Source of the DNA: Meiothermus ruber DSM 1279 | Lineage (GTDB): Bacteria > Deinococcota > Deinococci > Deinococcales > Thermaceae | Direction: 5' to 3' | DNA length: 64,000 bases | Assembly: GCF_000024425.1 (NCBI RefSeq) | Contig: NC_013946.1 | Location: 1,178,001-1,242,000 of the forward strand | Shown here: piece by piece, positions 1 through 64,000 of the stretch | Numbering within the stretch: the stretch's first letter is position 1 | Layout of the letters: the number at the start of each line of letters is the position of its first letter | The notes under the pieces: model-generated | Told to the model about the DNA's origin: nothing | The model's input: only the letters and a program-made list of their open reading frames with translations | Databases searched by the model: none | Position numbers and translations under genes: made by a program

Positions 1-322
1 GCCACTTAGCCACAAAGCTGCCGCCAAGAATGACCACCTGTCCGGCCAGCTCGTCCCAGTGCACCAGGCGCGAGAGCCGGTAGTAGGCGTACGCGGCCAG
101 CAACAGCCCCACCGCGTGCAGCCCAGGGTAGCCCGCCGAGAGCAGGTCTTGCAACAGCCCCACCGAGAAGGCCAGCGGCAGCCCCAGGAAGGGCGAGACC
201 GAGGCGGCCATCAGTAGTGTGGCCAGGTAAACCAGGTCGGGCGGCGGGATGCCCTCACCCAATAACCCGGATACAAAGCCTTGCAGCAAGAAAGCGATGA
301 CGATGAGCAGAACCAGTCGCAT
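1..322 (-). CDS. mreD: Rod shape-determining protein MreD (partial, C-terminus outside window)
   Basis: The reading frame starts with ATG at 322 and runs off the left edge, so about 107 residues are visible. They begin MRLVLLIVIAFLLQGFVSG and are almost all hydrophobic, forming three or so membrane helices, as expected for MreD, the integral membrane partner of MreB and MreC in the elongasome. It lies 46 bases downstream of mreC on the same strand, the usual mreC-mreD order. The family call rests on this context plus hydrophobicity; MreD sequences are poorly conserved. Confidence 0.8.
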   Translation of the reverse strand, partial: MRLVLLIVIAFLLQGFVSGLLGEGIPPPDLVYLATLLMAASVSPFLGLPLAFSVGLLQDLLSAGYPGLHAVGLLLAAYAYYRLSRLVHWDELAGQVVILGGSFVAKW

Positions 323-368
323 ATGAGGTCAAGAGGGCCGGGGCGGGGTATGCAGGCCAGCCCCTTCA

Positions 369-1160
369 TCACAGCGGTCGCAGCACCTGCACTTCTTCCA
401 GAAGCGATAGCTGAACGGCGGGCCGTACCATCAACACCTTTTTGAGCGCCCCGGGGGCCAGCGGGAGTACTTGCTCAACGGTGCCCACGGTAATGCCAGC
501 AGGGTAAAGGCCCTGGATGGCCCCAGAGACCACGGTGTCACCGGGTTTGACGCTGGCCTCGGGCGCGATCTCAACCCGCAGCATGCGGGGCGGGGCCCCG
601 TAGGCAATCCCCCGGCCTGGGGCGTTGGCGAGCCGAACCCCCACCCTTGACTCGGGGTCGAGGATGGTGCGCACAACGGCCTGGTGGGGGGTGACCTCGG
701 TGATGACCCCTACCAGCCCGTTGGCGGTGGTGACGGGCATACCCACCCGGAGCCCCTGGGCCGATCCAGCCCCCAGGAATAATCTCTGGTATAACCCCGA
801 GGGGTCTTCGTCGATGACCGGGGCGACCGCCACCACCCCCAGGCCCTGAACCGCCTGCACCCGCAGGGTGGCCTGGAGGCGCCGGTTTTCCAGGGTTAGA
901 CGCTGGTTTTCCTGTCGCAGTTGTTGTAGCTCGGCCTGCATGCGGCGCAGCTCAGCCCGCAGGTCGCGTCGGTCAAAAATGGCGGCCAGGCTGGCCCGGG
1001 TGTTCTGGCCCAGCCGAAAGGAAAAGCCAAACACTGGTGCGATGCGCGCGGCAAACTCCCCCGGCAGGGTGGGGGCCGACTGCCGGGTAACAGTGGCCAA
1101 AAGCAGGCCCAGTACGACCAGCCCCAGCAATAAACCCCGGCGCAGTATTGTGACGCTCAC
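369..1160 (-). CDS. mreC: Rod shape-determining protein MreC
   Basis: A 263-residue protein with one N-terminal membrane anchor (about residues 9-25), then a charged heptad-like coiled coil (about 60-100, rich in L, E, Q and R), then the beta-rich periplasmic domain with GLVGVITEV and SRVGVRL stretches typical of MreC. MreC links cytoplasmic MreB to the cell-wall synthases and sets rod shape. The start is GTG at 1160. It is followed by mreD on the same strand. Length and domain order are normal for the family. Confidence 0.92.
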   Translation of the reverse strand: MSVTILRRGLLLGLVVLGLLLATVTRQSAPTLPGEFAARIAPVFGFSFRLGQNTRASLAAIFDRRDLRAELRRMQAELQQLRQENQRLTLENRRLQATLRVQAVQGLGVVAVAPVIDEDPSGLYQRLFLGAGSAQGLRVGMPVTTANGLVGVITEVTPHQAVVRTILDPESRVGVRLANAPGRGIAYGAPPRMLRVEIAPEASVKPGDTVVSGAIQGLYPAGITVGTVEQVLPLAPGALKKVLMVRPAVQLSLLEEVQVLRPL

Positions 1161-1347
1161 AGCCTACCGACCTCGAGCCTGCGGACGGTGCTTTTTTGAC
1201 AGGACACGCGACCTTTCAACAGCCTAACCTCTTATAGCCTTTCAAAACCGTGTGTTATGGTGACCCGCCTATTCGGCCCAACCACACTATATTACTCAGT
1301 TATATGAAGATGTAACCAACTGCGCTTCGGATGGCTGTCCCGGGTAA

Positions 1348-1372
1348 AGACCAGCCCCTGGTGCCAGGGCTG
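1348..1372 (-). terminator. Hairpin downstream of mscL
   Basis: A stem of about nine base pairs with one bulge (CAGCCC(C)TGG against CCAGGGGCTG) lies about 85 bases after the mscL stop. Read on the minus strand it is followed by GTCTTTA, a weak T tract. It may end the mscL transcript before mreC. The rest of 1161-1456 holds no gene I can support; it has an AT-rich patch near 1287-1313. Confidence 0.35.
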
Positions 1373-1456
1373 CTTTGATGAGGCGTGTCGTTGCACAAAA
1401 TGGCCCGACAAGACGGTTTTGCACCCTGGCACCGTTGGGAATGGCCGAGGACTGCC

Positions 1457-1825
1457 TTACCTCTTCAACGCATCACGAATCTCCCGCAGCAGGATAATCT
1501 CTTCGGGTGGGCTGGCAGGGGTTACCTCTGGCTCTTTTTTCCTGGAGATCTCTTGCAGTTTGTTCATAGGCGTGACCACGAAGAAATACAACGCAAAACC
1601 CACCATCAAGAAACTCACCACGGCGTTGATAAACTTGCCAACGTTCAGGGCGCCCAGCTTGAGGCCCGAGAAGTCCGGAGTCCCAAAGATCATGCCGATA
1701 AGGGGGGTAAGGATATCAGCTACCAGCGAGTTAACGATGGCTCCAAAGGCGCTGCCGATAATCACGCCCACGGCCAGGTCGATCACGTTCCCACGGAAGA
1801 TAAATTTCTTGAATCCCTCCAACAT
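1457..1825 (-). CDS. mscL: Large-conductance mechanosensitive channel MscL
   Basis: A 122-residue inner-membrane protein. It begins MLEGFKKFIFRGNVIDLAVG, the near-invariant MscL N-terminal helix and TM1, followed by the pore-lining small residues (GVIIGSAFGAIV), TM2 (VSFLMVGFALYFFV) and a charged C-terminal bundle helix ending LLREIRDALKR. The channel opens under membrane tension to release solutes after osmotic downshock. A strong AAGGAGG lies 7 bases before the ATG. Length is typical. A TATACT box at 1867-1872 is a possible -10. Confidence 0.96.
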   Translation of the reverse strand: MLEGFKKFIFRGNVIDLAVGVIIGSAFGAIVNSLVADILTPLIGMIFGTPDFSGLKLGALNVGKFINAVVSFLMVGFALYFFVVTPMNKLQEISRKKEPEVTPASPPEEIILLREIRDALKR

Positions 1826-1901
1826 ACCAGCCTCCTTCTGAACAGCTTGAACCCGGGTAGTTAGAGAGTATACCTGCTGTGTGCGAATTGTGGGGCGGGC
1901 T

Positions 1902-3014
1902 TCAAGCCGGTGATGCGGCCTCGAGGTCGCGCTGGTGGGCCCGGCGATAAAGCGCTTCGTACTGATCGGTGATCAGCTCCGGGTTGAAGTGGGCCTGGGC
2001 GTGGTTGCGGGCGGCTAGGCGCATCTGCTCGAGCTGGGGCGAGGTGAGCAGCTCTACCACCGCCTGTGCAAAGGCCTCCAGATCGCCAAACTCCACCAAC
2101 CGGCCCACCTCGGGGGTGAGCCATTCGGGAACCCCGCCCACCCGGGTGGCGACCACCGGTACCCCGCAGGCCAGGGCCTCGAGGCCCGACTGGCCGAACC
2201 CCTCGTATTCTGAAGCCAGCAAGAACACATCGGCCGCACCGATGATGGCCTCGGGGTTTTTGGCGGTGGCCAGCGAGGTTACGCTGTCGTCCACCCTCAG
2301 GCTGTGGGCAATGGAGAGGGCCTCGGCCCGTTCCGGCCCGGTGCCCACCAAGACCAGCCGGGCTTTGAGTTTCTGGCGAATTTTGGCGAAGACGTGCACG
2401 ATATCGCCCACCCGCTTAACCGCCCGGAAGTTGGAGGCGTGCACCAGCAGAAACTCGTCCGGGGCTGCGTAATAGCGCCGGGCCTCGAGGTTGGGCCGGA
2501 AGCGTTCGGTGTCTACGGCGTTGTAGATAACCTGCGGACTCACCCCAAAAGCGCGCTGGGCCTGCTGGGCCAGGTTCTGGGAAACGGCGGTGACGGCAGC
2601 GGCTTTCTGCAAGGCCCGGGCGGTAAGGGTCTGGTAGGCGGGGTCTATGCCCAGAAGGGTGACGTCGGTGCCGTGCAGGGTATGCACCAGCGGAATGCGC
2701 CCCTCGGCGGCCAGCTCAGCGGCTACCGCGTGGGGGATGGCGTAGTGGGTGTGGATAAGCTCCAGGCTTTCCTCTCGGATGGCCCGCTCGAGCGCCCCCG
2801 CCAGCGCGAGCGTGTAAAGCGGGGCTGGAAACACCGGGTAATTGGGCAGCTCTACCGGCATAAACTGCACCGGACTCCCTTCCGGCAAGCGCATGGGCAG
2901 CTCGGTAGCAAATAGGTACACCCGGTGCCCCCGGCGGGCCAGCCGGTCGGCCAGCTCCGAGGCCACAATGCCACTCCCGCCCAGGCCCGGATAACACACC
3001 ATTCCGATTCGCAT
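1902..3014 (-). CDS. bshA: Bacillithiol-type glycosyltransferase BshA (GlcNAc L-malate synthase)
   Basis: A 370-residue GT4 glycosyltransferase. The N-terminus MRIGMVCYPGLGGSGIVASE carries the GGSG donor-site loop (12-15) characteristic of BshA, and an EYEGFGQSGLEAL stretch near residue 270 is the GT4 nucleotide-sugar motif. BshA joins UDP-GlcNAc to L-malate, the first step of bacillithiol synthesis, and Thermus-Deinococcus bacteria are known to make bacillithiol-type thiols. A TAGGCT -10 box at 3021-3026 lies 6 bases before the ATG, so the mRNA is probably leaderless. bshB and bshC are not in the window. Confidence 0.85.
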   Translation of the reverse strand: MRIGMVCYPGLGGSGIVASELADRLARRGHRVYLFATELPMRLPEGSPVQFMPVELPNYPVFPAPLYTLALAGALERAIREESLELIHTHYAIPHAVAAELAAEGRIPLVHTLHGTDVTLLGIDPAYQTLTARALQKAAAVTAVSQNLAQQAQRAFGVSPQVIYNAVDTERFRPNLEARRYYAAPDEFLLVHASNFRAVKRVGDIVHVFAKIRQKLKARLVLVGTGPERAEALSIAHSLRVDDSVTSLATAKNPEAIIGAADVFLLASEYEGFGQSGLEALACGVPVVATRVGGVPEWLTPEVGRLVEFGDLEAFAQAVVELLTSPQLEQMRLAARNHAQAHFNPELITDQYEALYRRAHQRDLEAASPA

Positions 3015-3076
3015 GGCCTTAGCCTAAAGAAACCAGCCGACCGGCATTGGCGCTGGGTGCACGGTTGCGCCCACCC

Positions 3077-3105
3077 TTGACGTTCAGCCTGCGAGTTCCG
3101 ACAAT
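3077..3105 (+). promoter_or_regulatory. his operon promoter, leaderless type
   Basis: TTGACG at 3077-3082, a 17-base spacer and GACAAT at 3100-3105. The hisC GTG begins 6 bases after the -10 box, so transcription should begin at or next to the start codon. Confidence 0.75.
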
Positions 3106-3111
3106 CGGGGG

Positions 3112-4170
3112 GTGAAGGCCTTTAAGCCCCACCTCCAGGGACTGCCCAGCTACCCCTATAAAAAGGTAGAAGCCCCCATCAAACTCGACCAGAACGAGAG
3201 CCCCTACGACCTACCCGCCGAGCTCAAGCAGCGGGTTTTGGTGCGCTTGCAGGGCCTGGACTTTAATCGCTATCCGTACCTCCACGCCGAGGACGTGCGG
3301 GAGAGGCTGGCCGCCTGGCTGGGCTGGCCCATGGAGGGGTTGGTGGTCGCTCCGGGCTCCAACCTGCTCATCCAAGCCCTGGCACAGGCTTCCAACGCTG
3401 TACTGGATACCGCGCCTTCGTTTCCGCACTATGCCTTTTCTGCCAAAATATCGGCCACGCCCTACCGAGCAATTGCACTGGGGAGCGGTTTCTCCCTGCC
3501 GACTGAGGCTCTGCTCGAGGCCATGGAGGCTCCTCCAGGGGTGCTGTTTCTGCCCAACCCCCACGCCCCCACGGCCCGGCTGTTTGCCGAAGCAGACATC
3601 CATCGTCTGGCCGACAAAGCTGCCCGGACGGGCTGGCTGCTGGTAATAGACGAGGCCTACCACCAGTTTTCAGGTACGGATTATGCGCCGCTGGCTCGAG
3701 CCAACCCCAGCGTAGCCCTTCTGCGCACCTTCTCCAAGGCCTGGGGCCTGGGGGGGGTTCGGGCCGGCTACCTGCTGGCCTCACCGGAGGTGTGCAACGT
3801 GGTGCAGAACTTTGTCCCGCCCTTTGGCCTGCCGGCCCACACCGCCCAGATTCTTCTGGCGGTGCTGGAGTCGCCCGGCTATGTCCAGGGAATTGTGCAG
3901 ACCCTGGTGGCCGAGCGGGAAAAGCTCTTCCAGGCCCTGCAAAAGCACCCCACCTGGCGGGTGTACGAAAGCCAGACCAACTTCCTCCTGGTGCGCACCC
4001 CCGATGCGGCGGCGGCCTACCAGGGGCTGCTGCGCCAGGGCATCCTGGTGCGGCGGCAGGATCACTACCCCGGCCTCGAGGGGTGCATCCGGGTCTCTGT
4101 GGGCACGCCCCAGGAAAACCAGCGCTTGCTGGAAGCCGCCTTTTCCCTGGCCGAGGTGCCCCATGCGTAG
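3112..4170 (+). CDS. hisC: Histidinol-phosphate aminotransferase
   Basis: A 352-residue class-II PLP aminotransferase converting imidazole-acetol phosphate and glutamate to histidinol phosphate. KLDQNESPYDLP near the N-terminus is the HisC substrate loop, and RTFSKAWGLGGVRAGY holds the Schiff-base lysine (K209). The GTG start is supported by a -35/-10 pair placed for a leaderless mRNA. It overlaps hisB by 8 bases and is followed by hisH, so the three are one transcription unit. The remaining his genes are elsewhere. Confidence 0.93.
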   Translation: MKAFKPHLQGLPSYPYKKVEAPIKLDQNESPYDLPAELKQRVLVRLQGLDFNRYPYLHAEDVRERLAAWLGWPMEGLVVAPGSNLLIQALAQASNAVLDTAPSFPHYAFSAKISATPYRAIALGSGFSLPTEALLEAMEAPPGVLFLPNPHAPTARLFAEADIHRLADKAARTGWLLVIDEAYHQFSGTDYAPLARANPSVALLRTFSKAWGLGGVRAGYLLASPEVCNVVQNFVPPFGLPAHTAQILLAVLESPGYVQGIVQTLVAEREKLFQALQKHPTWRVYESQTNFLLVRTPDAAAAYQGLLRQGILVRRQDHYPGLEGCIRVSVGTPQENQRLLEAAFSLAEVPHA

Positions 4171-4747
4171 CGCCACCATCCAACGCAACACCGCCGAGAC
4201 CCAGATCCGCCTCAGCCTGAACCTCGATGCGGCCCCGGGCGGGCATATCTCGACCGGGCTGGGCTTTCTGGATCACATGCTTTTGGCTTTGCAGCGGCAC
4301 GGGCGCTTGGGGCTCGAGGTCGAAGCCACCGGCGACCTGGCCGTGGATGTGCACCACCTGGTGGAGGATGTGGGTATCGTGCTGGGGATGGCCCTGCGGC
4401 AAGCGGTGGGGGAGGGCCGGGGGATCGAACGCTACGGCGAGGCCACCGTGCCCATGGATGAAACCCTGGTGCAGGTGGTGCTGGATCTGTCCGGACGCAG
4501 CCACCTGGCCTTTGCGCCCGAGGAACTGGGCATCGAAGGGAGCGCCGGGGGCCTCAACGCCTACCACCTGCGGGAGTTTTTACGCGGGCTGTGCAACCAC
4601 GCCGGCCTCACCCTGCACCTGCGGCTCCTGGCTGGCCGGGAAGCCCACCACGTGCTCGAGGCCGCCTTCAAGGCCCTGGCCCGGGCCCTCTACCAGGCCA
4701 CCCGCCTCACCCGGCCCGACCTGCCCAGCACCAAGGAAGTCTTGTAG
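4163..4747 (+). CDS. hisB: Imidazoleglycerol-phosphate dehydratase
   Basis: A 194-residue monofunctional IGP dehydratase without the phosphatase domain fused to it in E. coli. It begins MRSATIQRNTAETQIRLSLN and has the metal-binding histidine clusters DVHHLVEDVGI and LCNHAGLTLH of the HisB fold. It catalyses the manganese-dependent dehydration of imidazoleglycerol phosphate. The ATG sits inside the last codons of hisC (8-base overlap), implying translational coupling. Length is typical. Confidence 0.95.
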   Translation: MRSATIQRNTAETQIRLSLNLDAAPGGHISTGLGFLDHMLLALQRHGRLGLEVEATGDLAVDVHHLVEDVGIVLGMALRQAVGEGRGIERYGEATVPMDETLVQVVLDLSGRSHLAFAPEELGIEGSAGGLNAYHLREFLRGLCNHAGLTLHLRLLAGREAHHVLEAAFKALARALYQATRLTRPDLPSTKEVL

Positions 4748-4758
4748 GGGCCAGCGCC

Positions 4759-5358
4759 ATGAAGACCCTGCTGATCGACTACGGTTCGGGCAACCTGCAC
4801 AGCGCCGCCAAGGCCCTGCAAGCCACGGGCTACCGGGTCACGATCTCGGATGACCCCCGTCAGGTGGGCGCCCACGACCTGCTGGTGCTGCCGGGGCAGG
4901 GCCATTTTGGGCAGGTTATGCGCTCATTTCAGGCCTCGGGCTTCGAGGAGGGGGTGCGGGCGCACATTGCCTTGGGCAAGCCTTTTTTGGGTATCTGTGT
5001 GGGCATGCAAATCCTGTTCGAAGGCTCCGAGGAGGCCCCCGAAACCGCCGGGCTGGGCCTGGTGCGGGGCCGGCTGACCCGTTTCCGGGCGGCGCGGGTG
5101 CCGCAGATGGGGTGGAACACCGTGGAGTACAGCGCCCACTTTCAGCACCTGTCGGGCCGCTACTTCTACTTTGTGCACTCCTATTTCGCCCCGCTGGTGG
5201 AGGGGAGCGTGGGCGTCACCGAGTACAGCGGAACCCGCTTTACCGCGCTTTATGCCCAGGGCAACGTAGTGGCCCCCCAGTTCCACCCGGAAAAAAGCGG
5301 GGCGGTGGGGCTGGCTTTGCTCGAGGCCATCCGGCGGTATTTCGCGTCCGGCCTGTAA
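4759..5358 (+). CDS. hisH: Imidazole glycerol phosphate synthase, glutaminase subunit HisH
   Basis: A 199-residue class-I glutamine amidotransferase. The nucleophile cysteine is in GICVGMQIL and the His-Glu pair in QFHPEKSG. It hydrolyses glutamine and passes ammonia to HisF. The ATG at 4759 follows hisB by 11 bases and begins MKTLLIDYGSGNLHS, the standard HisH N-terminus. hisF is not in the window. Confidence 0.95.
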   Translation: MKTLLIDYGSGNLHSAAKALQATGYRVTISDDPRQVGAHDLLVLPGQGHFGQVMRSFQASGFEEGVRAHIALGKPFLGICVGMQILFEGSEEAPETAGLGLVRGRLTRFRAARVPQMGWNTVEYSAHFQHLSGRYFYFVHSYFAPLVEGSVGVTEYSGTRFTALYAQGNVVAPQFHPEKSGAVGLALLEAIRRYFASGL

Positions 5359-5369
5359 TACCGTTTCCG

Positions 5370-5408
5370 CTTGAATCCTTCACCACCATCTAAGGTGAAG
5401 GATTCAAG
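5370..5408. terminator. Perfect 15-bp inverted repeat between convergent hisH and the PfkB kinase
   Basis: CTTGAATCCTTCACC (5370-5384) and its exact complement (5394-5408) flank a 9-base loop. It sits 12 bases after the hisH stop and 61 bases after the stop of the convergent kinase. There is no long T tract, so it may act as a bidirectional terminator or mRNA end-stabiliser. Confidence 0.55.
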
Positions 5409-5469
5409 CCGACCGGCATAAGCCCGTTTCATTGGGGTGAAATAGCCGGCAAAACCCTGTATTGAAAGC

Positions 5470-6387
5470 CTACCGGGCCTGTAAAAGATCCTCCTCGGTA
5501 ATGAGGCGACCCTGCCCGCCAATGGCGGTGGCGGCCAGGGAACCGGCCAGGTTGCCTAGGCGGGCGGCGGTAAACGGGTCTTTGCCTTGCATGATGGCGT
5601 GGGCGAAGGTGGCGGTAAAAGCATCCCCCGAGCCGGTGGTATCCACCACCTCCTCGAGGGGATAGGGTTCAATCAGCTCTTGACGGGTGGGGGTAATCAC
5701 AATAGAGCCCATGGCCCCCACCTTGACCACCACCGTCTCGAGGCCCCAGGTTTTGAGCACGTTCACCCCGTAACTGATGGATGTAGCCCCTGTCAGGGCT
5801 AGCAGCTCTACCTGGTTCATCAGCAGATAGGGAACCCCGCGCAAAATATCCAGCAGCTCTTTACCAGCAGCCCGCACCGCACCGGTGCCCAGGTCGGCAA
5901 AGATGGGTATCTCACGCTTGCGTGCAGCATCCAGCACGTTAATTGCGTACTGGCGCTGCGGCCCGCCTACAAAGGCGTAAGCTGAGAAAACCACCGCGTC
6001 GATCGAGTCGAGCATTCGGGGTTTAAACTCGGCGGCATCCAGGTAGCGGCTGGCGCCCCCTGCCGAGACCATGGAGCGTTCGCCGCCGGGAATTAGCAGA
6101 ATCAGAATTGAAGAGGTGGTCTGCTCGGGGTCGGTTTGCAGGTATTTGAGATCAACCTTGACTTTTTCAAGCTGCGATAGGGCCACGCTGCGAAAAGGGT
6201 CATCGCCCACCCGGCTGGCCAGATAAACTTTGTTGCCCAGGCTGGCCAGGTGGGCTGCCAGGGTGCCCCCGGCCCCCCCAGGTTTCATCAAGGCCCGCTG
6301 TGCCGGTACTTCCTCTCCCGGCTCGGGGATTCGCTCAAGAAAGTAGATTAGGTCAACTGATACGTCACCTACGACAAAAAACCGCAT
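5470..6387 (-). CDS. PfkB-family carbohydrate kinase
   Basis: A 305-residue ribokinase-fold sugar kinase. The ATG at 6387 is chosen over an upstream TTG because GGGAGG lies 5 bases before it and MRFFVVGDVSVDLIYFL is the usual N-terminus. KPGGAGGTLAAHLASLG is the substrate-binding glycine motif and DTTGSGDAFTATF the PfkB signature with the catalytic Asp near residue 255. Substrate cannot be read from sequence; fructose, ribose, adenosine or 2-keto-3-deoxygluconate are all possible. It is not obviously in an operon. Confidence 0.85.
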   Translation of the reverse strand: MRFFVVGDVSVDLIYFLERIPEPGEEVPAQRALMKPGGAGGTLAAHLASLGNKVYLASRVGDDPFRSVALSQLEKVKVDLKYLQTDPEQTTSSILILLIPGGERSMVSAGGASRYLDAAEFKPRMLDSIDAVVFSAYAFVGGPQRQYAINVLDAARKREIPIFADLGTGAVRAAGKELLDILRGVPYLLMNQVELLALTGATSISYGVNVLKTWGLETVVVKVGAMGSIVITPTRQELIEPYPLEEVVDTTGSGDAFTATFAHAIMQGKDPFTAARLGNLAGSLAATAIGGQGRLITEEDLLQAR

Positions 6388-6502
6388 CACGGCCTCCCAG
6401 CCTTTGGCTCCCAATTACAGGATTTACCACAGTCTAACGGCATCCTGAACCGATGTGTAGTAGCTTAAGCGAAACCTATGAGAAATCGCTAACAAACATA
6501 GA

Positions 6503-8120
<1,618 letters not shown>

Positions 8121-8133
8121 AGCAACCCTTTGT

Positions 8134-8769
8134 TCATGAAGCCTGACTTTTTAGCAAAGCCCGGAGCTCGCCGTAAAGTTTACGGGTTTCCTCGGGGTGT
8201 TTGCCATACCCCCCGTACTTCACCACGATTTGTGCAGCCTGTTTGCCCAGACCAGCTTGCTTGAGGCGCTCGAGCAGGCGATCGATCAGCTCTTGTGGTT
8301 CGGGCTTACCCTCGCTGGCGGATGCGCGCTCGTGTTGGCCTGGTTGAGGTGGCTGGGAGGGGGTCTCTGTGCCGGGCGGGTTGAATTGTCCGGTGCCGGC
8401 ATCGTAATCAACCCACTGTTGTTCAAGTTGCATATGGCGCCGGCCTACGCCAAATTTAGCGGCTGCTCGCACCAACGCCTCGGCAAAAGCAGCCTTGAGG
8501 CTATCGCCCTCGCCCAGGTCTTCTTTGGAAGTATTCAGGATGGTTAAGCGGCACTTAACTGCATACAGGTTCGGTTGGGCTTGAAGCACCTCATAGCTAT
8601 CCTGCCAGCCTTGAGGGCCCAGCACCTCATCGAGGCGATCCAGCAGGGCTGAGTGGCTTACAAAGGGCGCTACCAGGGCCTTGCGCTTGTCTTTAGATAA
8701 GGCCTCCACCCGCCACTGCATCTCCTCTGGCGGGAAGGGCTCAAGCAGCATATCCCAGACGTCGTTCAT
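8134..8769 (-). CDS. ddrA: Rad52/22-family DNA end-protection protein, DdrA-like
   Basis: A 211-residue protein. Residues 1-120 resemble the Rad52 DNA-binding domain as seen in Deinococcus DdrA: a polar N-terminus with WRVEALSKDKRKALV, a central VKCRLTIL strand, and GDSLKAAFAEALVRAAAKFG, the hallmark helix before the DNA-binding site. A proline/serine linker (about 125-150) joins a C-terminal helical region. DdrA binds 3' single-stranded ends and protects them after DNA damage. The gene symbol is by family resemblance; function here is inferred. Confidence 0.75.
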   Translation of the reverse strand: MNDVWDMLLEPFPPEEMQWRVEALSKDKRKALVAPFVSHSALLDRLDEVLGPQGWQDSYEVLQAQPNLYAVKCRLTILNTSKEDLGEGDSLKAAFAEALVRAAAKFGVGRRHMQLEQQWVDYDAGTGQFNPPGTETPSQPPQPGQHERASASEGKPEPQELIDRLLERLKQAGLGKQAAQIVVKYGGYGKHPEETRKLYGELRALLKSQAS

Positions 8770-8830
8770 TGGGCCTCATTCTAACAGTTTGGCGGGCCTG
8801 GGCTTTGCGGTGTTTCGTCCAAAACACCCC

Positions 8831-8859
8831 TTGCCGTGAAGGGGCTACTTATGTATACT
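8831..8859 (+). promoter_or_regulatory. Strong rplJ-rplL promoter
   Basis: TTGCCG at 8831-8836, a 17-base spacer and TATACT at 8854-8859. Transcription should start near 8866, giving an untranslated leader of about 195 bases. Confidence 0.82.
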
Positions 8860-8865
8860 TCCTCT

Positions 8866-9060
8866 TTGGTGCTCTTCCTTGGTCTCATAGACCGTGGAGG
8901 CAGCCAAAGACAGCGACGGGCAAGGCCTTAATCATGTCGCCGAGGCGCTCTTAGGGAAGCGTTTTCGTGGTAAAGCGTTGGGATTTCCCTAGTCCCAAAG
9001 TCAAGCCTGGGGTGTGCGTGGGCGGTCTGCCGCCTGGCAATGCCCCGACCAGGAGGAACT
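8866..9060 (+). promoter_or_regulatory. Ribosomal protein L10 leader (autoregulatory mRNA structure)
   Basis: The leader between promoter and rplJ folds readily. A small hairpin GGTCT-cat-AGACC (near 8880-8892) sits inside a longer arm formed by TTGGTGC and its partner near GGCAGCCAA, matching the layout of bacterial L10 leaders, to which the L10(L12)4 complex binds to repress its own translation. Further hairpins follow (GGCGGTCTGCCGCC near 9020-9033). Assignment is by position and fold, not by covariance. Confidence 0.65.
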
Positions 9061-9585
9061 TTGCCTAGCAAGCGCAACATCGAAAACCTCGAGGCGCTCA
9101 CCGCTGCTTTAAAGGGCGCGGGTGGCTCGTTCTTCGTGGTGAACTACCAAGGGCTTGAGGCAGGGCCGACCGGTAAGCTTCGTAAGGCGGTACGGGAAAA
9201 GGGTGGCGAGATGATCGTCGCCAAAAACACCCTGATCCGCAAAGCCATCCGCGATCTGGGTCTGCCGGAGGTCGATGGCCTAAGCGGCCCCTCAGCGGTG
9301 GTGGTTTTCTCTGACCCTGCTGCGGTGGCCAAGGCCCTCAAGGAGTTCGCCAAGACGAACGATAAAGGCATTCCCGTGCTCAAAGCGGGGGTGCTCTCGG
9401 GGCAGGCCCTCACGGGCCAGCAGGTAGAGGCCCTGGCCGATCTGCCCAGCCAAAAGGAATTGCAAGCCGAGCTGGTCGGCGTGCTGTCCGCCACGATGTC
9501 CAACTTCGTGGGCGTGCTGGGGGCGAAGGCCCAGGAATTCGTTGGCATCTTGGATGCCCAGGTACAGAAACTAGAGGCCGCGTAG
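9061..9585 (+). CDS. rplJ: 50S ribosomal protein L10
   Basis: A 174-residue L10 protein, the base of the ribosomal stalk that holds L7/L12 dimers. The start is TTG at 9061 because AGGAGG (9051-9056) is ideally spaced before it and it gives the normal [18 protein letters not shown]-terminus; the in-frame ATG at 9040 lies upstream of that ribosome-binding site. LVVFSDP-type central and C-terminal L12-binding helix regions are present. rplL follows after 40 bases in the same unit. Confidence 0.95.
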
Positions 9586-9625
9586 GCCACCGGGTCGTTT
9601 TCGGCCCATAAGCAGGAGGAGAAAA

Positions 9626-10006
9626 ATGGCACTCGATATCGCTGCAATCAAGGCTCAACTTTCCAGCGCAACCGTACTGGAGCTCAAGCAACTCATCGAC
9701 GAACTCAAGGAAGAGTGGGGTGTAACCGCGGCTGCACCGGTGGCCGTGGCCGTGCCTGGGGCTGCGGCTGGGGCGGCTGCACCCGCTGCTGAAGAAAAGA
9801 CCGAATTTGATGTGATCCTTAAGGATGCCGGTGCCCAGAAGCTCAACGTGATTAAGGAGCTGCGGGCCATTACCGGTCTGGGCCTTAAGGAAGCCAAAGA
9901 CCTGGCCGAGCAGGGCGGCCCCGTCAAGGAAGGCGTTTCCAAAGAGGAGGCCGAGAAGATCAAGAAGCAGCTCGAGGACGCCGGCGCCAAGGTCGAACTC
10001 AAATAG
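9626..10006 (+). CDS. rplL: 50S ribosomal protein L7/L12
   Basis: A 126-residue stalk protein. The N-terminal dimerisation domain, an alanine/valine/proline-rich hinge (about 33-55) and the conserved C-terminal domain [13 protein letters not shown]...[12 protein letters not shown] are all intact. L7/L12 recruits translation GTPases. An AGGAGG lies about 7 bases before the ATG. The typical A-rich hinge and length leave little doubt. Confidence 0.97.
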
Positions 10007-10023
10007 CTTTCTGTGCGTGCAGG

Positions 10024-10050
10024 CCCCCAGCCGCGGCTGGGGGTTTTCTT
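10024..10050 (+). terminator. Rho-independent terminator of rplJ-rplL
   Basis: CCCCCAGC-CGCG-GCTGGGGG forms an 8-bp stem with a tetraloop, followed by TTTTCTTT. It is 18 bases after the rplL stop and just before the convergent lipoprotein gene end. Confidence 0.9.
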
Positions 10051-10055
10051 TCGCC

Positions 10056-11123
10056 CTAGCGCCCTGGGAAGGGCCCAAAGAGCTCGTCCGGAGGATTGTA
10101 GGGGCCAGCCACAAACTCACCCATGCCTGTAGCCAAAACACCCTGCCCTTGCCAGGTGCCGCTACCGGCCACCGGGCCCTCCCAGTAGGCCACCCGGGTT
10201 GAGGCTGTGAGGAGCTCCTGGTCTTTGCGCAAGGCCTCGAGGCGGAGGTTTAAGCCGTCGGCTTCGACCTGCCAGACCAGGCTGTAGCTGCGCCCGCTGG
10301 GCGAGACCCAGTTTTCCAGAGGGGTCATCCGCAGGTTGTTGAGTGCGCGCGCCTCTCCCTGTGCATCAACCGCGGTGGCCGCGAGCTGAACCACCTCCTC
10401 TCTGGCATTCTTTACGCGGTACAGCATCAAATCGACCCCATTGGAAAGATGCAGACCAAACCAGTCCCACAGGGCCCCCAAGCCGGTAGGGCTGCTACCC
10501 TGGCTGCCGATCTGGTCGCCCCATTGGTGATCCATCCAGGCTTCGCCGCGCACGGCCCGGCCAGCGATAGCGCCTTCCAGGGCCATGCGGGTAAACGACA
10601 CGTAGTACATCCGCCCGGTTTCGGGGGTGCCCGAGTAGCCCGGCGGGTGCACCACGGCGGGTTTGAGCGGGGTCAGGCGCACCTGGATGGGCCCGGCCGA
10701 GAGATGGTAGGTCGAGCCTTGCTGCACCAGCCTCCAGTCGCCCTGCTCGAGCCGCAGGGGTGGAAACTGCACGAGGCTATCCCCCTGGGGCCGGTCGGTG
10801 CGGAAGTCGAAGCGTTCATCGAAGAATTTTTGATGGCTACGGAGGTCGGTAATAGCGAGGTGCGCGGCGTGGTATGGGCCGGGGAAAAAGATGGCCGGCT
10901 TAATAGGGCCGACCTGCCAGTTTTGCGGTACATAGGCCTTAAAGAACGCCCAGTGAAAGGCCAGACCTTCCTCGGGTAGGTAGCCGGAGACATACCACCA
11001 TTCCAGGGGTGTGTTGTTGGGGCCCCAATTATCGGCTGTGAGCAAGCGGTCGGGGTCGAAGGCCTGCAGGGAGGGTAAACAACCAGCCAGGGCCAGCACT
11101 GCAACCATCAGCCACCAGCGCAT
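10056..11123 (-). CDS. CrtC/AttH-like (hydroxyneurosporene synthase family) lipoprotein
   Basis: A 355-residue predicted lipoprotein with signal MRWWLMVAVLALAGC; the lipobox cysteine is C15. The mature part has LEWWYVSGYL, AFFKAYV, and a late WMDHQWGD, the conserved aromatic/His signatures of the two-lobed lipocalin-like AttH/CrtC family. Members include carotenoid 1,2-hydratase; many are of unknown function. Thermales make carotenoids, so hydratase is possible but unproven. TAAACT on the minus strand (11135-11130) lies 6 bases before the ATG, implying a leaderless mRNA. Confidence 0.75.
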   Translation of the reverse strand: MRWWLMVAVLALAGCLPSLQAFDPDRLLTADNWGPNNTPLEWWYVSGYLPEEGLAFHWAFFKAYVPQNWQVGPIKPAIFFPGPYHAAHLAITDLRSHQKFFDERFDFRTDRPQGDSLVQFPPLRLEQGDWRLVQQGSTYHLSAGPIQVRLTPLKPAVVHPPGYSGTPETGRMYYVSFTRMALEGAIAGRAVRGEAWMDHQWGDQIGSQGSSPTGLGALWDWFGLHLSNGVDLMLYRVKNAREEVVQLAATAVDAQGEARALNNLRMTPLENWVSPSGRSYSLVWQVEADGLNLRLEALRKDQELLTASTRVAYWEGPVAGSGTWQGQGVLATGMGEFVAGPYNPPDELFGPFPGR

Positions 11124-11197
11124 AGGGCTAGTTTAGACAGCGCATGGCTTCTTGGGCTGTAGTCCAGGGCGTAAACTGAACTTCGGCGGGACAGAAC

Positions 11198-11968
11198 ATG
11201 ACCGATACCCATTGCCACCTAGACTACATGGAGCCCCAAGAGACCCAGGCGGCCCTCGAGGCCTCGAGCGACTTCAGGGCCATCCTTACCATAGGTACGA
11301 ACCCCGAGCGCAACCGCAAGGCGCTGGCCTTGGCCGAGGCCCATCCCCATATCTGGGCCGCTGTGGGCCTGCACCCTACCGAGGCCCAGCTTCTTTCACC
11401 GGAGCTCGAGGCCGACCTGCAAGATCTGGCCCAGCATCCAAAGGTGCGGGCCATCGGTGAGACCGGCCTGGACTTCTACTGGAAGCCAGAGACCCGCCAG
11501 GCCCAGTATCGCGCCCTGGATTTTCAGCACCGACTGGCGGCTGCGCGGGGCTTGCCGCTGATCTTTCACGTGCGCAGCCGGGAAGACGGCCTGGCCGAGC
11601 AGGAGCTGGCCGACTGGCTGCTGTACAACCGTCCGTTGAGGTTTGTCCTGCACGCTTTCTCGGGGCATCCGCGCCTCCTTGAGGTGGGCCTGGAACTCGG
11701 GGCCTATTTTGGCTTGGCGGGGCCCTTGACCTATAAGAAAAACACGGCCTTGCGCGAGGCAGCCCGGCAAATTCCCCTCGAGCGCCTGCTCGTCGAAACC
11801 GATGCACCCTTTCTACCCCCCGAGCCATATCGGGGCCGGCGCAACCACCCCGCGCTCGTCCGGTTTACACTGGCTAAACTGGCCGAGGTTCGAGCGCTGA
11901 GCCTCGAGCAGATGGAGCAAGTAACCGATCGGAATGCGCAGGCTTGCTTTGGGTTTAACCGATTCTGA
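11198..11968 (+). CDS. tatD: TatD-family metal-dependent hydrolase/DNase
   Basis: A 256-residue TIM-barrel hydrolase. It has THCHLD at the N-terminus (H5, H7 metal ligands), GETGLDFYW, FHVRSRE, LHAFSGHP and LVETDAPFLPP, the full set of TatD metal ligands. Family members act as 3'-5' exonucleases or DNases in DNA repair and turnover. Its last 14 bases overlap the convergent CDF transporter gene. Confidence 0.92.
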   Translation: MTDTHCHLDYMEPQETQAALEASSDFRAILTIGTNPERNRKALALAEAHPHIWAAVGLHPTEAQLLSPELEADLQDLAQHPKVRAIGETGLDFYWKPETRQAQYRALDFQHRLAAARGLPLIFHVRSREDGLAEQELADWLLYNRPLRFVLHAFSGHPRLLEVGLELGAYFGLAGPLTYKKNTALREAARQIPLERLLVETDAPFLPPEPYRGRRNHPALVRFTLAKLAEVRALSLEQMEQVTDRNAQACFGFNRF

Positions 11969-12857
11969 AGGTTGTGTGCTTGGCCTTGTGGTCGGGCTCC
12001 ACGTGGATGGTGGTGGTTATGCCATCGAGGCTGGCCTGCAAGGCGCCCTCGAGCCGGTCGCATATCTGATGGGCCTGCTCCACCGAGGTCTGGCCCGGTA
12101 CAACCAGGTGAAATTCCACAAAAGTACGCGGCCCGGCCCGCCGGGTGCGCAGGTCGTGAATCTCCAACACCTTGCCTTCGGCGGCCAGCCCCTCGAGGGC
12201 TTTGTGCAACGCGCTGCGGATACTGCTAAGCTCGAGTTCCGAAACCGACTCATCCATCAGACCCCCAACGGAGTCGCGCACCAGCCGCCAACCCACCCAC
12301 AGAATGTTGATCGCTACGGCCATGGCCAGCAAGGGATCCAAGACCCACCAGCCGCTCAACCAGGCCAGCCCAACCCCCAGCAGCACCCCCACCGAGGTCA
12401 GCACATCGGCCAGGATGTGCCGCCCATCGGCCACAACCGCTGGTGAACGGGCTTTGCGGCCGCTGCTAACCAGGAACCAGCCCAGCGCGGCGTTAATCCC
12501 TGAGGCCCCCAAAGAAACCAGCAGCCCTGTGCCCAGGCTTTCAACCGGCTGTGGCATAAACAGTTTGGGCCCGGCTTCCCGCACAATGGCCAGCGCCGCT
12601 AGTACAATCAACACCCCCTCCAAGACCGCCGAGAAGTACTCGGCCTTGGTGTGACCAAAAGGGTGATTGCTATCAGCAGGGCGGCGCGAAACCAGCACAG
12701 CCACCAGGGCGGTTCCGGCCGCCACGATGTTGACGATAGACTCCAGTGCATCGGAGTACAGGGCTACAGAACCGGTGATTGCATAAGCCAGCCATTTCAG
12801 ACCAAATACCACCCCTGCAACCACGAGGCTCAACGAGAGGGCACGCACGGGGGTCAT
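11955..12857 (-). CDS. Cation diffusion facilitator (CDF) family metal exporter
   Basis: A 300-residue inner-membrane transporter with about six hydrophobic segments and a C-terminal cytoplasmic ferredoxin-like domain (HDLRTRRAGPRTFVEFHLVV). SVALYSDALESIVNIVA is the CDF signature, and DGRHILADVLTSVG carries the TM5 HxxxD metal site. CDF proteins export Zn, Co, Fe or Mn by proton antiport; the metal is not readable here. The start MTPVRALSLSLVVAG (12857) is preferred over an upstream extension of 41 residues with no transporter character, but no ribosome-binding site marks it. Confidence 0.87.
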   Translation of the reverse strand: MTPVRALSLSLVVAGVVFGLKWLAYAITGSVALYSDALESIVNIVAAGTALVAVLVSRRPADSNHPFGHTKAEYFSAVLEGVLIVLAALAIVREAGPKLFMPQPVESLGTGLLVSLGASGINAALGWFLVSSGRKARSPAVVADGRHILADVLTSVGVLLGVGLAWLSGWWVLDPLLAMAVAINILWVGWRLVRDSVGGLMDESVSELELSSIRSALHKALEGLAAEGKVLEIHDLRTRRAGPRTFVEFHLVVPGQTSVEQAHQICDRLEGALQASLDGITTTIHVEPDHKAKHTTFRIG

Positions 12858-12980
12858 AGGGCTTGGCGTAGGGGTTTGGTGGGACGGGTTGCCTTGAGTG
12901 GATGCATACAGACTCTTCAAAGATAGTAGCCCTTGAGGCTTATGTACAGTGTATGGGCTCTGCGCTCTCGTCTGAACCAC

Positions 12981-13011
12981 AAAAGAAAAGCCCCCTTGAC
13001 AGGGAGCTTTT
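12981..13011 (-). terminator. Rho-independent terminator of the rplK-rplA operon
   Basis: On the minus strand AAAAGCTCCCT-GTCA-AGGGGGCTTTT forms a stem of about ten pairs with one mismatch and is followed by CTTTT. It begins 15 bases after the rplA stop. Confidence 0.85.
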
Positions 13012-13025
13012 GGTTGTTGGCGGCC

Positions 13026-13727
13026 TTAGGACTGGTGGGCTGTGCTGGTGCTCACCTTGATGCTGGGCCCCATGGTGGTGGTGAGGTAGATCGAGCGCAG
13101 ATAGGTGCCCTTGGCCCCGTCGGGTTTAGCACTCTCAACGGCTTTGATAAAAGCCCGCACGTTCTCGGCAATTTTCTCGGGTGCAAAGCTGGCTTTGCCT
13201 ACCGGGCCGTGCACCACGCCGGTTTTGTCGTTGCGGAACTCGATCCGGCCCGCCTTAATTTCGCGCACCATTTCACCGATATTAAAACCCACCGTACCGG
13301 CTTTGGGGTTGGGTAGCAGGCCCTTGGGGCCCAGAATACGCCCCAGTTTGGAGCCGACCGCGCCCATCACATCAGGGGTAGCCACCACCGCATCGAAGTC
13401 GGAGCGGCCGTCCAGGATTTCCTGGATAATTTCCTCCCCGGCAGCGATGTCGGCACCGGCAGCCTGGGCCTCAGCAATCTTCTCGCCCTTGGCAATGGCC
13501 AGCACCCGCACGCTGCGGCCGGTACCATGCGGCAGAGCCACAGTGGAGCGCACGTTTTGATCCGACTTTTTGGGGTCGATGCCCAGCTTGACGTGCACCT
13601 CCACAGTCTCGTCGAACTTGGCGCTCTTGATCTGCGGGATCAGGGCGGCGGCTTCCTCAATGGAGTACACCTTGTTCAGGTCTACTTTTTCCAGTAGGGC
13701 CCGGTAACGTTTTCCGCGCTTAGGCAT
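13026..13727 (-). CDS. rplA: 50S ribosomal protein L1
   Basis: A 233-residue L1 protein. It starts [20 protein letters not shown] and shows the RNA-binding [13 protein letters not shown] and the [10 protein letters not shown] stretch. L1 forms the mobile stalk at the E site and usually represses its own operon by binding the mRNA leader. It overlaps rplK by 8 bases, so translation is probably coupled. A terminator follows directly. Confidence 0.97.
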
Positions 13728-14154
13728 TGGGCACCCCCGTCACTTCCACACCCATCGAGCGGGCCGAGCCAGCAATTTGACGGGCCGCGGATTCCAGATC
13801 CAAAGCGTTCATGTCCGGCATCTTCTGCTTGGCAATCTGCAGGCACTGCTCCCAGGTAAGCTTGCCCACCTTTTCGCGCCCGCTCTTGCCAGACCCCTTT
13901 TCAAGGCCTGCGGCTTTGCGGATCAGGTAGGAGGCCGGAGGGGTCTTGGTGATGAAGGTGAATGAGCGGTCGGAGAAGATGGTGATCTCAACGGGCACAA
14001 TCGCATCGCCCATGCTGGCGCTGGCCGCGTTGAACTGCTTGACGAACTCCATGATGTTGGCGCCGTGCTGACCAAGCGCCGGGCCCACCGGGGGCGCCGG
14101 TGTGGCCTTGCCGGCTGGGAGCTGTAGCTTGACCACAGCGGTAATCTTTTTCAT
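13720..14154 (-). CDS. rplK: 50S ribosomal protein L11
   Basis: A 144-residue L11 protein beginning [20 protein letters not shown], with the N-terminal [21 protein letters not shown] and a C-terminal rRNA-binding domain ending [10 protein letters not shown]. The ATG at 14154 is chosen because AAAGGAGG precedes it by 8 bases; the frame is open 16 codons further upstream. L11 shapes the GTPase-associated centre and is needed for the stringent response. Confidence 0.97.
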
Positions 14155-14303
14155 TGTTCTTCCTCCTTTGCACTGGCCCGCAGTCTGCGGGATGGCTCCC
14201 ACGAACTTCGTGGTGGTATCGCCTGAGCGCTTTCGCGCTGCTCACAGCGGGTAGCAGAGGTTTCTTGCTAGCCGCGATAAGCCGTTGGCATTAGCGTTCG
14301 CAC
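14155..14303 (-). promoter_or_regulatory. Structured nusG-rplK intergenic leader, candidate L1 autoregulatory site
   Basis: This 149-base spacer forms several neat hairpins on the minus-strand mRNA: CCCGCA-gac-TGCGGG near 14184-14198, CCACGAAGTTCGTGG near 14200-14214, AGCGC-GAAA-GCGCT (a GNRA tetraloop) near 14224-14240, and a first hairpin just after nusG (TTCGCGCTTAGGTGCGAA). The place is where L1-binding leaders lie in other bacteria. The L1 assignment is inference. Confidence 0.45.
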
Positions 14304-14861
14304 CTAAGCGCGAACGACCTGCGAAAACTCCAGCTCGACTGGGGTTTCGCGTCCAAAAATAGAGACCAGAACCTTGACCTTCTGGCGCTCGAGGTTGACC
14401 TCGCTTACTACACCGGTAAATTCGGCAAAAGGGCCCGAAACCACGCGCACCACATCGCCTTCTTTGAAGGTAACCTGGGGCTTGGGGGTTTCTTTTTTCC
14501 CAGCCAAACCAGCAATCTCCAGGAGGTGCTGTACCTCATCTGGGGTGAGGGGCACCGGATGGGTGGCGGTGCCAACAAAACCCGTGACGCCGGGGGTGTT
14601 GCGCACCACTTCCCAGGCCTCGTTGACCTCACCGGGGGTATCGCCTAGATCCACCAGCACGTAGATGTAGCCTGGGTAAAGTTTACGGCGCACCACTTCT
14701 TTCTTACCGCCCTCGCGGTGCTCCACAACCTCCTCGGTGGGGATCAAGACCTGGAAGATCTTGTCCTGCATACCGAGAACCTTCACCCGTTGCTCGAGGT
14801 TTTGCTTGACCTTTTCCTCGTGGCCAACATAGGTGTGGACGGCATACCATTCAATGCTCAT
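14304..14861 (-). CDS. nusG: Transcription termination/antitermination factor NusG
   Basis: A 185-residue NusG. The NGN domain begins [22 protein letters not shown] and includes KLYPGYIYV; the C-terminal KOW domain includes [18 protein letters not shown]. It binds RNA polymerase and couples it to Rho or the ribosome. The ATG at 14861 gives the normal N-terminus; a TTG four codons earlier is open too. It is 16 bases after secE. Confidence 0.96.
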
Positions 14862-14877
14862 AGCTGGCACCAACGCG

Positions 14878-15096
14878 TTAGGGTAAGCGCACCGTGATGA
14901 AGCGGAAGATGGTATCGATTAAGCCCAGCACAACCATTGCCACGACGGCGAACACCAAGATGACCTGCGTGGACTCGATAACCTCTTGACGGCTAGGCCA
15001 GGTGACACGGGTAAGCTCGGCGCGGGCTTCGCGGAAGTAGTTGATAATCCGCGCACCAAGTGGGCGCCGGGGGGCGGCATTCTGCTCTTGAGCCAT
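14878..15096 (-). CDS. secE: Preprotein translocase subunit SecE
   Basis: A 72-residue single-span SecE. It has the amphipathic helix with [17 protein letters not shown], the SecE signature, followed by one membrane helix ([20 protein letters not shown]). It clamps SecY in the translocon. It lies between rpmG and nusG, as in most bacteria. Confidence 0.96.
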
Positions 15097-15105
15097 ACGA
15101 CCGCC

Positions 15106-15270
15106 TTAGACCTTTACTTCCTTGTGGGGCAGGTGCTTGTTGCACCAAGGGCAAAACTTCTTGAGCTCGAGCTTGGCCGTGGTGTTGCGACGGTTTTTCT
15201 CCGTCGCATAGTTGCGCCGCTTGCACTCGGTGCATTCCAAGAGCAGCTTGATTCGTACGTCACTCGCCAT
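15106..15270 (-). CDS. rpmG: 50S ribosomal protein L33
   Basis: A 54-residue protein beginning [20 protein letters not shown] and ending HLPHKEVKV. Two CxxC pairs (CTEC at 13-16 and CPWC at 40-43) make the zinc-ribbon form of L33. It lies 9 bases before secE and 77 after tuf, the common tuf-rpmG-secE-nusG order. Confidence 0.95.
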
Positions 15271-15347
15271 GTTGATCCTCTTTCAGCCTTCGGCCCAGCC
15301 AGACCCTCGAGGGCCTGACCGGGCCAGCAAGCTACCAGTTTACCACG

Positions 15348-16565
<1,218 letters not shown>

Positions 16566-16614
16566 GTGTATTGCCTCCTTTTGGCTTCCGCTAGGATTCT
16601 TCCTTTTTCAGGAA

Positions 16615-16646
16615 CACACCGCCCGCAGCGGTGGACGGGCGGTGTG
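16615..16646 (-). terminator. Strong hairpin between the tRNA genes and tuf
   Basis: A perfect 11-bp stem (CACACCGCCCG paired with CGGGCGGTGTG) with a 10-base loop lies between tRNA-Thr(GGT) and the tuf ribosome-binding site. On the minus strand TTCCTGAAAAAGG follows, not a T tract. It could be a partial terminator or a processing signal that separates tRNA from tuf mRNA. Confidence 0.55.
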
Positions 16647-16650
16647 GGTT

Positions 16651-16726
16651 TGGAGCTCGGGATCGGGCTTGAACCGACGACCTCACCCTTACCAAGGGTG
16701 TGCTCTACCAGCTGAGCTACCCGAGC
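16651..16726 (-). tRNA. tRNA-Thr (anticodon GGT)
   Basis: A 76-base cloverleaf including an encoded CCA. The acceptor stem is GCTCGGG/CCCGAGC, the anticodon loop TTGGTAA is closed by CACCC/GGGTG, and GGTTCAAGC is the T-loop. It is fourth in the tRNA cluster and next to tuf, the place of E. coli thrT. Confidence 0.97.
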
Positions 16727-16755
16727 ACCGGAAGCATTCGCGCACGAAGCGCTTG

Positions 16756-16831
16756 TGGAGCGGGAAACGGGACTCGAACCCGCGACCCTCTGCTTGGGAA
16801 GCAGATGCTCTACCAACTGAGCTATTCCCGC
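16756..16831 (-). tRNA. tRNA-Gly (anticodon CCC)
   Basis: A 76-base cloverleaf with encoded CCA. Acceptor GCGGGAA/TTCCCGC, anticodon stem TCTGC/GCAGA and loop TTCCCAA, so the anticodon reads CCC. The E. coli gene at this position (glyT) has TCC, so the decoding role differs. Confidence 0.96.
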
Positions 16832-16903
16832 GTTTGGCGCTGCCGCGCCGACCATAGCAGGCTGAGTAGAAGCTCACTGCTATGGGCACACCCGATGGGT
16901 GCT

Positions 16904-16989
<86 letters not shown>

Positions 16990-16992
16990 TTG

Positions 16993-17068
<76 letters not shown>

Positions 17069-17129
17069 CCGGCTTGCTCTTATTCCGATGGCAGCTTGGA
17101 CAAAGGGGTTGAACCTCGTCCAAGTCGTA

Positions 17130-17158
17130 AGGTTACACCACAGCCAAAAGACTGTCAA
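17130..17158 (-). promoter_or_regulatory. Promoter of the tRNA-tuf-secE-nusG-rplKA operon
   Basis: On the minus strand a perfect TTGACA (17158-17153), a 17-base spacer and TAACCT (17135-17130). It is about 60 bases before tRNA-Thr(TGT). Confidence 0.85.
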
Positions 17159-17216
17159 GCCGAACAAAAGCGCAGGGTAAGCCAAAAGCCTGGGTTGAGT
17201 CTGGTACAGTACGTGC

Positions 17217-18560
17217 ATGCGAATAACCCCATTTGGCGCAGCGCAGACGGTGACCGGAAGTTGCCACCTGGTGGAGCACCAGAATTACCGATTGCTGCTG
17301 GACTGTGGCGCTTATCAGGGTGCCGATGAAGAACGCAACGAAGAGCCTTTTGGTTTTGATCCCAGAACCGTTGACGCGGTGCTGATCTCCCATGCCCACA
17401 ACGATCACATCGGCCGCCTACCCATGCTAATACGCCAGGGATTTGCGGGCCGGGTGTACGTTACAGAACCAACCCGGTTGATACTGCCGGTGATCCTCGA
17501 GGATGCCCTAAAGCTTATGCAAGAAGAGCGCGAGCGCTTGGTGCGCAAGGGCCGTGAGGCGCCCCCATTGCCCTGGAACGAAAGCGATCTGGCCGAACTT
17601 TATACCCGTCTGGAGGTGGTCACCTACTACCAGACGCAGAGCCTGGGGCCGTTCAGCTACCGCCTGCGCGACGCGGGGCATCTTCCCGGCAGCGCCTTTA
17701 TTCAGCTCGAGGCCGCCGGCAGATCCCTGATTTTTAGCGGTGACCTGGGCCACCGACGGAAAGATGTGTTGGTGGATCCCGACTATCCGGCCATGGTTGA
17801 CCTGGTTTTGTGTGAAGGGACTTATGGAGACCGTGCGCATCGTCCATTTGCTGCAACCCTGGAAGAGTTTTCCGGTATTTTGAGGAGCGTGCTGAGCCAG
17901 AATGGCAAGGTCTTCATCCCGTCGTTTGCCCTCGAGCGTACCCAGGAGGTGCTGTTTTACATCCGCGAGCTCGAGCAGCGCGGGGCCATTCCCAGCGTTC
18001 CGGTGTTTGTGGACTCGCCCATGGCCTCCAAAATCAGCGAGATTTATCCTAAAGTGCGCGACTTTTTCAGCAGCGAGGTTCAGCGCCTTTATGCCCAGGG
18101 TCTCGACCCTTTCCGCCCCCAGCGGCTCGAGTACACCCACAGCGTGGAGGAGTCCAAGGCCCTTAATCTGATGCAGGGCCCTATGGTTGTTATCGCTGGC
18201 AACGGAATGCTTTCCGGGGGGCGTATACTACACCACCTGCGCCATGGTCTGCCCGATAGCAAAAACGCTGTGATTATCACGGGCTACCAGCCCCGGGGTG
18301 GCCTGGGAGAATTGCTGATCAATGGTGCTGAAACGGTACGGATGTTCGGCGAAACCGTACAAGTACGGGCCAGAACCCATACCCTGGGTGGTTTCTCGGG
18401 CCACGCAGGCCGTGATGAATTGCTCGACTGGTTGGACGGCGAGCAGCGCGTAGCCCTGGTGCATGGTGAAGTGGAAAAACTGCAGGCGCTGGGACAGGCC
18501 TTGCGGGAGCGCGGCAAGGTAGTGTTTCTGGGAGAGTGGGGCAAGGCCATCGAGGTCTAG
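17217..18560 (+). CDS. Metallo-beta-lactamase/beta-CASP ribonuclease (TTHA0252-like)
   Basis: A 447-residue CPSF-type nuclease. It starts MRITPFGAAQTVTGSCHLVE, has the metal motif SHAHNDH (58-64), GHLPGSAF, SGDLGHRRKDVL, then the beta-CASP domain (FIPSFALERTQEVL, VDSPMASKISEIY) and a terminal FSGHAGRDELLDW. This layout matches the Thermus thermophilus endoribonuclease TTHA0252, which degrades RNA in the cytoplasm. TACAGT at 17205-17210 lies 6 bases before the ATG, so the mRNA is likely leaderless. The next gene starts 22 bases later. Confidence 0.9.
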   Translation: MRITPFGAAQTVTGSCHLVEHQNYRLLLDCGAYQGADEERNEEPFGFDPRTVDAVLISHAHNDHIGRLPMLIRQGFAGRVYVTEPTRLILPVILEDALKLMQEERERLVRKGREAPPLPWNESDLAELYTRLEVVTYYQTQSLGPFSYRLRDAGHLPGSAFIQLEAAGRSLIFSGDLGHRRKDVLVDPDYPAMVDLVLCEGTYGDRAHRPFAATLEEFSGILRSVLSQNGKVFIPSFALERTQEVLFYIRELEQRGAIPSVPVFVDSPMASKISEIYPKVRDFFSSEVQRLYAQGLDPFRPQRLEYTHSVEESKALNLMQGPMVVIAGNGMLSGGRILHHLRHGLPDSKNAVIITGYQPRGGLGELLINGAETVRMFGETVQVRARTHTLGGFSGHAGRDELLDWLDGEQRVALVHGEVEKLQALGQALRERGKVVFLGEWGKAIEV

Positions 18561-18582
18561 AGCAGCCACAGAGGGGAGGGTT

Positions 18583-19440
18583 ATGCAAAAAGGGTTGGTA
18601 GGGGCTGGGATGCTTGGGGCACTGATGGTTGCGGCGCAGGCTGCTGTGGGTTCGGTGCCCTGGGCTGTTGGAGGGGTACAGGAGCCGGCGCTTTTGCAGG
18701 TGGGCGAACTGAGGCGGCTGCTTGAGCCCAAAGGGGTGCGCTTCACCGAGACCGGAATTCTGGGACGGTATCTGCTCGAGGTCAAATTCCCGCAGACCAC
18801 CAACAGCCTATACCTGCGCATGGTTAGCCAGAACAACACCTCCTATGCAGTTTTTGACGATCTATTCATCAACCTGGCCCAGGTGGATTTGGGCATCAAT
18901 ACCCCTGTTCGGGTGGAGGGCTGGGCCAATCCTCTCATTACCATCGGCCCGACCGTGTTCCGACTGGGCACCCAGCGTAACCCGGTAAATCCCTACCTGG
19001 GTTACATGTACCTGGTGCGCAAGCGGCTCATTGACCGCGATGATGCCCCCCCTTACCTGGCCAAACTGCTCGATGAAGATCCCAGGGCCCGGCGCTGTAT
19101 ACACGAGCTGCCGGTGACCGACCCTGCCGGAACCGTTTATGCAGTAGCCAGCTGGCTCTGGGCTGAGGCCAACCTCAAAGCCCCTTACGACAGAATCCCC
19201 GACTTTACCAGGCCGGCTGCATTCCATGTGGGGGCTGTACAGAATGGACGCATTCGTTTGTTGTTACCTAGGGAATCAGCCAATTACGCCAGTAATCTGG
19301 AAGAATGGGCAAAAGCTCGAGATAAAGAAACACTCATTTTGATCAGACTGACCGGATGGATTAAGGGCTTGAACGCCGAGGTTCAGGTGATCCGGCCACC
19401 TCGAGGGCGCAGCCAGGCTGTGCGCTGTGGGCCGAACTAG
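18583..19440 (+). CDS. Exported protein of unknown function
   Basis: A 285-residue protein that I do not recognise. The N-terminus MQKGLVGAGMLGALMVAAQA looks like a cleavable signal peptide. The mature part is mixed, with VEGWANPLITIGPTVFRLG and several aromatic-rich strands, and two cysteines (in RRCIHEL and the final RCGPN) that could form a disulfide. AGGGGAGGG lies just before the ATG. It follows the beta-CASP nuclease by 22 bases and may be co-transcribed. Confidence 0.75.
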   Translation: MQKGLVGAGMLGALMVAAQAAVGSVPWAVGGVQEPALLQVGELRRLLEPKGVRFTETGILGRYLLEVKFPQTTNSLYLRMVSQNNTSYAVFDDLFINLAQVDLGINTPVRVEGWANPLITIGPTVFRLGTQRNPVNPYLGYMYLVRKRLIDRDDAPPYLAKLLDEDPRARRCIHELPVTDPAGTVYAVASWLWAEANLKAPYDRIPDFTRPAAFHVGAVQNGRIRLLLPRESANYASNLEEWAKARDKETLILIRLTGWIKGLNAEVQVIRPPRGRSQAVRCGPN

Positions 19441-19542
19441 CAAGCCGGCGCCAGGGCTGGTGGCCTTGAAGGTCTGGGACGGTTTTTAAGGTTCTGACCG
19501 GCTGGTCAACGGTGTGCAATTTTGTGTTATAGTTCGCACGTC

Positions 19543-21033
19543 ATGGAACTTACACTAAAGTCGGCACGACGCTATGTTGACGAGATCCCTGCGCCCCTGG
19601 CGGTGGTGGGGGTCTGGGGCGGTGAGCTTGGCGAGGAAGGCAATCGGCTGGACGCTAAATACCAAAAAACACTCTCCAAAGTTATGGGAGAGTTGCACTT
19701 CAAGGGTGATTTTGGTGAAACCCTACTGATCAATCTGGCTCAGACAAAGGGCGAAGGCCCTGGGTTTGCGCTGCTTTTTGGTTTGGGCAAGAAGCGGGGC
19801 GTGAGTCTTGAGACCGTTCGTAGGGCCGGGGCCAGACTGGTGCAGGAAATTGCCCGCCTGGGGTTCAAAGAGGCGGTGACGGAGGTTTTTCTCTCAGAAA
19901 AGTTCGGCAAAAAAGAAGCCAGCCATGCCCTGGCTGAAGGTGCGCTCCTGGGTGGATACACCTGGAACAAGTACAAAACCAGCGGCGCACCCGGTAAGCG
20001 GGGTGAAAAACTGCGCTTATGGCTGGCTCGAGCCTCCGGGCCGGCGGTCGACCGGGCTAGGATCATAGGCGAGGCAGTCAACTATGCGCGTGATCTGGTT
20101 AATGAGCCCCCCAATGTGCTGACCCCTTCTGAGCTGGCCCACCGGGCCGCTGCGATGGCCGAAGAACTTGGGCTCGAGGTGGCCGTCTGGGACGAGGAGC
20201 AGATCAAGCAAGCGGGTATGGGCGCTTTTTACGGTGTGGCTCAAGGTTCCGCCAACCCGCCTCGCTTTATTCAGCTTACCTATAAACCCCCGCAACCTGC
20301 CGATCGGGTGGTGGCTATGGTGGGCAAAGGCCTCACCTTTGATACGGGAGGGTACTCCTTAAAGCCATCCGAAAGCCAGATCACCATGAAGTGCGACATG
20401 GCCGGTGCAGCGGCCGTGCTGGGTGCTATGCGGGCTGTTGCGATGCTAAAGCCTGCAGTGGAAGTACGCGCCTATGTGGCGGCGGCCGAGAACATGATCT
20501 CGGGTACGGCCTACCGGGTCTCCGATGTGCTGACGAGCCTATCGGGTAAGACCATTGAGGTGCTGAACACCGATGCGGAGGGGCGGCTTACCCTGGCCGA
20601 TGCCATAACCTACGCCGACCGGCAGGGGGCCGATCTGATCGTGGAGCTTTCTACCCTGACCGGGGCCTGTGTGGTGGCACTGGGCGAGAAGGTGGCGGGT
20701 CTATTTGCCAACGACGCCCGCTGGGGCCGCCAAGTACAGGAGGCAGCCGAGCGCGCCGGTGAAAAGGTGTGGCCCCTGCCGTTGGAAGAGGAGTACCTCG
20801 AGGCCCTCAAGTCCAGCACCGCTGATATCAAGAACACCCACGGGCGCAGCCGCTCAGGGGGTGCCATTACGGCGGCGCTCTTCCTGGCAGAGTTTACCGA
20901 CAAACCGCTGGTGCACCTCGATATCGCCGGCCCTGCCTATACCGAGAAAAACCACCCGCTGGGCCCGGCCGGCGGTACGGGGTTTGGGGTGCGGACGCTG
21001 GTGGAGCTGCTTTGTGAATCCAGCGGCAACTAG
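19543..21033 (+). CDS. pepA: Leucyl aminopeptidase (M17 family)
   Basis: A 496-residue cytosolic aminopeptidase that removes N-terminal residues from peptides. NTDAEGRL (342-349) is the M17 signature; GLTFDTGGYSLKPSESQITMKCDM holds metal ligands and the catalytic lysine region. The ATG at 19543 is preferred: TATAGT at 19528-19533 sits 9 bases before it, so the transcript would have almost no leader, and an in-frame start further upstream falls before this -10 box. Length is normal. Confidence 0.94.
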   Translation: MELTLKSARRYVDEIPAPLAVVGVWGGELGEEGNRLDAKYQKTLSKVMGELHFKGDFGETLLINLAQTKGEGPGFALLFGLGKKRGVSLETVRRAGARLVQEIARLGFKEAVTEVFLSEKFGKKEASHALAEGALLGGYTWNKYKTSGAPGKRGEKLRLWLARASGPAVDRARIIGEAVNYARDLVNEPPNVLTPSELAHRAAAMAEELGLEVAVWDEEQIKQAGMGAFYGVAQGSANPPRFIQLTYKPPQPADRVVAMVGKGLTFDTGGYSLKPSESQITMKCDMAGAAAVLGAMRAVAMLKPAVEVRAYVAAAENMISGTAYRVSDVLTSLSGKTIEVLNTDAEGRLTLADAITYADRQGADLIVELSTLTGACVVALGEKVAGLFANDARWGRQVQEAAERAGEKVWPLPLEEEYLEALKSSTADIKNTHGRSRSGGAITAALFLAEFTDKPLVHLDIAGPAYTEKNHPLGPAGGTGFGVRTLVELLCESSGN

Positions 21034-21049
21034 TGTTTGAGCATCCTCG

Positions 21050-21083
21050 AGGTCGGTTCGTCGCGGTTTGGGCGAACCGACCT
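21050..21083. terminator. Inverted repeat between convergent pepA and fur-type gene
   Basis: AGGTCGGTTCG (21050-21060) and CGAACCGACCT (21073-21083) form a perfect 11-bp stem with a 12-base loop. It is 16 bases after the pepA stop. No T tract follows on either strand. Confidence 0.5.
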
Positions 21084-21131
21084 GAAGGTGAGGCGGGTTC
21101 CGCTCAAGATTGCTGAGAGGAATCCCCGGCC

Positions 21132-21572
21132 TTACTGGCATGCCGGGCAAACGCCGCGAAGCTCGAGCCGGGCCTCTTCTACAAACCAGCCGTTTTTGGC
21201 CTCGATGGCTTTTTTGATGGGGGTGGTGTCAAAGGTGGGCAGGTCTTTGTCCAGCACATCCTCGATGCTCCCGCATTGCAAGCAGAAAAGATGGTGGTGA
21301 CGCTCGTTGAAACCATCGTAGCGGGTGTTGCCTTTCTGGTCTTTGAACTCCCACAGTAGCCCGGCCTCGCGCAACACCTGAAGGTTTAGGTATATGGTTG
21401 AAAGGCCGATGTTGAATCCCTTTTTTTTGAGGCCTAGGTAGAGCTCTTCGGGCGTGGGGTGGGTGTTTTTGTTATCGAGATAGGCCAGTATTCGTTCTCT
21501 GGGTAGGGTATGACGCAGCCCCATCGCTTTGAGCTTTGACCGATAGCTATCCCGCTCTTTGGCTTTTGCCAT
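21132..21572 (-). CDS. Fur-family metalloregulator (Fur/PerR/Zur)
   Basis: A 146-residue winged-helix repressor. Residues 15-85 form the DNA-binding domain (PTPEELYLGLKKKG, GLSTIYLNLQVLREAGL). ERHHHLFCLQCG is the regulatory metal site plus first CxxC, and GVCPACQ at the C-terminus is the second CxxC, so the structural zinc site is complete. The subtype (iron, peroxide or zinc) cannot be fixed. The start MAKAKE at 21572 is chosen because GGGGGT precedes it. TATAAT on the minus strand (21604-21599) is a consensus -10. Confidence 0.88.
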   Translation of the reverse strand: MAKAKERDSYRSKLKAMGLRHTLPRERILAYLDNKNTHPTPEELYLGLKKKGFNIGLSTIYLNLQVLREAGLLWEFKDQKGNTRYDGFNERHHHLFCLQCGSIEDVLDKDLPTFDTTPIKKAIEAKNGWFVEEARLELRGVCPACQ

Positions 21573-21810
21573 CTTTACCCCCGTGTACAAGTTACCGTAT
21601 TATAAAACATTTTCAGAAAAAGAACACTATTGTGATGCTTTCAGGGTATATCTCGATTTTGATTGGGCTGGAGGAAGACCAAAGATGTGGGCGCTGCTGG
21701 ACACCGGCGCATCGCCCGTGTTGAGTTCGGCACAGCATGGTGAAGCGTGAGTTTTTCCTGTGAAAATATCACCTAGACGCAAGACAGGAAGGTGATATAC
21801 TGACTTTACT

Positions 21811-22101
21811 GTGGAGAAGCCAATTTACCGATTATTGCATTTGATATTTGCGTTGGGAACACTACATATTTTGCTGTTGATAACCTTGGAGGTTCAGCGC
21901 AATGTGCAGCTCCGCAATCAAATTGCGCAGGCCGAGGTTCGCCTGGTGCAGCTCGAGCGGCGCAACCAGAAGCTGATCGAAGAACTTCAGCTTGCTGCTG
22001 ACCCCCGCTACCGGGAAGGCCTGGTTCGGCAGATGGGTTATGTGCACAAAGACGAGCTGCTCTTGCTGAACACCCCTGCGGGCCGTTCCCCCTCCAACTG
22101 A
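21811..22101 (+). CDS. FtsL/DivIC-like septum-formation protein
   Basis: A 96-residue bitopic protein: a short cytoplasmic start, one membrane span (LIFALGTLHILLLITL, about 10-25), a coiled coil (about 28-62, rich in Q, R, E and L), and an end with YREGLVRQMGYVHKDELLLL, the DivIC/FtsL C-terminal signature. Such proteins form the FtsQLB-type division complex. The start is GTG, 9 bases after TATACT (21796-21801), suggesting a near-leaderless mRNA. FtsL versus DivIC/FtsB cannot be separated. Confidence 0.72.
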   Translation: MEKPIYRLLHLIFALGTLHILLLITLEVQRNVQLRNQIAQAEVRLVQLERRNQKLIEELQLAADPRYREGLVRQMGYVHKDELLLLNTPAGRSPSN

Positions 22102-22177
22102 GCCGAACCTTTACTGGCGCGTGGTGTTTTGTGGATATTCAAATTCGATGCGCTTCGGCATAGTATAGAGGCCGCGT

Positions 22178-22468
22178 ATGTATGAACGGCTGACGGAACT
22201 GCTGCTCGAGGATGAAGCCCTAACCGATGGGCTTTCTGACGAGGATGCCAGCGAGTTGATAGGCTGGCTGATCGGTATTGTGGAAGACCTCGAGGACGAG
22301 TCGGAGGAAATACCCCAGCAGTATCTAAGCCAGTTGAAGCGCGTAGGGCACGAAATTGCACGGATAGCCCGCCGCTATGGAGTTCCAGTGCAGGAGCTGA
22401 TCGACCTGGTTGAGCAAGTCTGGGAAGATCCCAGTGGAGATTCGTCGCCCAGGCCTATGCAGGCATAG
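22178..22468 (+). CDS. Small acidic protein of unknown function
   Basis: A 96-residue, strongly acidic, mostly helical protein that I do not recognise (ERLTELLLEDEALTDGLSDE, then LVEQVWEDPSG near the end). No signal peptide or membrane span. TATAGA at 22164-22169 lies 8 bases before the ATG, the leaderless arrangement common here, which supports it as a real gene. It follows the DivIC-like gene by 76 bases. Confidence 0.65.
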   Translation: MYERLTELLLEDEALTDGLSDEDASELIGWLIGIVEDLEDESEEIPQQYLSQLKRVGHEIARIARRYGVPVQELIDLVEQVWEDPSGDSSPRPMQA

Positions 22469-22511
22469 CTAGCTTGGCCCGCCACCGCCCAATTCGACCT
22501 GGCTATGGCCG

Positions 22512-22537
22512 AACATTAAGGATATTTAATGTTTTTT
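22512..22537 (+). terminator. AT-rich terminator after the small acidic gene
   Basis: AACATTAA (22512-22519) and TTAATGTT (22526-22533) form an 8-bp stem with a 6-base loop, running into a T tract (22532-22537). Confidence 0.7.
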
Positions 22538-22589
22538 GGTGCAAAAGTAACGCGCTTGTAACGATTGATGGCTTAACCTACAAGCATGA

Positions 22590-22826
22590 GTAGGGAGCTT
22601 ATATTACAGATTGCATTTGGGAATGCCCGACCCATTCGGGCCCGTCCTCATCCGATGGGAGGGGTGCGTACCTCGCTGCGCAACTGGCTTCTCCCCGCCC
22701 CCATTGAGTTTAGCGGCTGTGTGATGCGGCGTACTCAGGTAGCCCGGTTGCGCTGGAGACACCTCGCCTAGAACTGTGCCCCCCTGGCAACTGCCCCCGC
22801 GCCTCCCGGTGGCAGTTGGTTTTTTT
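22590..22826 (+). ncRNA. Candidate structured RNA ending in a terminator
   Basis: The 373-base gap 22469-22841 has no convincing gene, yet it ends in a good terminator and is full of pairing. GCCCGA-cccat-TCGGGC is a hairpin (22625-22641), and GCGCAACTGG (22678-22687) pairs with CCGGTTGCGC (22744-22753) over 56 bases with one G-U. TTGTAA-17-TACAAG (22554-22582) and TATATT (22602-22607) are possible promoter elements. It may be a small RNA, or a 5' leader with premature termination before the pyrophosphatase-like gene. The 5' end is a guess. Confidence 0.4.
22788..22826 (+). terminator. Rho-independent terminator upstream of pyrophosphatase-like gene
   Basis: CAACTGCC (22788-22795) and GGCAGTTG (22811-22818) form an 8-bp stem, followed by seven Ts (22820-22826). 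The next gene's -10 box (22828-22833) begins 2 bases later. Confidence 0.85.
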
Positions 22827-22841
22827 GTAGAATGGCCGCCG

Positions 22842-23234
22842 ATGCGAGCCAAAATGCTGGTGGAGTGGAGCCTGGGAACGGCCGAAAGGTATAGCTGGGA
22901 CGGGGAGCGCCTGGTTCCGAAGGAGCCCCCCTGGCGGCCGGAATGGGGCCTGGCACCGGTCAACTACGGTCTGATACCGGGCTATCACAACCCTGCCGAC
23001 CACGACACCCTCGATGCCATCTGGGCGGGCAGGGAGCCGGTGCCGGTCGGAAGCTGGCTCGAGGGTGAGGTGCTGGGCATGATCTGGGTCTCCGACGGCG
23101 ACCACAAGATAATCCTGGGCCATCCCCAAAACCTCTCCGACCTCGACCTGGGGGTTCTCTGGCAGTGGTTCAGGAAGCGCCAGCCCCGCCTGGCCAGCGC
23201 TGAAGAGGCCGAGGCGTTTGTTCGTTCCCTGTAG
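22842..23234 (+). CDS. Inorganic pyrophosphatase-like protein
   Basis: A 130-residue protein resembling a shortened soluble (family I) pyrophosphatase. VNYGLIPGY corresponds to the YNYGYIP region, DHDTLDA to the catalytic DGDPLD, PVPVGSWLEGEVLGM to the following strand, and DGDHKIILGHP to the D.KIIAV lysine segment. Family I enzymes are about 175 residues; this one lacks part of both ends, so activity is uncertain. TAGAAT (22828-22833) lies 8 bases before the ATG at 22842, implying a leaderless mRNA and excluding the longer upstream frame. Confidence 0.72.
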   Translation: MRAKMLVEWSLGTAERYSWDGERLVPKEPPWRPEWGLAPVNYGLIPGYHNPADHDTLDAIWAGREPVPVGSWLEGEVLGMIWVSDGDHKIILGHPQNLSDLDLGVLWQWFRKRQPRLASAEEAEAFVRSL

Positions 23235-23270
23235 ACCCCTCTAAGTTGATGGGAGCGGGCTTGGACGATC

Positions 23271-25229
23271 TTATTTTCTTGCCTCTACTCGAGCCTTCAT
23301 CTCCTCGATGAGGGCCGCCACGGCCAGCGTGCGCTGTTCTTTTACGTGACGCTCGCGCACATTAACCGTGCCCGCCTCGGCTTCTTTGTCCCCTACCACC
23401 AGGATCAGGGGGATTTTTTGCAGCTCGGCGTCGCGGATTTTGGCGTTCATGCGCTCGCTGCGGTCGTCAATCTCCACGCGGAGCCTGTTTTTGCGCATCT
23501 CGGCGGCTACCTTCTGGGCGTACTCCAGATGCCGGTCGGCAATCGGCACAATCACGGCCTGGATGGGGGAGAGCCACAGCGGGAAGTCGCCGGCGGTGTG
23601 CTCCAGGTAAAACGCAAAGAAGCGGTCGAAGCTGCCCATGATGGCGCGGTGGATCACCACCGGGGTTTCTTTTTCACCTTTTTCGTTGGTGAACTCGAGG
23701 CCAAAGCGCTCGGGCACGATAAAGTCGAGCTGGTTGGTGGCGATGGTCTCTTCTTTGCCCAGCACGCTCCTGATCTGCACGTCGAGCTTGGGGCCGTAGA
23801 AGGTGGCCTCGCCGATGCCTTCCACATACTTGGCCCCGGTCTCTTCCAGGGCCGCCCGGATGGCCTTGATGGAGTCGCGCCAGTTGTCGTTTTCCTCGCC
23901 GAACTTTTCGGGGTTGTTTTCGAAGTCGGGCAGGGAGAGGCGGAACCAGTAGTCCGAGATGCCGAAGTCCTTGTAGACCTCGTCAAAAAGCTGAATGACC
24001 CGGATAAACTCCTCGGTGACCTGGGCCCTCGAGCAGTAGATGTGCGCGTCGTTCTGGGTGAAGCCCCGCGCCCGCGTGAGGCCCGAGAGGGTGCCCGAAA
24101 GCTCGAAGCGGTAGACCGTGCCGAACTCGGCCAGCCTGAGCGGCAGGTCGCGGTAGCTCTTGGGCCGGGCCTTGTAGATCATGTGGTGGTGCGGGCAGTT
24201 CATGGGCTTGAGGTAGTACTCTTCCCCCTCAATCTCGATGGGGGCGTACATGTCGTCTTTGTAGTAGGGCAGGTGGCCCGAGGTGTAGTAAAGCCGGGCG
24301 TTGGCGATGTGTGGCGTGTACACATAGTGGTAGCCGTGCTCCTGCTCTTTTTGGTACATGTAGTCTTCCATTTGACGCCGGATAAAAGCGCCTCGAGGCA
24401 GCCAGAGCGGCAGGCCCTTGCCCACCTCCTCGCTGATGGTAAAGAGCTCGAGGGCCTGCCCCAGCCGGCGGTGGTCGCGGCGCTTGGCTTCCTCCTGCTG
24501 CCAGAGGTAGTGCTCGAGCTCCTCCTTGGTGCGGAAGGCAACCCCGTAAATGCGCTGGAGCATGGGGCGGCTCGAGTCGCCGCGCCAGTAGGCCCCGGCA
24601 ATGCCGGTGAGCTTGAAGTGAGGGGGAATGCGGCCCGTGCTGGGCACGTGCGGGCCCCGGCACAGGTCGGTGAAGCCATAGGTATCGTCGCCTTGCGCGT
24701 AGAAGCTCAGCTCCTCGGATTCGGGTAGGTCTTGGATTAGCTCGGTTTTGTAGGGGTCAATGCCCGCGTAGCGTTTGAGGGCTTCCTCGCGCGGGAGTAC
24801 AAAGCGCTTCAGGGGCAGGTTGGCCGCCACAATCCGGCGCATCTTCTCCTCGATGATGGGCAGGTCTTCTTCACGGATGGGCTCAGGAGCGTCCATGTCG
24901 TAATAGAAGCCGTTTTCGATCACCGGGCCAATGGCCAGCTTGACCTCTTCGGGCCTGTAACCCCGCTCGGTGTACAGCTCGCGCACCGCCTGGGCCATCA
25001 CGTGGGCCAGGGTGTGGCGGAAGAGCTGGGCGTACTCGGGATCCTTTTCGGTCAGGATGCGCAGCTCGGCATGGGGTGGCAAGGGCTTGAGCAGGTCGTA
25101 CAGCTCTCCATTGACAATAGCCCCAATGGCGGCCTTGGCCAGACCAGGGCCAATGGCTTGAGCGGCATCGGCAGCGGTGGCGCCGGGCTTGAGCTCCAGG
25201 TTTCGTCCGTCGGGAAGCACTGCGTTCAT
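23271..25229 (-). CDS. thrS: Threonyl-tRNA synthetase
   Basis: A 652-residue class-II synthetase charging tRNA-Thr. Domains in order are TGS (about 1-60), the editing domain with HTLAHVMAQAV and CRGPHVPSTG, the catalytic core with MNCPHHHMIYK and the zinc-ligand cysteine, FTQNDAHIY (motif 2) and IHRAIMGSFDRF (motif 3), and the anticodon-binding domain at the end. The ATG at 25229 has GAGG at 25238-25235; a GTG two codons earlier is too close to it. A promoter and attenuator precede it. Confidence 0.97.
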   Translation of the reverse strand: MNAVLPDGRNLELKPGATAADAAQAIGPGLAKAAIGAIVNGELYDLLKPLPPHAELRILTEKDPEYAQLFRHTLAHVMAQAVRELYTERGYRPEEVKLAIGPVIENGFYYDMDAPEPIREEDLPIIEEKMRRIVAANLPLKRFVLPREEALKRYAGIDPYKTELIQDLPESEELSFYAQGDDTYGFTDLCRGPHVPSTGRIPPHFKLTGIAGAYWRGDSSRPMLQRIYGVAFRTKEELEHYLWQQEEAKRRDHRRLGQALELFTISEEVGKGLPLWLPRGAFIRRQMEDYMYQKEQEHGYHYVYTPHIANARLYYTSGHLPYYKDDMYAPIEIEGEEYYLKPMNCPHHHMIYKARPKSYRDLPLRLAEFGTVYRFELSGTLSGLTRARGFTQNDAHIYCSRAQVTEEFIRVIQLFDEVYKDFGISDYWFRLSLPDFENNPEKFGEENDNWRDSIKAIRAALEETGAKYVEGIGEATFYGPKLDVQIRSVLGKEETIATNQLDFIVPERFGLEFTNEKGEKETPVVIHRAIMGSFDRFFAFYLEHTAGDFPLWLSPIQAVIVPIADRHLEYAQKVAAEMRKNRLRVEIDDRSERMNAKIRDAELQKIPLILVVGDKEAEAGTVNVRERHVKEQRTLAVAALIEEMKARVEARK

Positions 25230-25238
25230 ACTCACCTC

Positions 25239-25272
25239 AAAAAAAATCCCGGCCCTTCAACTACGAGCCGGG
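25239..25272 (-). terminator. Attenuator hairpin in the thrS leader
   Basis: On the minus strand CCCGGC and GCCGGG form a 6-bp stem around 13 bases, followed by A and eight Ts (25246-25239); the thrS ribosome-binding site starts with the next base. Upstream, GGAGAAC/GTTCTCC (25306-25300 with 25277-25271) encloses GCCGC-AAG-GCGGC and shares bases with the terminator stem, so the two hairpins compete. CAACTAC (minus 25322-25316) can also pair with GTAGTTG (25264-25258) in the terminator loop. Confidence 0.72.
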
Positions 25273-25345
25273 AGAACCTCTGCCGCCTTGCGGCTAGAAG
25301 TTCTCCCCAGGCCTGGTAGTTGGCCGAGACCTCATCTTGCGTAGA

Positions 25346-25374
25346 AGTGTACGACTGCAACGGAACGGCGTCAA
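25346..25374 (-). promoter_or_regulatory. thrS promoter
   Basis: Minus strand TTGACG (25374-25369), 17-base spacer, TACACT (25351-25346). This gives a leader of about 110 bases that contains the attenuator. Confidence 0.8.
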
Positions 25375-25529
25375 ATCTTTGTGGGCCGGTAGAGGGGGGG
25401 TGGGGCCGCAGAAACTTAATCAAGCGAGGTGATGCGGCAATATAAACTCGGTATAAATATCCGAGAGTGCATCTCAAATAAAAGCGCACCAGCAAGGGGT
25501 TTTAATCCAGGAAAGTTTACTTGTACCAG

Positions 25530-25580
25530 GTAAAGACCTGAGTCATAAGTTTGTGAAGCATAAACTTGACATTTTGTCAA
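25530..25580 (+). promoter_or_regulatory. Palindromes upstream of the 13-codon ORF, likely operator/promoter
   Basis: CAGGT-AAAG-ACCTG lies near 25527-25541, and TTGACA-TTT-TGTCAA at 25566-25580 is a perfect palindrome whose left arm is a consensus -35. The best -10 is TACAAC at 25587-25592 (spacer 15), so the promoter is not ideal and may need an activator. The rest of 25375-25525 has no gene; it contains CTCGG-tataaatat-CCGAG. Confidence 0.5.
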
Positions 25581-25632
25581 TAGGTTTACAACCATAACGC
25601 TCTGCGATATCGTTACGTCAGGAGGAAAAGCC

Positions 25633-25674
25633 ATGAAAAAGGTAGCTGCTCGAATCCTCATCTGGAACGACTAA
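25633..25674 (+). CDS. Candidate 13-residue micropeptide
   Basis: A 14-codon ORF encodes MKKVAARILIWND. AGGAGG (25620-25625) lies 7 bases before the ATG, and a short hairpin-like AAAACGTCCGTTTTTTT with a seven-T run (about 25673-25689) follows the stop. It is thus a complete tiny unit in a gap of almost 500 bases. It could be a leader peptide, a peptide signal or modified-peptide precursor, or chance. No gene follows on the same strand for 2.7 kb, which argues against a leader peptide. Confidence 0.45.
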   Translation: MKKVAARILIWND

Positions 25675-25861
25675 AACGTCCGTTTTTTTGAAATTGGGCT
25701 TTTGGCTGGGGGCGTTACGCCCTCAGAATGTTTATTGCTGGTTGTTCGCTGTTATGTGGTGGGTGGCCTGATCCACCGATGCGTAGCCCGCCTACCACGC
25801 CGCGCCGTGCTCGGCTGAGGGCTGGACGTACCCCGGCGGGCCTGGCCGCTTATGGGGCCGC

Positions 25862-27100
25862 TCAGGCCTTCATTGCTTCTGGCAGGCCCTTCAGGCTGCG
25901 GATGGGGGAGAAGAACAGCCAGCTAAAGGAAAACATGGCGATGAGCCCGGCAATTAAGGTGGCCTCGCGGATGCCCAGCCACTCGGCCAGCAGCCCTCCT
26001 ACAATGCCGCCCAGCGAGCCCAGTCCGATGCCCACAAACTGGCTGGTTCCCCCCACCCGCCCCAGAAGGTGTTGGGGGGTTCGGGCCTGGCGAATGCTGA
26101 CCACGTTCACGTTGCGTATCACCGTAGAGGCCGCTTTTACAAACAGAATGAGGCCAACCAGGGTGGCCGCTACCACTGGAGGGGCCTGCACCAGCGCGAA
26201 GGCCACCCCGGCAAGGGAGGAGATTAGCTGCATGCGGATGACCACCCCTCCGATGCCCAGCCACCCGGTAAACCGTGCAGCGGTTAGCGCACCCACCAGC
26301 GCGCCCAGCCCCACCACAGCAAAAATGACGCCAATCCAGGCTGGGGGTATTTCCAGCACCCGGCTAAGGAATAAAACCTGAAGGCCGGCCAGCATGCCGA
26401 TGTGCAAATTGAAGGTGGCGCTCGAGAGCACCAGGGCGCGAAGGTAAGCGTCCGAAAAGACCAGGCGCAGACCTTCGCCCACCTCGCTCAGCAAGAGCTT
26501 AGGGCTGCGCACCTGCTGCGACTCGCTGCTGGGAATGCGCTGAATCAAAAAGGCCGAGATCCAATACAAAAAGGCATTGAGCAGAACCGTGAGGGGTGCT
26601 CCAATCGTCTGCACCAGCAGGCCGGCCACCCCCGGCCCGGCCACCGTGGCAACCTGGCGGCTGCTCTCGAGCTGGCTGTTGGCGGCTACCAACTGTGTTC
26701 GCTCGACAACGCTGGGCACAAAGGCGCTCACCGACAGCTCGAAGAAGACCCGCAGCAGCCCATAGGCAAAGGCCACCACCCACAACCACTCGATGCTGAG
26801 CCAGCCCAGCCACCCGGCCAGGGGGATGCTGAGCAGCAAGAGACCCCGCCCGTAGTTGGCCCAGGTCATAATGCGCCTGGGGTTGCCACGATCGATCCAC
26901 ACCCCGGCGAACAAGGTAATGACCAGCCAGGGTAGGGTTTGCAAGGTGGCCAGCAGGCCCATCTGGGTAGGACTGGCCTGCAAGGTGACGGCGGCTAGAA
27001 GGGGTAAGGCCACTTCCAGCACCACGGCCCCAAAGGTGACGCTGCTCTGCCCCCATAGAAGGTAGCGAAACTTGGCCGGAATACCTGGTTTGAATGCCAT
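25862..27100 (-). CDS. Major facilitator superfamily exporter
   Basis: A 412-residue protein with about 12 hydrophobic segments. WIDRGNPRRIMTWANYGRG is the TM2-3 loop (the GxxxDxxxRR-like MFS motif), and the sequence resembles the EntS/MefA-type drug or siderophore exporters. Substrate unknown. The start is ATG at 27100, reached from TTGGAT-17-TATGAT (27140-27112 on the minus strand), which would leave a leader of a few bases. The next MFS gene lies 69 bases upstream on the same strand. Confidence 0.85.
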   Translation of the reverse strand: MAFKPGIPAKFRYLLWGQSSVTFGAVVLEVALPLLAAVTLQASPTQMGLLATLQTLPWLVITLFAGVWIDRGNPRRIMTWANYGRGLLLLSIPLAGWLGWLSIEWLWVVAFAYGLLRVFFELSVSAFVPSVVERTQLVAANSQLESSRQVATVAGPGVAGLLVQTIGAPLTVLLNAFLYWISAFLIQRIPSSESQQVRSPKLLLSEVGEGLRLVFSDAYLRALVLSSATFNLHIGMLAGLQVLFLSRVLEIPPAWIGVIFAVVGLGALVGALTAARFTGWLGIGGVVIRMQLISSLAGVAFALVQAPPVVAATLVGLILFVKAASTVIRNVNVVSIRQARTPQHLLGRVGGTSQFVGIGLGSLGGIVGGLLAEWLGIREATLIAGLIAMFSFSWLFFSPIRSLKGLPEAMKA

Positions 27101-27111
27101 GTGACCTGGCA

Positions 27112-27140
27112 ATCATATGCCAAACCGGGGCTTTATCCAA
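27112..27140 (-). promoter_or_regulatory. Promoter of the first MFS gene
   Basis: Minus strand TTGGAT (27140-27135), 17-base spacer, TATGAT (27117-27112), 11 bases before the ATG. Confidence 0.6.
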
Positions 27141-27169
27141 GGCGAACCCCCAGGGGGTGGCCGAGGGGA

Positions 27170-28387
27170 CTAGACGGGCTCGAGCAGCTTCAAACGCCGG
27201 CCCGCATATAGGGCCCAGGCATAGCAGATGGTGGCGACCACCATAGGCCCCACGTATCCCACGCGGTCGGCCAGCAAGCCGCCCAGCACCGGCGAGAAGG
27301 CCAGCAGCCCCACGATGGTGTTGGACAGGCCGATGTACGAGCTGCGCGCATCGGTGGGGGCCAGGTTCACCAGGTAGGTGGCGGTGCCCACCCCGATGGA
27401 AGAAAGGTAGGCGCCTTGAAGGGCAAAGACCAGCCAGAATGCGGTTTTGGGTAGTAGCAGGGCCAGCACCGGGGTTACCGCGCCCAGCGCGGCGCCGATC
27501 AGGATCAGGCTGCGGGAGCCGTAGCGCCTCGAGACCTGCACCCACAGCAGGTTGGAGAGCACCGAGGAGAGCGTGTAGACCATAAGATAGGTGCCAATCT
27601 CGCTTTTGTGTCCCAGCACCCGCACGGCATAAGCTGCGAAAAAAGGCTCGACCATACTGGCAATTGCCAGCAGCACACGCACCCGCAGGAACCGCCGGAA
27701 ATAGAAGTCGCGAAACGGCAGGCTGAGTGAGATGCGCTCGGTGCGGGTGTGGGTGTCGGGGGGTTCGTCTATCAGGCCGAACAGGTGCCAGCCGTAGGCA
27801 AAGGCCAGGGTGCCCAGGGTGAACAGGATGGCGTATGGGTAGGGGAAGGCCAAGGGTAGTTCGAGGATCAGGCGCACCAAAAAGCCAGCCCCAAAGGCCA
27901 GCAACCCTCCCACCAGGTTGCGCAGCGAGAACAGCCCACTGCGGCGCTCCATGGGGATGGTTTTGCCGATGGTTTCCCAGAAAGGCAGGCTCGAGAACCC
28001 GGTAAAAAGCCCGTTGAGGGCTAGGCCTGCCACAAACACCCACAAAAGCAGGTCGGGGCGATGGCCCAGAAAGAACCCGCCCAGGGCCACGATGCCCAGG
28101 CTGGCCACCCGCAGCAGGGCCATGCGACGGTACAGCGTGACCTTAATCGGCAGCCGGGCCACGTAAGGGGCCACGAAGACCTGCGGCACCATCGAACCGG
28201 CGTTGAGCAGGGCCGGCATCAGCCCGATGGCCCAGTTGGCCGCGCCCAGCTTGGCGGCAAAGGAGGCCAGCACAATGGAACCGTTAAAGAAAGCGTCGCC
28301 CAACAGCACAAACCAACCATTGAGCATCGCCAGACGGTAGTTGCGGTCTTTGAGGTCTAGAATATCGGTTGTGTCGTTTTTGGTCAT
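27170..28387 (-). CDS. Major facilitator superfamily transporter
   Basis: A 405-residue 12-span membrane protein. The N-terminus is polar (MTKNDTTDILDLKDRNYRLA) and then NGWFVLLGDAFFNGSIVLASFAAKLGA starts TM1; YRRMALLRVASLG follows TM2. It differs clearly from the MFS gene downstream, so this is not a recent duplication. Substrate unknown. Its first 17 bases overlap the start of the divergent gene at 28371. Confidence 0.83.
   Translation of the reverse strand: MTKNDTTDILDLKDRNYRLAMLNGWFVLLGDAFFNGSIVLASFAAKLGAANWAIGLMPALLNAGSMVPQVFVAPYVARLPIKVTLYRRMALLRVASLGIVALGGFFLGHRPDLLLWVFVAGLALNGLFTGFSSLPFWETIGKTIPMERRSGLFSLRNLVGGLLAFGAGFLVRLILELPLAFPYPYAILFTLGTLAFAYGWHLFGLIDEPPDTHTRTERISLSLPFRDFYFRRFLRVRVLLAIASMVEPFFAAYAVRVLGHKSEIGTYLMVYTLSSVLSNLLWVQVSRRYGSRSLILIGAALGAVTPVLALLLPKTAFWLVFALQGAYLSSIGVGTATYLVNLAPTDARSSYIGLSNTIVGLLAFSPVLGGLLADRVGYVGPMVVATICYAWALYAGRRLKLLEPV
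28358..28363 (+). promoter_or_regulatory. -10 box of the 28371 gene, inside the divergent MFS coding region
   Basis: TAGAAT lies 7 bases before the GTG at 28371, the spacing of the window's other leaderless starts. It lies within codons 9-10 of the opposite-strand MFS gene. Confidence 0.55.
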
Positions 28388-29357
28388 TCCTACGCTGGGC
28401 CCCTTTCATCTGTTGCACCCGCGCTACAACGGGGTGACGCTGCTGGAGCTGATTCGAGCCCATCAGCCCGAGCGGATTGTTCTGGCCTCGTACAGCCCGG
28501 AAGAGCTGGCAGCGCAAACTTGGCGCGACCAGAACGAGATCTCATTGTTTCATGTTTTGCCCTGGGCTGAAAGTATGGGCGTTGCGCTGGAGGCGCTCGA
28601 CCCCCAGGCCCCGCTCAGGTTCGAGGCCGAGCGGTTTCGCGAGGCCCTGCGCCAGTACCCCAAAGGGCAGCAGATTTTGCGCCAGGTGGAGCCGCTCGAG
28701 AACAACCTTAAATGGGTGCTGACCAACCCCCGCACCCCGGAGGATTTCGCCCAGGGGCCGGTGCTCGAGGCCCTGCGGGCCTACCACCAGGGCTATGGGG
28801 AGGTGTTTGGCGAAGGGCCCGCCACCGGCTTTCGGCGGGAGCGCATGGCCCAGGTGGCCGGGCGCCTGGCTGCCCTCGAGGGTTCCGTGGCGGTGCTGGT
28901 GGATGTGCTCGAGTATCCCTGGCTGCTTTGGGCCCTTCCAGCGGAGCGGGTGGTGCTTCCCGGCCACCACACCCCTACCGAGCTGGAGCGCCAGCGCAGC
29001 GTGCTGGATCGGGCCTGGCAACTGAACGAGTCGGACGACTGGGGGGTTCTATTGCAACAACTGCAGGAGGTGGAAGGCCCCGAGGCCCTGTACTGCGCGG
29101 CTCAGATTTATCTGGCGGCGGGCCAGCCCGAGGCGGCTTACCAGCTCATGGAGCAGCTCGTTCACACCGACTTCCAGCACCCCGCCTACCTACCGGGCTA
29201 CGCCCTGGCCCGCTACGGGCAGCTCGCCGACTGGATGGGCCGGCGCGACCAGGCCCTGCGCGCCTATAAGGCCGTGCTGGGGCTTTCCTGGGCACCCCAG
29301 GAAGCCCGGGAAATCGCCCTGGCCGGGCAGAAGACCCCTTTCAGGCTCGAGCGATAA
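28371..29357 (+). CDS. Protein of unknown function with a TPR-like C-terminal half
   Basis: A 328-residue soluble protein. The N-terminal half (LGPFHLLHPRYNGVTLLELI, ERIVLASYSPEEL) looks like a Rossmann-like domain that I cannot name. The C-terminal part (ALYCAAQIYLAAGQPEAAYQLMEQL, YALARYGQLADWMGRRDQALRAY) reads as two or three TPR-type helical repeats. The GTG at 28371 is chosen because TAGAAT sits 7 bases before it. The frame is open a further 10 codons upstream. Confidence 0.65.
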   Translation: MSFLVIPTLGPFHLLHPRYNGVTLLELIRAHQPERIVLASYSPEELAAQTWRDQNEISLFHVLPWAESMGVALEALDPQAPLRFEAERFREALRQYPKGQQILRQVEPLENNLKWVLTNPRTPEDFAQGPVLEALRAYHQGYGEVFGEGPATGFRRERMAQVAGRLAALEGSVAVLVDVLEYPWLLWALPAERVVLPGHHTPTELERQRSVLDRAWQLNESDDWGVLLQQLQEVEGPEALYCAAQIYLAAGQPEAAYQLMEQLVHTDFQHPAYLPGYALARYGQLADWMGRRDQALRAYKAVLGLSWAPQEAREIALAGQKTPFRLER

Positions 29358-29464
29358 GCACCCCACGGGAAGCTTTGTCTGGTTTATGGCAGGTTGAATT
29401 GCTGGAGGCCAAACCGAGGGGGTCTTGGGGCGCGCTTACGGCGGGGCCTTGGGCTTTCTGTTGC

Positions 29465-29938
29465 TCACGCCCCCAGCCGGCGCCAAAGCCTAGGGGCCCA
29501 GAACCCCCGCAGCCACATCTGGCCCGGTTGGGGCAGGCCCTCCAGCAGGGCCACCCCGCCTTTTTTGAAGGGAAAGGCGCGGCCCTCCTGGCGGCCAGTG
29601 ACCAGCCAGGCGCATAGCTCGCCGATCCAGGGTTCGTGCCCTACCAGGGCCACCGACGACCCTTGCAGGGTCTCGAGGAGCGCCATACTGGGCTCGGCGG
29701 CCAGGTAGGGGGTGACCTCGGTCTGGCCTTCCAGCAGCGGCACCAGCAGTTCGGCGGTCTGCACGGCCCGCAGCTTGGGGCTGTGGTAGAGGCGATCAAG
29801 TCGAACCCCCAGGCGCTTCAAGCCGCGCACCACCTCGGTAAACTTCTGGATGCCTTCCTCGGAGAGCGGGCGCTCGTCGTCGGTCTGGCCGGGCGCGGCC
29901 TCGAGCGCGATGGCATGGCGGATCAGGTAGAGCTTCAT
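29465..29938 (-). CDS. sixA: Phosphohistidine phosphatase SixA-like
   Basis: A 157-residue histidine phosphatase. MKLYLIRHAIA carries the catalytic RHA (R7, H8), YHSPKLRAVQTAELL the second motif, and VALVGHEPW the second histidine. SixA removes phosphate from histidine in phosphotransfer proteins. It begins 2 bases after the ppx stop, so the two genes are one unit and its role may instead be tied to phosphate metabolism. The ATG at 29938 replaces a longer frame that would overlap ppx. Confidence 0.85.
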   Translation of the reverse strand: MKLYLIRHAIALEAAPGQTDDERPLSEEGIQKFTEVVRGLKRLGVRLDRLYHSPKLRAVQTAELLVPLLEGQTEVTPYLAAEPSMALLETLQGSSVALVGHEPWIGELCAWLVTGRQEGRAFPFKKGGVALLEGLPQPGQMWLRGFWAPRLWRRLGA

Positions 29939-29940
29939 GG

Positions 29941-31449
29941 CTAGCCTCGAGGCCCCCATTCTACCAGCAGCTCGAGGCCGAAGGCTTGCCGGAAGAGTTT
30001 GGCTTGCTTGCGGGTCTCGGTGAGCTCGACCCAGGGCTCTTCCTGGGCCAGCAGGGTCAGGCGCACCTGCTGGCTGCCGATCTCCACTTCCAGCCCCTCC
30101 ACCCGCCCGACCCGGCTGCGCTCGAGGTACTCGCTGATGCGTAGGATGGCGGCCAGCCGCAGCAAGCGTTTGGTATCGCCATCCTGCAACACCGATTTGT
30201 AGGCCCCAGGCCGGGGTTCACCCTTGCGGTGGTAGCGCACCAGCAACCCCAGCAAGACCTGCTCGCGGTGGGTGAGGCCGGGGATGGCCGCGCTCATCAC
30301 CAGGTACTCGCCGTGCTTGTGGTGGTCGTAATAGCCGATGCTCATACCGATGTCGTGCAGCAGGGCGGCCTCGTCCAGGAGCTGCTCCTCGCTGGGGCCG
30401 TAGCCATGCAAAGGGGCCAGCAGCCGGAAGAGCAGGCGGCAGAAGTGGCGCACCCGGGCGGTGTGGCTAAAATCCTGGGGGTAGCGGGCAAACAGGTTGC
30501 GCACGTAGAACCCGCGCACATCGCTCAGCAGATGCGGAGCAGGTAGGAACTCCCGGTAGAAAGCCCCCTCCCGCACACCCTGGCCGGAGATCCACAGGCC
30601 GTCCAGGCCGGCTTCGCGCAGCACGGTGCGGTAGACCAGGGCTCCAGCCACAATCACATCGGCGCGGTCGGACTGCAGGCCCTCGAGCTGCCGCCGCTGC
30701 TCGAGGGTGCGCTGGGCCAGGATCTCCACCGCCTCCTCGAGCGCCTCGCGGGACAGAAAGTAGCCGTGCACCAGATCCAGCGGGTAGTCCCCCCGCCGCT
30801 GGGCCAGCTTGGCCAGGTTGCGCACCGTGCCGCCCATGGCGACCAGCGGCAGGGGGTTCTGGCGCACCTGGGCCAGCACCTCCTTCATCTCTTTGCGCAC
30901 AAAACGCTCGAGGTCTTCGATCTCCCCCTTTTTGGGCGGGTTCGACCCCAGAAACATCTCGGTCAGGCGCACCGCGCCCAGCGGATAGGCCCGTCCTTCG
31001 CGGTAGGCCCTAGCCTCCATAAGTGAAAGCTGGGCGCTGCCTCCGCCCAGATCCATCACCCAGGCATCCTGGAAGTTGAACGAGTTGGCCACTGCCAGCA
31101 CCCCGTAGCGGGCCTCGTCTTCGCCGGAAAGCACCTGCACCTGAAGCCCCAGCTTGCGCACCTCGCGCAGGAACTCCGGGCCATTCTCGGCGTCGCGGCT
31201 GGCGCTGGTAGCGATCACCCGCAGCTGGTCGAGGTCGGTGGCCTGGGCGAAATCGGCATAGAGTTTGAGGGCCGACAACGCCCGTTGCATTCCGCCTTCG
31301 CTCAGGCGGCCCTGGCGGGCCAGCCCCTCGCCCAGCCGGACGCTCTCGCGGATCTCGTCGATCAACCGGTAATGTTTACCCGGTTCGTAGGCGTACACCA
31401 CCAGCCGCGCGGTTCCCGATCCCAGATCTACAATGCCCAGTCGTTGCAC
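29941..31449 (-). CDS. ppx: Exopolyphosphatase/guanosine pentaphosphatase (Ppx/GppA)
   Basis: A 502-residue protein. The N-terminal ASKHA ATPase fold shows GIVDLGSGTARLVVY, VIATSASRDAENG, and MDLGGGSAQLSL; the C-terminal HD-type domain has LLDEAALLHDIGMSIGYYDHHKHG. It hydrolyses terminal phosphate from polyphosphate or pppGpp. The start is GTG at 31449, 6 bases after TACGAT (minus 31461-31456). Divergent from ppk with a 185-base gap. Confidence 0.9.
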   Translation of the reverse strand: MQRLGIVDLGSGTARLVVYAYEPGKHYRLIDEIRESVRLGEGLARQGRLSEGGMQRALSALKLYADFAQATDLDQLRVIATSASRDAENGPEFLREVRKLGLQVQVLSGEDEARYGVLAVANSFNFQDAWVMDLGGGSAQLSLMEARAYREGRAYPLGAVRLTEMFLGSNPPKKGEIEDLERFVRKEMKEVLAQVRQNPLPLVAMGGTVRNLAKLAQRRGDYPLDLVHGYFLSREALEEAVEILAQRTLEQRRQLEGLQSDRADVIVAGALVYRTVLREAGLDGLWISGQGVREGAFYREFLPAPHLLSDVRGFYVRNLFARYPQDFSHTARVRHFCRLLFRLLAPLHGYGPSEEQLLDEAALLHDIGMSIGYYDHHKHGEYLVMSAAIPGLTHREQVLLGLLVRYHRKGEPRPGAYKSVLQDGDTKRLLRLAAILRISEYLERSRVGRVEGLEVEIGSQQVRLTLLAQEEPWVELTETRKQAKLFRQAFGLELLVEWGPRG

Positions 31450-31634
31450 CGTCCCATCGTAGGGCCTGCGCGCCGCGGGCTCAAGCTGGGCGGGGTGCAC
31501 GCCCGTAGTTGACCCCAGCCCCGTCAGGATAGCATCAGCCCTGGCCGTGACCGTTGGTCGTGGTTGTTTTTATTCCGGTGAGCCGCCCTTACTTCTTTTC
31601 AGCCCTCTTTGCGGGAGGATAAACTCAGGCCAGG

Positions 31635-33590
31635 GTGAAAAAAAATAAAAGCAAAAAGCAAGCCTTACCGTTTCCTGACAAAGTCCCCCAAGACTTGGAC
31701 GGGATGTCCAAACCGCACAGCCCCCGCTACGTGGCCGCCCAGGTCAGCCAGGAGGCGAGCTGGCTTTCCTTCAACCGGCGGGTTTTGGAGCAGACCCGGC
31801 GGCCCGACTTCCCGCTGCTCGAGCGGCTGCGTTTTTTGGGAATATGGGCCTCGAACCTCGACGAGTTTTTCTCCGCCCGAATTTCACGGGCTTTTGCCGA
31901 GGAGCGAGGAACCCCGGGCTATCGAGAATTGATGAAAGAAGCCCTGGATCAGGCCGAAGAGGCTGGCCGGCTCTATCTGGAATTCCTTAAGGCGCTAGAA
32001 GGCCAGGGCATCCACATCCTCGAGCCCTCCCAGCTCACCAAGGCTGAAAAGCAGTATTTCGGGGCCTACTTAGCCGAGGAGGTGGCCCCCCTTACCGACC
32101 TGATCCGGCCCGAGGCCATCCCCGAGCTGGCCAGCCAGGCACTCTACTTTGCCGCTGGCGAGGGGTCGTTGCAGCACCTGATCCGACTACCCGAGAGCGT
32201 GCCCCGGCTGCTGGAAGTACCCGGACGCGAGGGGGGCTTCGTGCGCCTGGGTGCGCTGGTGCGTATGCGCAGCGACCTGTTTCTGCCCGCCAACCAAAAG
32301 CTGCCGCTTTTTGAGTTTCGCCTGATCCGGCTGGCCCAGCTGGCCCGTTCCCGCGCCGACTGGGACGAGCTGCCCGAGGCCCTCGAGGCCCGCCTGGACG
32401 GGCAGGTGAGCCACCTCGAGGTCGAGGAAGACTTTCCTGCGCAGTGGGCCGAGACCATCCGCGCAGCCCTGGCGCTGGAGCCCTGGGAGCTGTTCCGCCT
32501 GGCCCCGCCCCTCGACCTGAGCTTTGTGAGTATCATCGTTGCGCGAGGCCCGGCCAGCGAGAAGTTCAAACCCATTACCATCGAAAAACCCAAAGGTTTT
32601 GCCAAAGACCCCTTCGCTTACCTGAACCGCCGCGATCTGCTGCTCTATCATCCCTTCGAGGACTACGGCGCGGTGGAGGCTTTTGCGCAGATGGCCGCCC
32701 AGGACCCCAAGGTGGAGGCTGTGCGGGCCACCCTGTACCGCATTGGCGAGGAGAACGGCATCGCCCAGTCGCTCATTCAGGCGGCCCGGGCCGGGAAGGA
32801 TGTGGCGGTGCTCCTGGAGGGCCGGGCCCGCTTCGACGAGCTGGCCAACCTCGAGTGGAGCCTGCGCTTTGCTGGGGCAGGGGTGCGGGTGCTGCCCCTG
32901 CCCAGCAAAAAGGTGCATGCCAAGGCCCTCTATGTGCGCCGGGCCGGGCAGGCCTATGTGCACCTGGGCACCGGCAACTACAACCCCCTCAACGGGCGAC
33001 TCTACACCGACCTTTCGCTCTTTACCGCCCACCCCGAGCTAACCGCGGATGTGTGGGCCTTTTTCTCGGCCCTGGAGCAGCGCCAGGCCCCGGTGCTGAC
33101 CACCCTGCGGACAGGCCCCGGTATCCGCGACCTGCTCCTGGAAAACATCCAGGCCGAAGCCCACAAGAAGGGTGAGATCATCCTGAAGTTCAACCACCTC
33201 ACCGACCCCCCCATCCTCCAGGCCCTTGAGGAGGCGCTGAACCGCGGGGCCAAGGTGCACCTGATTGTCCGCAGCACCCTCACGGCCCTCTGGGAAGGGC
33301 TGGAAGTTAAGAGCCTGGTGGGTCGCTTTCTGGAGCACGCCCGCGTGGCCGCTTTCAAAAACAAGGGCAAGTGGCGGGTCTGGGCGGGTAGCGCTGACGC
33401 CATGCCACGCAACCTCGACCGCCGCTACGAGCTGTTTTTCCCCATCCTGGATGCCCGCGCCAAGCGCAAGGTGCTGGAGATTCTGCAGGCCCAGATTTTA
33501 GACGACCGCAACAGCTTTATCCTGACCCCCCGTGGGCAGGAGCGGCGCTGGGGAGGGAAGCGGGACGGGCAGCGGCTGGGTAAGCCCTAA
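31635..33590 (+). CDS. ppk: Polyphosphate kinase 1
   Basis: A 651-residue PPK1. It has the N-terminal helical domain (WLSFNRRVLEQ, SNLDEFFSARIS), the middle PDFPLLERL region, the catalytic histidine in KKVHAKALYV (H428) and a second conserved region with RYELFFPILD. It transfers the ATP gamma-phosphate reversibly to polyphosphate. The GTG start follows TAAACT by 9 bases. Its stop is 4 bases from the convergent fbpC stop. The N-terminal 30 residues (KKNKSKKQ...) are a basic extension. Confidence 0.95.
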   Translation: MKKNKSKKQALPFPDKVPQDLDGMSKPHSPRYVAAQVSQEASWLSFNRRVLEQTRRPDFPLLERLRFLGIWASNLDEFFSARISRAFAEERGTPGYRELMKEALDQAEEAGRLYLEFLKALEGQGIHILEPSQLTKAEKQYFGAYLAEEVAPLTDLIRPEAIPELASQALYFAAGEGSLQHLIRLPESVPRLLEVPGREGGFVRLGALVRMRSDLFLPANQKLPLFEFRLIRLAQLARSRADWDELPEALEARLDGQVSHLEVEEDFPAQWAETIRAALALEPWELFRLAPPLDLSFVSIIVARGPASEKFKPITIEKPKGFAKDPFAYLNRRDLLLYHPFEDYGAVEAFAQMAAQDPKVEAVRATLYRIGEENGIAQSLIQAARAGKDVAVLLEGRARFDELANLEWSLRFAGAGVRVLPLPSKKVHAKALYVRRAGQAYVHLGTGNYNPLNGRLYTDLSLFTAHPELTADVWAFFSALEQRQAPVLTTLRTGPGIRDLLLENIQAEAHKKGEIILKFNHLTDPPILQALEEALNRGAKVHLIVRSTLTALWEGLEVKSLVGRFLEHARVAAFKNKGKWRVWAGSADAMPRNLDRRYELFFPILDARAKRKVLEILQAQILDDRNSFILTPRGQERRWGGKRDGQRLGKP

Positions 33591-33594
33591 AATT

Positions 33595-34572
33595 CTAGCG
33601 GTTGGTCTCGAATACCCTGAGTCGGCCCGTAGGCGATAGCCGAACCTCTTCCCCCGGCTCGGCTTGCAGCTTCACCACTGCTTCTCCTATGCCCAGGTTC
33701 ACCCGGCACAGCCGCTCACCCCGGCCACCATACACCGCCAGCACCTTGGCCGGAAACCCTTCTGGCTCTGGCCTCAAGTCCTCGTAGCGGAAGGCCAGCA
33801 GGCCCGACCCGCTTTGCAGCCCCTCCACCGCCCAGGCCAGGCCGTTGAGCTGTACCCAACCGTTTTGAACCTGTACCGGCAGCAGGTTCAAGCGCCCGAA
33901 GGCCCGCGCCGCCGAGAGGGTCTGGGGCTGGGTGTACACCTGGGTAGGGGTATCCACCTGCACGATACGCCCCCCCTCCATCACCGCCACCCGGTCGGCC
34001 ACTGCGAGGGCCTCGTCGGGGTCGTGGGTGACGTGCAGGGCGCTCACGTGCTCGGCCCGCAGCAGCGAGGCCACCTCGAGCCGCAACTCCTCGCGCAGCA
34101 CCGGGTCGAGGGCCGAGTAGGGCTCGTCTAACAGCAGCAACCGCGGCTTGGCGGCCAGCGCTCGAGCCAGGGCCACCCGCTGCTTCTGCCCGCCGGAAAG
34201 CTGGTGCGGCTTGCGGGCGTCCAGCCCGGCCAGGCCCACCCGCTCGAGCAGGTGGTGGGCGGCTTCCCGGTTGGGCTTTTTCATAACCAGCAGCAGGTGT
34301 TCCAGCGCGCTCAGGTGCGGCCACAGGGCATGATCCTGAAACACATAGGCCAGGCCGCGCTGCTCCGGGGGGTGGTGGGTGACCTCCTCCGGGCCCAGAA
34401 AGATGCGGCCGGTGTCGGGCTTTAGCAGCCCTGCCACCAGGTTCAGCAGGGTGGTCTTGCCTGAGCCGGAAGCCCCCAGCACCGCCATAATCTCGCCGGG
34501 GGCGAGCTCGAGGGTGACCTCGAACACCCCCGCCTTGCCAAAGTTCTTGGATACGTGTTCTAGTCGCAGCAT
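33595..34572 (-). CDS. fbpC: Iron(III) ABC transporter ATP-binding protein
   Basis: A 325-residue ABC ATPase: Walker [10 protein letters not shown] (33-41), Q-loop, signature [15 protein letters not shown], Walker [13 protein letters not shown], and a C-terminal TOBE-like domain (about 230-325). It powers ferric iron import with the permease and binding protein encoded upstream. It starts 39 bases after the permease stop. Confidence 0.88.
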
Positions 34573-34611
34573 AGCATGGGCCCAGAGAATATCTGCACAG
34601 GGTCGGGGGGC

Positions 34612-36093
34612 TTACCCCACCACCCCCCGGCGCGGAACCAACAGCAGCAGCAGCGATAAGGCCATCAGCATCAGCCCGATGGCGGCGGCCTCGCGGAACA
34701 GCCCGCCGTTCAGGGCCGAGAGTACCGCCACCCCCAGGGTCTCGCTGCCGGGTGCATACAGCATGGCCGACAGGGTGAGTTCGGCCAGGCACAGGGGCAG
34801 CACCAAAAACACCCCTGCCGCCAGGTAGGGCCGCAACAGGGGGAAGCCAATCTTCCACCAGGCCCACCCGGGCCGCAGGCCAAACAGCCTGCCCACCCCC
34901 ACCAGCCGCTCGATGCCCGCCTCCAGCCCCGCCTCGATGGCGCGCAGCATGAGTGCGGCGAAGTTGAGCAGATAGGCCAGCAGCAGAATCCAGGGGGTGG
35001 CATAGAGCGGGGTGGGGGCCAGCAGCAGGATGAGCCCAACGGCCAGCAGGGTTCCGGGCAGCAGGTAGTGCATATCCAGCACCTGCCGCAGGCGCTGCAT
35101 GGCCCTGCGTTGGGGAGCCATCAGCAGCCCCAGCAACAGCAACAACCCTGTGGCCAGCAGGGCCAGCAGCACCGAGTTGGTCAACCCCTGTCGCACCAGG
35201 GGTAATTCCCAGGCTGTAGCAAAGGCCGGCTGGAATTCCCCCGTAAAAGTATTGAACAAAGCCCGGCGCAGCAGGCCCACCAGCGGGAAGACCACCGCCG
35301 CCAGCGCGAACAGTCCAAAGCCAATCCGGGCCGCCCATACCAGCCTGGGGCGCAGCGGCCGGGGGGAGGGCTCGCCGCTGGGCTGGCTCGAGAGCAGCAA
35401 GGCCGGAACTGCCAGCAGCCCCAACAGCAGCCCGATGGCCGCCGCCTCGCCCAGGGGGTCGGGGCTGGCGGGGGAGAAGAGCCGCGCATAGGCCAGGGTT
35501 GGCAGCGTGTAGACCTGTGCTGGCAGCCCCAGCACCGCCGGAACCCCAAAGTTGCCCAGCAAAGTCAGGTACAGCGCCCCGAAGGCGGCGATCAGGGCCG
35601 GGAACAAGGGGGGCACCAGCGCCCGCACCCGCTGCCAGCCCGTCACGCCATGCACCTCGCAGGCTACCAGTAGCGGGGCCAGCTTCGATTCCAGGGCCGG
35701 GCGCAACAGCAGATAGGCCACCGGTGCGTAGTGGGCCGTCCAGGCCAGCAGGATGCCGCCCACCCCGTAGGGTTGCAGGCCCACCAGCTGCAAAGCGTAC
35801 AAAAAGCCCAGCGCCCCCACAAAAGGCGGTACCAGGTAGGCAGGCAGCAGCAACGCGTCCCAACCAGAATGCAGCCGTGCCCGGAAGGCCAGCCAGGCCA
35901 GCCCGCCCCCCACCCCCAGGCAAAGCAAACTTCCCAGCAAGGCCAGCAGCAACGAGACCCCGGCCAGGTCGAGCACCCTGGGCAGAATGGCCACATCCCC
36001 CAACCCCCGCCAGGCCAGCACCAGCAGGGGCAGCGCCACCCCCAACGATAGGAGCAGCCAGGGTGTGGCAGTGGCAAGGCGATGAGGACTCAT
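34612..36093 (-). CDS. fbpB: Iron(III) ABC transporter permease (fused two-domain type)
   Basis: A 493-residue membrane protein with about 12 spans, made of two tandem binding-protein-dependent permease units, each with an EAA-like loop (LRPALESKLAPLLVACEVHG and EAGLEAGIERLVGVGRL). This is the FbpB/AfuB organisation. A TATACC box ends 6 bases before the ATG. Placed between fbpA and fbpC. Confidence 0.88.
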   Translation of the reverse strand: MSPHRLATATPWLLLSLGVALPLLVLAWRGLGDVAILPRVLDLAGVSLLLALLGSLLCLGVGGGLAWLAFRARLHSGWDALLLPAYLVPPFVGALGFLYALQLVGLQPYGVGGILLAWTAHYAPVAYLLLRPALESKLAPLLVACEVHGVTGWQRVRALVPPLFPALIAAFGALYLTLLGNFGVPAVLGLPAQVYTLPTLAYARLFSPASPDPLGEAAAIGLLLGLLAVPALLLSSQPSGEPSPRPLRPRLVWAARIGFGLFALAAVVFPLVGLLRRALFNTFTGEFQPAFATAWELPLVRQGLTNSVLLALLATGLLLLLGLLMAPQRRAMQRLRQVLDMHYLLPGTLLAVGLILLLAPTPLYATPWILLLAYLLNFAALMLRAIEAGLEAGIERLVGVGRLFGLRPGWAWWKIGFPLLRPYLAAGVFLVLPLCLAELTLSAMLYAPGSETLGVAVLSALNGGLFREAAAIGLMLMALSLLLLLVPRRGVVG

Positions 36094-36283
36094 CCGCAGG
36101 GTATAGTACCGCTACTGGTGGGGGTTTACACAGTTCCCGATATTCTCGTGTTCTTCACAGGTTCTACCCTGATGGCAACCGCCCTGTTTTGAGGGAGGGC
36201 CTTGACCCTTGGGTGATGCCATCTTGGCGAAGGGCGAGCTACCCGGACCGAATGCTTGCGTTATCGAAGCCAATGGATACGAG

Positions 36284-36312
36284 GCGTTCCCTTAGCATGC
36301 TGAAGAGAACGC
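36284..36312 (-). other. Hairpin in the fbpA-fbpB spacer
   Basis: GCGTTC (36284-36289) pairs with GAACGC (36307-36312), with inner pairing around AGCATGCT. The 253-base spacer 36094-36346 has no gene I can support. Such hairpins commonly stabilise the binding-protein mRNA and lower permease expression; that role is inferred. Confidence 0.45.
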
Positions 36313-36346
36313 TCCAGACCGCCGCCTTACCTTCACTACCCGGCAC

Positions 36347-37309
36347 TCAGCGCAGGTTGAAGAGGGTGTTGAACTGGGTCAGTAGATTCTGCCGGTTGGC
36401 CTGAATGAAGTCGGCGGCCGAGGGTATCGAGAGCACCTCACCGCTCACCCCTATGGGGCGGGGGGCCGAGGCGATGACCGGGATGTAGCCTTGCTGGGCG
36501 AACAGGGCCTGGGCTTCGGGGGAGAGCAGGAAGCGCACAAAGCGCTCGGCCAGGGCAGGGTTGCGGCTGCCCGCCATCACACCGATGGGGGTTGGCACCA
36601 GAATTGCGCCGTCGCGGGGGTAGATGACCTTGAGAGGGGCCCCCTGGCGAATCAGGTCGCGGATGCCAAAATCGGTGATGATGGCAATTCCATACTGCCC
36701 CTCGGCCAGTTTTTGCTGGAGGATGGGGTTGGACTGCTCGACCTTGAGACCGTTGCGCTGGAGCTGCTCGAAGAAGCTAAAGCCAAAGCGCTGGCTGAAG
36801 GTGCCCAGCGTGGAGAGGGCTGCGCCCGAGAAATTGGGGTTGGGCATCCCTATCAGATCGCGGTAATCGGGTTTGAGCAGGTCGCGCCAGGTCTGGGGCT
36901 CGGGGAGGTTCCCCAGCTTGCGGGTGTTGATCGCAATGCCGTTGTAGAGCAGCCGCACTTCGTAGTAACGCCCGCCCTGGTAGGCAAACTTGACTGGAAA
37001 GCCGGGGGTGGTGGCCCGCACCGGACGCAAGCGGTTGGCAGCAGCCAGCTCGCGGAAAAAAGTCTCGTCGGCCACCCATAAGAGGTCGGCCTGGGGGTTG
37101 CCCGCTTCCAGTTCGGCCCGCAGGCGGGTGATCACTTCGCCGGTGCCGCTGCGGAAGACCTGCACGTTGACGCCCGGATTGGCCCGTTTGAAGAGCTCAA
37201 TCATGGGGTTGACGTTGGTCAGCACCTCCGAGGTGTAGAGGGTGAGGGTTTGCGGCTGGGCGTAAGCCAGGCCACAAGCCAGCAAAGAAGCCAGAATGAG
37301 TCGTTGCAT
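36347..37309 (-). CDS. fbpA: Iron(III) ABC transporter substrate-binding protein
   Basis: A 320-residue periplasmic binding protein. Signal peptide MQRLILASLLACGLAYAQ (about 18 residues) is followed by TLTLYTSEVLTNVNPMIELF, the FbpA/AfuA start. GGRYYEVRLLYNGIAINT holds a tyrosine pair that could coordinate ferric iron as in FbpA. GGAGG lies 4 bases before the ATG. First gene of fbpABC. Confidence 0.88.
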   Translation of the reverse strand: MQRLILASLLACGLAYAQPQTLTLYTSEVLTNVNPMIELFKRANPGVNVQVFRSGTGEVITRLRAELEAGNPQADLLWVADETFFRELAAANRLRPVRATTPGFPVKFAYQGGRYYEVRLLYNGIAINTRKLGNLPEPQTWRDLLKPDYRDLIGMPNPNFSGAALSTLGTFSQRFGFSFFEQLQRNGLKVEQSNPILQQKLAEGQYGIAIITDFGIRDLIRQGAPLKVIYPRDGAILVPTPIGVMAGSRNPALAERFVRFLLSPEAQALFAQQGYIPVIASAPRPIGVSGEVLSIPSAADFIQANRQNLLTQFNTLFNLR

Positions 37310-37333
37310 AAAGCCTCCGATACGGGTTCAACC

Positions 37334-37362
37334 CTGTTAGATTCTGTTCTGCCTATTGTCAA
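37334..37362 (-). promoter_or_regulatory. fbpABC promoter
   Basis: Minus strand perfect TTGACA (37362-37357), 17-base spacer, TAACAG (37339-37334). TGACA is also repeated 13 bases upstream, a possible regulator contact; no clear Fur box is seen. Confidence 0.7.
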
Positions 37363-37412
37363 CCTGGTGTCAGGGTGAATTTTGTTCTAGGTGGCAATCT
37401 ACTCTGGGGGCT

Positions 37413-38147
37413 TCAGGCTGCACCGGCAATGATCCGATGATCCTTAAGGGTGATCCCGCTGAGGCCGTGTTTGGCGCAGAGCTTGTCGAGGTTTTGCTGG
37501 CGCTGTTGTGCTCGAGCCGCGTACGACATATTGGCCCCGTGCATCGCCACCGCCACACCCCGGCCCGGTAGCTGAACGAGGGGGTAGCCTGCTGAGACCA
37601 CCCGCAGATACCAGTCCCAGTCCCAGTAGTCCGACATCTCCGGGTCGAACAGCCCCAGCCGGTCGTGGAAAAAGCGGGGGTAGGCCACCCCGGAGGCCAG
37701 CAGGAGGTTGTCCTTCTGGAGCGACGAAGAGCTGGCCTTGAAGTCGAAGGGGATGCGCTCCAGTTCCAGGCCATCGCGCTCCTGCACTAAATAGCCGCCC
37801 CGGTAGACCAGGCTGGCCTGCGTTCGCAGGGCGCGCACCACCCGGTGCAGGTGGGTGGGGTCGAGCCACCAGTCGTCGTCATCCAGCAGGGCGATAATCT
37901 CGCCGGAGGCGTGGGCCAGCCCGGTATTGCGGGCTTCCACCTGGCCCTGGCCCTGGTTGCGTACCCCGACGATCCGGGGGTCGCGCAGGCTGTGGGCGGC
38001 CAGGAGGCCCGCTCCGTCGCCGTCGTCCACCACCACGGCCTCCCAGTCGGGGTAGAGCTGGAGCTGGAGCGAGCGCAGCGCCCGCATCAGCAGTTGGGGG
38101 CGGTTGTAGGTGGGAATGAGCACGCTAACCATGCTTTGTTTTGACAT
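37413..38147 (-). CDS. Family 2 glycosyltransferase
   Basis: A 244-residue GT-A fold enzyme. VSVLIPTYNRPQLLMRALRSL is the nucleotide-binding start, and IIALLDDDDWWLDP carries the DxD metal motif. The acceptor is unknown. Two starts are possible, ATG at 38147 (MSKQSMVSV) and ATG at 38132 (MVSVLIP); neither has a good ribosome-binding site. It stands alone on its strand, divergent from surE. Confidence 0.82.
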   Translation of the reverse strand: MSKQSMVSVLIPTYNRPQLLMRALRSLQLQLYPDWEAVVVDDGDGAGLLAAHSLRDPRIVGVRNQGQGQVEARNTGLAHASGEIIALLDDDDWWLDPTHLHRVVRALRTQASLVYRGGYLVQERDGLELERIPFDFKASSSSLQKDNLLLASGVAYPRFFHDRLGLFDPEMSDYWDWDWYLRVVSAGYPLVQLPGRGVAVAMHGANMSYAARAQQRQQNLDKLCAKHGLSGITLKDHRIIAGAA

Positions 38148-38233
38148 TAAACCGGCTTTGTCAGGTGATGTTGGTACGCCCCCTGACATTTGCTTGACCG
38201 CTGCAAACCAAGCTCAGGCTTGTGAGGTAGACG

Positions 38234-38968
38234 ATGCGAATCCTGGTCACCAACGACGACGGTATCTACAGCCCCGGCCTGCTGGCGCTGGCCGAGGTAG
38301 CCGCGGCTTTTGGCGAAGTGCGGGTGGTGGCGCCCGATGTGGAGCAGTCGGCCATGGGGCACGCCATCACCATCGGGCGGCCCCTGCATTACCGCGCCAC
38401 CCCTCTGGGGGGCCTCGAGGCCTACCGGGTCAACGGCACCCCCGCCGACTGCGTGGCCCTGGGTACCCACCACTGGGACAAGGTGGATCTGGTGCTCTCG
38501 GGCATCAACCTGGGCTCCAACCTGGGCCACGAGATCTGGCACTCTGGTACGGTGGCCGCGGCCAAGCAGGCGGCTTTGCTGGGGATTCCGGCCATCGCCT
38601 TCAGCGCCTTTATGAACGGTCGAGAGCCCGATTTCATCCTGCTCAAGCCGTGGGTGGGGAAGGTGCTCGAGGCCCTCTTGCGGGAGCCCAAGCCCTTCCT
38701 GATCAACGTTAACCTGCCACCCAAACCCAAAGGCATTCTTTGGGCCCGGCAGTCGGTGCGGCGGTACGAGGGGCGGATTGTGCCCGGCACCGATCCCATG
38801 GGCCGGGCGCACTTCTGGTTTGCGGCCCGCCCCGACCACGAACCCGAGGAGGGTACCGACCGCTGGGCGGTGGGTCACAACTTTATCGCGCTAACCCCCC
38901 TGCGCCTCGACCTGACCGATGAGGCCCGCCTGAGCCAGGCGTTTCAGCTAGCGGCCCTGGCCGATTGA
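38234..38968 (+). CDS. surE: 5'-nucleotidase SurE
   Basis: A 244-residue stationary-phase survival nucleotidase. [21 protein letters not shown] is the SurE signature with metal ligands D8 and D9, and [12 protein letters not shown] and [22 protein letters not shown] are further conserved motifs. It dephosphorylates nucleoside monophosphates. GAGGT lies 6 bases before the ATG. Its stop is 2 bases from the convergent ychF stop. Confidence 0.95.
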
Positions 38969-38970
38969 AG

Positions 38971-40089
38971 TTATACGTTAAACAGAATCAGCACCACATC
39001 GCCGTCCTGTACCACGTAGTCCTTGCCCTCGGTGCGCACCCAGCCCTTTTCCTTGGCGCTGGCCCAGCTGCCGGCCTCCACCAGCCTGTGCCACTCGATA
39101 ACCTCGGCCCGGATGAAGCCGCGCTCGAGGTCGGAGTGAATCTCGCCGGCGGCCTGGGGGGCCTTGGTGCCTTTGCGGATGGTCCAGGCCCGCACCTCCT
39201 TCTCGCCGGCGGTGAAGAAGGTTTGCAGGCCCAGGGTGTGGTAGGCGGTGCGCACCAGCCGGTTGAGCCCCGACTCCTCCAGGCCCAGAGCGCGCAGGTA
39301 CTCCTGGGCTTCTTCCTCGGAGAGTTCGGCCAGCTCGGCCTCGATCTTGGCCGAGACCACCACCACCTCGGCCCCCTCCCGCGCGGCTACTGCGCGCACT
39401 TTTTGCACGTGGGGGTTCTGAGCGCCCTCCGGCAGGTCTTCCTCGGCCACGTTGCACACGTAAATTACCGGCTTATAGGTGAGCAGGCCCAGTTCGCGGG
39501 CTGCCCGGGCCAGCAGCTCGGGGTCGGCCCCGGTGTGGGTGCGGATGGGCTGGCCCTGGGAGAGGTGCGCCATAAGGGGCTCGAGCGTCTCCAGGAGGGC
39601 TTTGTCGTCCTTATCGCTCTTGGCGCTTTTGCGCAGCTTGTCCAGGCGCTTCTCGATGGTCTGGAGGTCGGCCAGGGCCAGCTCGGTGTTGATGGTCTCG
39701 AGGTCGTCCAGGGGGTCTACCTTACCCGCCACGTGCACCACGTTGGGGTCTTCGAAGCAGCGCACCACGTGGGCGATGGCCGCCACCTCGCGGATGTTAG
39801 CCAGGAACTGGTTGCCCAGCCCCTCGCCTTTGTGCGCGCCCTTAACCAACCCGGCGATGTCCACAAACTCCACGTGGGTGGGCACGATGGGCGGTACCCG
39901 CTCGCCCTTGATAAAGAGCTTTTGCAAAGCATTCAGGCGGGGGTCGGGCAGGGTAACCACCCCCACGTTCTTGTCAATGGTGGCAAAGGGGTAGTTGGCT
40001 GCCAGGGCGCCCGCTTTGGTAATGGCGTTAAACAGCGTGGATTTGCCCACATTGGGAAGACCGACGATTCCGACTCCGAGCGATGCCAT
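38971..40089 (-). CDS. ychF: Redox-responsive ribosome-binding ATPase YchF (Obg-like)
   Basis: A 372-residue P-loop protein. Walker A is GLPNVGKST (10-18), the G3 motif is DIAGLVKGAHKGEGLGNQFL, and the G4 site reads NVAE rather than NKxD, which gives YchF its ATP preference. The coiled coil and a C-terminal TGS domain follow. The ATG at 40089 is chosen because AGAGGAA lies just before it. Confidence 0.95.
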   Translation of the reverse strand: MASLGVGIVGLPNVGKSTLFNAITKAGALAANYPFATIDKNVGVVTLPDPRLNALQKLFIKGERVPPIVPTHVEFVDIAGLVKGAHKGEGLGNQFLANIREVAAIAHVVRCFEDPNVVHVAGKVDPLDDLETINTELALADLQTIEKRLDKLRKSAKSDKDDKALLETLEPLMAHLSQGQPIRTHTGADPELLARAARELGLLTYKPVIYVCNVAEEDLPEGAQNPHVQKVRAVAAREGAEVVVVSAKIEAELAELSEEEAQEYLRALGLEESGLNRLVRTAYHTLGLQTFFTAGEKEVRAWTIRKGTKAPQAAGEIHSDLERGFIRAEVIEWHRLVEAGSWASAKEKGWVRTEGKDYVVQDGDVVLILFNV

Positions 40090-40250
40090 GGGGTTCCTCT
40101 GGTCGTCAGGCCCTCCGGCCTGCACACAAGCGAATATTCTACCCCAGGGGAGGCCAAAGCCCCAAGCCCTCGAGGCCAGGACAGCGGTTTTGCGTTTTGT
40201 CCCCGCACCTGCGCCAGGAATGGTCGGCTTAGGGTGGTGTAAGGTTTGAA

Positions 40251-40448
40251 ATGGTCAAGCGCCGGGTTAGTAGCAAAGGACAGATAACCCTACCCAAACA
40301 GATTCGCAAGCTTCTAGGCCCTGAACCTGGGGGAGAGGTGCCGGGGCGGTGGCAGAGCGTGCCCCTCGAGGCCCTCCGGGGTCGCCTTTTCCAGGCAATG
40401 GAGAAAGAACAGCAGGCTAGGGAGCGGGTGTGGGCCCAGGACGCGTAG
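40251..40448 (+). CDS. Short AbrB/SpoVT-type antitoxin-like protein (possibly degenerate VapB)
   Basis: A 65-residue ORF whose start, VKRRVSSKGQITLPKQIRKL, is the swapped-hairpin AbrB fold used by VapB/MazE antitoxins. After GPEPGGEV the expected core strands are lost, and a charged helix follows (LFQAMEKEQQARERVWAQD), which could be the toxin-binding tail. A deletion in the middle is likely. TAAGGT lies 5 bases before the ATG. It overlaps a VapC-like fragment. Confidence 0.6.
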   Translation: MVKRRVSSKGQITLPKQIRKLLGPEPGGEVPGRWQSVPLEALRGRLFQAMEKEQQARERVWAQDA

Positions 40449-40513
40449 AGCGCTTTATCCTGCGCCACCTCGCCAACGATTCTCCAGAACTTGCCGCAAA
40501 AGCCCTGGTGGGG
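40430..40513 (+). pseudogene. VapC-like PIN toxin remnant
   Basis: In the +1 frame relative to the antitoxin-like gene, VERFILRHLANDSPELAAKA (about 40445-40504) matches the conserved start of PIN toxins, where a D-T-N-x-L-L-R-x-L motif is followed by D-x-P-E-x-A-x-x-A. The catalytic first aspartate is gone, and recognisable PIN sequence ends by about 40513, just before the DJ-1/PfpI-like gene end. So the toxin is dead. Confidence 0.5.
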
Positions 40514-40519
40514 TGCGTA

Positions 40520-41035
40520 TCAGAGGCCAAGGTGGGCCCTGGCCTCCTCGGCAAAACCGGCCCAGTCCAACATGGCCCTAGCCAGGGCCAGGTAGCCCTG
40601 GGTGGTGCAGACCTTGCCCTGCCAGTGATGGGGTGCTTTGCTGCGTTCTAGAGCAGTTCCTGCCAGCGCCTCTGCGGTGATGGGGTGGGCGGCCACCTGG
40701 CCCGAAACATGGCCGGCCTCCCACAGCAGCAAAGCGCCGTTGGCCCCGGTGAACACCGCCCGCAGGCTGCTCCACACCTCGTTCAGCCAGTCCTGGTGCT
40801 CGAGGTCGCGCCCCAGCTTGCGCATATTGGGGCCGCCGGGTATCACCAGCACGTCCAGCTCGGGCCGTGCCACAAAGGTGTACTTGGGTGTCCAGACCGC
40901 ACCGGCGCTGCCCTCGAGCGCGGTGCGGCCCCGCGCCACGGTAAACCGCTCCCAACCTAAAAGCCGGGCGGCCTCCATCGCCAGCGCCGCCTCGGCCTCC
41001 AGAAAACCTGGTGTGAGTAAGACGCCTAAACGCAT
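40520..41035 (-). CDS. DJ-1/PfpI-family protein
   Basis: A 171-residue class-I glutamine amidotransferase-like fold. MRLGVLLTPGFLEAEAALAME and LDVLVIPGGPNMRKLG are DJ-1/PfpI motifs. The nucleophile-elbow position reads GANGALLLWEAG, with no cysteine, so the classical catalytic residue appears to be missing. Function unknown; regulators and degenerate chaperones occur in this superfamily. Confidence 0.78.
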   Translation of the reverse strand: MRLGVLLTPGFLEAEAALAMEAARLLGWERFTVARGRTALEGSAGAVWTPKYTFVARPELDVLVIPGGPNMRKLGRDLEHQDWLNEVWSSLRAVFTGANGALLLWEAGHVSGQVAAHPITAEALAGTALERSKAPHHWQGKVCTTQGYLALARAMLDWAGFAEEARAHLGL

Positions 41036-41066
41036 GGGTTCATGCTAGGGAGCGCCTGTGGAGGGG

Positions 41067-42575
41067 TCAAGTTTTGGAGCGGGGCGCTTTGCGCTTGGGC
41101 AGGCTGGGGGTCGCTTTTTGGATGAAGCTCCGCAGGTCGGCGGCCTGCTGGGCCAGGGAAGGCAGGTGCACGTACATCATGTGGCCGGCGGGGTAGTAGT
41201 GCACCTGGATGTTTTTTTGCAGGTGGGGCTCCAAGCTCAGGTGGTTAAGGGTGTAATCGGTGGCGAAGTAAGGCGTAGCCAAATCATAGTAGCCGCTGCC
41301 CACGTACACCTGCAAAAAAGGGTTCATCGAGATAGCCTTGCGCAGGGTTTCGCCCACGTTCAGGTACTGGTTCTCGAACTCCTTGTAGCTCCAGTTGGTG
41401 TACAGGTTGGACAGAATCTCGTAGGGCAGGTCGCTGTGGAAGCCCAGCTCCTGCCGCACGTACTGGTTGAAGGTGGCGGTGTAGGGCCCCTGGATGGCGG
41501 CGTAGCTGGGGTCGTACTCAAAGGTGGCCCCGGCGGCGTCGCGGTCGGTGCCGGTGAAGCGGCTGTCCAGCCGCCCCACGGTTTTGCGCTCGGCGCGCAG
41601 GAGTTCTTTGGTGAAGCGCATGATCTCGAGGCGCAGGTTACAGGCCTGCACATACGCTTCCGAGAGGCCGGTGTAGCGCGCGAGTTTCTGGGCGATGCGC
41701 TTCTGCTCGCTGGTTGGTAGCTTGCTGCCCTGCATCAGGGCCAGGGTGTACTCGCCCAGGGCGAAGGCCTCCACTTCCTTAAGAAGGGCCTCGAGCGGCT
41801 TTTGTTGCAGGTCTCTGGGCAGTTTGCGGTGATACCAGGCGGTGGCGCTAAAGGTGGGCAGGAACAGGATGTGCGGCAGGTCGTTGCCGGGGTTGAAGCG
41901 GGCGGTGCTGAAATCCAGGATGCTGCTCACCAGCATGATGCCGTTCAGGTACATCCCGTGCCGCTCTTGCAGGTACCCCGACAGGCCCGCCGCCCGGGTG
42001 GTGCCGTAGCTCTCACCAATCAGGTACTTGGGGCTGGCCCAGCGCCCGTAGCGGTGGGTGTAGAGGCGGATGAACTCCCCGACGCTCTCGAGGTCGCGCT
42101 TGAAGCCGTGGTACTCCCTGGTTTTCTCACCCTCGAGCATGCGGCTGTAGCCGGTGCCCACCGGGTCAATGAACACCAGGTCGCTCACCTCGAGCAGGGT
42201 GTGTTCGTTGTCCACCAGCCGGTACGGGGGTGGTGTAAGCGCCCCGGCGTCGCCCATCTCCACCCGCTTGGGCCCCAGGAGCCCCAGGTGCAGCCAGACC
42301 GAGGACGAGCCCGGCCCCCCGTTGAACGAGAAGGTGATGGGGCGCTGGCTAGGGTCGGGGGTGTCGTCTTTGGTGTAGGCCACGAAAAAAACCGTGGCTT
42401 TGGGTTTGTGCCCTTCGGCGGTGCCCTCTTTTTCCGACTCCTCGCGCAGCACCACGGTTCCACAGGTCACGCTGTAGCGCAGCTCCTTGCCGGCGATTCG
42501 GACGCTGTGGTGGGTGATGGAGAGCTGGTCTTGAGGGGTGGGCTTCTGGTCAGGGATTTTGCTTTCTTCTGGCAT
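41067..42575 (-). CDS. Serine carboxypeptidase-like peptidase (family S10)
   Basis: A 502-residue alpha/beta hydrolase. NGGPGSSS (85-92) forms the oxyanion hole, GESYGT holds the nucleophile S189, and D431 (GSGYYDLATP) and H465 (PAGHMMY) complete the triad. S10 enzymes remove C-terminal residues at acid pH and are mostly eukaryotic. No signal peptide is seen, so it is likely cytosolic here. TATAGT (minus 42587-42582) lies 6 bases before the ATG, a leaderless arrangement. Confidence 0.9.
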   Translation of the reverse strand: MPEESKIPDQKPTPQDQLSITHHSVRIAGKELRYSVTCGTVVLREESEKEGTAEGHKPKATVFFVAYTKDDTPDPSQRPITFSFNGGPGSSSVWLHLGLLGPKRVEMGDAGALTPPPYRLVDNEHTLLEVSDLVFIDPVGTGYSRMLEGEKTREYHGFKRDLESVGEFIRLYTHRYGRWASPKYLIGESYGTTRAAGLSGYLQERHGMYLNGIMLVSSILDFSTARFNPGNDLPHILFLPTFSATAWYHRKLPRDLQQKPLEALLKEVEAFALGEYTLALMQGSKLPTSEQKRIAQKLARYTGLSEAYVQACNLRLEIMRFTKELLRAERKTVGRLDSRFTGTDRDAAGATFEYDPSYAAIQGPYTATFNQYVRQELGFHSDLPYEILSNLYTNWSYKEFENQYLNVGETLRKAISMNPFLQVYVGSGYYDLATPYFATDYTLNHLSLEPHLQKNIQVHYYPAGHMMYVHLPSLAQQAADLRSFIQKATPSLPKRKAPRSKT

Positions 42576-42643
42576 GGGGATACTATATCCTGCCTTGTTC
42601 GGGGCTTATCCGTTACAAAGAATCCTGCGCTACCCTATGCCAG

Positions 42644-43360
42644 ATGACCTCGAGCTGGAAGTACCTTGCAGGTTTTGTGTTGATGAGCACGCTGGCCCTG
42701 GCCCAGGTAGCCCCCGATGCAGCGCAGGTGCTGGAAAAGATGCGCCAGGCCCATGGGGGGCAGGCCCTGGCAAACTTGCGCACCTACCGAGAGGTTGCGA
42801 CCCTGACTACTTTTTCCGGGCCACAAGCCGAACATATCTTAACAGTGGTTTCGTATGCAGATTTTTCCTCCCAAAGGCTACGGGTGGAGTACCGGGATGG
42901 CACTAACCTGATTCAGGTGCTACAGGTATCGCCCGCAGGAGGCCAGAGCTGGAGTGCTATATCGGGCCGCAAGGCCCTCGAGCCCACCCTCACCAAAGAA
43001 CTGCGCAATGGGCTTTACCAGACCTGGTACGGCCTGCGCTTAGGCGGAAACGGGCGTGAAATGGCACGGCTTGAAGGCAGGCGCACGTTTGGCGATGTGA
43101 CCGGGCAAGCGGTGGTGGTGCGTACCCAGGGCAGCCAAACCACCTACCTTTTCAATGCCCAACATCAGCTTGTTGCCGAGCGCTACCAGAACAGCCAGGG
43201 TCAGCTAACGGTGCTCTACTCCGACCTGCGCCTGGTTTCAGGCATACGCATTCCTTTCCGGGCCCGCTTGTATGCCGACGGCGATCTGTTCGCTGAGGTC
43301 ACGGTGCAAGAGGCCCGGGTCAACCCAACACTGGGGCCTGAGACCTTCAAGCTACCTTGA
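42644..43360 (+). CDS. Exported protein, LolA-like fold suspected
   Basis: A 238-residue protein with a signal peptide (MTSSWKYLAGFVLMSTLALA). The mature part begins APDAAQVLEKMRQAHGGQALANLRTY, as in outer-membrane lipoprotein-sorting-like proteins, and continues as beta strands (VVSYADFSSQRLRVEYRDG, IRIPFRARLYADGDLFAEV). The function is inferred from fold-like features only. TACCCT lies 7 bases before the ATG. It is followed 57 bases later by an exported S41 peptidase. Confidence 0.68.
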   Translation: MTSSWKYLAGFVLMSTLALAQVAPDAAQVLEKMRQAHGGQALANLRTYREVATLTTFSGPQAEHILTVVSYADFSSQRLRVEYRDGTNLIQVLQVSPAGGQSWSAISGRKALEPTLTKELRNGLYQTWYGLRLGGNGREMARLEGRRTFGDVTGQAVVVRTQGSQTTYLFNAQHQLVAERYQNSQGQLTVLYSDLRLVSGIRIPFRARLYADGDLFAEVTVQEARVNPTLGPETFKLP

Positions 43361-43417
43361 TGGGTCAAGATGTAACCCAAGCAACCCATTCCTGAGAATT
43401 TGGCGCAAAAATAAATC

Positions 43418-44686
43418 ATGGACAGCCGGCGGCTTTGGGGGGTTGTATGGGTGTTGTGGGCGGGGCTTGCGCTGGCCAGCCCGGCGCAGGATCTGCTCGA
43501 CGAGGTAAGCCGTTTGCTGGGCGATTACTACGGCGGGTTCTCCCAGGTCAGGCTGCAGGAACTCAAACAGAAGTACCAGGGGGAGCTCGAGAAGGTCTGT
43601 GCCCAGGAGGTGAGCTGCCCCAGCAACAAGGCCTATCCGATCCTTCAGGCCCTGGTGGCCGAGTACGGCGACCGGCACACCCGCTACTTCACCCCCGAAG
43701 ACTACGCCGAGATTCAAAGGCGGCTGGCCGGAAGCAGCAGCAGCCGCCCCCAACTGGGGGTGCAGCTCCAGGTGGTGTCGGGGCTGGAAGGTCTCCTGGT
43801 GGTGGAAGTAAGCGCCCACACTCCCGCCGAGGAGGCTGGGTTGCGCCGGGGTGACCGCATTCTGGCCATCAACGGCGAGGCGCTGCCCCAGGCCGAAGGC
43901 GAGCGCATAGAATTTGTGCGCGAGCGGGTGGCCCTGGGCGCCCCTCTCAAACTGACCGTCCAGCGGGCCCAGCAGCGCCTGGAGCTCGAGGTGCTCCCCC
44001 GCATTATCTCCCTGCGGCAGTTGCCCACCCTCAGCCTCCGGCCCGATCGGGTGGCGGTCTTGCGCATCCCTTCCTTTAGCGGTTACCAGCAGGTAGGGCC
44101 GCGAATCCATGAGCTGGTGCGGCAGGCCCAGGCCGCAGGAGCCCAGGCCATGGTCATTGACCTGCGCAACAACGGCGGCGGGGTGCTGAGCGAGTGTCTG
44201 GTAGGGGCCGGGGCCTTTGTTAAGGAAACCTACCGCCGCTTACAGGATAACCTGCGGGCCAGCGAACAGGGTTTCAAGGAAGGCTACTACTACCTCCGGT
44301 TTGGGGGGCGGGAACGCCCGCAGTACGAGGTGCAGGCCGCCTACTGGACGGGCCCGGTGGTGGTGCTGGTGAACGAGCGCACCGCCTCGTGCGCCGAGTA
44401 CTTCACCTTCGACCTGCAAGAGGGCCGTCAGGCCCCGGTCATCGGCCAGCCGACCGCTGGTGTGGGCAACACCGCCACGGTCTTCCTGCGCCTGAGCGAT
44501 GGCTCGGGTCTGCAGATCACCACCTCGAGGGCCCAGCGCAAAGACGGCAGCTTCTACCCCGAGCGGGTAACCCCCACCCTAAACCTTTCCGACGACTGGT
44601 ACGCCCTGGCCGAAGGGCGCGATCTGCTGCTGGAGAAAGCCGTCGAACTCTTGATGAGTGCGGATATTGGCTTGGAGCGGGAGTAG
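43418..44686 (+). CDS. S41-family (C-terminal processing) peptidase with PDZ domain
   Basis: A 422-residue exported protein: signal peptide (VVWVLWAGLALASPA), a helical N-terminal region, a PDZ domain (about 110-195, EEAGLRRGDRILAINGEAL), then the S41 core with IDLRNNGGG. The nucleophile is S324 in TASCAEYF. The position 25 residues later, normally the catalytic lysine in TFGKG, is V349 (TAGVG). It may use another base, as some S41 subfamilies do, or be inactive. It follows a LolA-like exported protein. Confidence 0.82.
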   Translation: MDSRRLWGVVWVLWAGLALASPAQDLLDEVSRLLGDYYGGFSQVRLQELKQKYQGELEKVCAQEVSCPSNKAYPILQALVAEYGDRHTRYFTPEDYAEIQRRLAGSSSSRPQLGVQLQVVSGLEGLLVVEVSAHTPAEEAGLRRGDRILAINGEALPQAEGERIEFVRERVALGAPLKLTVQRAQQRLELEVLPRIISLRQLPTLSLRPDRVAVLRIPSFSGYQQVGPRIHELVRQAQAAGAQAMVIDLRNNGGGVLSECLVGAGAFVKETYRRLQDNLRASEQGFKEGYYYLRFGGRERPQYEVQAAYWTGPVVVLVNERTASCAEYFTFDLQEGRQAPVIGQPTAGVGNTATVFLRLSDGSGLQITTSRAQRKDGSFYPERVTPTLNLSDDWYALAEGRDLLLEKAVELLMSADIGLERE

Positions 44687-44720
44687 GGACGGCCAGGTTT
44701 GAAGAGGCCAGGCCCGGTCT

Positions 44721-45125
44721 TTACAAACCCTCTACCGGCTCGCTCTCCATAGCCCGGATGGCCTCGCGCAGCCAGTCGGGAATGCGGGCGGGCTTGCCGT
44801 TCTCCAGCCAGACCACCACCACCTTGATGCGGGCGGCCAGCTCCCCGCTGGCCCAGGTCTCGCTCAGGGTGCGGAAGCTCGAGTTGCCCACCTTCTCCAC
44901 CCGGATGGCAATTTCCACCGGCTCGGCAAACAGGATGGGGCGGATGTAATCCACCTCGGCCCGGGCCATCACAAAGTTGCCGCTGTCTATGGCCGCCCCC
45001 GCCCGGCGCAGGTAGTGGCCCCGGGCCACCTCGTCGTAGGTCAGATACACCGCGTTGTTGACGTGTTTGAGGGTGTCTAGGTCGCTAAAGCGTACTTCGA
45101 TGGGAACGCGCACCGGAAACCGCAT
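44721..45125 (-). CDS. Acyl-CoA thioesterase (4-hydroxybenzoyl-CoA thioesterase-like hotdog)
   Basis: A 134-residue hotdog-fold protein. RFSDLDTLKHVNNAVYLTYDE is the 4HBT signature, with the catalytic Asp and the helix cap, and RVEKVGNSSF the second strand. It hydrolyses acyl-CoA or acyl-ACP thioesters; chain preference unknown. TAGAAT (minus 45139-45134) lies 8 bases before the ATG. Divergent from pepF. Confidence 0.88.
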   Translation of the reverse strand: MRFPVRVPIEVRFSDLDTLKHVNNAVYLTYDEVARGHYLRRAGAAIDSGNFVMARAEVDYIRPILFAEPVEIAIRVEKVGNSSFRTLSETWASGELAARIKVVVVWLENGKPARIPDWLREAIRAMESEPVEGL

Positions 45126-45133
45126 ACCCCTGG

Positions 45134-45156
45134 ATTCTATCCCGAGCGCCTATACT
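45134..45156. promoter_or_regulatory. Back-to-back -10 boxes for 4HBT thioesterase and pepF
   Basis: The 38-base spacer between the divergent genes holds TAGAAT for the minus strand (45139-45134) and TATACT for the plus strand (45151-45156). Each lies 7 or 8 bases from its start codon, so both mRNAs should be leaderless and each -35 must lie beyond the other's -10. Confidence 0.65.
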
Positions 45157-45163
45157 TGAGCCT

Positions 45164-46927
45164 ATGAGCCAAGCCATCACCGAACTTCCAACCTGGGATC
45201 TGGACGCCTTGTTTCCGGGCTTCGAATCTGAAAAGTTCAGGTCTACCTGGAACCAGGTGGCCGGCCAGTTGCAGGATTTACAGGAGTTCATCGAAAGGCA
45301 CCGCATAGGCCGGGACGATGCCGCCACCGACCGCGCCACCTTCGAGGCCCTGCTGGACAAGCTGAACACCTTCGGCGATACCCTGGGGCCTCTCTTTGCC
45401 TATGTGCTGATGCGGGTGGACACCGATAGCGCCGACGCGGAGGCCCAGGCCAAGCTTTCCGAGCTCGAGCTTCTCCATCTAGAGTTCCAGAAACTGCGCC
45501 CCCGCCTGCAACGCTGGCTGGCTGGCCTCGAGGCCGAAGCGGTGGGCGCCGGCGATTACCGGATTCTCATCGAGGAAGCCAAAGTGCTGGCCCAGCACCT
45601 GATGTCGGAAGCAGAAGAGGTGCTGGCCGCCGAGCTTTCGCTCTCGGGGGGGCGGGCCTGGGTCAAGCTGCACGGCAACCTGACCAGCCAGATTACGGCG
45701 GTGTTGAATGGCGAGGAGCAGCCCATCACGGCGGTGCGCAACCTGGCCATGCACCCCGACGAGGCGGTGCGCAAAGCCGCCTACGAAGCCGAGCTAAAGG
45801 CCTGGAAAGCCAACGAAGTGGCCCTGGCAGCAGCCCTGAACGGCTACAAGGGCGAGGTCTCAACCCTCAACCGCAAGCGCGGCTGGGAAGACGACCTGGC
45901 CCCGGCCCTGTTTGAAAACCGCATTGGCCGCAAGACCCTCGAGGCCCTGCAACAGGCCATGGTGGAGAGCCTGCCCCACTGGCGGCGTTACTTTGCGGCC
46001 AAAGCCAGGGCCCTGGGCAAGGAGCGGCTGGACTGGTGGGATCTGTTCGCCCCCATCGTGCGGCCCGGCCAGACCCCCAAAAAGTGGAGCTGGGAAGAGG
46101 GCCGGCGCTTTATTGTGGAGCACCTGTCGGGCTTCTCGCAGGCCGCTGCCGATCTGGCCGAGCGGGCCTATGCCGAAGGCTGGATGGACGCTCCGCCCCG
46201 CAAGGGCAAGGTGGGCGGGGCCTACTGCACCCCGGTGGGGCAGGGGGCCTCACGCATCCTGCTCAACCACGAGAATAGCTTTGAGTCTATTTCCACCCTG
46301 GCCCACGAGCTGGGCCACGCCTACCACAACTACTGCTTGCGCGAGGTGCCCTATCTGTTGCGCCAGGAGCCCATGACCCTGGCCGAGACGGCCTCCATCA
46401 TGAACGAGACCGTAATCGGGGAGGCCGCGCTTAGGGTGCTGCCGCCCGCCGACCAACTAGGGGTGCTCGAGGGCGGTTTGCAAAGTGCGGCCCAGGTGAT
46501 CGTGGACATTCACTCGCGCTTCCTGTTCGAACAGGCGGTGTTTGCCCGGCGGCGGGCGCGGGAGCTATCGGCCGAGGAGTTTTGTGGCTTGATGCTCGAG
46601 GCCCAGCAGGCCACCTATGGCGAGGCCCTGGCTACCTACCATCCCTACATGTGGGCGGTAAAGGGCCACTACTACGGCTCCAACTTCTATAACTTTCCCT
46701 ATGCCTTTGGGCTTTTGTTTGGGCTGGCCCTCTACCAGCGCTACCGGCAGGAAGGCCCGGGGTTTGTGGCCCGCTACGAGGAGCTGCTGGCCTCGGTGGG
46801 CAGGTACCCCGCCGAGCAACTGGCGGCCCGCTTTGGCTTCGATCTGGAGTCGGTGGCCTTTTGGCGGGAGGGGATGGCCGTGCTGCTGGCCCGCATCGAG
46901 CGTTTCGAGGCGTTGCTAAACCAATGA
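45164..46927 (+). CDS. pepF: Oligoendopeptidase F-like M3 metallopeptidase
   Basis: A 587-residue zinc peptidase. HELGH (H381, E382, H385) is the M3 zinc motif and the downstream ETASIMNE carries the third ligand. The N-terminal helical region and C-terminal half fit PepF. It cuts oligopeptides of about 7-17 residues in the cytoplasm. TATACT (45151-45156) lies 7 bases before the ATG. Confidence 0.95.
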   Translation: MSQAITELPTWDLDALFPGFESEKFRSTWNQVAGQLQDLQEFIERHRIGRDDAATDRATFEALLDKLNTFGDTLGPLFAYVLMRVDTDSADAEAQAKLSELELLHLEFQKLRPRLQRWLAGLEAEAVGAGDYRILIEEAKVLAQHLMSEAEEVLAAELSLSGGRAWVKLHGNLTSQITAVLNGEEQPITAVRNLAMHPDEAVRKAAYEAELKAWKANEVALAAALNGYKGEVSTLNRKRGWEDDLAPALFENRIGRKTLEALQQAMVESLPHWRRYFAAKARALGKERLDWWDLFAPIVRPGQTPKKWSWEEGRRFIVEHLSGFSQAAADLAERAYAEGWMDAPPRKGKVGGAYCTPVGQGASRILLNHENSFESISTLAHELGHAYHNYCLREVPYLLRQEPMTLAETASIMNETVIGEAALRVLPPADQLGVLEGGLQSAAQVIVDIHSRFLFEQAVFARRRARELSAEEFCGLMLEAQQATYGEALATYHPYMWAVKGHYYGSNFYNFPYAFGLLFGLALYQRYRQEGPGFVARYEELLASVGRYPAEQLAARFGFDLESVAFWREGMAVLLARIERFEALLNQ

Positions 46928-46962
46928 TGGAAAACAAAATATAGCAAAATGTAAAACTTATA

Positions 46963-47003
46963 TTGACAAAATATAAAACCTTGGTTTATATTTAGAACCA
47001 AGG
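46963..47003 (+). promoter_or_regulatory. Promoter and overlapping palindromes of the 47013 operon
   Basis: TTGACA (46963-46968), 17-18 base spacer, TTATAT/TATATT (46986-46992). One palindrome, AAATATAAAACC-tt-GGTTTATATTT (46969-46993, one extra A), covers the spacer and -10. A second, CCTTGGTT (46979-46986) with AACCAAGG (46996-47003), surrounds the -10 and reaches the ribosome-binding site. The 30 bases upstream are unusually AT-rich, with repeats of AAAATATA and AAAATGTA. A repressor or activator site is likely. Confidence 0.7.
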
Positions 47004-47012
47004 AGGGCGGTT

Positions 47013-47207
47013 ATGTTTGGAAGCTTCAATCCAGATGAACTCGCAGTGGTCATCGCCGACAAAATCAAGGGCTATCACCGGGAGGCCGAACTGGAGGGAC
47101 AGTTGCCCAAACACGCCCTTCGCCGCCGCATGGCCCGGCTGCTGCGGGCCTGGGCCGAGGCCCTCGAGCCTGCCCAGGGTTCAAAAGGCCGCCTGCGTGA
47201 AGCCTGA
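47013..47207 (+). CDS. Small helical protein of unknown function (operon gene 1)
   Basis: A 64-residue basic, helical protein (MFGSFNPDELAVVIADKIKG, RRRMARLLRAWAEALEP) that I do not recognise. AAGGAGG precedes the ATG, and a strong promoter with two palindromes lies directly upstream, so it is very likely expressed. It is the first of five same-strand genes with spacers of 33 bases or less. It could be the small regulator or adaptor of the operon. Confidence 0.7.
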   Translation: MFGSFNPDELAVVIADKIKGYHREAELEGQLPKHALRRRMARLLRAWAEALEPAQGSKGRLREA

Positions 47208-47240
47208 ATCAAGCCGCAAAACTTTCCCGTGGAGGTTCCC

Positions 47241-47993
47241 ATGACCGAGCAAGCCCGCATCCAGGCCCTGCTAGAAGCAGGCAAAATTACCCAACAAGAA
47301 GCCGATCTGCTGCTTTCGGCCCTCGAGGAGGGCGAGGCGGCGGCCCAGCAAGCCCAGGCGGTGATAGGCGAGCAGTATGCCTCCTCAGGGGCCGCAGGCT
47401 GGCAGCCCGAGGGCCTGCGCTGGGTGCGGCTCAAGCTCACCGCCGGCCAGCTCGAGGCCCGGCTCGACCCAGCCATCGAGCTGCCGGTGCTGGAGGGCCC
47501 GGCTGAGGTGCGAAGGGTGGGGGCTGACCTTGAGATTGTGCCCGAGACGATGAACGCGGGCTTTCTGAACGGCCTGCTGGGCCGCATGGGCAGGCTCGAG
47601 CTGCGCCTTCCGCCGGGCTGGGGCCTGGAGGTGGAAGGTAAGGCGGCCCAGGTGGAGGCCCGGGGGATCGATTTTCTAAAGGGCCGGGTGGCTGTGGGCA
47701 ACGTCGAACTGGAGGCGGTAAAGGGCCTCGACCTCGAGGTCACCGCCGGCAACATCGAGGGTTCCTTGCTGCTGCAGGAAGGTACGCACCAGCTGCGGGT
47801 CTCGATGGGCAACGCCGAGCTAAACCTACTACCCGGCAGCAGCGTGCGGCTTTCGGCCAGCGTGAGCCTGGGGAACCAGGAGATCAGGGGCCTCGAGCGC
47901 AACCCCAATGGGGGTGATCGGCAGATCGGCGAGGGCCGGGCCCGCCTCGAGGTCTCGGTGCGTATGGGCAATCTGGAGATAAAGGCAAGGTAA
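47241..47993 (+). CDS. YvlB/LiaX-like protein with DUF4097-type beta domain (operon gene 2)
   Basis: A 250-residue protein. The first 30 residues hold the helical pair ALLEAGKITQQEADLLLSAL, as in the N-terminus of YvlB/LiaX proteins. The rest is a repetitive beta solenoid (LELRLPPGWGLEVEGKAAQV, VGNVELEAVKGLDLEVTAGN, ending VRMGNLEIKA), the DUF4097 pattern in which each turn carries V-x-x-G-N-x-x-x. LiaX senses cell-envelope antibiotics in enterococci. No signal peptide is seen. GGAGG precedes the ATG. Confidence 0.75.
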   Translation: MTEQARIQALLEAGKITQQEADLLLSALEEGEAAAQQAQAVIGEQYASSGAAGWQPEGLRWVRLKLTAGQLEARLDPAIELPVLEGPAEVRRVGADLEIVPETMNAGFLNGLLGRMGRLELRLPPGWGLEVEGKAAQVEARGIDFLKGRVAVGNVELEAVKGLDLEVTAGNIEGSLLLQEGTHQLRVSMGNAELNLLPGSSVRLSASVSLGNQEIRGLERNPNGGDRQIGEGRARLEVSVRMGNLEIKAR

Positions 47994-48014
47994 GCCCCTG
48001 GAGAGGAGCCGCAT

Positions 48015-48446
48015 ATGCAAGACAAGAAACGCATAATGGACATGGTCAAGGAAGGCAGAATTACCGCCGAGGAGGCCATTCGCCTGCTGGAAGCGATGGA
48101 CTCGAGCGCGTCCAAAACCGCGTCCTCGGGCTACGCTGCGGTGGTGGCCCCCCCACCCCCCAAAGGCCTCGCCAAGATGATCCGTATCGTGGTGGACGGC
48201 GAAGACGTCAAGGTTAAGGTCAACATTCCGGCGGCCCTTGCCAAGTTTGCCGCCAACTTCATCCCCCCCGAGGCCAAGCAGCAGCTAAGCGCCCAGGGCA
48301 TTGATATTGCCGGCATCCTGGACATGCTCAAAGGTGAGCTGCCCGAAGGGCGCTTGCTGGATGTGGAAATCAGCGATGTGGGCAAGGTGGGCGACGGAGA
48401 AGTCAGGATGACCGGCCCCATGCGGGTCTTGATTGAGGTGGTCTGA
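48015..48446 (+). CDS. SHOCT-like/YvlB N-domain protein (operon gene 3)
   Basis: A 143-residue protein. Residues 7-28 repeat the same helical pair, DMVKEGRITAEEAIRLLEAM. A linker with a run of prolines (VAPPPPKG) leads to a second domain (LAKMIRIVVDGEDVKVKVNI ... RLLDVEISDVGKVGDGEVRM) resembling the C-terminal part of YvlB-like and SHOCT-associated proteins. GAGAGGAG precedes the ATG. Function unknown; by context it works with the neighbouring DUF4097 protein. Confidence 0.7.
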   Translation: MQDKKRIMDMVKEGRITAEEAIRLLEAMDSSASKTASSGYAAVVAPPPPKGLAKMIRIVVDGEDVKVKVNIPAALAKFAANFIPPEAKQQLSAQGIDIAGILDMLKGELPEGRLLDVEISDVGKVGDGEVRMTGPMRVLIEVV

Positions 48447-48464
48447 AGCACCAAGAGGCATACA

Positions 48465-48800
48465 ATGACCGCAGTGTCTAAGGTAACCATTTCACCCGAC
48501 TGGCGCTCGAGGTTGCACCTCATCCGCCCGCGGTTTGTGTATCTATGGGTGCGGCTGTGGGCGCTTCCCATCCCCATTGTCCTGTTCGCGCCGCTGGTGA
48601 TGCTCGAGTTTTTCCTGATGCTAGGCACCCGTATCCTGCGCAAAGCCAAAGCCCCAGACCCCCAGATCGTGGCCTTGCGCGGCCAGATCTGGGAACTGCG
48701 CAGGATGCCGCCCTTTGTTCTGCTGGAGGCGGAGGTGCGACCCAGGGCCTTTGATGCCAGAGCCCCTCAGCAGGTCTATGTCAAGATGGGCCTTTGGTAA
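48465..48800 (+). CDS. Small membrane protein (operon gene 4)
   Basis: A 111-residue protein with a basic start, one or two hydrophobic segments (VRLWALPIPIVLFAPLVMLE, EFFLMLGTRIL, about 28-56) and a basic cytoplasmic tail. I do not recognise it. Its position between two proteins that share the helical motif makes it a candidate membrane anchor or sensor of the operon. It starts 18 bases after gene 3. Confidence 0.68.
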   Translation: MTAVSKVTISPDWRSRLHLIRPRFVYLWVRLWALPIPIVLFAPLVMLEFFLMLGTRILRKAKAPDPQIVALRGQIWELRRMPPFVLLEAEVRPRAFDARAPQQVYVKMGLW

Positions 48801-48818
48801 ATCCCACCTGGAGTCCTC

Positions 48819-49214
48819 ATGAGACCTTTCCCCATGCCTACCCAGTGCCCGGTAGAAGGCTGCCACGGGCACCTGCACGTGACCGGGCTGGTCTGCCCGG
48901 TGTGTCGCACCGAGATTCGGGGCGAGTTCCAGCCCAACGAGTTTGCCCTGCTGCCGCCCGAGCACCTCGAGTTTTTGCGCCTGTACATCAAGGTGCGGGG
49001 CAACCTCAAGGAAGTGGAACGCATTCTGGGGCTTTCCTACCCCACTATCCGGGCCCGCTTCGAGGCCCTGCTCAGGGTGCTGGGCTACGAGTACCAGGAA
49101 GTACCCGAGGGCCCCAGCCCCCAGGAGAAGGAGGCCATCCTTGATGCTCTGGAAAAAGGCCAGATCAGCGCCGCCGAGGCGGCTGAGCAGTTAAGGGCTC
49201 TAAAAAGGCGCTAA
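48819..49214 (+). CDS. DUF2089-type zinc-ribbon/HTH protein (operon gene 5)
   Basis: A 131-residue protein. A zinc ribbon (CPVEGCHG and CPVCRTEI) is followed by an HTH-like core (LEFLRLYIKVRGNLKEVERI, LSYPTIRARFEALLRVLGYE), the DUF2089 pattern of a putative transcription regulator. The C-terminus is a third copy of the helical pair, DALEKGQISAAEAAEQLRAL. It is likely the operon's regulator. Start: ATG at 48819 (TGGAG upstream) or ATG at 48834. Its end overlaps the convergent enoyl-CoA hydratase by 4 bases. Confidence 0.78.
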   Translation: MRPFPMPTQCPVEGCHGHLHVTGLVCPVCRTEIRGEFQPNEFALLPPEHLEFLRLYIKVRGNLKEVERILGLSYPTIRARFEALLRVLGYEYQEVPEGPSPQEKEAILDALEKGQISAAEAAEQLRALKRR

Positions 49215-49975
49215 AAACGGGGTGGGCGCTTCTCGAAGAAAGCGGCGATGCCCTCGGCCAGGTCGCCGGTCTCGCGCACCCAGGCGTTGGCGATGGCGGC
49301 CAGTCGGAAGCCGTCCTCGAGGCCCATGCCGGGCAGGGCGTGGAGCAGCTCTTTGGTCAGCTTGAGCGAGGTCGGGGCGTTGGCGCTCACTTCCTGCGCC
49401 AGGGCCAGGGCTTCGTCCAGCACCTGCTCGGGCGGCACCACCCGGTTGACCAGGCCCATCCGGTAGGCTTCCTGGGCTGGGATGAGCTTACCGGTTAGGA
49501 GCAGCTCCTTGGCGTGCTTCTCCCCCACGTTGCGCACCAGGATCACCCCCACCAGCGCGGCCACAAAACCGATCTTCACCTCGGTGTAGCCCAACTGGGC
49601 CTGCTCGCTCATGATGGCGAGGTCGCAGGCCGTGGCCAGCCCGGCCCCGCCGGCCACTGCCGGGCCGTTGATGGCGGCGATGGTGGGTTTGGGGAAGGTG
49701 TAGACCCGGTGAAACAGGCGCATCAGCTCGAGGGAGTGGGCGTAGTTGGCCTCGGCCCCCGCGGTGGTTACGTTTTTGAGGAACTCCAGATCGGCCCCGG
49801 CGCTAAAGGCCGGGCCCGCGCCGCTGAGCACCACGGCCCGGATGGCTGGGTCCTGCGCGGCGGCCTCGAGGGCGGCCAGCAGCTCTTGCACCAGGGCAGG
49901 GGAGAGCGGGTTGCGCCGCTGGGGGTCGTTGAGGGTGAGGAGCCGGATATTTTGATGGTCGGCTGCGATGATCAT
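49211..49975 (-). CDS. Enoyl-CoA hydratase/isomerase family protein
   Basis: A 254-residue crotonase-fold protein. SGAGPAFSAGADLEFLKN and AINGPAVAGGAGLATACDLA are the two oxyanion-hole motifs; FVAALVGVILVR replaces the usual catalytic GxxPExG-type segment, where the glutamate of true hydratases is expected, so isomerase, dehalogenase-like or other crotonase chemistry is possible. Single gene on its strand. TAGCAT lies 9 bases before the ATG. Confidence 0.82.
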   Translation of the reverse strand: MIIAADHQNIRLLTLNDPQRRNPLSPALVQELLAALEAAAQDPAIRAVVLSGAGPAFSAGADLEFLKNVTTAGAEANYAHSLELMRLFHRVYTFPKPTIAAINGPAVAGGAGLATACDLAIMSEQAQLGYTEVKIGFVAALVGVILVRNVGEKHAKELLLTGKLIPAQEAYRMGLVNRVVPPEQVLDEALALAQEVSANAPTSLKLTKELLHALPGMGLEDGFRLAAIANAWVRETGDLAEGIAAFFEKRPPRF

Positions 49976-50019
49976 GGTGCCCTTATGCTATCGCTTGTAC
50001 GGGCTTGTCTTGTAAAGCG

Positions 50020-50049
50020 TTGCCGCTTGACCTGCTTTTTGTGTACACT
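50020..50049 (+). promoter_or_regulatory. infC promoter
   Basis: TTGCCG (50020-50025), an 18-base spacer and TACACT (50044-50049), giving a leader of about 47 bases. Confidence 0.65.
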
Positions 50050-50102
50050 CGAGGCAGTAGGCAACTCAGCTTAGTCGGTTTGTTGCTTGCGGAGGTGAAG
50101 TT

Positions 50103-50660
50103 ATAACCAGAGACGTTCCAGTAAATGAGCGGATTCGGGTGCGTCAGGTTCGCCTGATTGACGAAAACGGCACGCAGGTGGGGGTGGTGGACACCCGCGA
50201 TGCCCTGCGCATGGCTAAAGAGCGCGAGTACGATTTGGTCTTGGTCTCGCCCAACTCGGTTCCACCGGTGGCGCGGCTGCTCGACTACGGCAAGTGGCGC
50301 TACGAGCAGCAGCAGGCCGAGAAGGAAGCTCGCAAAAAGGCCAAGCGCACCGAGCTCAAGAGCATGAAGCTGCGCCCCAAAATTGAAACCCACGACTACA
50401 ACACCAAACTCAGCCACATTCGACGCTTCCTCGAGGAGGGGCACAAGGTGAAGGTGACCATCATGTTCCGTGGGCGTGAGATGGCCCACCAGGAACTGGG
50501 CTACAAGCTCCTCGAGCGCGTCGCTAAAGACCTGGAAGGCGTGGGTTTTGTGGAGATGCGCCCGGAGATGCTGGGGCGGGATATGAACATGGTCATGGCC
50601 CCTGGTTCCAAACCGTCGGCTCCGGTGGCGCCTTCCGGCTCGTCTACCAATTCTGCATAG
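50103..50660 (+). CDS. infC: Translation initiation factor IF-3, probable AUA start
   Basis: A 185-residue IF-3 that prevents early subunit joining and discriminates start codons. GGAGGTG (50091-50097) points to the codon ATA at 50103, giving (M)TRDVPVNERIRVRQVRLIDE, the usual IF-3 N-terminus (compare ISKDxxVNExIR in Bacillus). No ATG, GTG or TTG exists between this site and GTG at 50139, which would cut off the conserved VNERIR. A rare start codon fits the known autoregulation of infC (AUU in E. coli). rpmI and rplT do not follow; uvrD does. Confidence 0.88.
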   Translation: MTRDVPVNERIRVRQVRLIDENGTQVGVVDTRDALRMAKEREYDLVLVSPNSVPPVARLLDYGKWRYEQQQAEKEARKKAKRTELKSMKLRPKIETHDYNTKLSHIRRFLEEGHKVKVTIMFRGREMAHQELGYKLLERVAKDLEGVGFVEMRPEMLGRDMNMVMAPGSKPSAPVAPSGSSTNSA

Positions 50661-50814
50661 GAACCCTGCGGGCCTGACCGGGCCCTGCAGCGCTTGGTGT
50701 ACCCTGCTTGGGGCTGTGCCCTGGGTGGGGTGCGCTGCTTGATGCCTCGAGGGCGCACTGGATGAGGGGTTGGAACCCCTCGAGGCGGGCGAGGTGATAG
50801 ACTTCTAAAGCCTT

Positions 50815-52935
50815 ATGTCCGACCTCCTTTCCTCCCTCAACCCCTCCCAACAGGAGGCCGTTTTGCACTTTGAAGGCCCGGCCCTGGTGGTGGCGGGGGC
50901 CGGTTCTGGCAAGACCCGCACGGTGGTACACCGCATCGCCTACCTGTTGCGTGAGCGCCGCGTATACCCGGCTGAGATATTGGCCGTAACCTTCACTAAC
51001 AAAGCAGCTGGCGAGATGAAGGAGCGGCTGGAGAAGATGGTGGGGCGCCCCGCCCGGGATCTCTGGGTCTCCACCTTTCACGCGGCAGCGGTGCGAATTT
51101 TGCGCACCTACGGTGAGTACGTGGGGCTTAGGCCGGGCTTTGTGATTTACGATGAAGACGATCAAAACACCCTGTTGAAGGAGGTTTTGAAAGAGCTCGA
51201 GCTCGAGGCCAAGCCAGGCCCCTTCCGGGCTATGATCGACCGCATCAAGAACCGGGGGGCCGGCCTGGCGGAGTATATGCGCGAGGCCCCCGACTTTATC
51301 GGCGGCGTGCCCAAGGATGCGGCCGCCGAGGTTTACCGCAAGTACCAGAGTGGGCTGCGAATGCAAGGAGCCCTGGACTTCAACGACCTGCTGCTGCTAA
51401 CCATCGAGCTGTTTGAACAGCACCCCGAGGTTTTGCACAAGGTGCAGCAGCGGGCCCGTTTTATTCATGTGGATGAGTACCAGGACACCAATCCGGTGCA
51501 GTACAAACTCACCCGCCTGCTGGCTGGTGAACGACCCAACCTGATGGTGGTAGGCGACCCCGACCAGAGCATTTATGGTTTCCGAAGCGCCGATATCAAC
51601 AACATCCTCGACTTCACCAAAGACTATCCAGGAGCCAGGGTGATTCGCCTGGAGGAAAACTACCGCTCGAGCAGCAGTATTCTCCGGGTGGCCAACGCGG
51701 TCATCGAGAAAAACGCCCTGCGCCTGGAAAAAGTGCTGCGCCCGACCAGGCCGGGGGGTGAGCCGGTGCGCCTGTACCGCGCCCCCAACGCCCGCGAAGA
51801 GGCCGCTTTTGTGGCCCGGGAAATTGTGAAGCTGGGGAATTTTCAGCAAATTGCGGTGCTTTACCGAACCAATGCCCAGTCCCGCCTGCTGGAAGAGCAC
51901 CTGCGGCGGGCCAACGTTCCGGTGCGGCTGGTGGGGGCGGTGGGGTTTTTTGAGCGGCGGGAGATCAAAGACCTGCTGGCCTACGGGCGCGTGGCGGTGA
52001 ACCCGGCCGACTCGATCAACCTGCGCCGCATCGTCAATACGCCACCCCGCGGCATTGGGGCGACCACGGTATCCAGGCTGGTTGAACACGCCCAGAAGAC
52101 CGGCACCACGGTTTTTGAGGCTTTTCGTGTGGCCGAGCAGGTGATTAGCCGTCCCCAGCAGGTACAGGCCTTTGTGCGCCTGCTGGACGAACTGATAGAG
52201 GCTGCTTTTGAGTCTGGCCCTACGGCTTTTTTCCAGCGGGTGCTGGAACAGACGGGCTTTCGCGAGGCCCTGAAGCAGGAGCCGGACGGTGAAGACCGCC
52301 TGCAAAACGTGGAAGAGCTTTTACGGGCCGCGCAAGACTGGGAAGAAGAGGAGGGTGGTAGTCTTTCGGACTTCCTCGACTCGGTGGCCCTTACCGCCAA
52401 GGCCGAGGAGCCCCAGGGCGATGCCCCGGCAGAAGCCGTTACCCTCATGACCTTGCACAACGCCAAGGGCCTCGAGTTTCCCACGGTATTTTTGGTGGGC
52501 CTGGAAGAAAACCTGCTGCCCCACCGCAACAGCCTGCATCGGCTGGAAGACCTGGAGGAAGAAAGGCGCCTGTTTTACGTGGGTATCACCCGGGCCCAGG
52601 AACGGCTTTACCTGTCTTATGCCGAAGAACGGGAGACCTACGGCAAGCGCGAGTATACCCGCCCAAGCCGCTTTCTGGAGGATATCCCCCAAGACCTGCT
52701 CAAGGAGGTGGGGGCCTTTGGCGATAGCGAGGTGCGGGTGCTCCCACAGGCCCGCCCCGAACCCAAGCCCAGAACCCAGCTAGCCGAGTTTAAGGGTGGA
52801 GAAAAAGTCAGACACCCCAAGTTTGGCAGCGGGACGGTGGTGGCCGCAATGGGTGGAGAGGTTACGGTGATGTTTCCTGGGGTGGGTTTGAAGCGGCTGG
52901 CGGTCAAGTTTGCCGGCCTCGAGCGGCTCGAGTGA
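50815..52935 (+). CDS. pcrA: ATP-dependent DNA helicase UvrD/PcrA
   Basis: A 706-residue SF1A helicase moving 3' to 5', acting in excision repair and replication restart. Walker A is GAGSGKT (28-34), TFTNKAAGEMKERL is motif Ia, VDEYQDTNPVQ is motif II, GDPDQSIYGFR motif III, TLHNAKGLEFPTVFL motif V and YVGITRAQERLYL motif VI. The C-terminal tail with GEKVRHPKFGSGTVV is the RNA-polymerase-binding Tudor-like domain of PcrA/UvrD. Length is typical. Confidence 0.96.
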   Translation: MSDLLSSLNPSQQEAVLHFEGPALVVAGAGSGKTRTVVHRIAYLLRERRVYPAEILAVTFTNKAAGEMKERLEKMVGRPARDLWVSTFHAAAVRILRTYGEYVGLRPGFVIYDEDDQNTLLKEVLKELELEAKPGPFRAMIDRIKNRGAGLAEYMREAPDFIGGVPKDAAAEVYRKYQSGLRMQGALDFNDLLLLTIELFEQHPEVLHKVQQRARFIHVDEYQDTNPVQYKLTRLLAGERPNLMVVGDPDQSIYGFRSADINNILDFTKDYPGARVIRLEENYRSSSSILRVANAVIEKNALRLEKVLRPTRPGGEPVRLYRAPNAREEAAFVAREIVKLGNFQQIAVLYRTNAQSRLLEEHLRRANVPVRLVGAVGFFERREIKDLLAYGRVAVNPADSINLRRIVNTPPRGIGATTVSRLVEHAQKTGTTVFEAFRVAEQVISRPQQVQAFVRLLDELIEAAFESGPTAFFQRVLEQTGFREALKQEPDGEDRLQNVEELLRAAQDWEEEEGGSLSDFLDSVALTAKAEEPQGDAPAEAVTLMTLHNAKGLEFPTVFLVGLEENLLPHRNSLHRLEDLEEERRLFYVGITRAQERLYLSYAEERETYGKREYTRPSRFLEDIPQDLLKEVGAFGDSEVRVLPQARPEPKPRTQLAEFKGGEKVRHPKFGSGTVVAAMGGEVTVMFPGVGLKRLAVKFAGLERLE

Positions 52936-52991
52936 TTAAGCTGGTTAGGGCTTCCTTGCACAGGTGGCATCTGGCGGAGTAGGGTAGGGGC

Positions 52992-53387
52992 ATGGTCAGC
53001 TTGATTCGCCGCCTTGGGGTGGTGCTGGTCCTGGTGTCGGGCCTGGCGCTGGCTGGGGGGGCCGACCTTGGCTTTTCTGTGCGCAACGGCCCAAACGGCA
53101 ATTTCATGGGGCATCTGGGGCTTTACCTGAGCGGCGAAGCGGTCTATGTGCTGCCGGTTTCTTTGTTGGTGCGGCCTTATCTGGCCGGCGGATTGGCGCT
53201 GGGCATTACCGGCTACACCGCGCAAAACGAGCTGCGGCTGCGCCTGGGGGAGCGCTTCTATGCCATATTCTCTGCGGGGGTGCAGTTTCCCGATCGGGGC
53301 TACCGTCCCTACCTCGAGGTCAGCCAGATTGTGGGCTCGGAGAGCTTTCAGCGCTTTACGGTGGGCTTCATTGTGCAAGACTTTTGA
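52992..53387 (+). CDS. Small exported protein of unknown function
   Basis: A 131-residue protein with a signal peptide (LGVVLVLVSGLALAGGA) followed by short amphipathic strands (LGFSVRNGPNG, LRLRLGERFYAIFSAGVQF, RPYLEVSQIVG, FQRFTVGFIVQDF). The strand pattern and terminal aromatic residue suggest a small outer-membrane or periplasmic beta protein. TAGGGT (52980-52985) lies 6 bases before the ATG, supporting the start. Confidence 0.65.
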   Translation: MVSLIRRLGVVLVLVSGLALAGGADLGFSVRNGPNGNFMGHLGLYLSGEAVYVLPVSLLVRPYLAGGLALGITGYTAQNELRLRLGERFYAIFSAGVQFPDRGYRPYLEVSQIVGSESFQRFTVGFIVQDF

Positions 53388-53424
53388 GGCTGGATGGGCT
53401 GGGGGCGTTGTAGATTAGGGGGCG

Positions 53425-54177
53425 ATGCGCGCCCAAGACTACACCGCAACCCGCCCGCTGGTGGTTTTTCATCCGGGTCACAGCCGTTGGTTTGAGCCGC
53501 TTCTGGCGGCTTCGCTGCACCACAATCTGCCCTTGTTTGTTTATCCCAGCCAGCCCGGAACCCACCTCGAGGCCGCCCTGGCCGGCCTGCTGCCCTTAGG
53601 CTTCCGGGGTGCGGTGCTGGAAGACCCCGGCCTGCAGGCCCTGGCCCTGGATGTGGTGCGGCACCTCGAGCCCGAGGCCATCCAGGCCCGGCGGGTTGAC
53701 CTGGTGCTGCCCGAGATGACCGGGGTGCGTGGGTTCTACCTCGAGCCCATCGCACTGGCCAACCTGATCCGCCGTTATGCTTTTGGCGACAGAGCCCTCT
53801 GGCTGGGCCCGGCGCGCGCGGAGCTGGCCCAGGGGTTGCGCGGCCTGACCAAAGTCTCGGTGCTTAGCCGAAGCTTCCCAGAAGGTGAAAGTTTTCTGGA
53901 GCGGCTGCCGCCTCCACAACGCGGGGTGGTGGCGGTGGCCGAGGTTCAGGCTGCGGTGGTGGCCCGTCAGGCCGACCTAATTGTGTACGCGGGTGGCAGC
54001 CTGCCCCTATCCCTGCTTCAGCCTTACCACAGCGTGATTGCCCTCAAACCCCTACCTACCGAGGCCCTGCGCCTGGTTGGGGAGTATGTGCCCCCGGACG
54101 AGTTCCAAAAGTTCCATTTAGCGGCCCTGCTGGAGGCTCTGGGCTATGCCCTGCCGCCTGAAGCCTTTTCGGTATAG
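53425..54177 (+). CDS. Shikimate dehydrogenase-like protein, divergent
   Basis: A 250-residue protein whose first 75 residues resemble the AroE N-terminal domain (VVFHPGHSRWFEPLLAASLH, FVYPSQPGTHLEAALAGLLP, LGFRGAVLEDP). The residues AroE needs, the shikimate-binding serines and the lysine-aspartate pair, are not seen (EDPGLQ replaces the NVTxPxK motif), and no clear NADP motif follows. It is probably not a working AroE. TAGATT (53411-53416) lies 8 bases before the ATG. Confidence 0.55.
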   Translation: MRAQDYTATRPLVVFHPGHSRWFEPLLAASLHHNLPLFVYPSQPGTHLEAALAGLLPLGFRGAVLEDPGLQALALDVVRHLEPEAIQARRVDLVLPEMTGVRGFYLEPIALANLIRRYAFGDRALWLGPARAELAQGLRGLTKVSVLSRSFPEGESFLERLPPPQRGVVAVAEVQAAVVARQADLIVYAGGSLPLSLLQPYHSVIALKPLPTEALRLVGEYVPPDEFQKFHLAALLEALGYALPPEAFSV

Positions 54178-54211
54178 CTTGGTTAGGGCTCTAGGAGTTA
54201 AATCCAAACCG

Positions 54212-54560
54212 GCGACGACTCCCCGTTCTAAAGAACGGGGTCTCGGTTCTCACGGGACGGCCCACGCCGTACCCATCCCCGAAGGCTCCGTCCGAGCCCA
54301 TAGAAAACCTTGGCTCCGTATCGGCAGGCGAGCGGTGTGCTTCCCGCCCCGCCTTGGCGGGGCGGATGCCACGGGTGTTCGTTTGGAGTTTTACCCATCG
54401 GACTACCCGATGGAACCCCCTACTCCAGGTTTCAAGGGGCACGGGAAACGATGTTCCCAAGGAGATCATACCGCCCATTTGCCGCCCACTATGCTATGTG
54501 CTCCTCCGGAGCACGTGGGGAGTCCATGGGGGATTATAGCCCTCCACACCCCCCTCTTCT
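54212..54560 (-). mobile_element. Non-coding element with IS200/IS605-type right-end palindrome (remnant)
   Basis: The 383-base gap 54178-54560 has no convincing gene but is rich in hairpins. Read on the minus strand, CCCCGTTCTTTAGAACGGGG (54240-54221) followed by AGTCGTCG has the look of an IS200/IS605 right end: a perfect hairpin with a TTTAG centre, then AGTxGTC. Upstream lie a 10-bp CCGCCCCGCC/GGCGGGGCGG stem (54344-54365), CCATCGG/CCGATGG (54398-54416) and GTGCTC/GAGCAC (54500-54515). No transposase or TnpB reading frame remains. It may be a MITE-like deletion product. Confidence 0.45.
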
Positions 54561-55280
54561 CTAACGCTCTTCCAAAACGCCCTGGCGTAGCAGGGCCGGC
54601 ACAATGGGTTCCCCTACGCGCAACAGCGCATAGCTGCCCAGGCGGCGGGCGGTGGTTTTCAGGCGCAGCAGGTGCTGGGCCAGGGCTTCTCGATAGGCCT
54701 GTACCTCCGCCGGCCCTACCTCCAACCGCTGCCCTACTTCCACATCTTGCAGCAAAGCCTCGGCAAAGCCAGGCGACGCCTCCTCGGGGGCCAGAACCTG
54801 CACCAGCACCACCCGCTGGAGTTTCTGCAGCAGGCGCGACCAGTCCAGCTCATCCAGGCCGTCGGTTATCAGTACCGTGACCCCTTTAGGCCGGGGCAGC
54901 GTCAGCAGGGCCGAAGGCCCCGACTCGACCCAGCTCAGCCGGCCCTGGTAGCGCCCCCCACCCCACAAAAAAGCACCTTCTGGCCGGGCTAGCTCCAACA
55001 GGATGCGCGCTGCCCGTTCGGCATAGGCTTGTTTGCCGTGTAGCAGCATGCTTTTGGAGCCATCCAGAAAGAATGTAAACCGGGCGGGGGCTTCGGCCTG
55101 GAAGATGCGGGTATACAACCGCCCGGTGCGGGCAAAGGCGCGCCAGTCTATAAAGCGGGGTTCGTCGCCCTGGGTGTAGCCGCGCAGCTCGTAGAACTCG
55201 AGGCCCCGTCCCGGTACGGCCTGGGTTCGCTCACCGGCGAAGGGCTGGGTGGGGCGGGTGCGGATGCGATAACGGGTCAC
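54561..55280 (-). CDS. DUF58 domain protein (vWA-like)
   Basis: A 239-residue cytoplasmic protein. GRGLEFYELRGYTQGDEPRFIDWRAFARTGRLY is the DUF58 signature region (positions about 25-60), and FTFFLDGSKSMLL is a MIDAS-like vWA start with DxSxS replaced by DGSKS. DUF58 proteins usually partner MoxR ATPases; none is in the window. It is the last gene of a four-gene minus-strand run, 25 bases after the GT4 gene. Confidence 0.85.
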   Translation of the reverse strand: MTRYRIRTRPTQPFAGERTQAVPGRGLEFYELRGYTQGDEPRFIDWRAFARTGRLYTRIFQAEAPARFTFFLDGSKSMLLHGKQAYAERAARILLELARPEGAFLWGGGRYQGRLSWVESGPSALLTLPRPKGVTVLITDGLDELDWSRLLQKLQRVVLVQVLAPEEASPGFAEALLQDVEVGQRLEVGPAEVQAYREALAQHLLRLKTTARRLGSYALLRVGEPIVPALLRQGVLEER

Positions 55281-55305
55281 GGCCTCGAGTAGATGAGCTT
55301 TAGCA

Positions 55306-56505
55306 CTAGCGGGGGCTGCTCAGGCTGCTCTGGGGTAGGCGGGGGAAGGGGATTTTGAGGCGGCGCGGCTCGATCTCCACCAGGCGGGTGGCCTCGTCGT
55401 AGATGGCTACGATCTGCTCGGCGACGCGCCGGGCGGTGCGCTGGTCGGCAAACTTACGGGCTCCTTCGCTGAAACGCTGGCGCAGTGGTTCGTTCTGGAG
55501 AAGCTCGAGGGCCCGCTCGGCCATGGCCCGATAGTCGCCAGGCTGCACCAGGTAGCCGCTGCTGCCTACCTCGACCCCCTGCAGAGTGCCTTCGGCGCCC
55601 ACCGCCACCACCGGCACGCCCACCGCCTGGGCCTCCCAGAGCACCAGGCCCTGGGTTTCGGTCTCACTGGCGAACAAGAACAGCTCGGCCATGCGGTAAT
55701 ATCCGCCGATTTTCTCGTAGGGCACCGGCCCCACAAAGGTGAGATGCTCGGATAATCCCAGCCTGTGGGCCAGCTTCTCCAGCTCATCCTGTTCGGGCCC
55801 CATACCCACCAGGGCCAGGTGGGCATCCAATTCCTTGCGAATTTCGGCCAGGGCGCGAATTACCACATCCACACTTTTTTCCTTCCCCAGGCGGCCCACA
55901 TGCAACAGGCGTCGCTTGCCGCTGGGCCAGGGTGAGACCGGGTCGGGGGCCGACTCCAGAATATCGGTATCGATGCCAGTGGGAATTACTCTAATCTCGC
56001 GCTCTATGGCGTAGCTTTCGGCCAGTTGCTTGACCGGGTTGGTTGGGGCGATGACCACATCGGCCCGGTTGTAGAAAGCCTGGCAGACTTTCTGCATGAT
56101 GCCCACATACTTGTCGAGGGTGGCGACACCGGGGATGTAATGGGCGTACTTTTCTAGATGGGTGTGGAAGGTAGAGACGTGGGGCAGGCGGTGGCGGTAG
56201 GCCAGCCGCGCGCCCCAGATGCCGATAAACAGGGGTGTGTGGGTGTGGAAAATCTCGAACTCGGTGGGCAGCAGGCGGCTGCTGGGCATGGCCAGCCGCT
56301 GGTTTTCAAAAAAGGGGTAGGGCACACTGGGCACCCGTACCACCCAGTCTTCACGGGGGTCGGCGTCCGGCATCTCGGGGGCCAGCACCCAGGCCTCGTG
56401 GCCCATACGGCGCAGCTCGCGCTTGAGCAGGTAAACGCTGGTAGCCACCCCGTTGGGCCCAGGCAGGTAGGTGTCGGTGAACAGGCCGATGCGGTATAGA
56501 CGCAC
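55306..56505 (-). CDS. Family 4 glycosyltransferase (glycolipid-type)
   Basis: A 399-residue GT-B enzyme. IGLFTDTYLPGPNGVATSVYLL is the start typical of the diacylglycerol glucosyltransferase/PimB-like group, HTHTPLFIGIW and STFHTHLEKYAHY form the acceptor side, and SETETQGLVLWEAQAVGVPVV is the E(x7)E donor motif. It likely adds sugar to membrane lipid, as Thermales glycolipids require; the exact sugar is unknown. TAACAT (minus 56518-56513) lies 7 bases before the GTG, so this gene has its own leaderless start within the operon. Confidence 0.85.
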   Translation of the reverse strand: MRLYRIGLFTDTYLPGPNGVATSVYLLKRELRRMGHEAWVLAPEMPDADPREDWVVRVPSVPYPFFENQRLAMPSSRLLPTEFEIFHTHTPLFIGIWGARLAYRHRLPHVSTFHTHLEKYAHYIPGVATLDKYVGIMQKVCQAFYNRADVVIAPTNPVKQLAESYAIEREIRVIPTGIDTDILESAPDPVSPWPSGKRRLLHVGRLGKEKSVDVVIRALAEIRKELDAHLALVGMGPEQDELEKLAHRLGLSEHLTFVGPVPYEKIGGYYRMAELFLFASETETQGLVLWEAQAVGVPVVAVGAEGTLQGVEVGSSGYLVQPGDYRAMAERALELLQNEPLRQRFSEGARKFADQRTARRVAEQIVAIYDEATRLVEIEPRRLKIPFPRLPQSSLSSPR

Positions 56506-56512
56506 GGGTATT

Positions 56513-56520
56513 ATGTTAGC
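56513..56520 (-). promoter_or_regulatory. Internal extended -10 promoter for the GT4 gene
   Basis: Minus strand TGTGCTAACAT: an extended -10 (TGC-TAACAT) 7 bases before the GTG. The 15-mer around it recurs at 58539-58553 before the operon's first gene. Confidence 0.5.
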
Positions 56521-56531
56521 ACAGCCAGCAA

Positions 56532-57710
56532 TTACCGCTCTTGCAGCGGTTCAGAAGAGACCTTGGGAGAAGATTTAAGCCACCGGGCTAGAAATTCCTC
56601 CCGGGGGCTGTACCCCAGCAGGGCTGCGGGTAACGAGCGCTTGGGCAGCTCTCCTCGATAAAGCCACAAAAACCATGCGCTGGCTGTGCCACTAATCAGC
56701 CGTTGCAGGAAGGTGACGGGGGCCAGGTGAAACCCAAACACCCGCAACCCCGCCGCCGCCTGGGAGATGCCCCAGACGCCTCTTATCTCCGGCCTAGACT
56801 GCACATACTCGGCCAGCAGCGTGAAGCCCTTGCGGCCTTCGCGCAGTAGCTGGACCTGGGTCATGGCGGGGGTGCGTACCGAGTCGAGGTGCACCTCGAG
56901 GCTGGGGTCGCCCTTTTGCAACCCGGGCTGGCTGGGGCCAGGAAAGGCGCAGGGGCTTACCGCTAGATAATCGAAAGGGCCCAGCCCCAGCCGCTCTACT
57001 TTGTTCTTGATAAAGTAGCGCTCGTGCCCGCCCTGGCTGGCCCGCATGAGCCCCTCGCGCCAGGTGAGCGGTTGGGCCTCGAGCTCGTCAAGCCGTACCG
57101 GCTGATAGCCGAGTTCTTTTAGCCTGGGCAGAATTTCATCCAGGATTGCCAGGGTTTGTGGAAAACGGTCATTGTCGTGCAACAAAACAATGGAACCGGG
57201 CTTGCACCATACCAGAATGCGCTGGGCCAGGGCCTGGGGGTCTTGCTTTGTCCAGTCCTTCGACTCCACGTCCCACAGGGCTATCTGTTTGCCCGCGGCC
57301 TTAGCCAGCCAGCGGGTAAAAGGGGTATGAATGCCGTGGGGCGGTCGGTAGAAGCGACCGGGTATGGCCCGAATCTGGCGGGCCTCCTGCCAGGGCCACA
57401 GCAGGAAGGCCGGGCGGTGCACCTGGCCGTGGGACTCAATTTGATGCCCTTCGGCCCGGATTTTTTCCAGGAGCTCGGGGTATTTTTCTGCTTGGTTGCC
57501 CAGTACGAAAAAGGTTGCCTTTACCCCGTGTTGTCGCAGGCGCTCGAGGATGGCCTCGGTGTGGGCGCTGGGCCCATCGTCGAAGGTGAGGGCAATTTGC
57601 GGGCTGCTTCGGCGGCCCCAGGCAATTGAACCCACGCCCATCCAGCGGTAGACCAGGTCGGCCCCCAGATAAAGGGCCAGCAGGAGCAAGAGCAGGACGA
57701 CAACTTCCAC
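56532..57710 (-). CDS. Polysaccharide deacetylase with extra C-terminal (YkoP-like) domain
   Basis: A 392-residue membrane-anchored protein. An N-terminal span (VVVLLLLLLALYLGADLV) is followed by a NodB domain: TFDDGPS (42-48), SHGQVHRP (the zinc histidines), RPPHGIHTP and LHDNDRF. After residue 215 a second domain of about 175 residues (HERYFIKNKVERLGLGPFDY ...) resembles the YkoP-like domain found with deacetylases. It probably deacetylates a surface glycan. The GTG start follows GAGG by 5 bases. Confidence 0.83.
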   Translation of the reverse strand: MEVVVLLLLLLALYLGADLVYRWMGVGSIAWGRRSSPQIALTFDDGPSAHTEAILERLRQHGVKATFFVLGNQAEKYPELLEKIRAEGHQIESHGQVHRPAFLLWPWQEARQIRAIPGRFYRPPHGIHTPFTRWLAKAAGKQIALWDVESKDWTKQDPQALAQRILVWCKPGSIVLLHDNDRFPQTLAILDEILPRLKELGYQPVRLDELEAQPLTWREGLMRASQGGHERYFIKNKVERLGLGPFDYLAVSPCAFPGPSQPGLQKGDPSLEVHLDSVRTPAMTQVQLLREGRKGFTLLAEYVQSRPEIRGVWGISQAAAGLRVFGFHLAPVTFLQRLISGTASAWFLWLYRGELPKRSLPAALLGYSPREEFLARWLKSSPKVSSEPLQER

Positions 57711-57750
57711 AACGGCCTCACTTTAGCGGATGCAATGACACTCCAGGGGG

Positions 57751-58461
57751 TTATTGCCGTTCTCGGTCGGCGTAGTAGTCGGGGCCGTAGTCCTGCGGAG
57801 CCCCTCGCAGGCGGGCCCAGATATTCTTGAGGTGCACCCCGTACATCTTCCAGCGCCCTTTGCTCAGGCGGCGGCCCGAGGTGAGCACCTTGGCCTTGGG
57901 CGTGTAAACGATCTTGCCCCGCTGCTTGAGCTTGAGCATCAGCCGCAGATCCTCGCCGAAGGGTACGTCGTAACCGCCCACCTCGAGGGCTACCTGTCGG
58001 CGCACCGCGTGGTTGCCCCCGGCGGTGTTGGGCTGGCCTAGCTTAGCCATGATGCCTAAAAACAGCGGGTAGCCGTAGCGCGAGAGCAGCCGGTCGAACA
58101 GAGGGCCATCGAAAAACTCGAGCGGGCCGTAGGTTTCCACCACCTCGGGGTCACTAAAAGCCTCCTGGATGGCGGCAATCCAGCCGGGCTGTACCCTGCA
58201 GTCGGCATCGGTGGCGGCCACAACCTCCCCGCTGGCGGCCTCGAGGCCGGTCTGACGGGCGATGTGCAGACCGGGCTGGGGCTGGTAGATTACCTGCACC
58301 CCCAGGCGGCGTCCAATCTCGCCGGTTCGGTCGGTGGAGCCGTTGTCCACCAGAATAACTTCGTGCGGGGGTGGCTCCTGTTGCAGAATAGACTCCAGGC
58401 ATGCCCCGATCATCTCTTCTTCATTGCGGGCTGGTACCACCACGCTGACGGTAGGTTTCAT
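57751..58461 (-). CDS. Family 2 glycosyltransferase (first gene of envelope operon)
   Basis: A 236-residue GT2. VSVVVPARNEEEMIGACLESI is the nucleotide-binding start, ILVDNGSTDRTGEI follows, VVAATDADCRVQPGW carries the DxD, and NTAGGNHAVRR is the acceptor-side motif. GGAGA precedes the ATG. The leader contains a 7-bp hairpin GGGAGTT/AACTCCC (about 58487-58510). It heads the run GT2, deacetylase, GT4, DUF58. Confidence 0.86.
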   Translation of the reverse strand: MKPTVSVVVPARNEEEMIGACLESILQQEPPPHEVILVDNGSTDRTGEIGRRLGVQVIYQPQPGLHIARQTGLEAASGEVVAATDADCRVQPGWIAAIQEAFSDPEVVETYGPLEFFDGPLFDRLLSRYGYPLFLGIMAKLGQPNTAGGNHAVRRQVALEVGGYDVPFGEDLRLMLKLKQRGKIVYTPKAKVLTSGRRLSKGRWKMYGVHLKNIWARLRGAPQDYGPDYYADRERQ

Positions 58462-58539
58462 CTACTCTCCGGGATGCCAGCAACTTTTGGGGAGTTAATG
58501 CTTCTAAACTCCCTTTAGTCACGCGGCCAAAGCAGGTTT

Positions 58540-58548
58540 ATGTTAGCA
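58540..58548 (-). promoter_or_regulatory. Extended -10 promoter of the GT2-led envelope operon
   Basis: Minus strand TGTGCTAACAT with TAACAT at 58545-58540; the same 15-mer as before the GT4 gene. It would give a leader of about 70 bases holding the GGGAGTT hairpin. Confidence 0.45.
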
Positions 58549-58601
58549 CAGCCCTACCGGCAGTTTCTCTACCCTGATTGAAGGGCTTTGATCAAGAATA
58601 T

Positions 58602-58629
58602 GGTGGCGGAGGGTTGTAGCTCCGCCACC
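58602..58629 (-). terminator. Terminator hairpin of acnA
   Basis: GGTGGCGGAG (58602-58611) and CTCCGCCACC (58620-58629) form a perfect 10-bp stem with an 8-base loop, 19 bases after the acnA stop. Only ATATTCTT follows. Confidence 0.75.
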
Positions 58630-58648
58630 AGGCAACTCGTCCAGGCTT

Positions 58649-61387
<2,739 letters not shown>

Positions 61388-61680
61388 AGGTTCTCCTTTG
61401 CTGTAGGGTGTCTAGTGCTTCAGGCACGAAACCAAAGCTATTTGACCAACAACGAACCGTCCGATCCGGCTGGCTTTGCTTCTTTGCCAAGTCCTAACAG
61501 TTTACTCCATTGGTCTGGGAGCAAATGAACGCTGAGAAACGGAGTGGTTCCGCTTGGTTGTGGGGCTGGTTTCGATGCCTGGGCGGGTGCGCCCGGCCGC
61601 AGACAATCTTATGTTACAGCAGGAAGCCCTTACTGCAAATAAGTGTCGCTTGCAATAGCGGTGTTTTCTGGAGGAATAAC

Positions 61681-61890
61681 CTACAGCATGCCGGCCAGGA
61701 AGCCCTGTTCACGCACCACCCGGATCAGATCCATCACGGTGAGCTGCTGAGGGTCGTACTCGACCTCGAGCTGCCCCTTATCGATCGATTGCACGCTTCG
61801 TACGCCTTCCAGTCTCTTGATAGCGCCTGAGACTTTAGCGATCTGTTCGGGCTGTTCCATGCCCCGCACGCCCAACAACACTCGGTTCAT
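61681..61890 (-). CDS. HMA-fold protein lacking the metal-binding cysteines
   Basis: A 69-residue ferredoxin-like protein matching the heavy-metal-associated domain along its length: VLLGVRGMEQPEQIAKVSGA, IKRLEGVRSVQSID, GQLEVEYDPQQLTVMDLIRV. The CxxC after GM is replaced by QPEQ, both cysteines becoming glutamine, so soft-metal binding by the usual loop is impossible. TAAAAT (minus 61904-61899) lies 8 bases before the ATG at 61890, which fixes the start. It is divergent from the WYL regulator. Confidence 0.75.
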   Translation of the reverse strand: MNRVLLGVRGMEQPEQIAKVSGAIKRLEGVRSVQSIDKGQLEVEYDPQQLTVMDLIRVVREQGFLAGML

Positions 61891-62029
61891 ACCCAGATAT
61901 TTTATGGGAGCTGCAACCGACAACGACCCTCCCCAAAACTCGCGTTGCGCACCAGGGGTGGTGCAGGAAGAGCGGCTGGGCTGTCCAAATTGCACCCCCG
62001 AATTAAACCCAACTGGTCTAACATAAAGC

Positions 62030-63037
62030 ATGGGACTTGAAAAGCGCTCACACCGGAAGTCCAGACGCTTGCTCGAGGTCGTAGGGCTACTGGAACTCAG
62101 GCCCCACAGCACAAAAGAGCTTGCTGAGCGTCTGGGCGTCAGCCAGCGCACGGTGCAACGGGATATTGATGAATTGCATTCCCTGCGCCCAGAGCTGCAA
62201 GAGGATGGTCATGGTCGGTATTTCATACCTAATAATGCGCCCTCCAATCCATACAACCTGCTCCTGCGCTACGCTACCTTTCGATTCTTCTACCACCAGG
62301 CGCCTACGCACCATCAGTACTTCATGCAGGAATTGCACCGTCTGGTCAAGGAACTGCCGGAGCATATCCGCCACCTGGTCGCCCTGGACCTCGAGGCCTA
62401 CCGCCGGCGCAACCTTCCCTCCGACCGCACCCTGGAGATGGTCTTGCGGGCCTGGGGAGAACGCCGCGTCTTGCAGGTGGACTATCAAAGTCTGCAGGGC
62501 CGGCAGACCCGACGGGAACTGGAGATCTGGTTTCTGGAGCTAAACCGCTGGAACCTGGCGCTCTATGTTCTTGCCCGGGTACCCGGTTCAAGCTATCCAG
62601 GCCCCCAGATGTACAAGCTGGCGCGCATGTCAAACCCGAGAATCCTGGAAAAAACCTACACCATCCCCCAGGATTTCAACCCCAATAAATTCTTTTCCGG
62701 GGCCTGGGGGGTTGCCCTGGCCCATCAAAAGGCGCGGGTGGTGCTTCGGTTTGCCCCAGCGGTGATTCCCAGACTCCGTGAGGGGGATTTGCCAGGGCCC
62801 GCCGAGTGGCGCGTGCTGGAGGACGGCCGCGCGGAAGCGGTGTATGAGGTCAACACTGGCCCGGATGGCTACCCCTTCGAACTTCTGGGCTGGGTGCTTT
62901 CCTGGGGCAGCCTGGTGGAGGTGGTGGCCCCCGCCGATCTACGGGCCCGCTGGCTTCAGGAGATTCGCAACCTGGCCGAGAGATGGATAGACACCCTGCC
63001 GCCGACGCCTCTTCTGCACAGCAGTTGGCGACACTAG
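62030..63037 (+). CDS. WYL-domain transcriptional regulator
   Basis: A 335-residue regulator. The N-terminal DeoR-type HTH (LLEVVGLLELRPHSTKELAE, LGVSQRTVQRDIDEL) is followed by the WYL domain (VLQVDYQSLQGRQTRRELEI) and a C-terminal WCX-like extension. WYL proteins bind ligands or nucleic acid and often control defence or DNA-damage genes; none of those is adjacent. TAACAT lies 5 bases before the ATG. It heads a plus-strand run with the YbjN and repeat proteins. Confidence 0.88.
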   Translation: MGLEKRSHRKSRRLLEVVGLLELRPHSTKELAERLGVSQRTVQRDIDELHSLRPELQEDGHGRYFIPNNAPSNPYNLLLRYATFRFFYHQAPTHHQYFMQELHRLVKELPEHIRHLVALDLEAYRRRNLPSDRTLEMVLRAWGERRVLQVDYQSLQGRQTRRELEIWFLELNRWNLALYVLARVPGSSYPGPQMYKLARMSNPRILEKTYTIPQDFNPNKFFSGAWGVALAHQKARVVLRFAPAVIPRLREGDLPGPAEWRVLEDGRAEAVYEVNTGPDGYPFELLGWVLSWGSLVEVVAPADLRARWLQEIRNLAERWIDTLPPTPLLHSSWRH

Positions 63038-63096
63038 GTGTCGCAGTGCTTTGCAAAACTGACCTTACTTCGGCTAGGTATAGGGGTGATGCCAAC

Positions 63097-63591
63097 ATGG
63101 AGATGAAGCGCCAGCATCAAACGGTGGAGTTTAACCGCGCACTCATTCGCCAGTACGTGGAGGAGCGAGGCCTCCGGTACCTGACCGATCAGGATGGGGA
63201 CTACGTAGCCATTATGGCGATGGAACATTGCCCGCAAAAGCTTTTCACCATCTTTGCGGCTTCGGGTCTGCGGGAAGATGTTTTTTCCATCACCATGCGC
63301 GTGGAGCCCTCTCCGGAGATGTCCGAGCTGGAGGCGCTTCGGCTGGTGAACCGCTGGAACACCCAGCGCCGCTGGCCCAGGGCCTACCACACCGAGGACG
63401 GTTTTACCCTGGACTGGCACATCGACCTCGAGATGGGCATCAGCCCGGCCCTTTTCGCCGATATGTGCAATACGGTGATGCTGGCGGCCCACCAGTTTGT
63501 GATGGAGCTCAACCCTGGGCGGGGCCAGGGCGTGGCTGAGATGCAGGATCTGTTCCGTACCTTGCTGGAGCGATTGCGAGAGAGAAGATAA
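63097..63591 (+). CDS. YbjN-domain protein
   Basis: A 164-residue acidic protein with the YbjN fold: TDQDGDYVAIMAMEHCPQKL, EALRLVNRWNTQRRWPRAYH (the most conserved stretch), then LDWHIDLEMGISPALFADMC and a long C-terminal helix. YbjN-like proteins resemble type III secretion chaperones and may aid folding or partner binding. The ATG at 63097 is preferred because the frame further upstream runs into the WYL gene. Probably co-transcribed with the repeat protein 20 bases later. Confidence 0.8.
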   Translation: MEMKRQHQTVEFNRALIRQYVEERGLRYLTDQDGDYVAIMAMEHCPQKLFTIFAASGLREDVFSITMRVEPSPEMSELEALRLVNRWNTQRRWPRAYHTEDGFTLDWHIDLEMGISPALFADMCNTVMLAAHQFVMELNPGRGQGVAEMQDLFRTLLERLRERR

Positions 63592-63611
63592 GCCGGCCAC
63601 AGGAGGCAGAT

Positions 63612-63884
63612 ATGGACAAGCTCAAGCACAACCCTTACACCGGAGCCTACGAGTTTGCGGAAGATGATATGGAGCCGACCTACAACGAGTATGAAGGGCG
63701 CTACGAGCTGGGCCGCCCGGAGGATCTGAGCTACTCCCCCTATACCCGCAGCTACAGCAAAAAAGGGAGCAAGCTGGTGGATCGATACAACCCCTACACC
63801 GGCCGCTACGAGCAGGCGCCGGAGGATTGGGAGCTTATGTACAACCCTTACAGCGGGAAGTACGAGTTTGGACCCAAGGAGTAA
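63612..63884 (+). CDS. Tyrosine-rich tandem repeat protein (YNPYTGxYE repeats)
   Basis: A 90-residue protein made of five repeats with a period of 17-18 residues: HNPYTGAYE (6-14), YNEYEGRYE (24-32), YSPYTRSYS (41-49), YNPYTGRYE (59-67) and YNPYSGKYE (77-85). Spacers are acidic except the third, which is basic. AGGAGG lies 6 bases before the ATG. There is no signal peptide. I do not know this family; the repeats may form a beta-hairpin array or bind a partner such as the neighbouring YbjN protein. Confidence 0.75.
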   Translation: MDKLKHNPYTGAYEFAEDDMEPTYNEYEGRYELGRPEDLSYSPYTRSYSKKGSKLVDRYNPYTGRYEQAPEDWELMYNPYSGKYEFGPKE

Positions 63885-63933
63885 AGCCGAGGAGGTGTAG
63901 AAAGGGCTGTCCAGTTCGAATCAGGCCCACCTA

Positions 63934-63962
63934 TTGACAGACTTTGAATGGGCATGTACAAT
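63934..63962 (+). promoter_or_regulatory. Near-consensus promoter pointing out of the window
   Basis: A perfect TTGACA (63934-63939), a 17-base spacer and TACAAT (63957-63962). Transcription would begin near 63969, leaving about 30 bases in view with no start codon context. Its strength suggests a stable RNA or a highly expressed gene beyond the edge. Confidence 0.85.
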
Positions 63963-64000
63963 GCACCCTTGCGGCGTTGCGAGGATCGGCTACTTCCGAA

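Follow-up and report, generated by a model that had tools for sequence, protein, structure and literature searches.

A five-gene DUF2089-Toastrack operon of Meiothermus ruber and a candidate operator array at its promoter

The closest described systems to the locus analysed here are the DUF2089-Toastrack gene neighbourhoods reported by Ravi et al. (2024, mSystems; PMC11237479). As far as the main text of that paper goes, DUF2089 is split there into zinc-ribbon, helix-turn-helix (HTH) and SHOCT-like parts; a four-gene DUF2089-Toastrack context is described across diverse bacteria, for which a Lia-like role in membrane-stress signalling is proposed by computer prediction; and SHOCT-like domains are interpreted as membrane anchors. 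The same text describes HAAS-PadR systems, in which, again in a Toastrack context, an HTH regulator has a small helical domain as its partner. It contains neither an operator nor the small-protein family P1 described below, nor the words Deinococcus or Thermus, and a literature search yielded no published paper on DUF2089 operators and no described DUF2089 target. For the locus considered here, the system is known, while the regulatory layer and the associated P1 family seem to be new.

Genes and domains of the operon

Within the window (the whole 64,000-nucleotide stretch of M. ruber DSM 1279 DNA that was analysed), five consecutive genes are read from the + strand with intergenic gaps of 18–33 bp, a tight run which bears out the single operon proposed in the first-pass annotation. 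On one side they are flanked by a Peptidase_M3 gene and on the other by an opposite-strand gene resembling, by eye, enoyl-CoA hydratase. The genes and their domains, with the basis of each assignment, are:

47013–47207, + strand: P1, 64-aa basic protein with an amphipathic C-terminal helix (ORF)
47241–47993, + strand: P2, SHOCT-like domain and Toastrack (DUF4097) beta-solenoid protein (ORF, profile matches of orthologues)
47253–47336, + strand: SHOCT-like segment of P2, residues 5–32 (PF22746 in orthologues, profile comparison)
48015–48446, + strand: P3, SHOCT-like domain and uncharacterised C-terminal domain (ORF, Pfam, structure model)
48021–48104, + strand: SHOCT-like domain of P3, residues 3–30 (PF22746, profile comparison, model)
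48465–48800, + strand: P4, 111-aa protein with one hydrophobic stretch and a conserved RPR...PL..E pattern (ORF, orthologues)
48819–49214, + strand: P5, DUF2089 regulator with zinc ribbon, HTH and SHOCT-like parts (ORF, Pfam)
48846–48947, + strand: zinc ribbon of P5, PF22747 (Pfam)
48951–49091, + strand: HTH domain of P5, PF09862, with weak fold resemblance to sigma region 4/LuxR-type HTH (Pfam, model, foldseek)
49125–49208, + strand: SHOCT-like domain of P5, residues 103–130 (PF22746, profile comparison, model)

The helical motif previously noticed in three of these proteins corresponds to an already curated domain, Pfam SHOCT-like_DUF2089-C (PF22746). This profile matches P3 of the window at 43.4 bits (E 2e-11), P5 at 25.5 bits, just below the 27-bit cut-off, and P2 at 16.6 bits; together with its matches to orthologues (14 of 14 for P3, 14 of 16 for P5 and 10 of 14 for P2), this upholds the claim of one motif in three proteins. 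The HMM-HMM comparison that had been suggested as a check likewise revealed significant similarity, the three pairings of SHOCT-like segments scoring 98.1, 95.4 and 97.0% probability, whereas none of six control pairings exceeded 2.1%. Two confident helices are modelled for the domain in P5 (residues 101–112 and 118–130) and in P3 (residues 2–12 and 18–35), where the SHOCT part alone is confident (mean pLDDT of the P3 model, 52); the second domain of P3 is predicted, with low confidence, to be of mixed alpha/beta structure. Elsewhere in the home genome, a single contig of 3,097,457 bp, the domain gives one weak match (E 0.6).

P2 is, to judge from its profile matches, a SHOCT-Toastrack protein. 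Its assignment as DUF4097-like holds by way of its orthologues, of which 6 of 14 match PF13349 (best E 5e-16), the P2 of the window itself falling below the threshold for a direct Pfam match; the LiaG profile matches it weakly (1.6e-5). A sequence search of the PDB with P2, P3 and P5 returned nothing significant, the best match of P2 (E 0.15) being 4qrk, a structure cited for Toastrack. P5 was correctly recognised at the outset as a zinc/HTH protein of DUF2089 type, since it firmly matches both PF09862 (DUF2089 HTH; 75.1 bits, E 3e-21) and PF22747 (zinc ribbon; 44.2 bits, E 2e-11); foldseek searches with the P5 model gave weak HTH matches only, sigma4/LuxR-like, with E-values above 0.1. The alignment of P5 orthologues (L084, L103, L090, L092, L094 and L100) shows that family f3 has lost some of the zinc-ribbon cysteines and family f5 all of them, so that not every member can depend on metal binding. 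The small basic protein seen in first place is P1, with a net charge of +3. A small membrane protein had been claimed for the fourth place, and the single hydrophobic stretch of P4 (KD19 2.28) makes a membrane location plausible. No support was found within Deinococcota for P4 being a duplicate of the second domain of P3 (hhalign 0.5%).

P2 resembles LiaX/YvlB/LiaG of Firmicutes in having an N-terminal SHOCT-like domain and DUF4097, and the N-terminus of P3 (residues 1–35) weakly matches that of LiaX (NCBIfam NF038025), at 23.8 bits where the cut-off is 350. The regulator here, however, is DUF2089 and not a two-component pair, and among the five operon proteins there is no LiaF/LiaI-type protein, PspA or PspC, nor a LiaFSR or two-component gene. 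From the HAAS-PadR systems (PMC11237479) the locus differs in its helical domain and in its HTH family, and in that the helical domain is also present within the regulator. It shares with the published DUF2089-Toastrack context a Toastrack protein, recognised through orthologues, in the same operon as a protein of zinc-ribbon, HTH and SHOCT-like parts, a neighbourhood conserved in other lineages, and the proposed Lia-like signalling. Because that neighbourhood has already been published (PMC11237479), and the motif is PF22746, the operon is not the new system that had initially been thought possible.

DUF2089 was matched in 105 of 111 Deinococcota genomes, and 60 of the surrounding loci were inspected. 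P2, P3 and P5 occur together in all five sampled families, and P1 and P4 in most of them, in the order P1-P2-P3-P4-P5 or P2-P3-P5; by sequence search 34 of 61 loci contain P1 and 32 contain P4, with divergent P4 proteins in further families. A survey of the neighbourhood in Thermales had been called for, and conservation turns out to extend far beyond them, to these five families and, for the P5-P3 pair, to Bacilli. At locus L044 a transporter-like gene with many hydrophobic segments, MFS-like by eye, is inserted between P4 and P5 (6449–7720, - strand), and similar P4-P5 gaps are seen in genomes G017, G020 and G023.

The promoter and its repeated half-sites

The elements recognised upstream of P1 are:

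46927–46933, + strand: third (distal) half-site ATGGAAA, exactly 22 bp above the next (sequence pattern; a copy here in 13 of 44 operator-bearing loci)
46949–46955, + strand: half-site ATGTAAA, phylum-wide (conservation)
46963–46968, + strand: -35 box TTGACA (promoter match, conserved)
46971–46977, + strand: half-site ATATAAA in the -35/-10 spacer, 22 bp past the preceding half-site (conservation)
46985–46991, - strand: inverted half-site (TTTATAT on the + strand) overlapping the -10 box, forming inverted repeat I1 (46969–46993) with 46969–46977
46987–46992, + strand: -10 box TATATT (promoter match)
46979–47003, no strand: second inverted repeat CCTTGGTT/AACCAAGG, over the -10 box, start site and ribosome-binding site (own genus only)

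The promoter, TTGACA-18-TATATT, agrees with the consensus in 11 of 12 letters and does indeed lie within two overlapping inverted repeats (arms 46969–46977/46985–46993 and 46979–46986/46996–47003). The second palindrome (CCTTGGTT) was considered as the core operator and rejected, being kept in the own genus alone; the phylum-wide part is the direct repeat, in which half-sites ATRKAAA recur every 22 bp, one of them between -35 and -10, to give the array consensus ATRKAAA-N7-TTGACA-N3-TRTAAA. The operator pattern occurs three times within 46927–46991, against a chance expectation of 0.01 in the 64-kb window, and in the home genome (3.1 Mb) it is found at this locus alone, even when up to three mismatches are allowed. 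If an operator is counted as present when 10 or more of the 14 half-site letters agree, it precedes 44 of 55 main operon loci, from all five sampled families, and is seen at none of 70 other TTGAC[AT] sites taken from these loci; among the 11 loci without a call, several lie on contigs that end before the promoter, with a match on another contig (G007, G016 and G018). This strictly spaced, phylum-wide DNA signal before the operon seems to be a new element, and a candidate switch for the operon's own regulator.

Five genomes that are 95–100% complete and have no DUF2089 above the cut-off (G021, G031, G046, G057 and G110) also have no operator with an intact TTGACA and both half-sites, a co-absence which supports the link to DUF2089 without proving it. 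Three genomes have the operator and lack DUF2089, namely G005, where the contig stops within the operon, and G058 and G086, which are 83–84% complete; three others (G107, G055 and G095) have DUF2089 and no operator match, which counts against binding of P5 to the array. Where a shortened DUF2089 gene stands alone, apart from the operon (G032, L070), there is no such operator, and a DUF2089 paralogue type found in relatives (L083, L095, L097, L099, L101 and L102) was discarded as a possible bearer of the operator, being without it.

Extra strong copies of the operator are present in G020, G023, G040 (two), G041 and G052, each immediately 5' of a P1-family gene, the P1-like proteins of G020, G023 and G052 having been recognised by eye from translations; since the 'strong' class was chosen after the matches had been seen, this association is a lead and not a test. 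Other matches, mostly of weaker agreement, lie upstream of unrelated genes and are probably due to chance. In G023 (L107) and G020 (L109) the second operator heads a two-gene cassette, consisting of a P1-family gene and a Toastrack-like protein with repeated TSNG motifs. In G040 (L112 and L113), G041 (L111) and G052 (L117) orphan P1-family genes stand directly behind their own operator copy, and no P1 was detected in the main operon of these three genomes. Two further recurrent elements were seen: one resembling AAGGAAGTATGTTTTTTACAGCGTATAAA at three mismatches in the own genus (G002, G003, G006, G007, G009, G012, G016 and others), unlinked to DUF2089, and one resembling ATGTCAACGCTCTCTTGCCAAGGTGTAAA in genus g5 (G024, G025, G026, G031, G067 and G070), kept in the DUF2089-less G031 too.

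DUF2089 promoters in Bacilli and DUF2089 loci of other bacteria

In Bacilli, DUF2089 is followed by a P3 homologue in 80 of 80 fetched loci, and a third gene of 80–125 aa occupies the same slot in 73 of the 80; profile comparison gives some support for likeness of its product to Bacilli P3 (71%, P 3.6e-5) and little for likeness to P4 (12%, P 0.0024). The DUF2089 promoters of these bacteria are rich in TTAA pairs at a spacing of 21 bp (110, against 9.6 expected from shuffles), with further peaks at 9, 12, 31, 43 and 52 bp. A pair at 21–22 bp is found in 94% of 78 DUF2089 promoters and in 8.5% of 118 AT-rich control promoters; part of this excess is due to the higher AT content (83% versus 73%) and TTAA content (6.4 versus 2.5 each) of the former, which do not explain the sharp 21-bp peak as compared with 10–11 and 16–17 bp. 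The spacing pattern persists in 31 dereplicated promoters, in which kinship is reduced but not removed. Exact four-element TTAA arrays were found twice in ten Bacilli genomes, both times at the DUF2089 promoter; matches with one mismatch were no commoner than those to a reversed control, so only the exact arrays are informative. The letters of the Bacilli and Deinococcota arrays differ and the spacing of two helical turns is common to both; in Bacilli the array is placed mainly above the -35 box.

Among further Bacillota, 27 of 101 sampled genomes contain DUF2089, and at most of these loci a SHOCT-bearing protein, often of 330–415 aa, is adjacent. More than 500 confirmed DUF2089 stretches in bacterial genomes are among the matches listed. 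On a plasmid of Legionella adelaidensis (L129, 3986–5060) the gene behind a DUF2089-family gene encodes a protein whose N-terminus is SHOCT-like and which has several hydrophobic stretches, so the pair also occurs in Gammaproteobacteria.

A proposed mechanism and its alternatives

On balance, we judge it probable from these sequence comparisons that this operon belongs to the published DUF2089-Toastrack (Lia/PSP-like) group of membrane-associated signalling operons and controls itself, with P5 repressing through the array and its SHOCT partners gating that repression. P5 would bind the ATRKAAA half-sites, 22 bp apart, at its own promoter and, because a 22-bp repeat amounts to two helical turns, these half-sites would lie on one face of the DNA. 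Since one half-site falls between -35 and -10 and the inverted one overlaps the -10 box, bound P5 would be expected to block RNA polymerase, and the promoter geometry in Deinococcota thus suggests autorepression. P2 and P3, which carry the two-helix domain found at the C-terminus of P5, would probably act on P5 near the membrane, by holding, assembling or titrating it there, perhaps through SHOCT-SHOCT contact among the three proteins; a change in the envelope may then shift P5 off the promoter and turn the operon up. Envelope stress as the signal is taken by analogy from the published family context (PMC11237479).

The earlier suggestion that the DUF2089 protein acts on its own palindromic promoter is favoured by the conservation and specificity of the array and by the co-absence. 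The proposed mechanism as a whole is argued for by the domains and the SHOCT-like region common to three proteins, the published neighbourhood, the conserved gene order, the distribution of the operator (44/55 versus 0/70), its uniqueness in the home genome, the co-absence, the bare promoter of the lone DUF2089 gene, the extra copies at P1 genes, the P5-P3 pair and the spacing in Bacilli, and the HTH shape; it is argued against by the small number of genomes (five) in the co-absence, the DUF2089 genomes with no operator match, the differing letters in the two phyla, the position of the Bacilli array, the foldseek E-values above 0.1, the lost cysteines and the published reading of SHOCT-like domains as anchors. 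The array might instead be bound by another regulator, or constitute an intrinsically bent or UP-type promoter element, with P5 acting elsewhere: DNA curvature can also arise from AT-rich elements set two turns apart, and some DUF2089 genomes have no operator match. The half-site is, however, a specific sequence and not an A-tract, the array is confined to this locus within the home genome and absent jointly with DUF2089 from five genomes, and arrays at 21–22 bp recur at the DUF2089 promoters of another phylum; a different ligand or mere bending appears unlikely. P5 could also activate the operon, in a positive feedback. Lia-type operons are activated under stress, and most of the TTAA elements in Bacilli, as read from the sequences, lie above the -35 box, in a position that would suit an activator. 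Against this stand the Deinococcota half-sites between -35 and -10 and, inverted, over the -10 box, and a promoter so near to consensus (11/12) that it has no obvious need of help, and activation is considered somewhat improbable.

Even if P5 represses its operon through the array, the SHOCT-like domains might merely anchor P2, P3 and P5 each at the membrane without mutual contact, the role as anchors being that proposed in PMC11237479. The confinement of the domain in the home genome to three neighbours and one weak match suits a private contact but is not decisive, and simple anchoring is a serious contender, to be given a little less than even weight. It is also conceivable, though we lean against it, that the operon has a role unconnected with envelope stress, given that PspA, PspC, LiaF and a two-component gene are missing among its five proteins; on the other side, Lia/PSP contexts are where Toastrack and SHOCT-like domains belong (PMC11237479), P1 has an amphipathic helix and P4 a hydrophobic stretch.

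The DUF2089 regulators form a widespread family. Because ATRKAAA-N7-TTGACA-N3-TRTAAA occurs just once in the home genome, it offers a direct and cheap way to ask what the regulator recognises, and also a route to how a signal at the membrane may reach DNA by way of Toastrack/SHOCT proteins when no two-component system takes part. It is tempting to suggest, as a tentative generalisation, that DUF2089 proteins may be an uncharacterised class of one-component autoregulators which assemble on one DNA face along two-turn arrays, a principle that would be common to Deinococcota and Bacillota, with the SHOCT-like domains of Toastrack and P3 proteins serving as the on/off handle and the same Deinococcota operator driving the small amphipathic P1 family.
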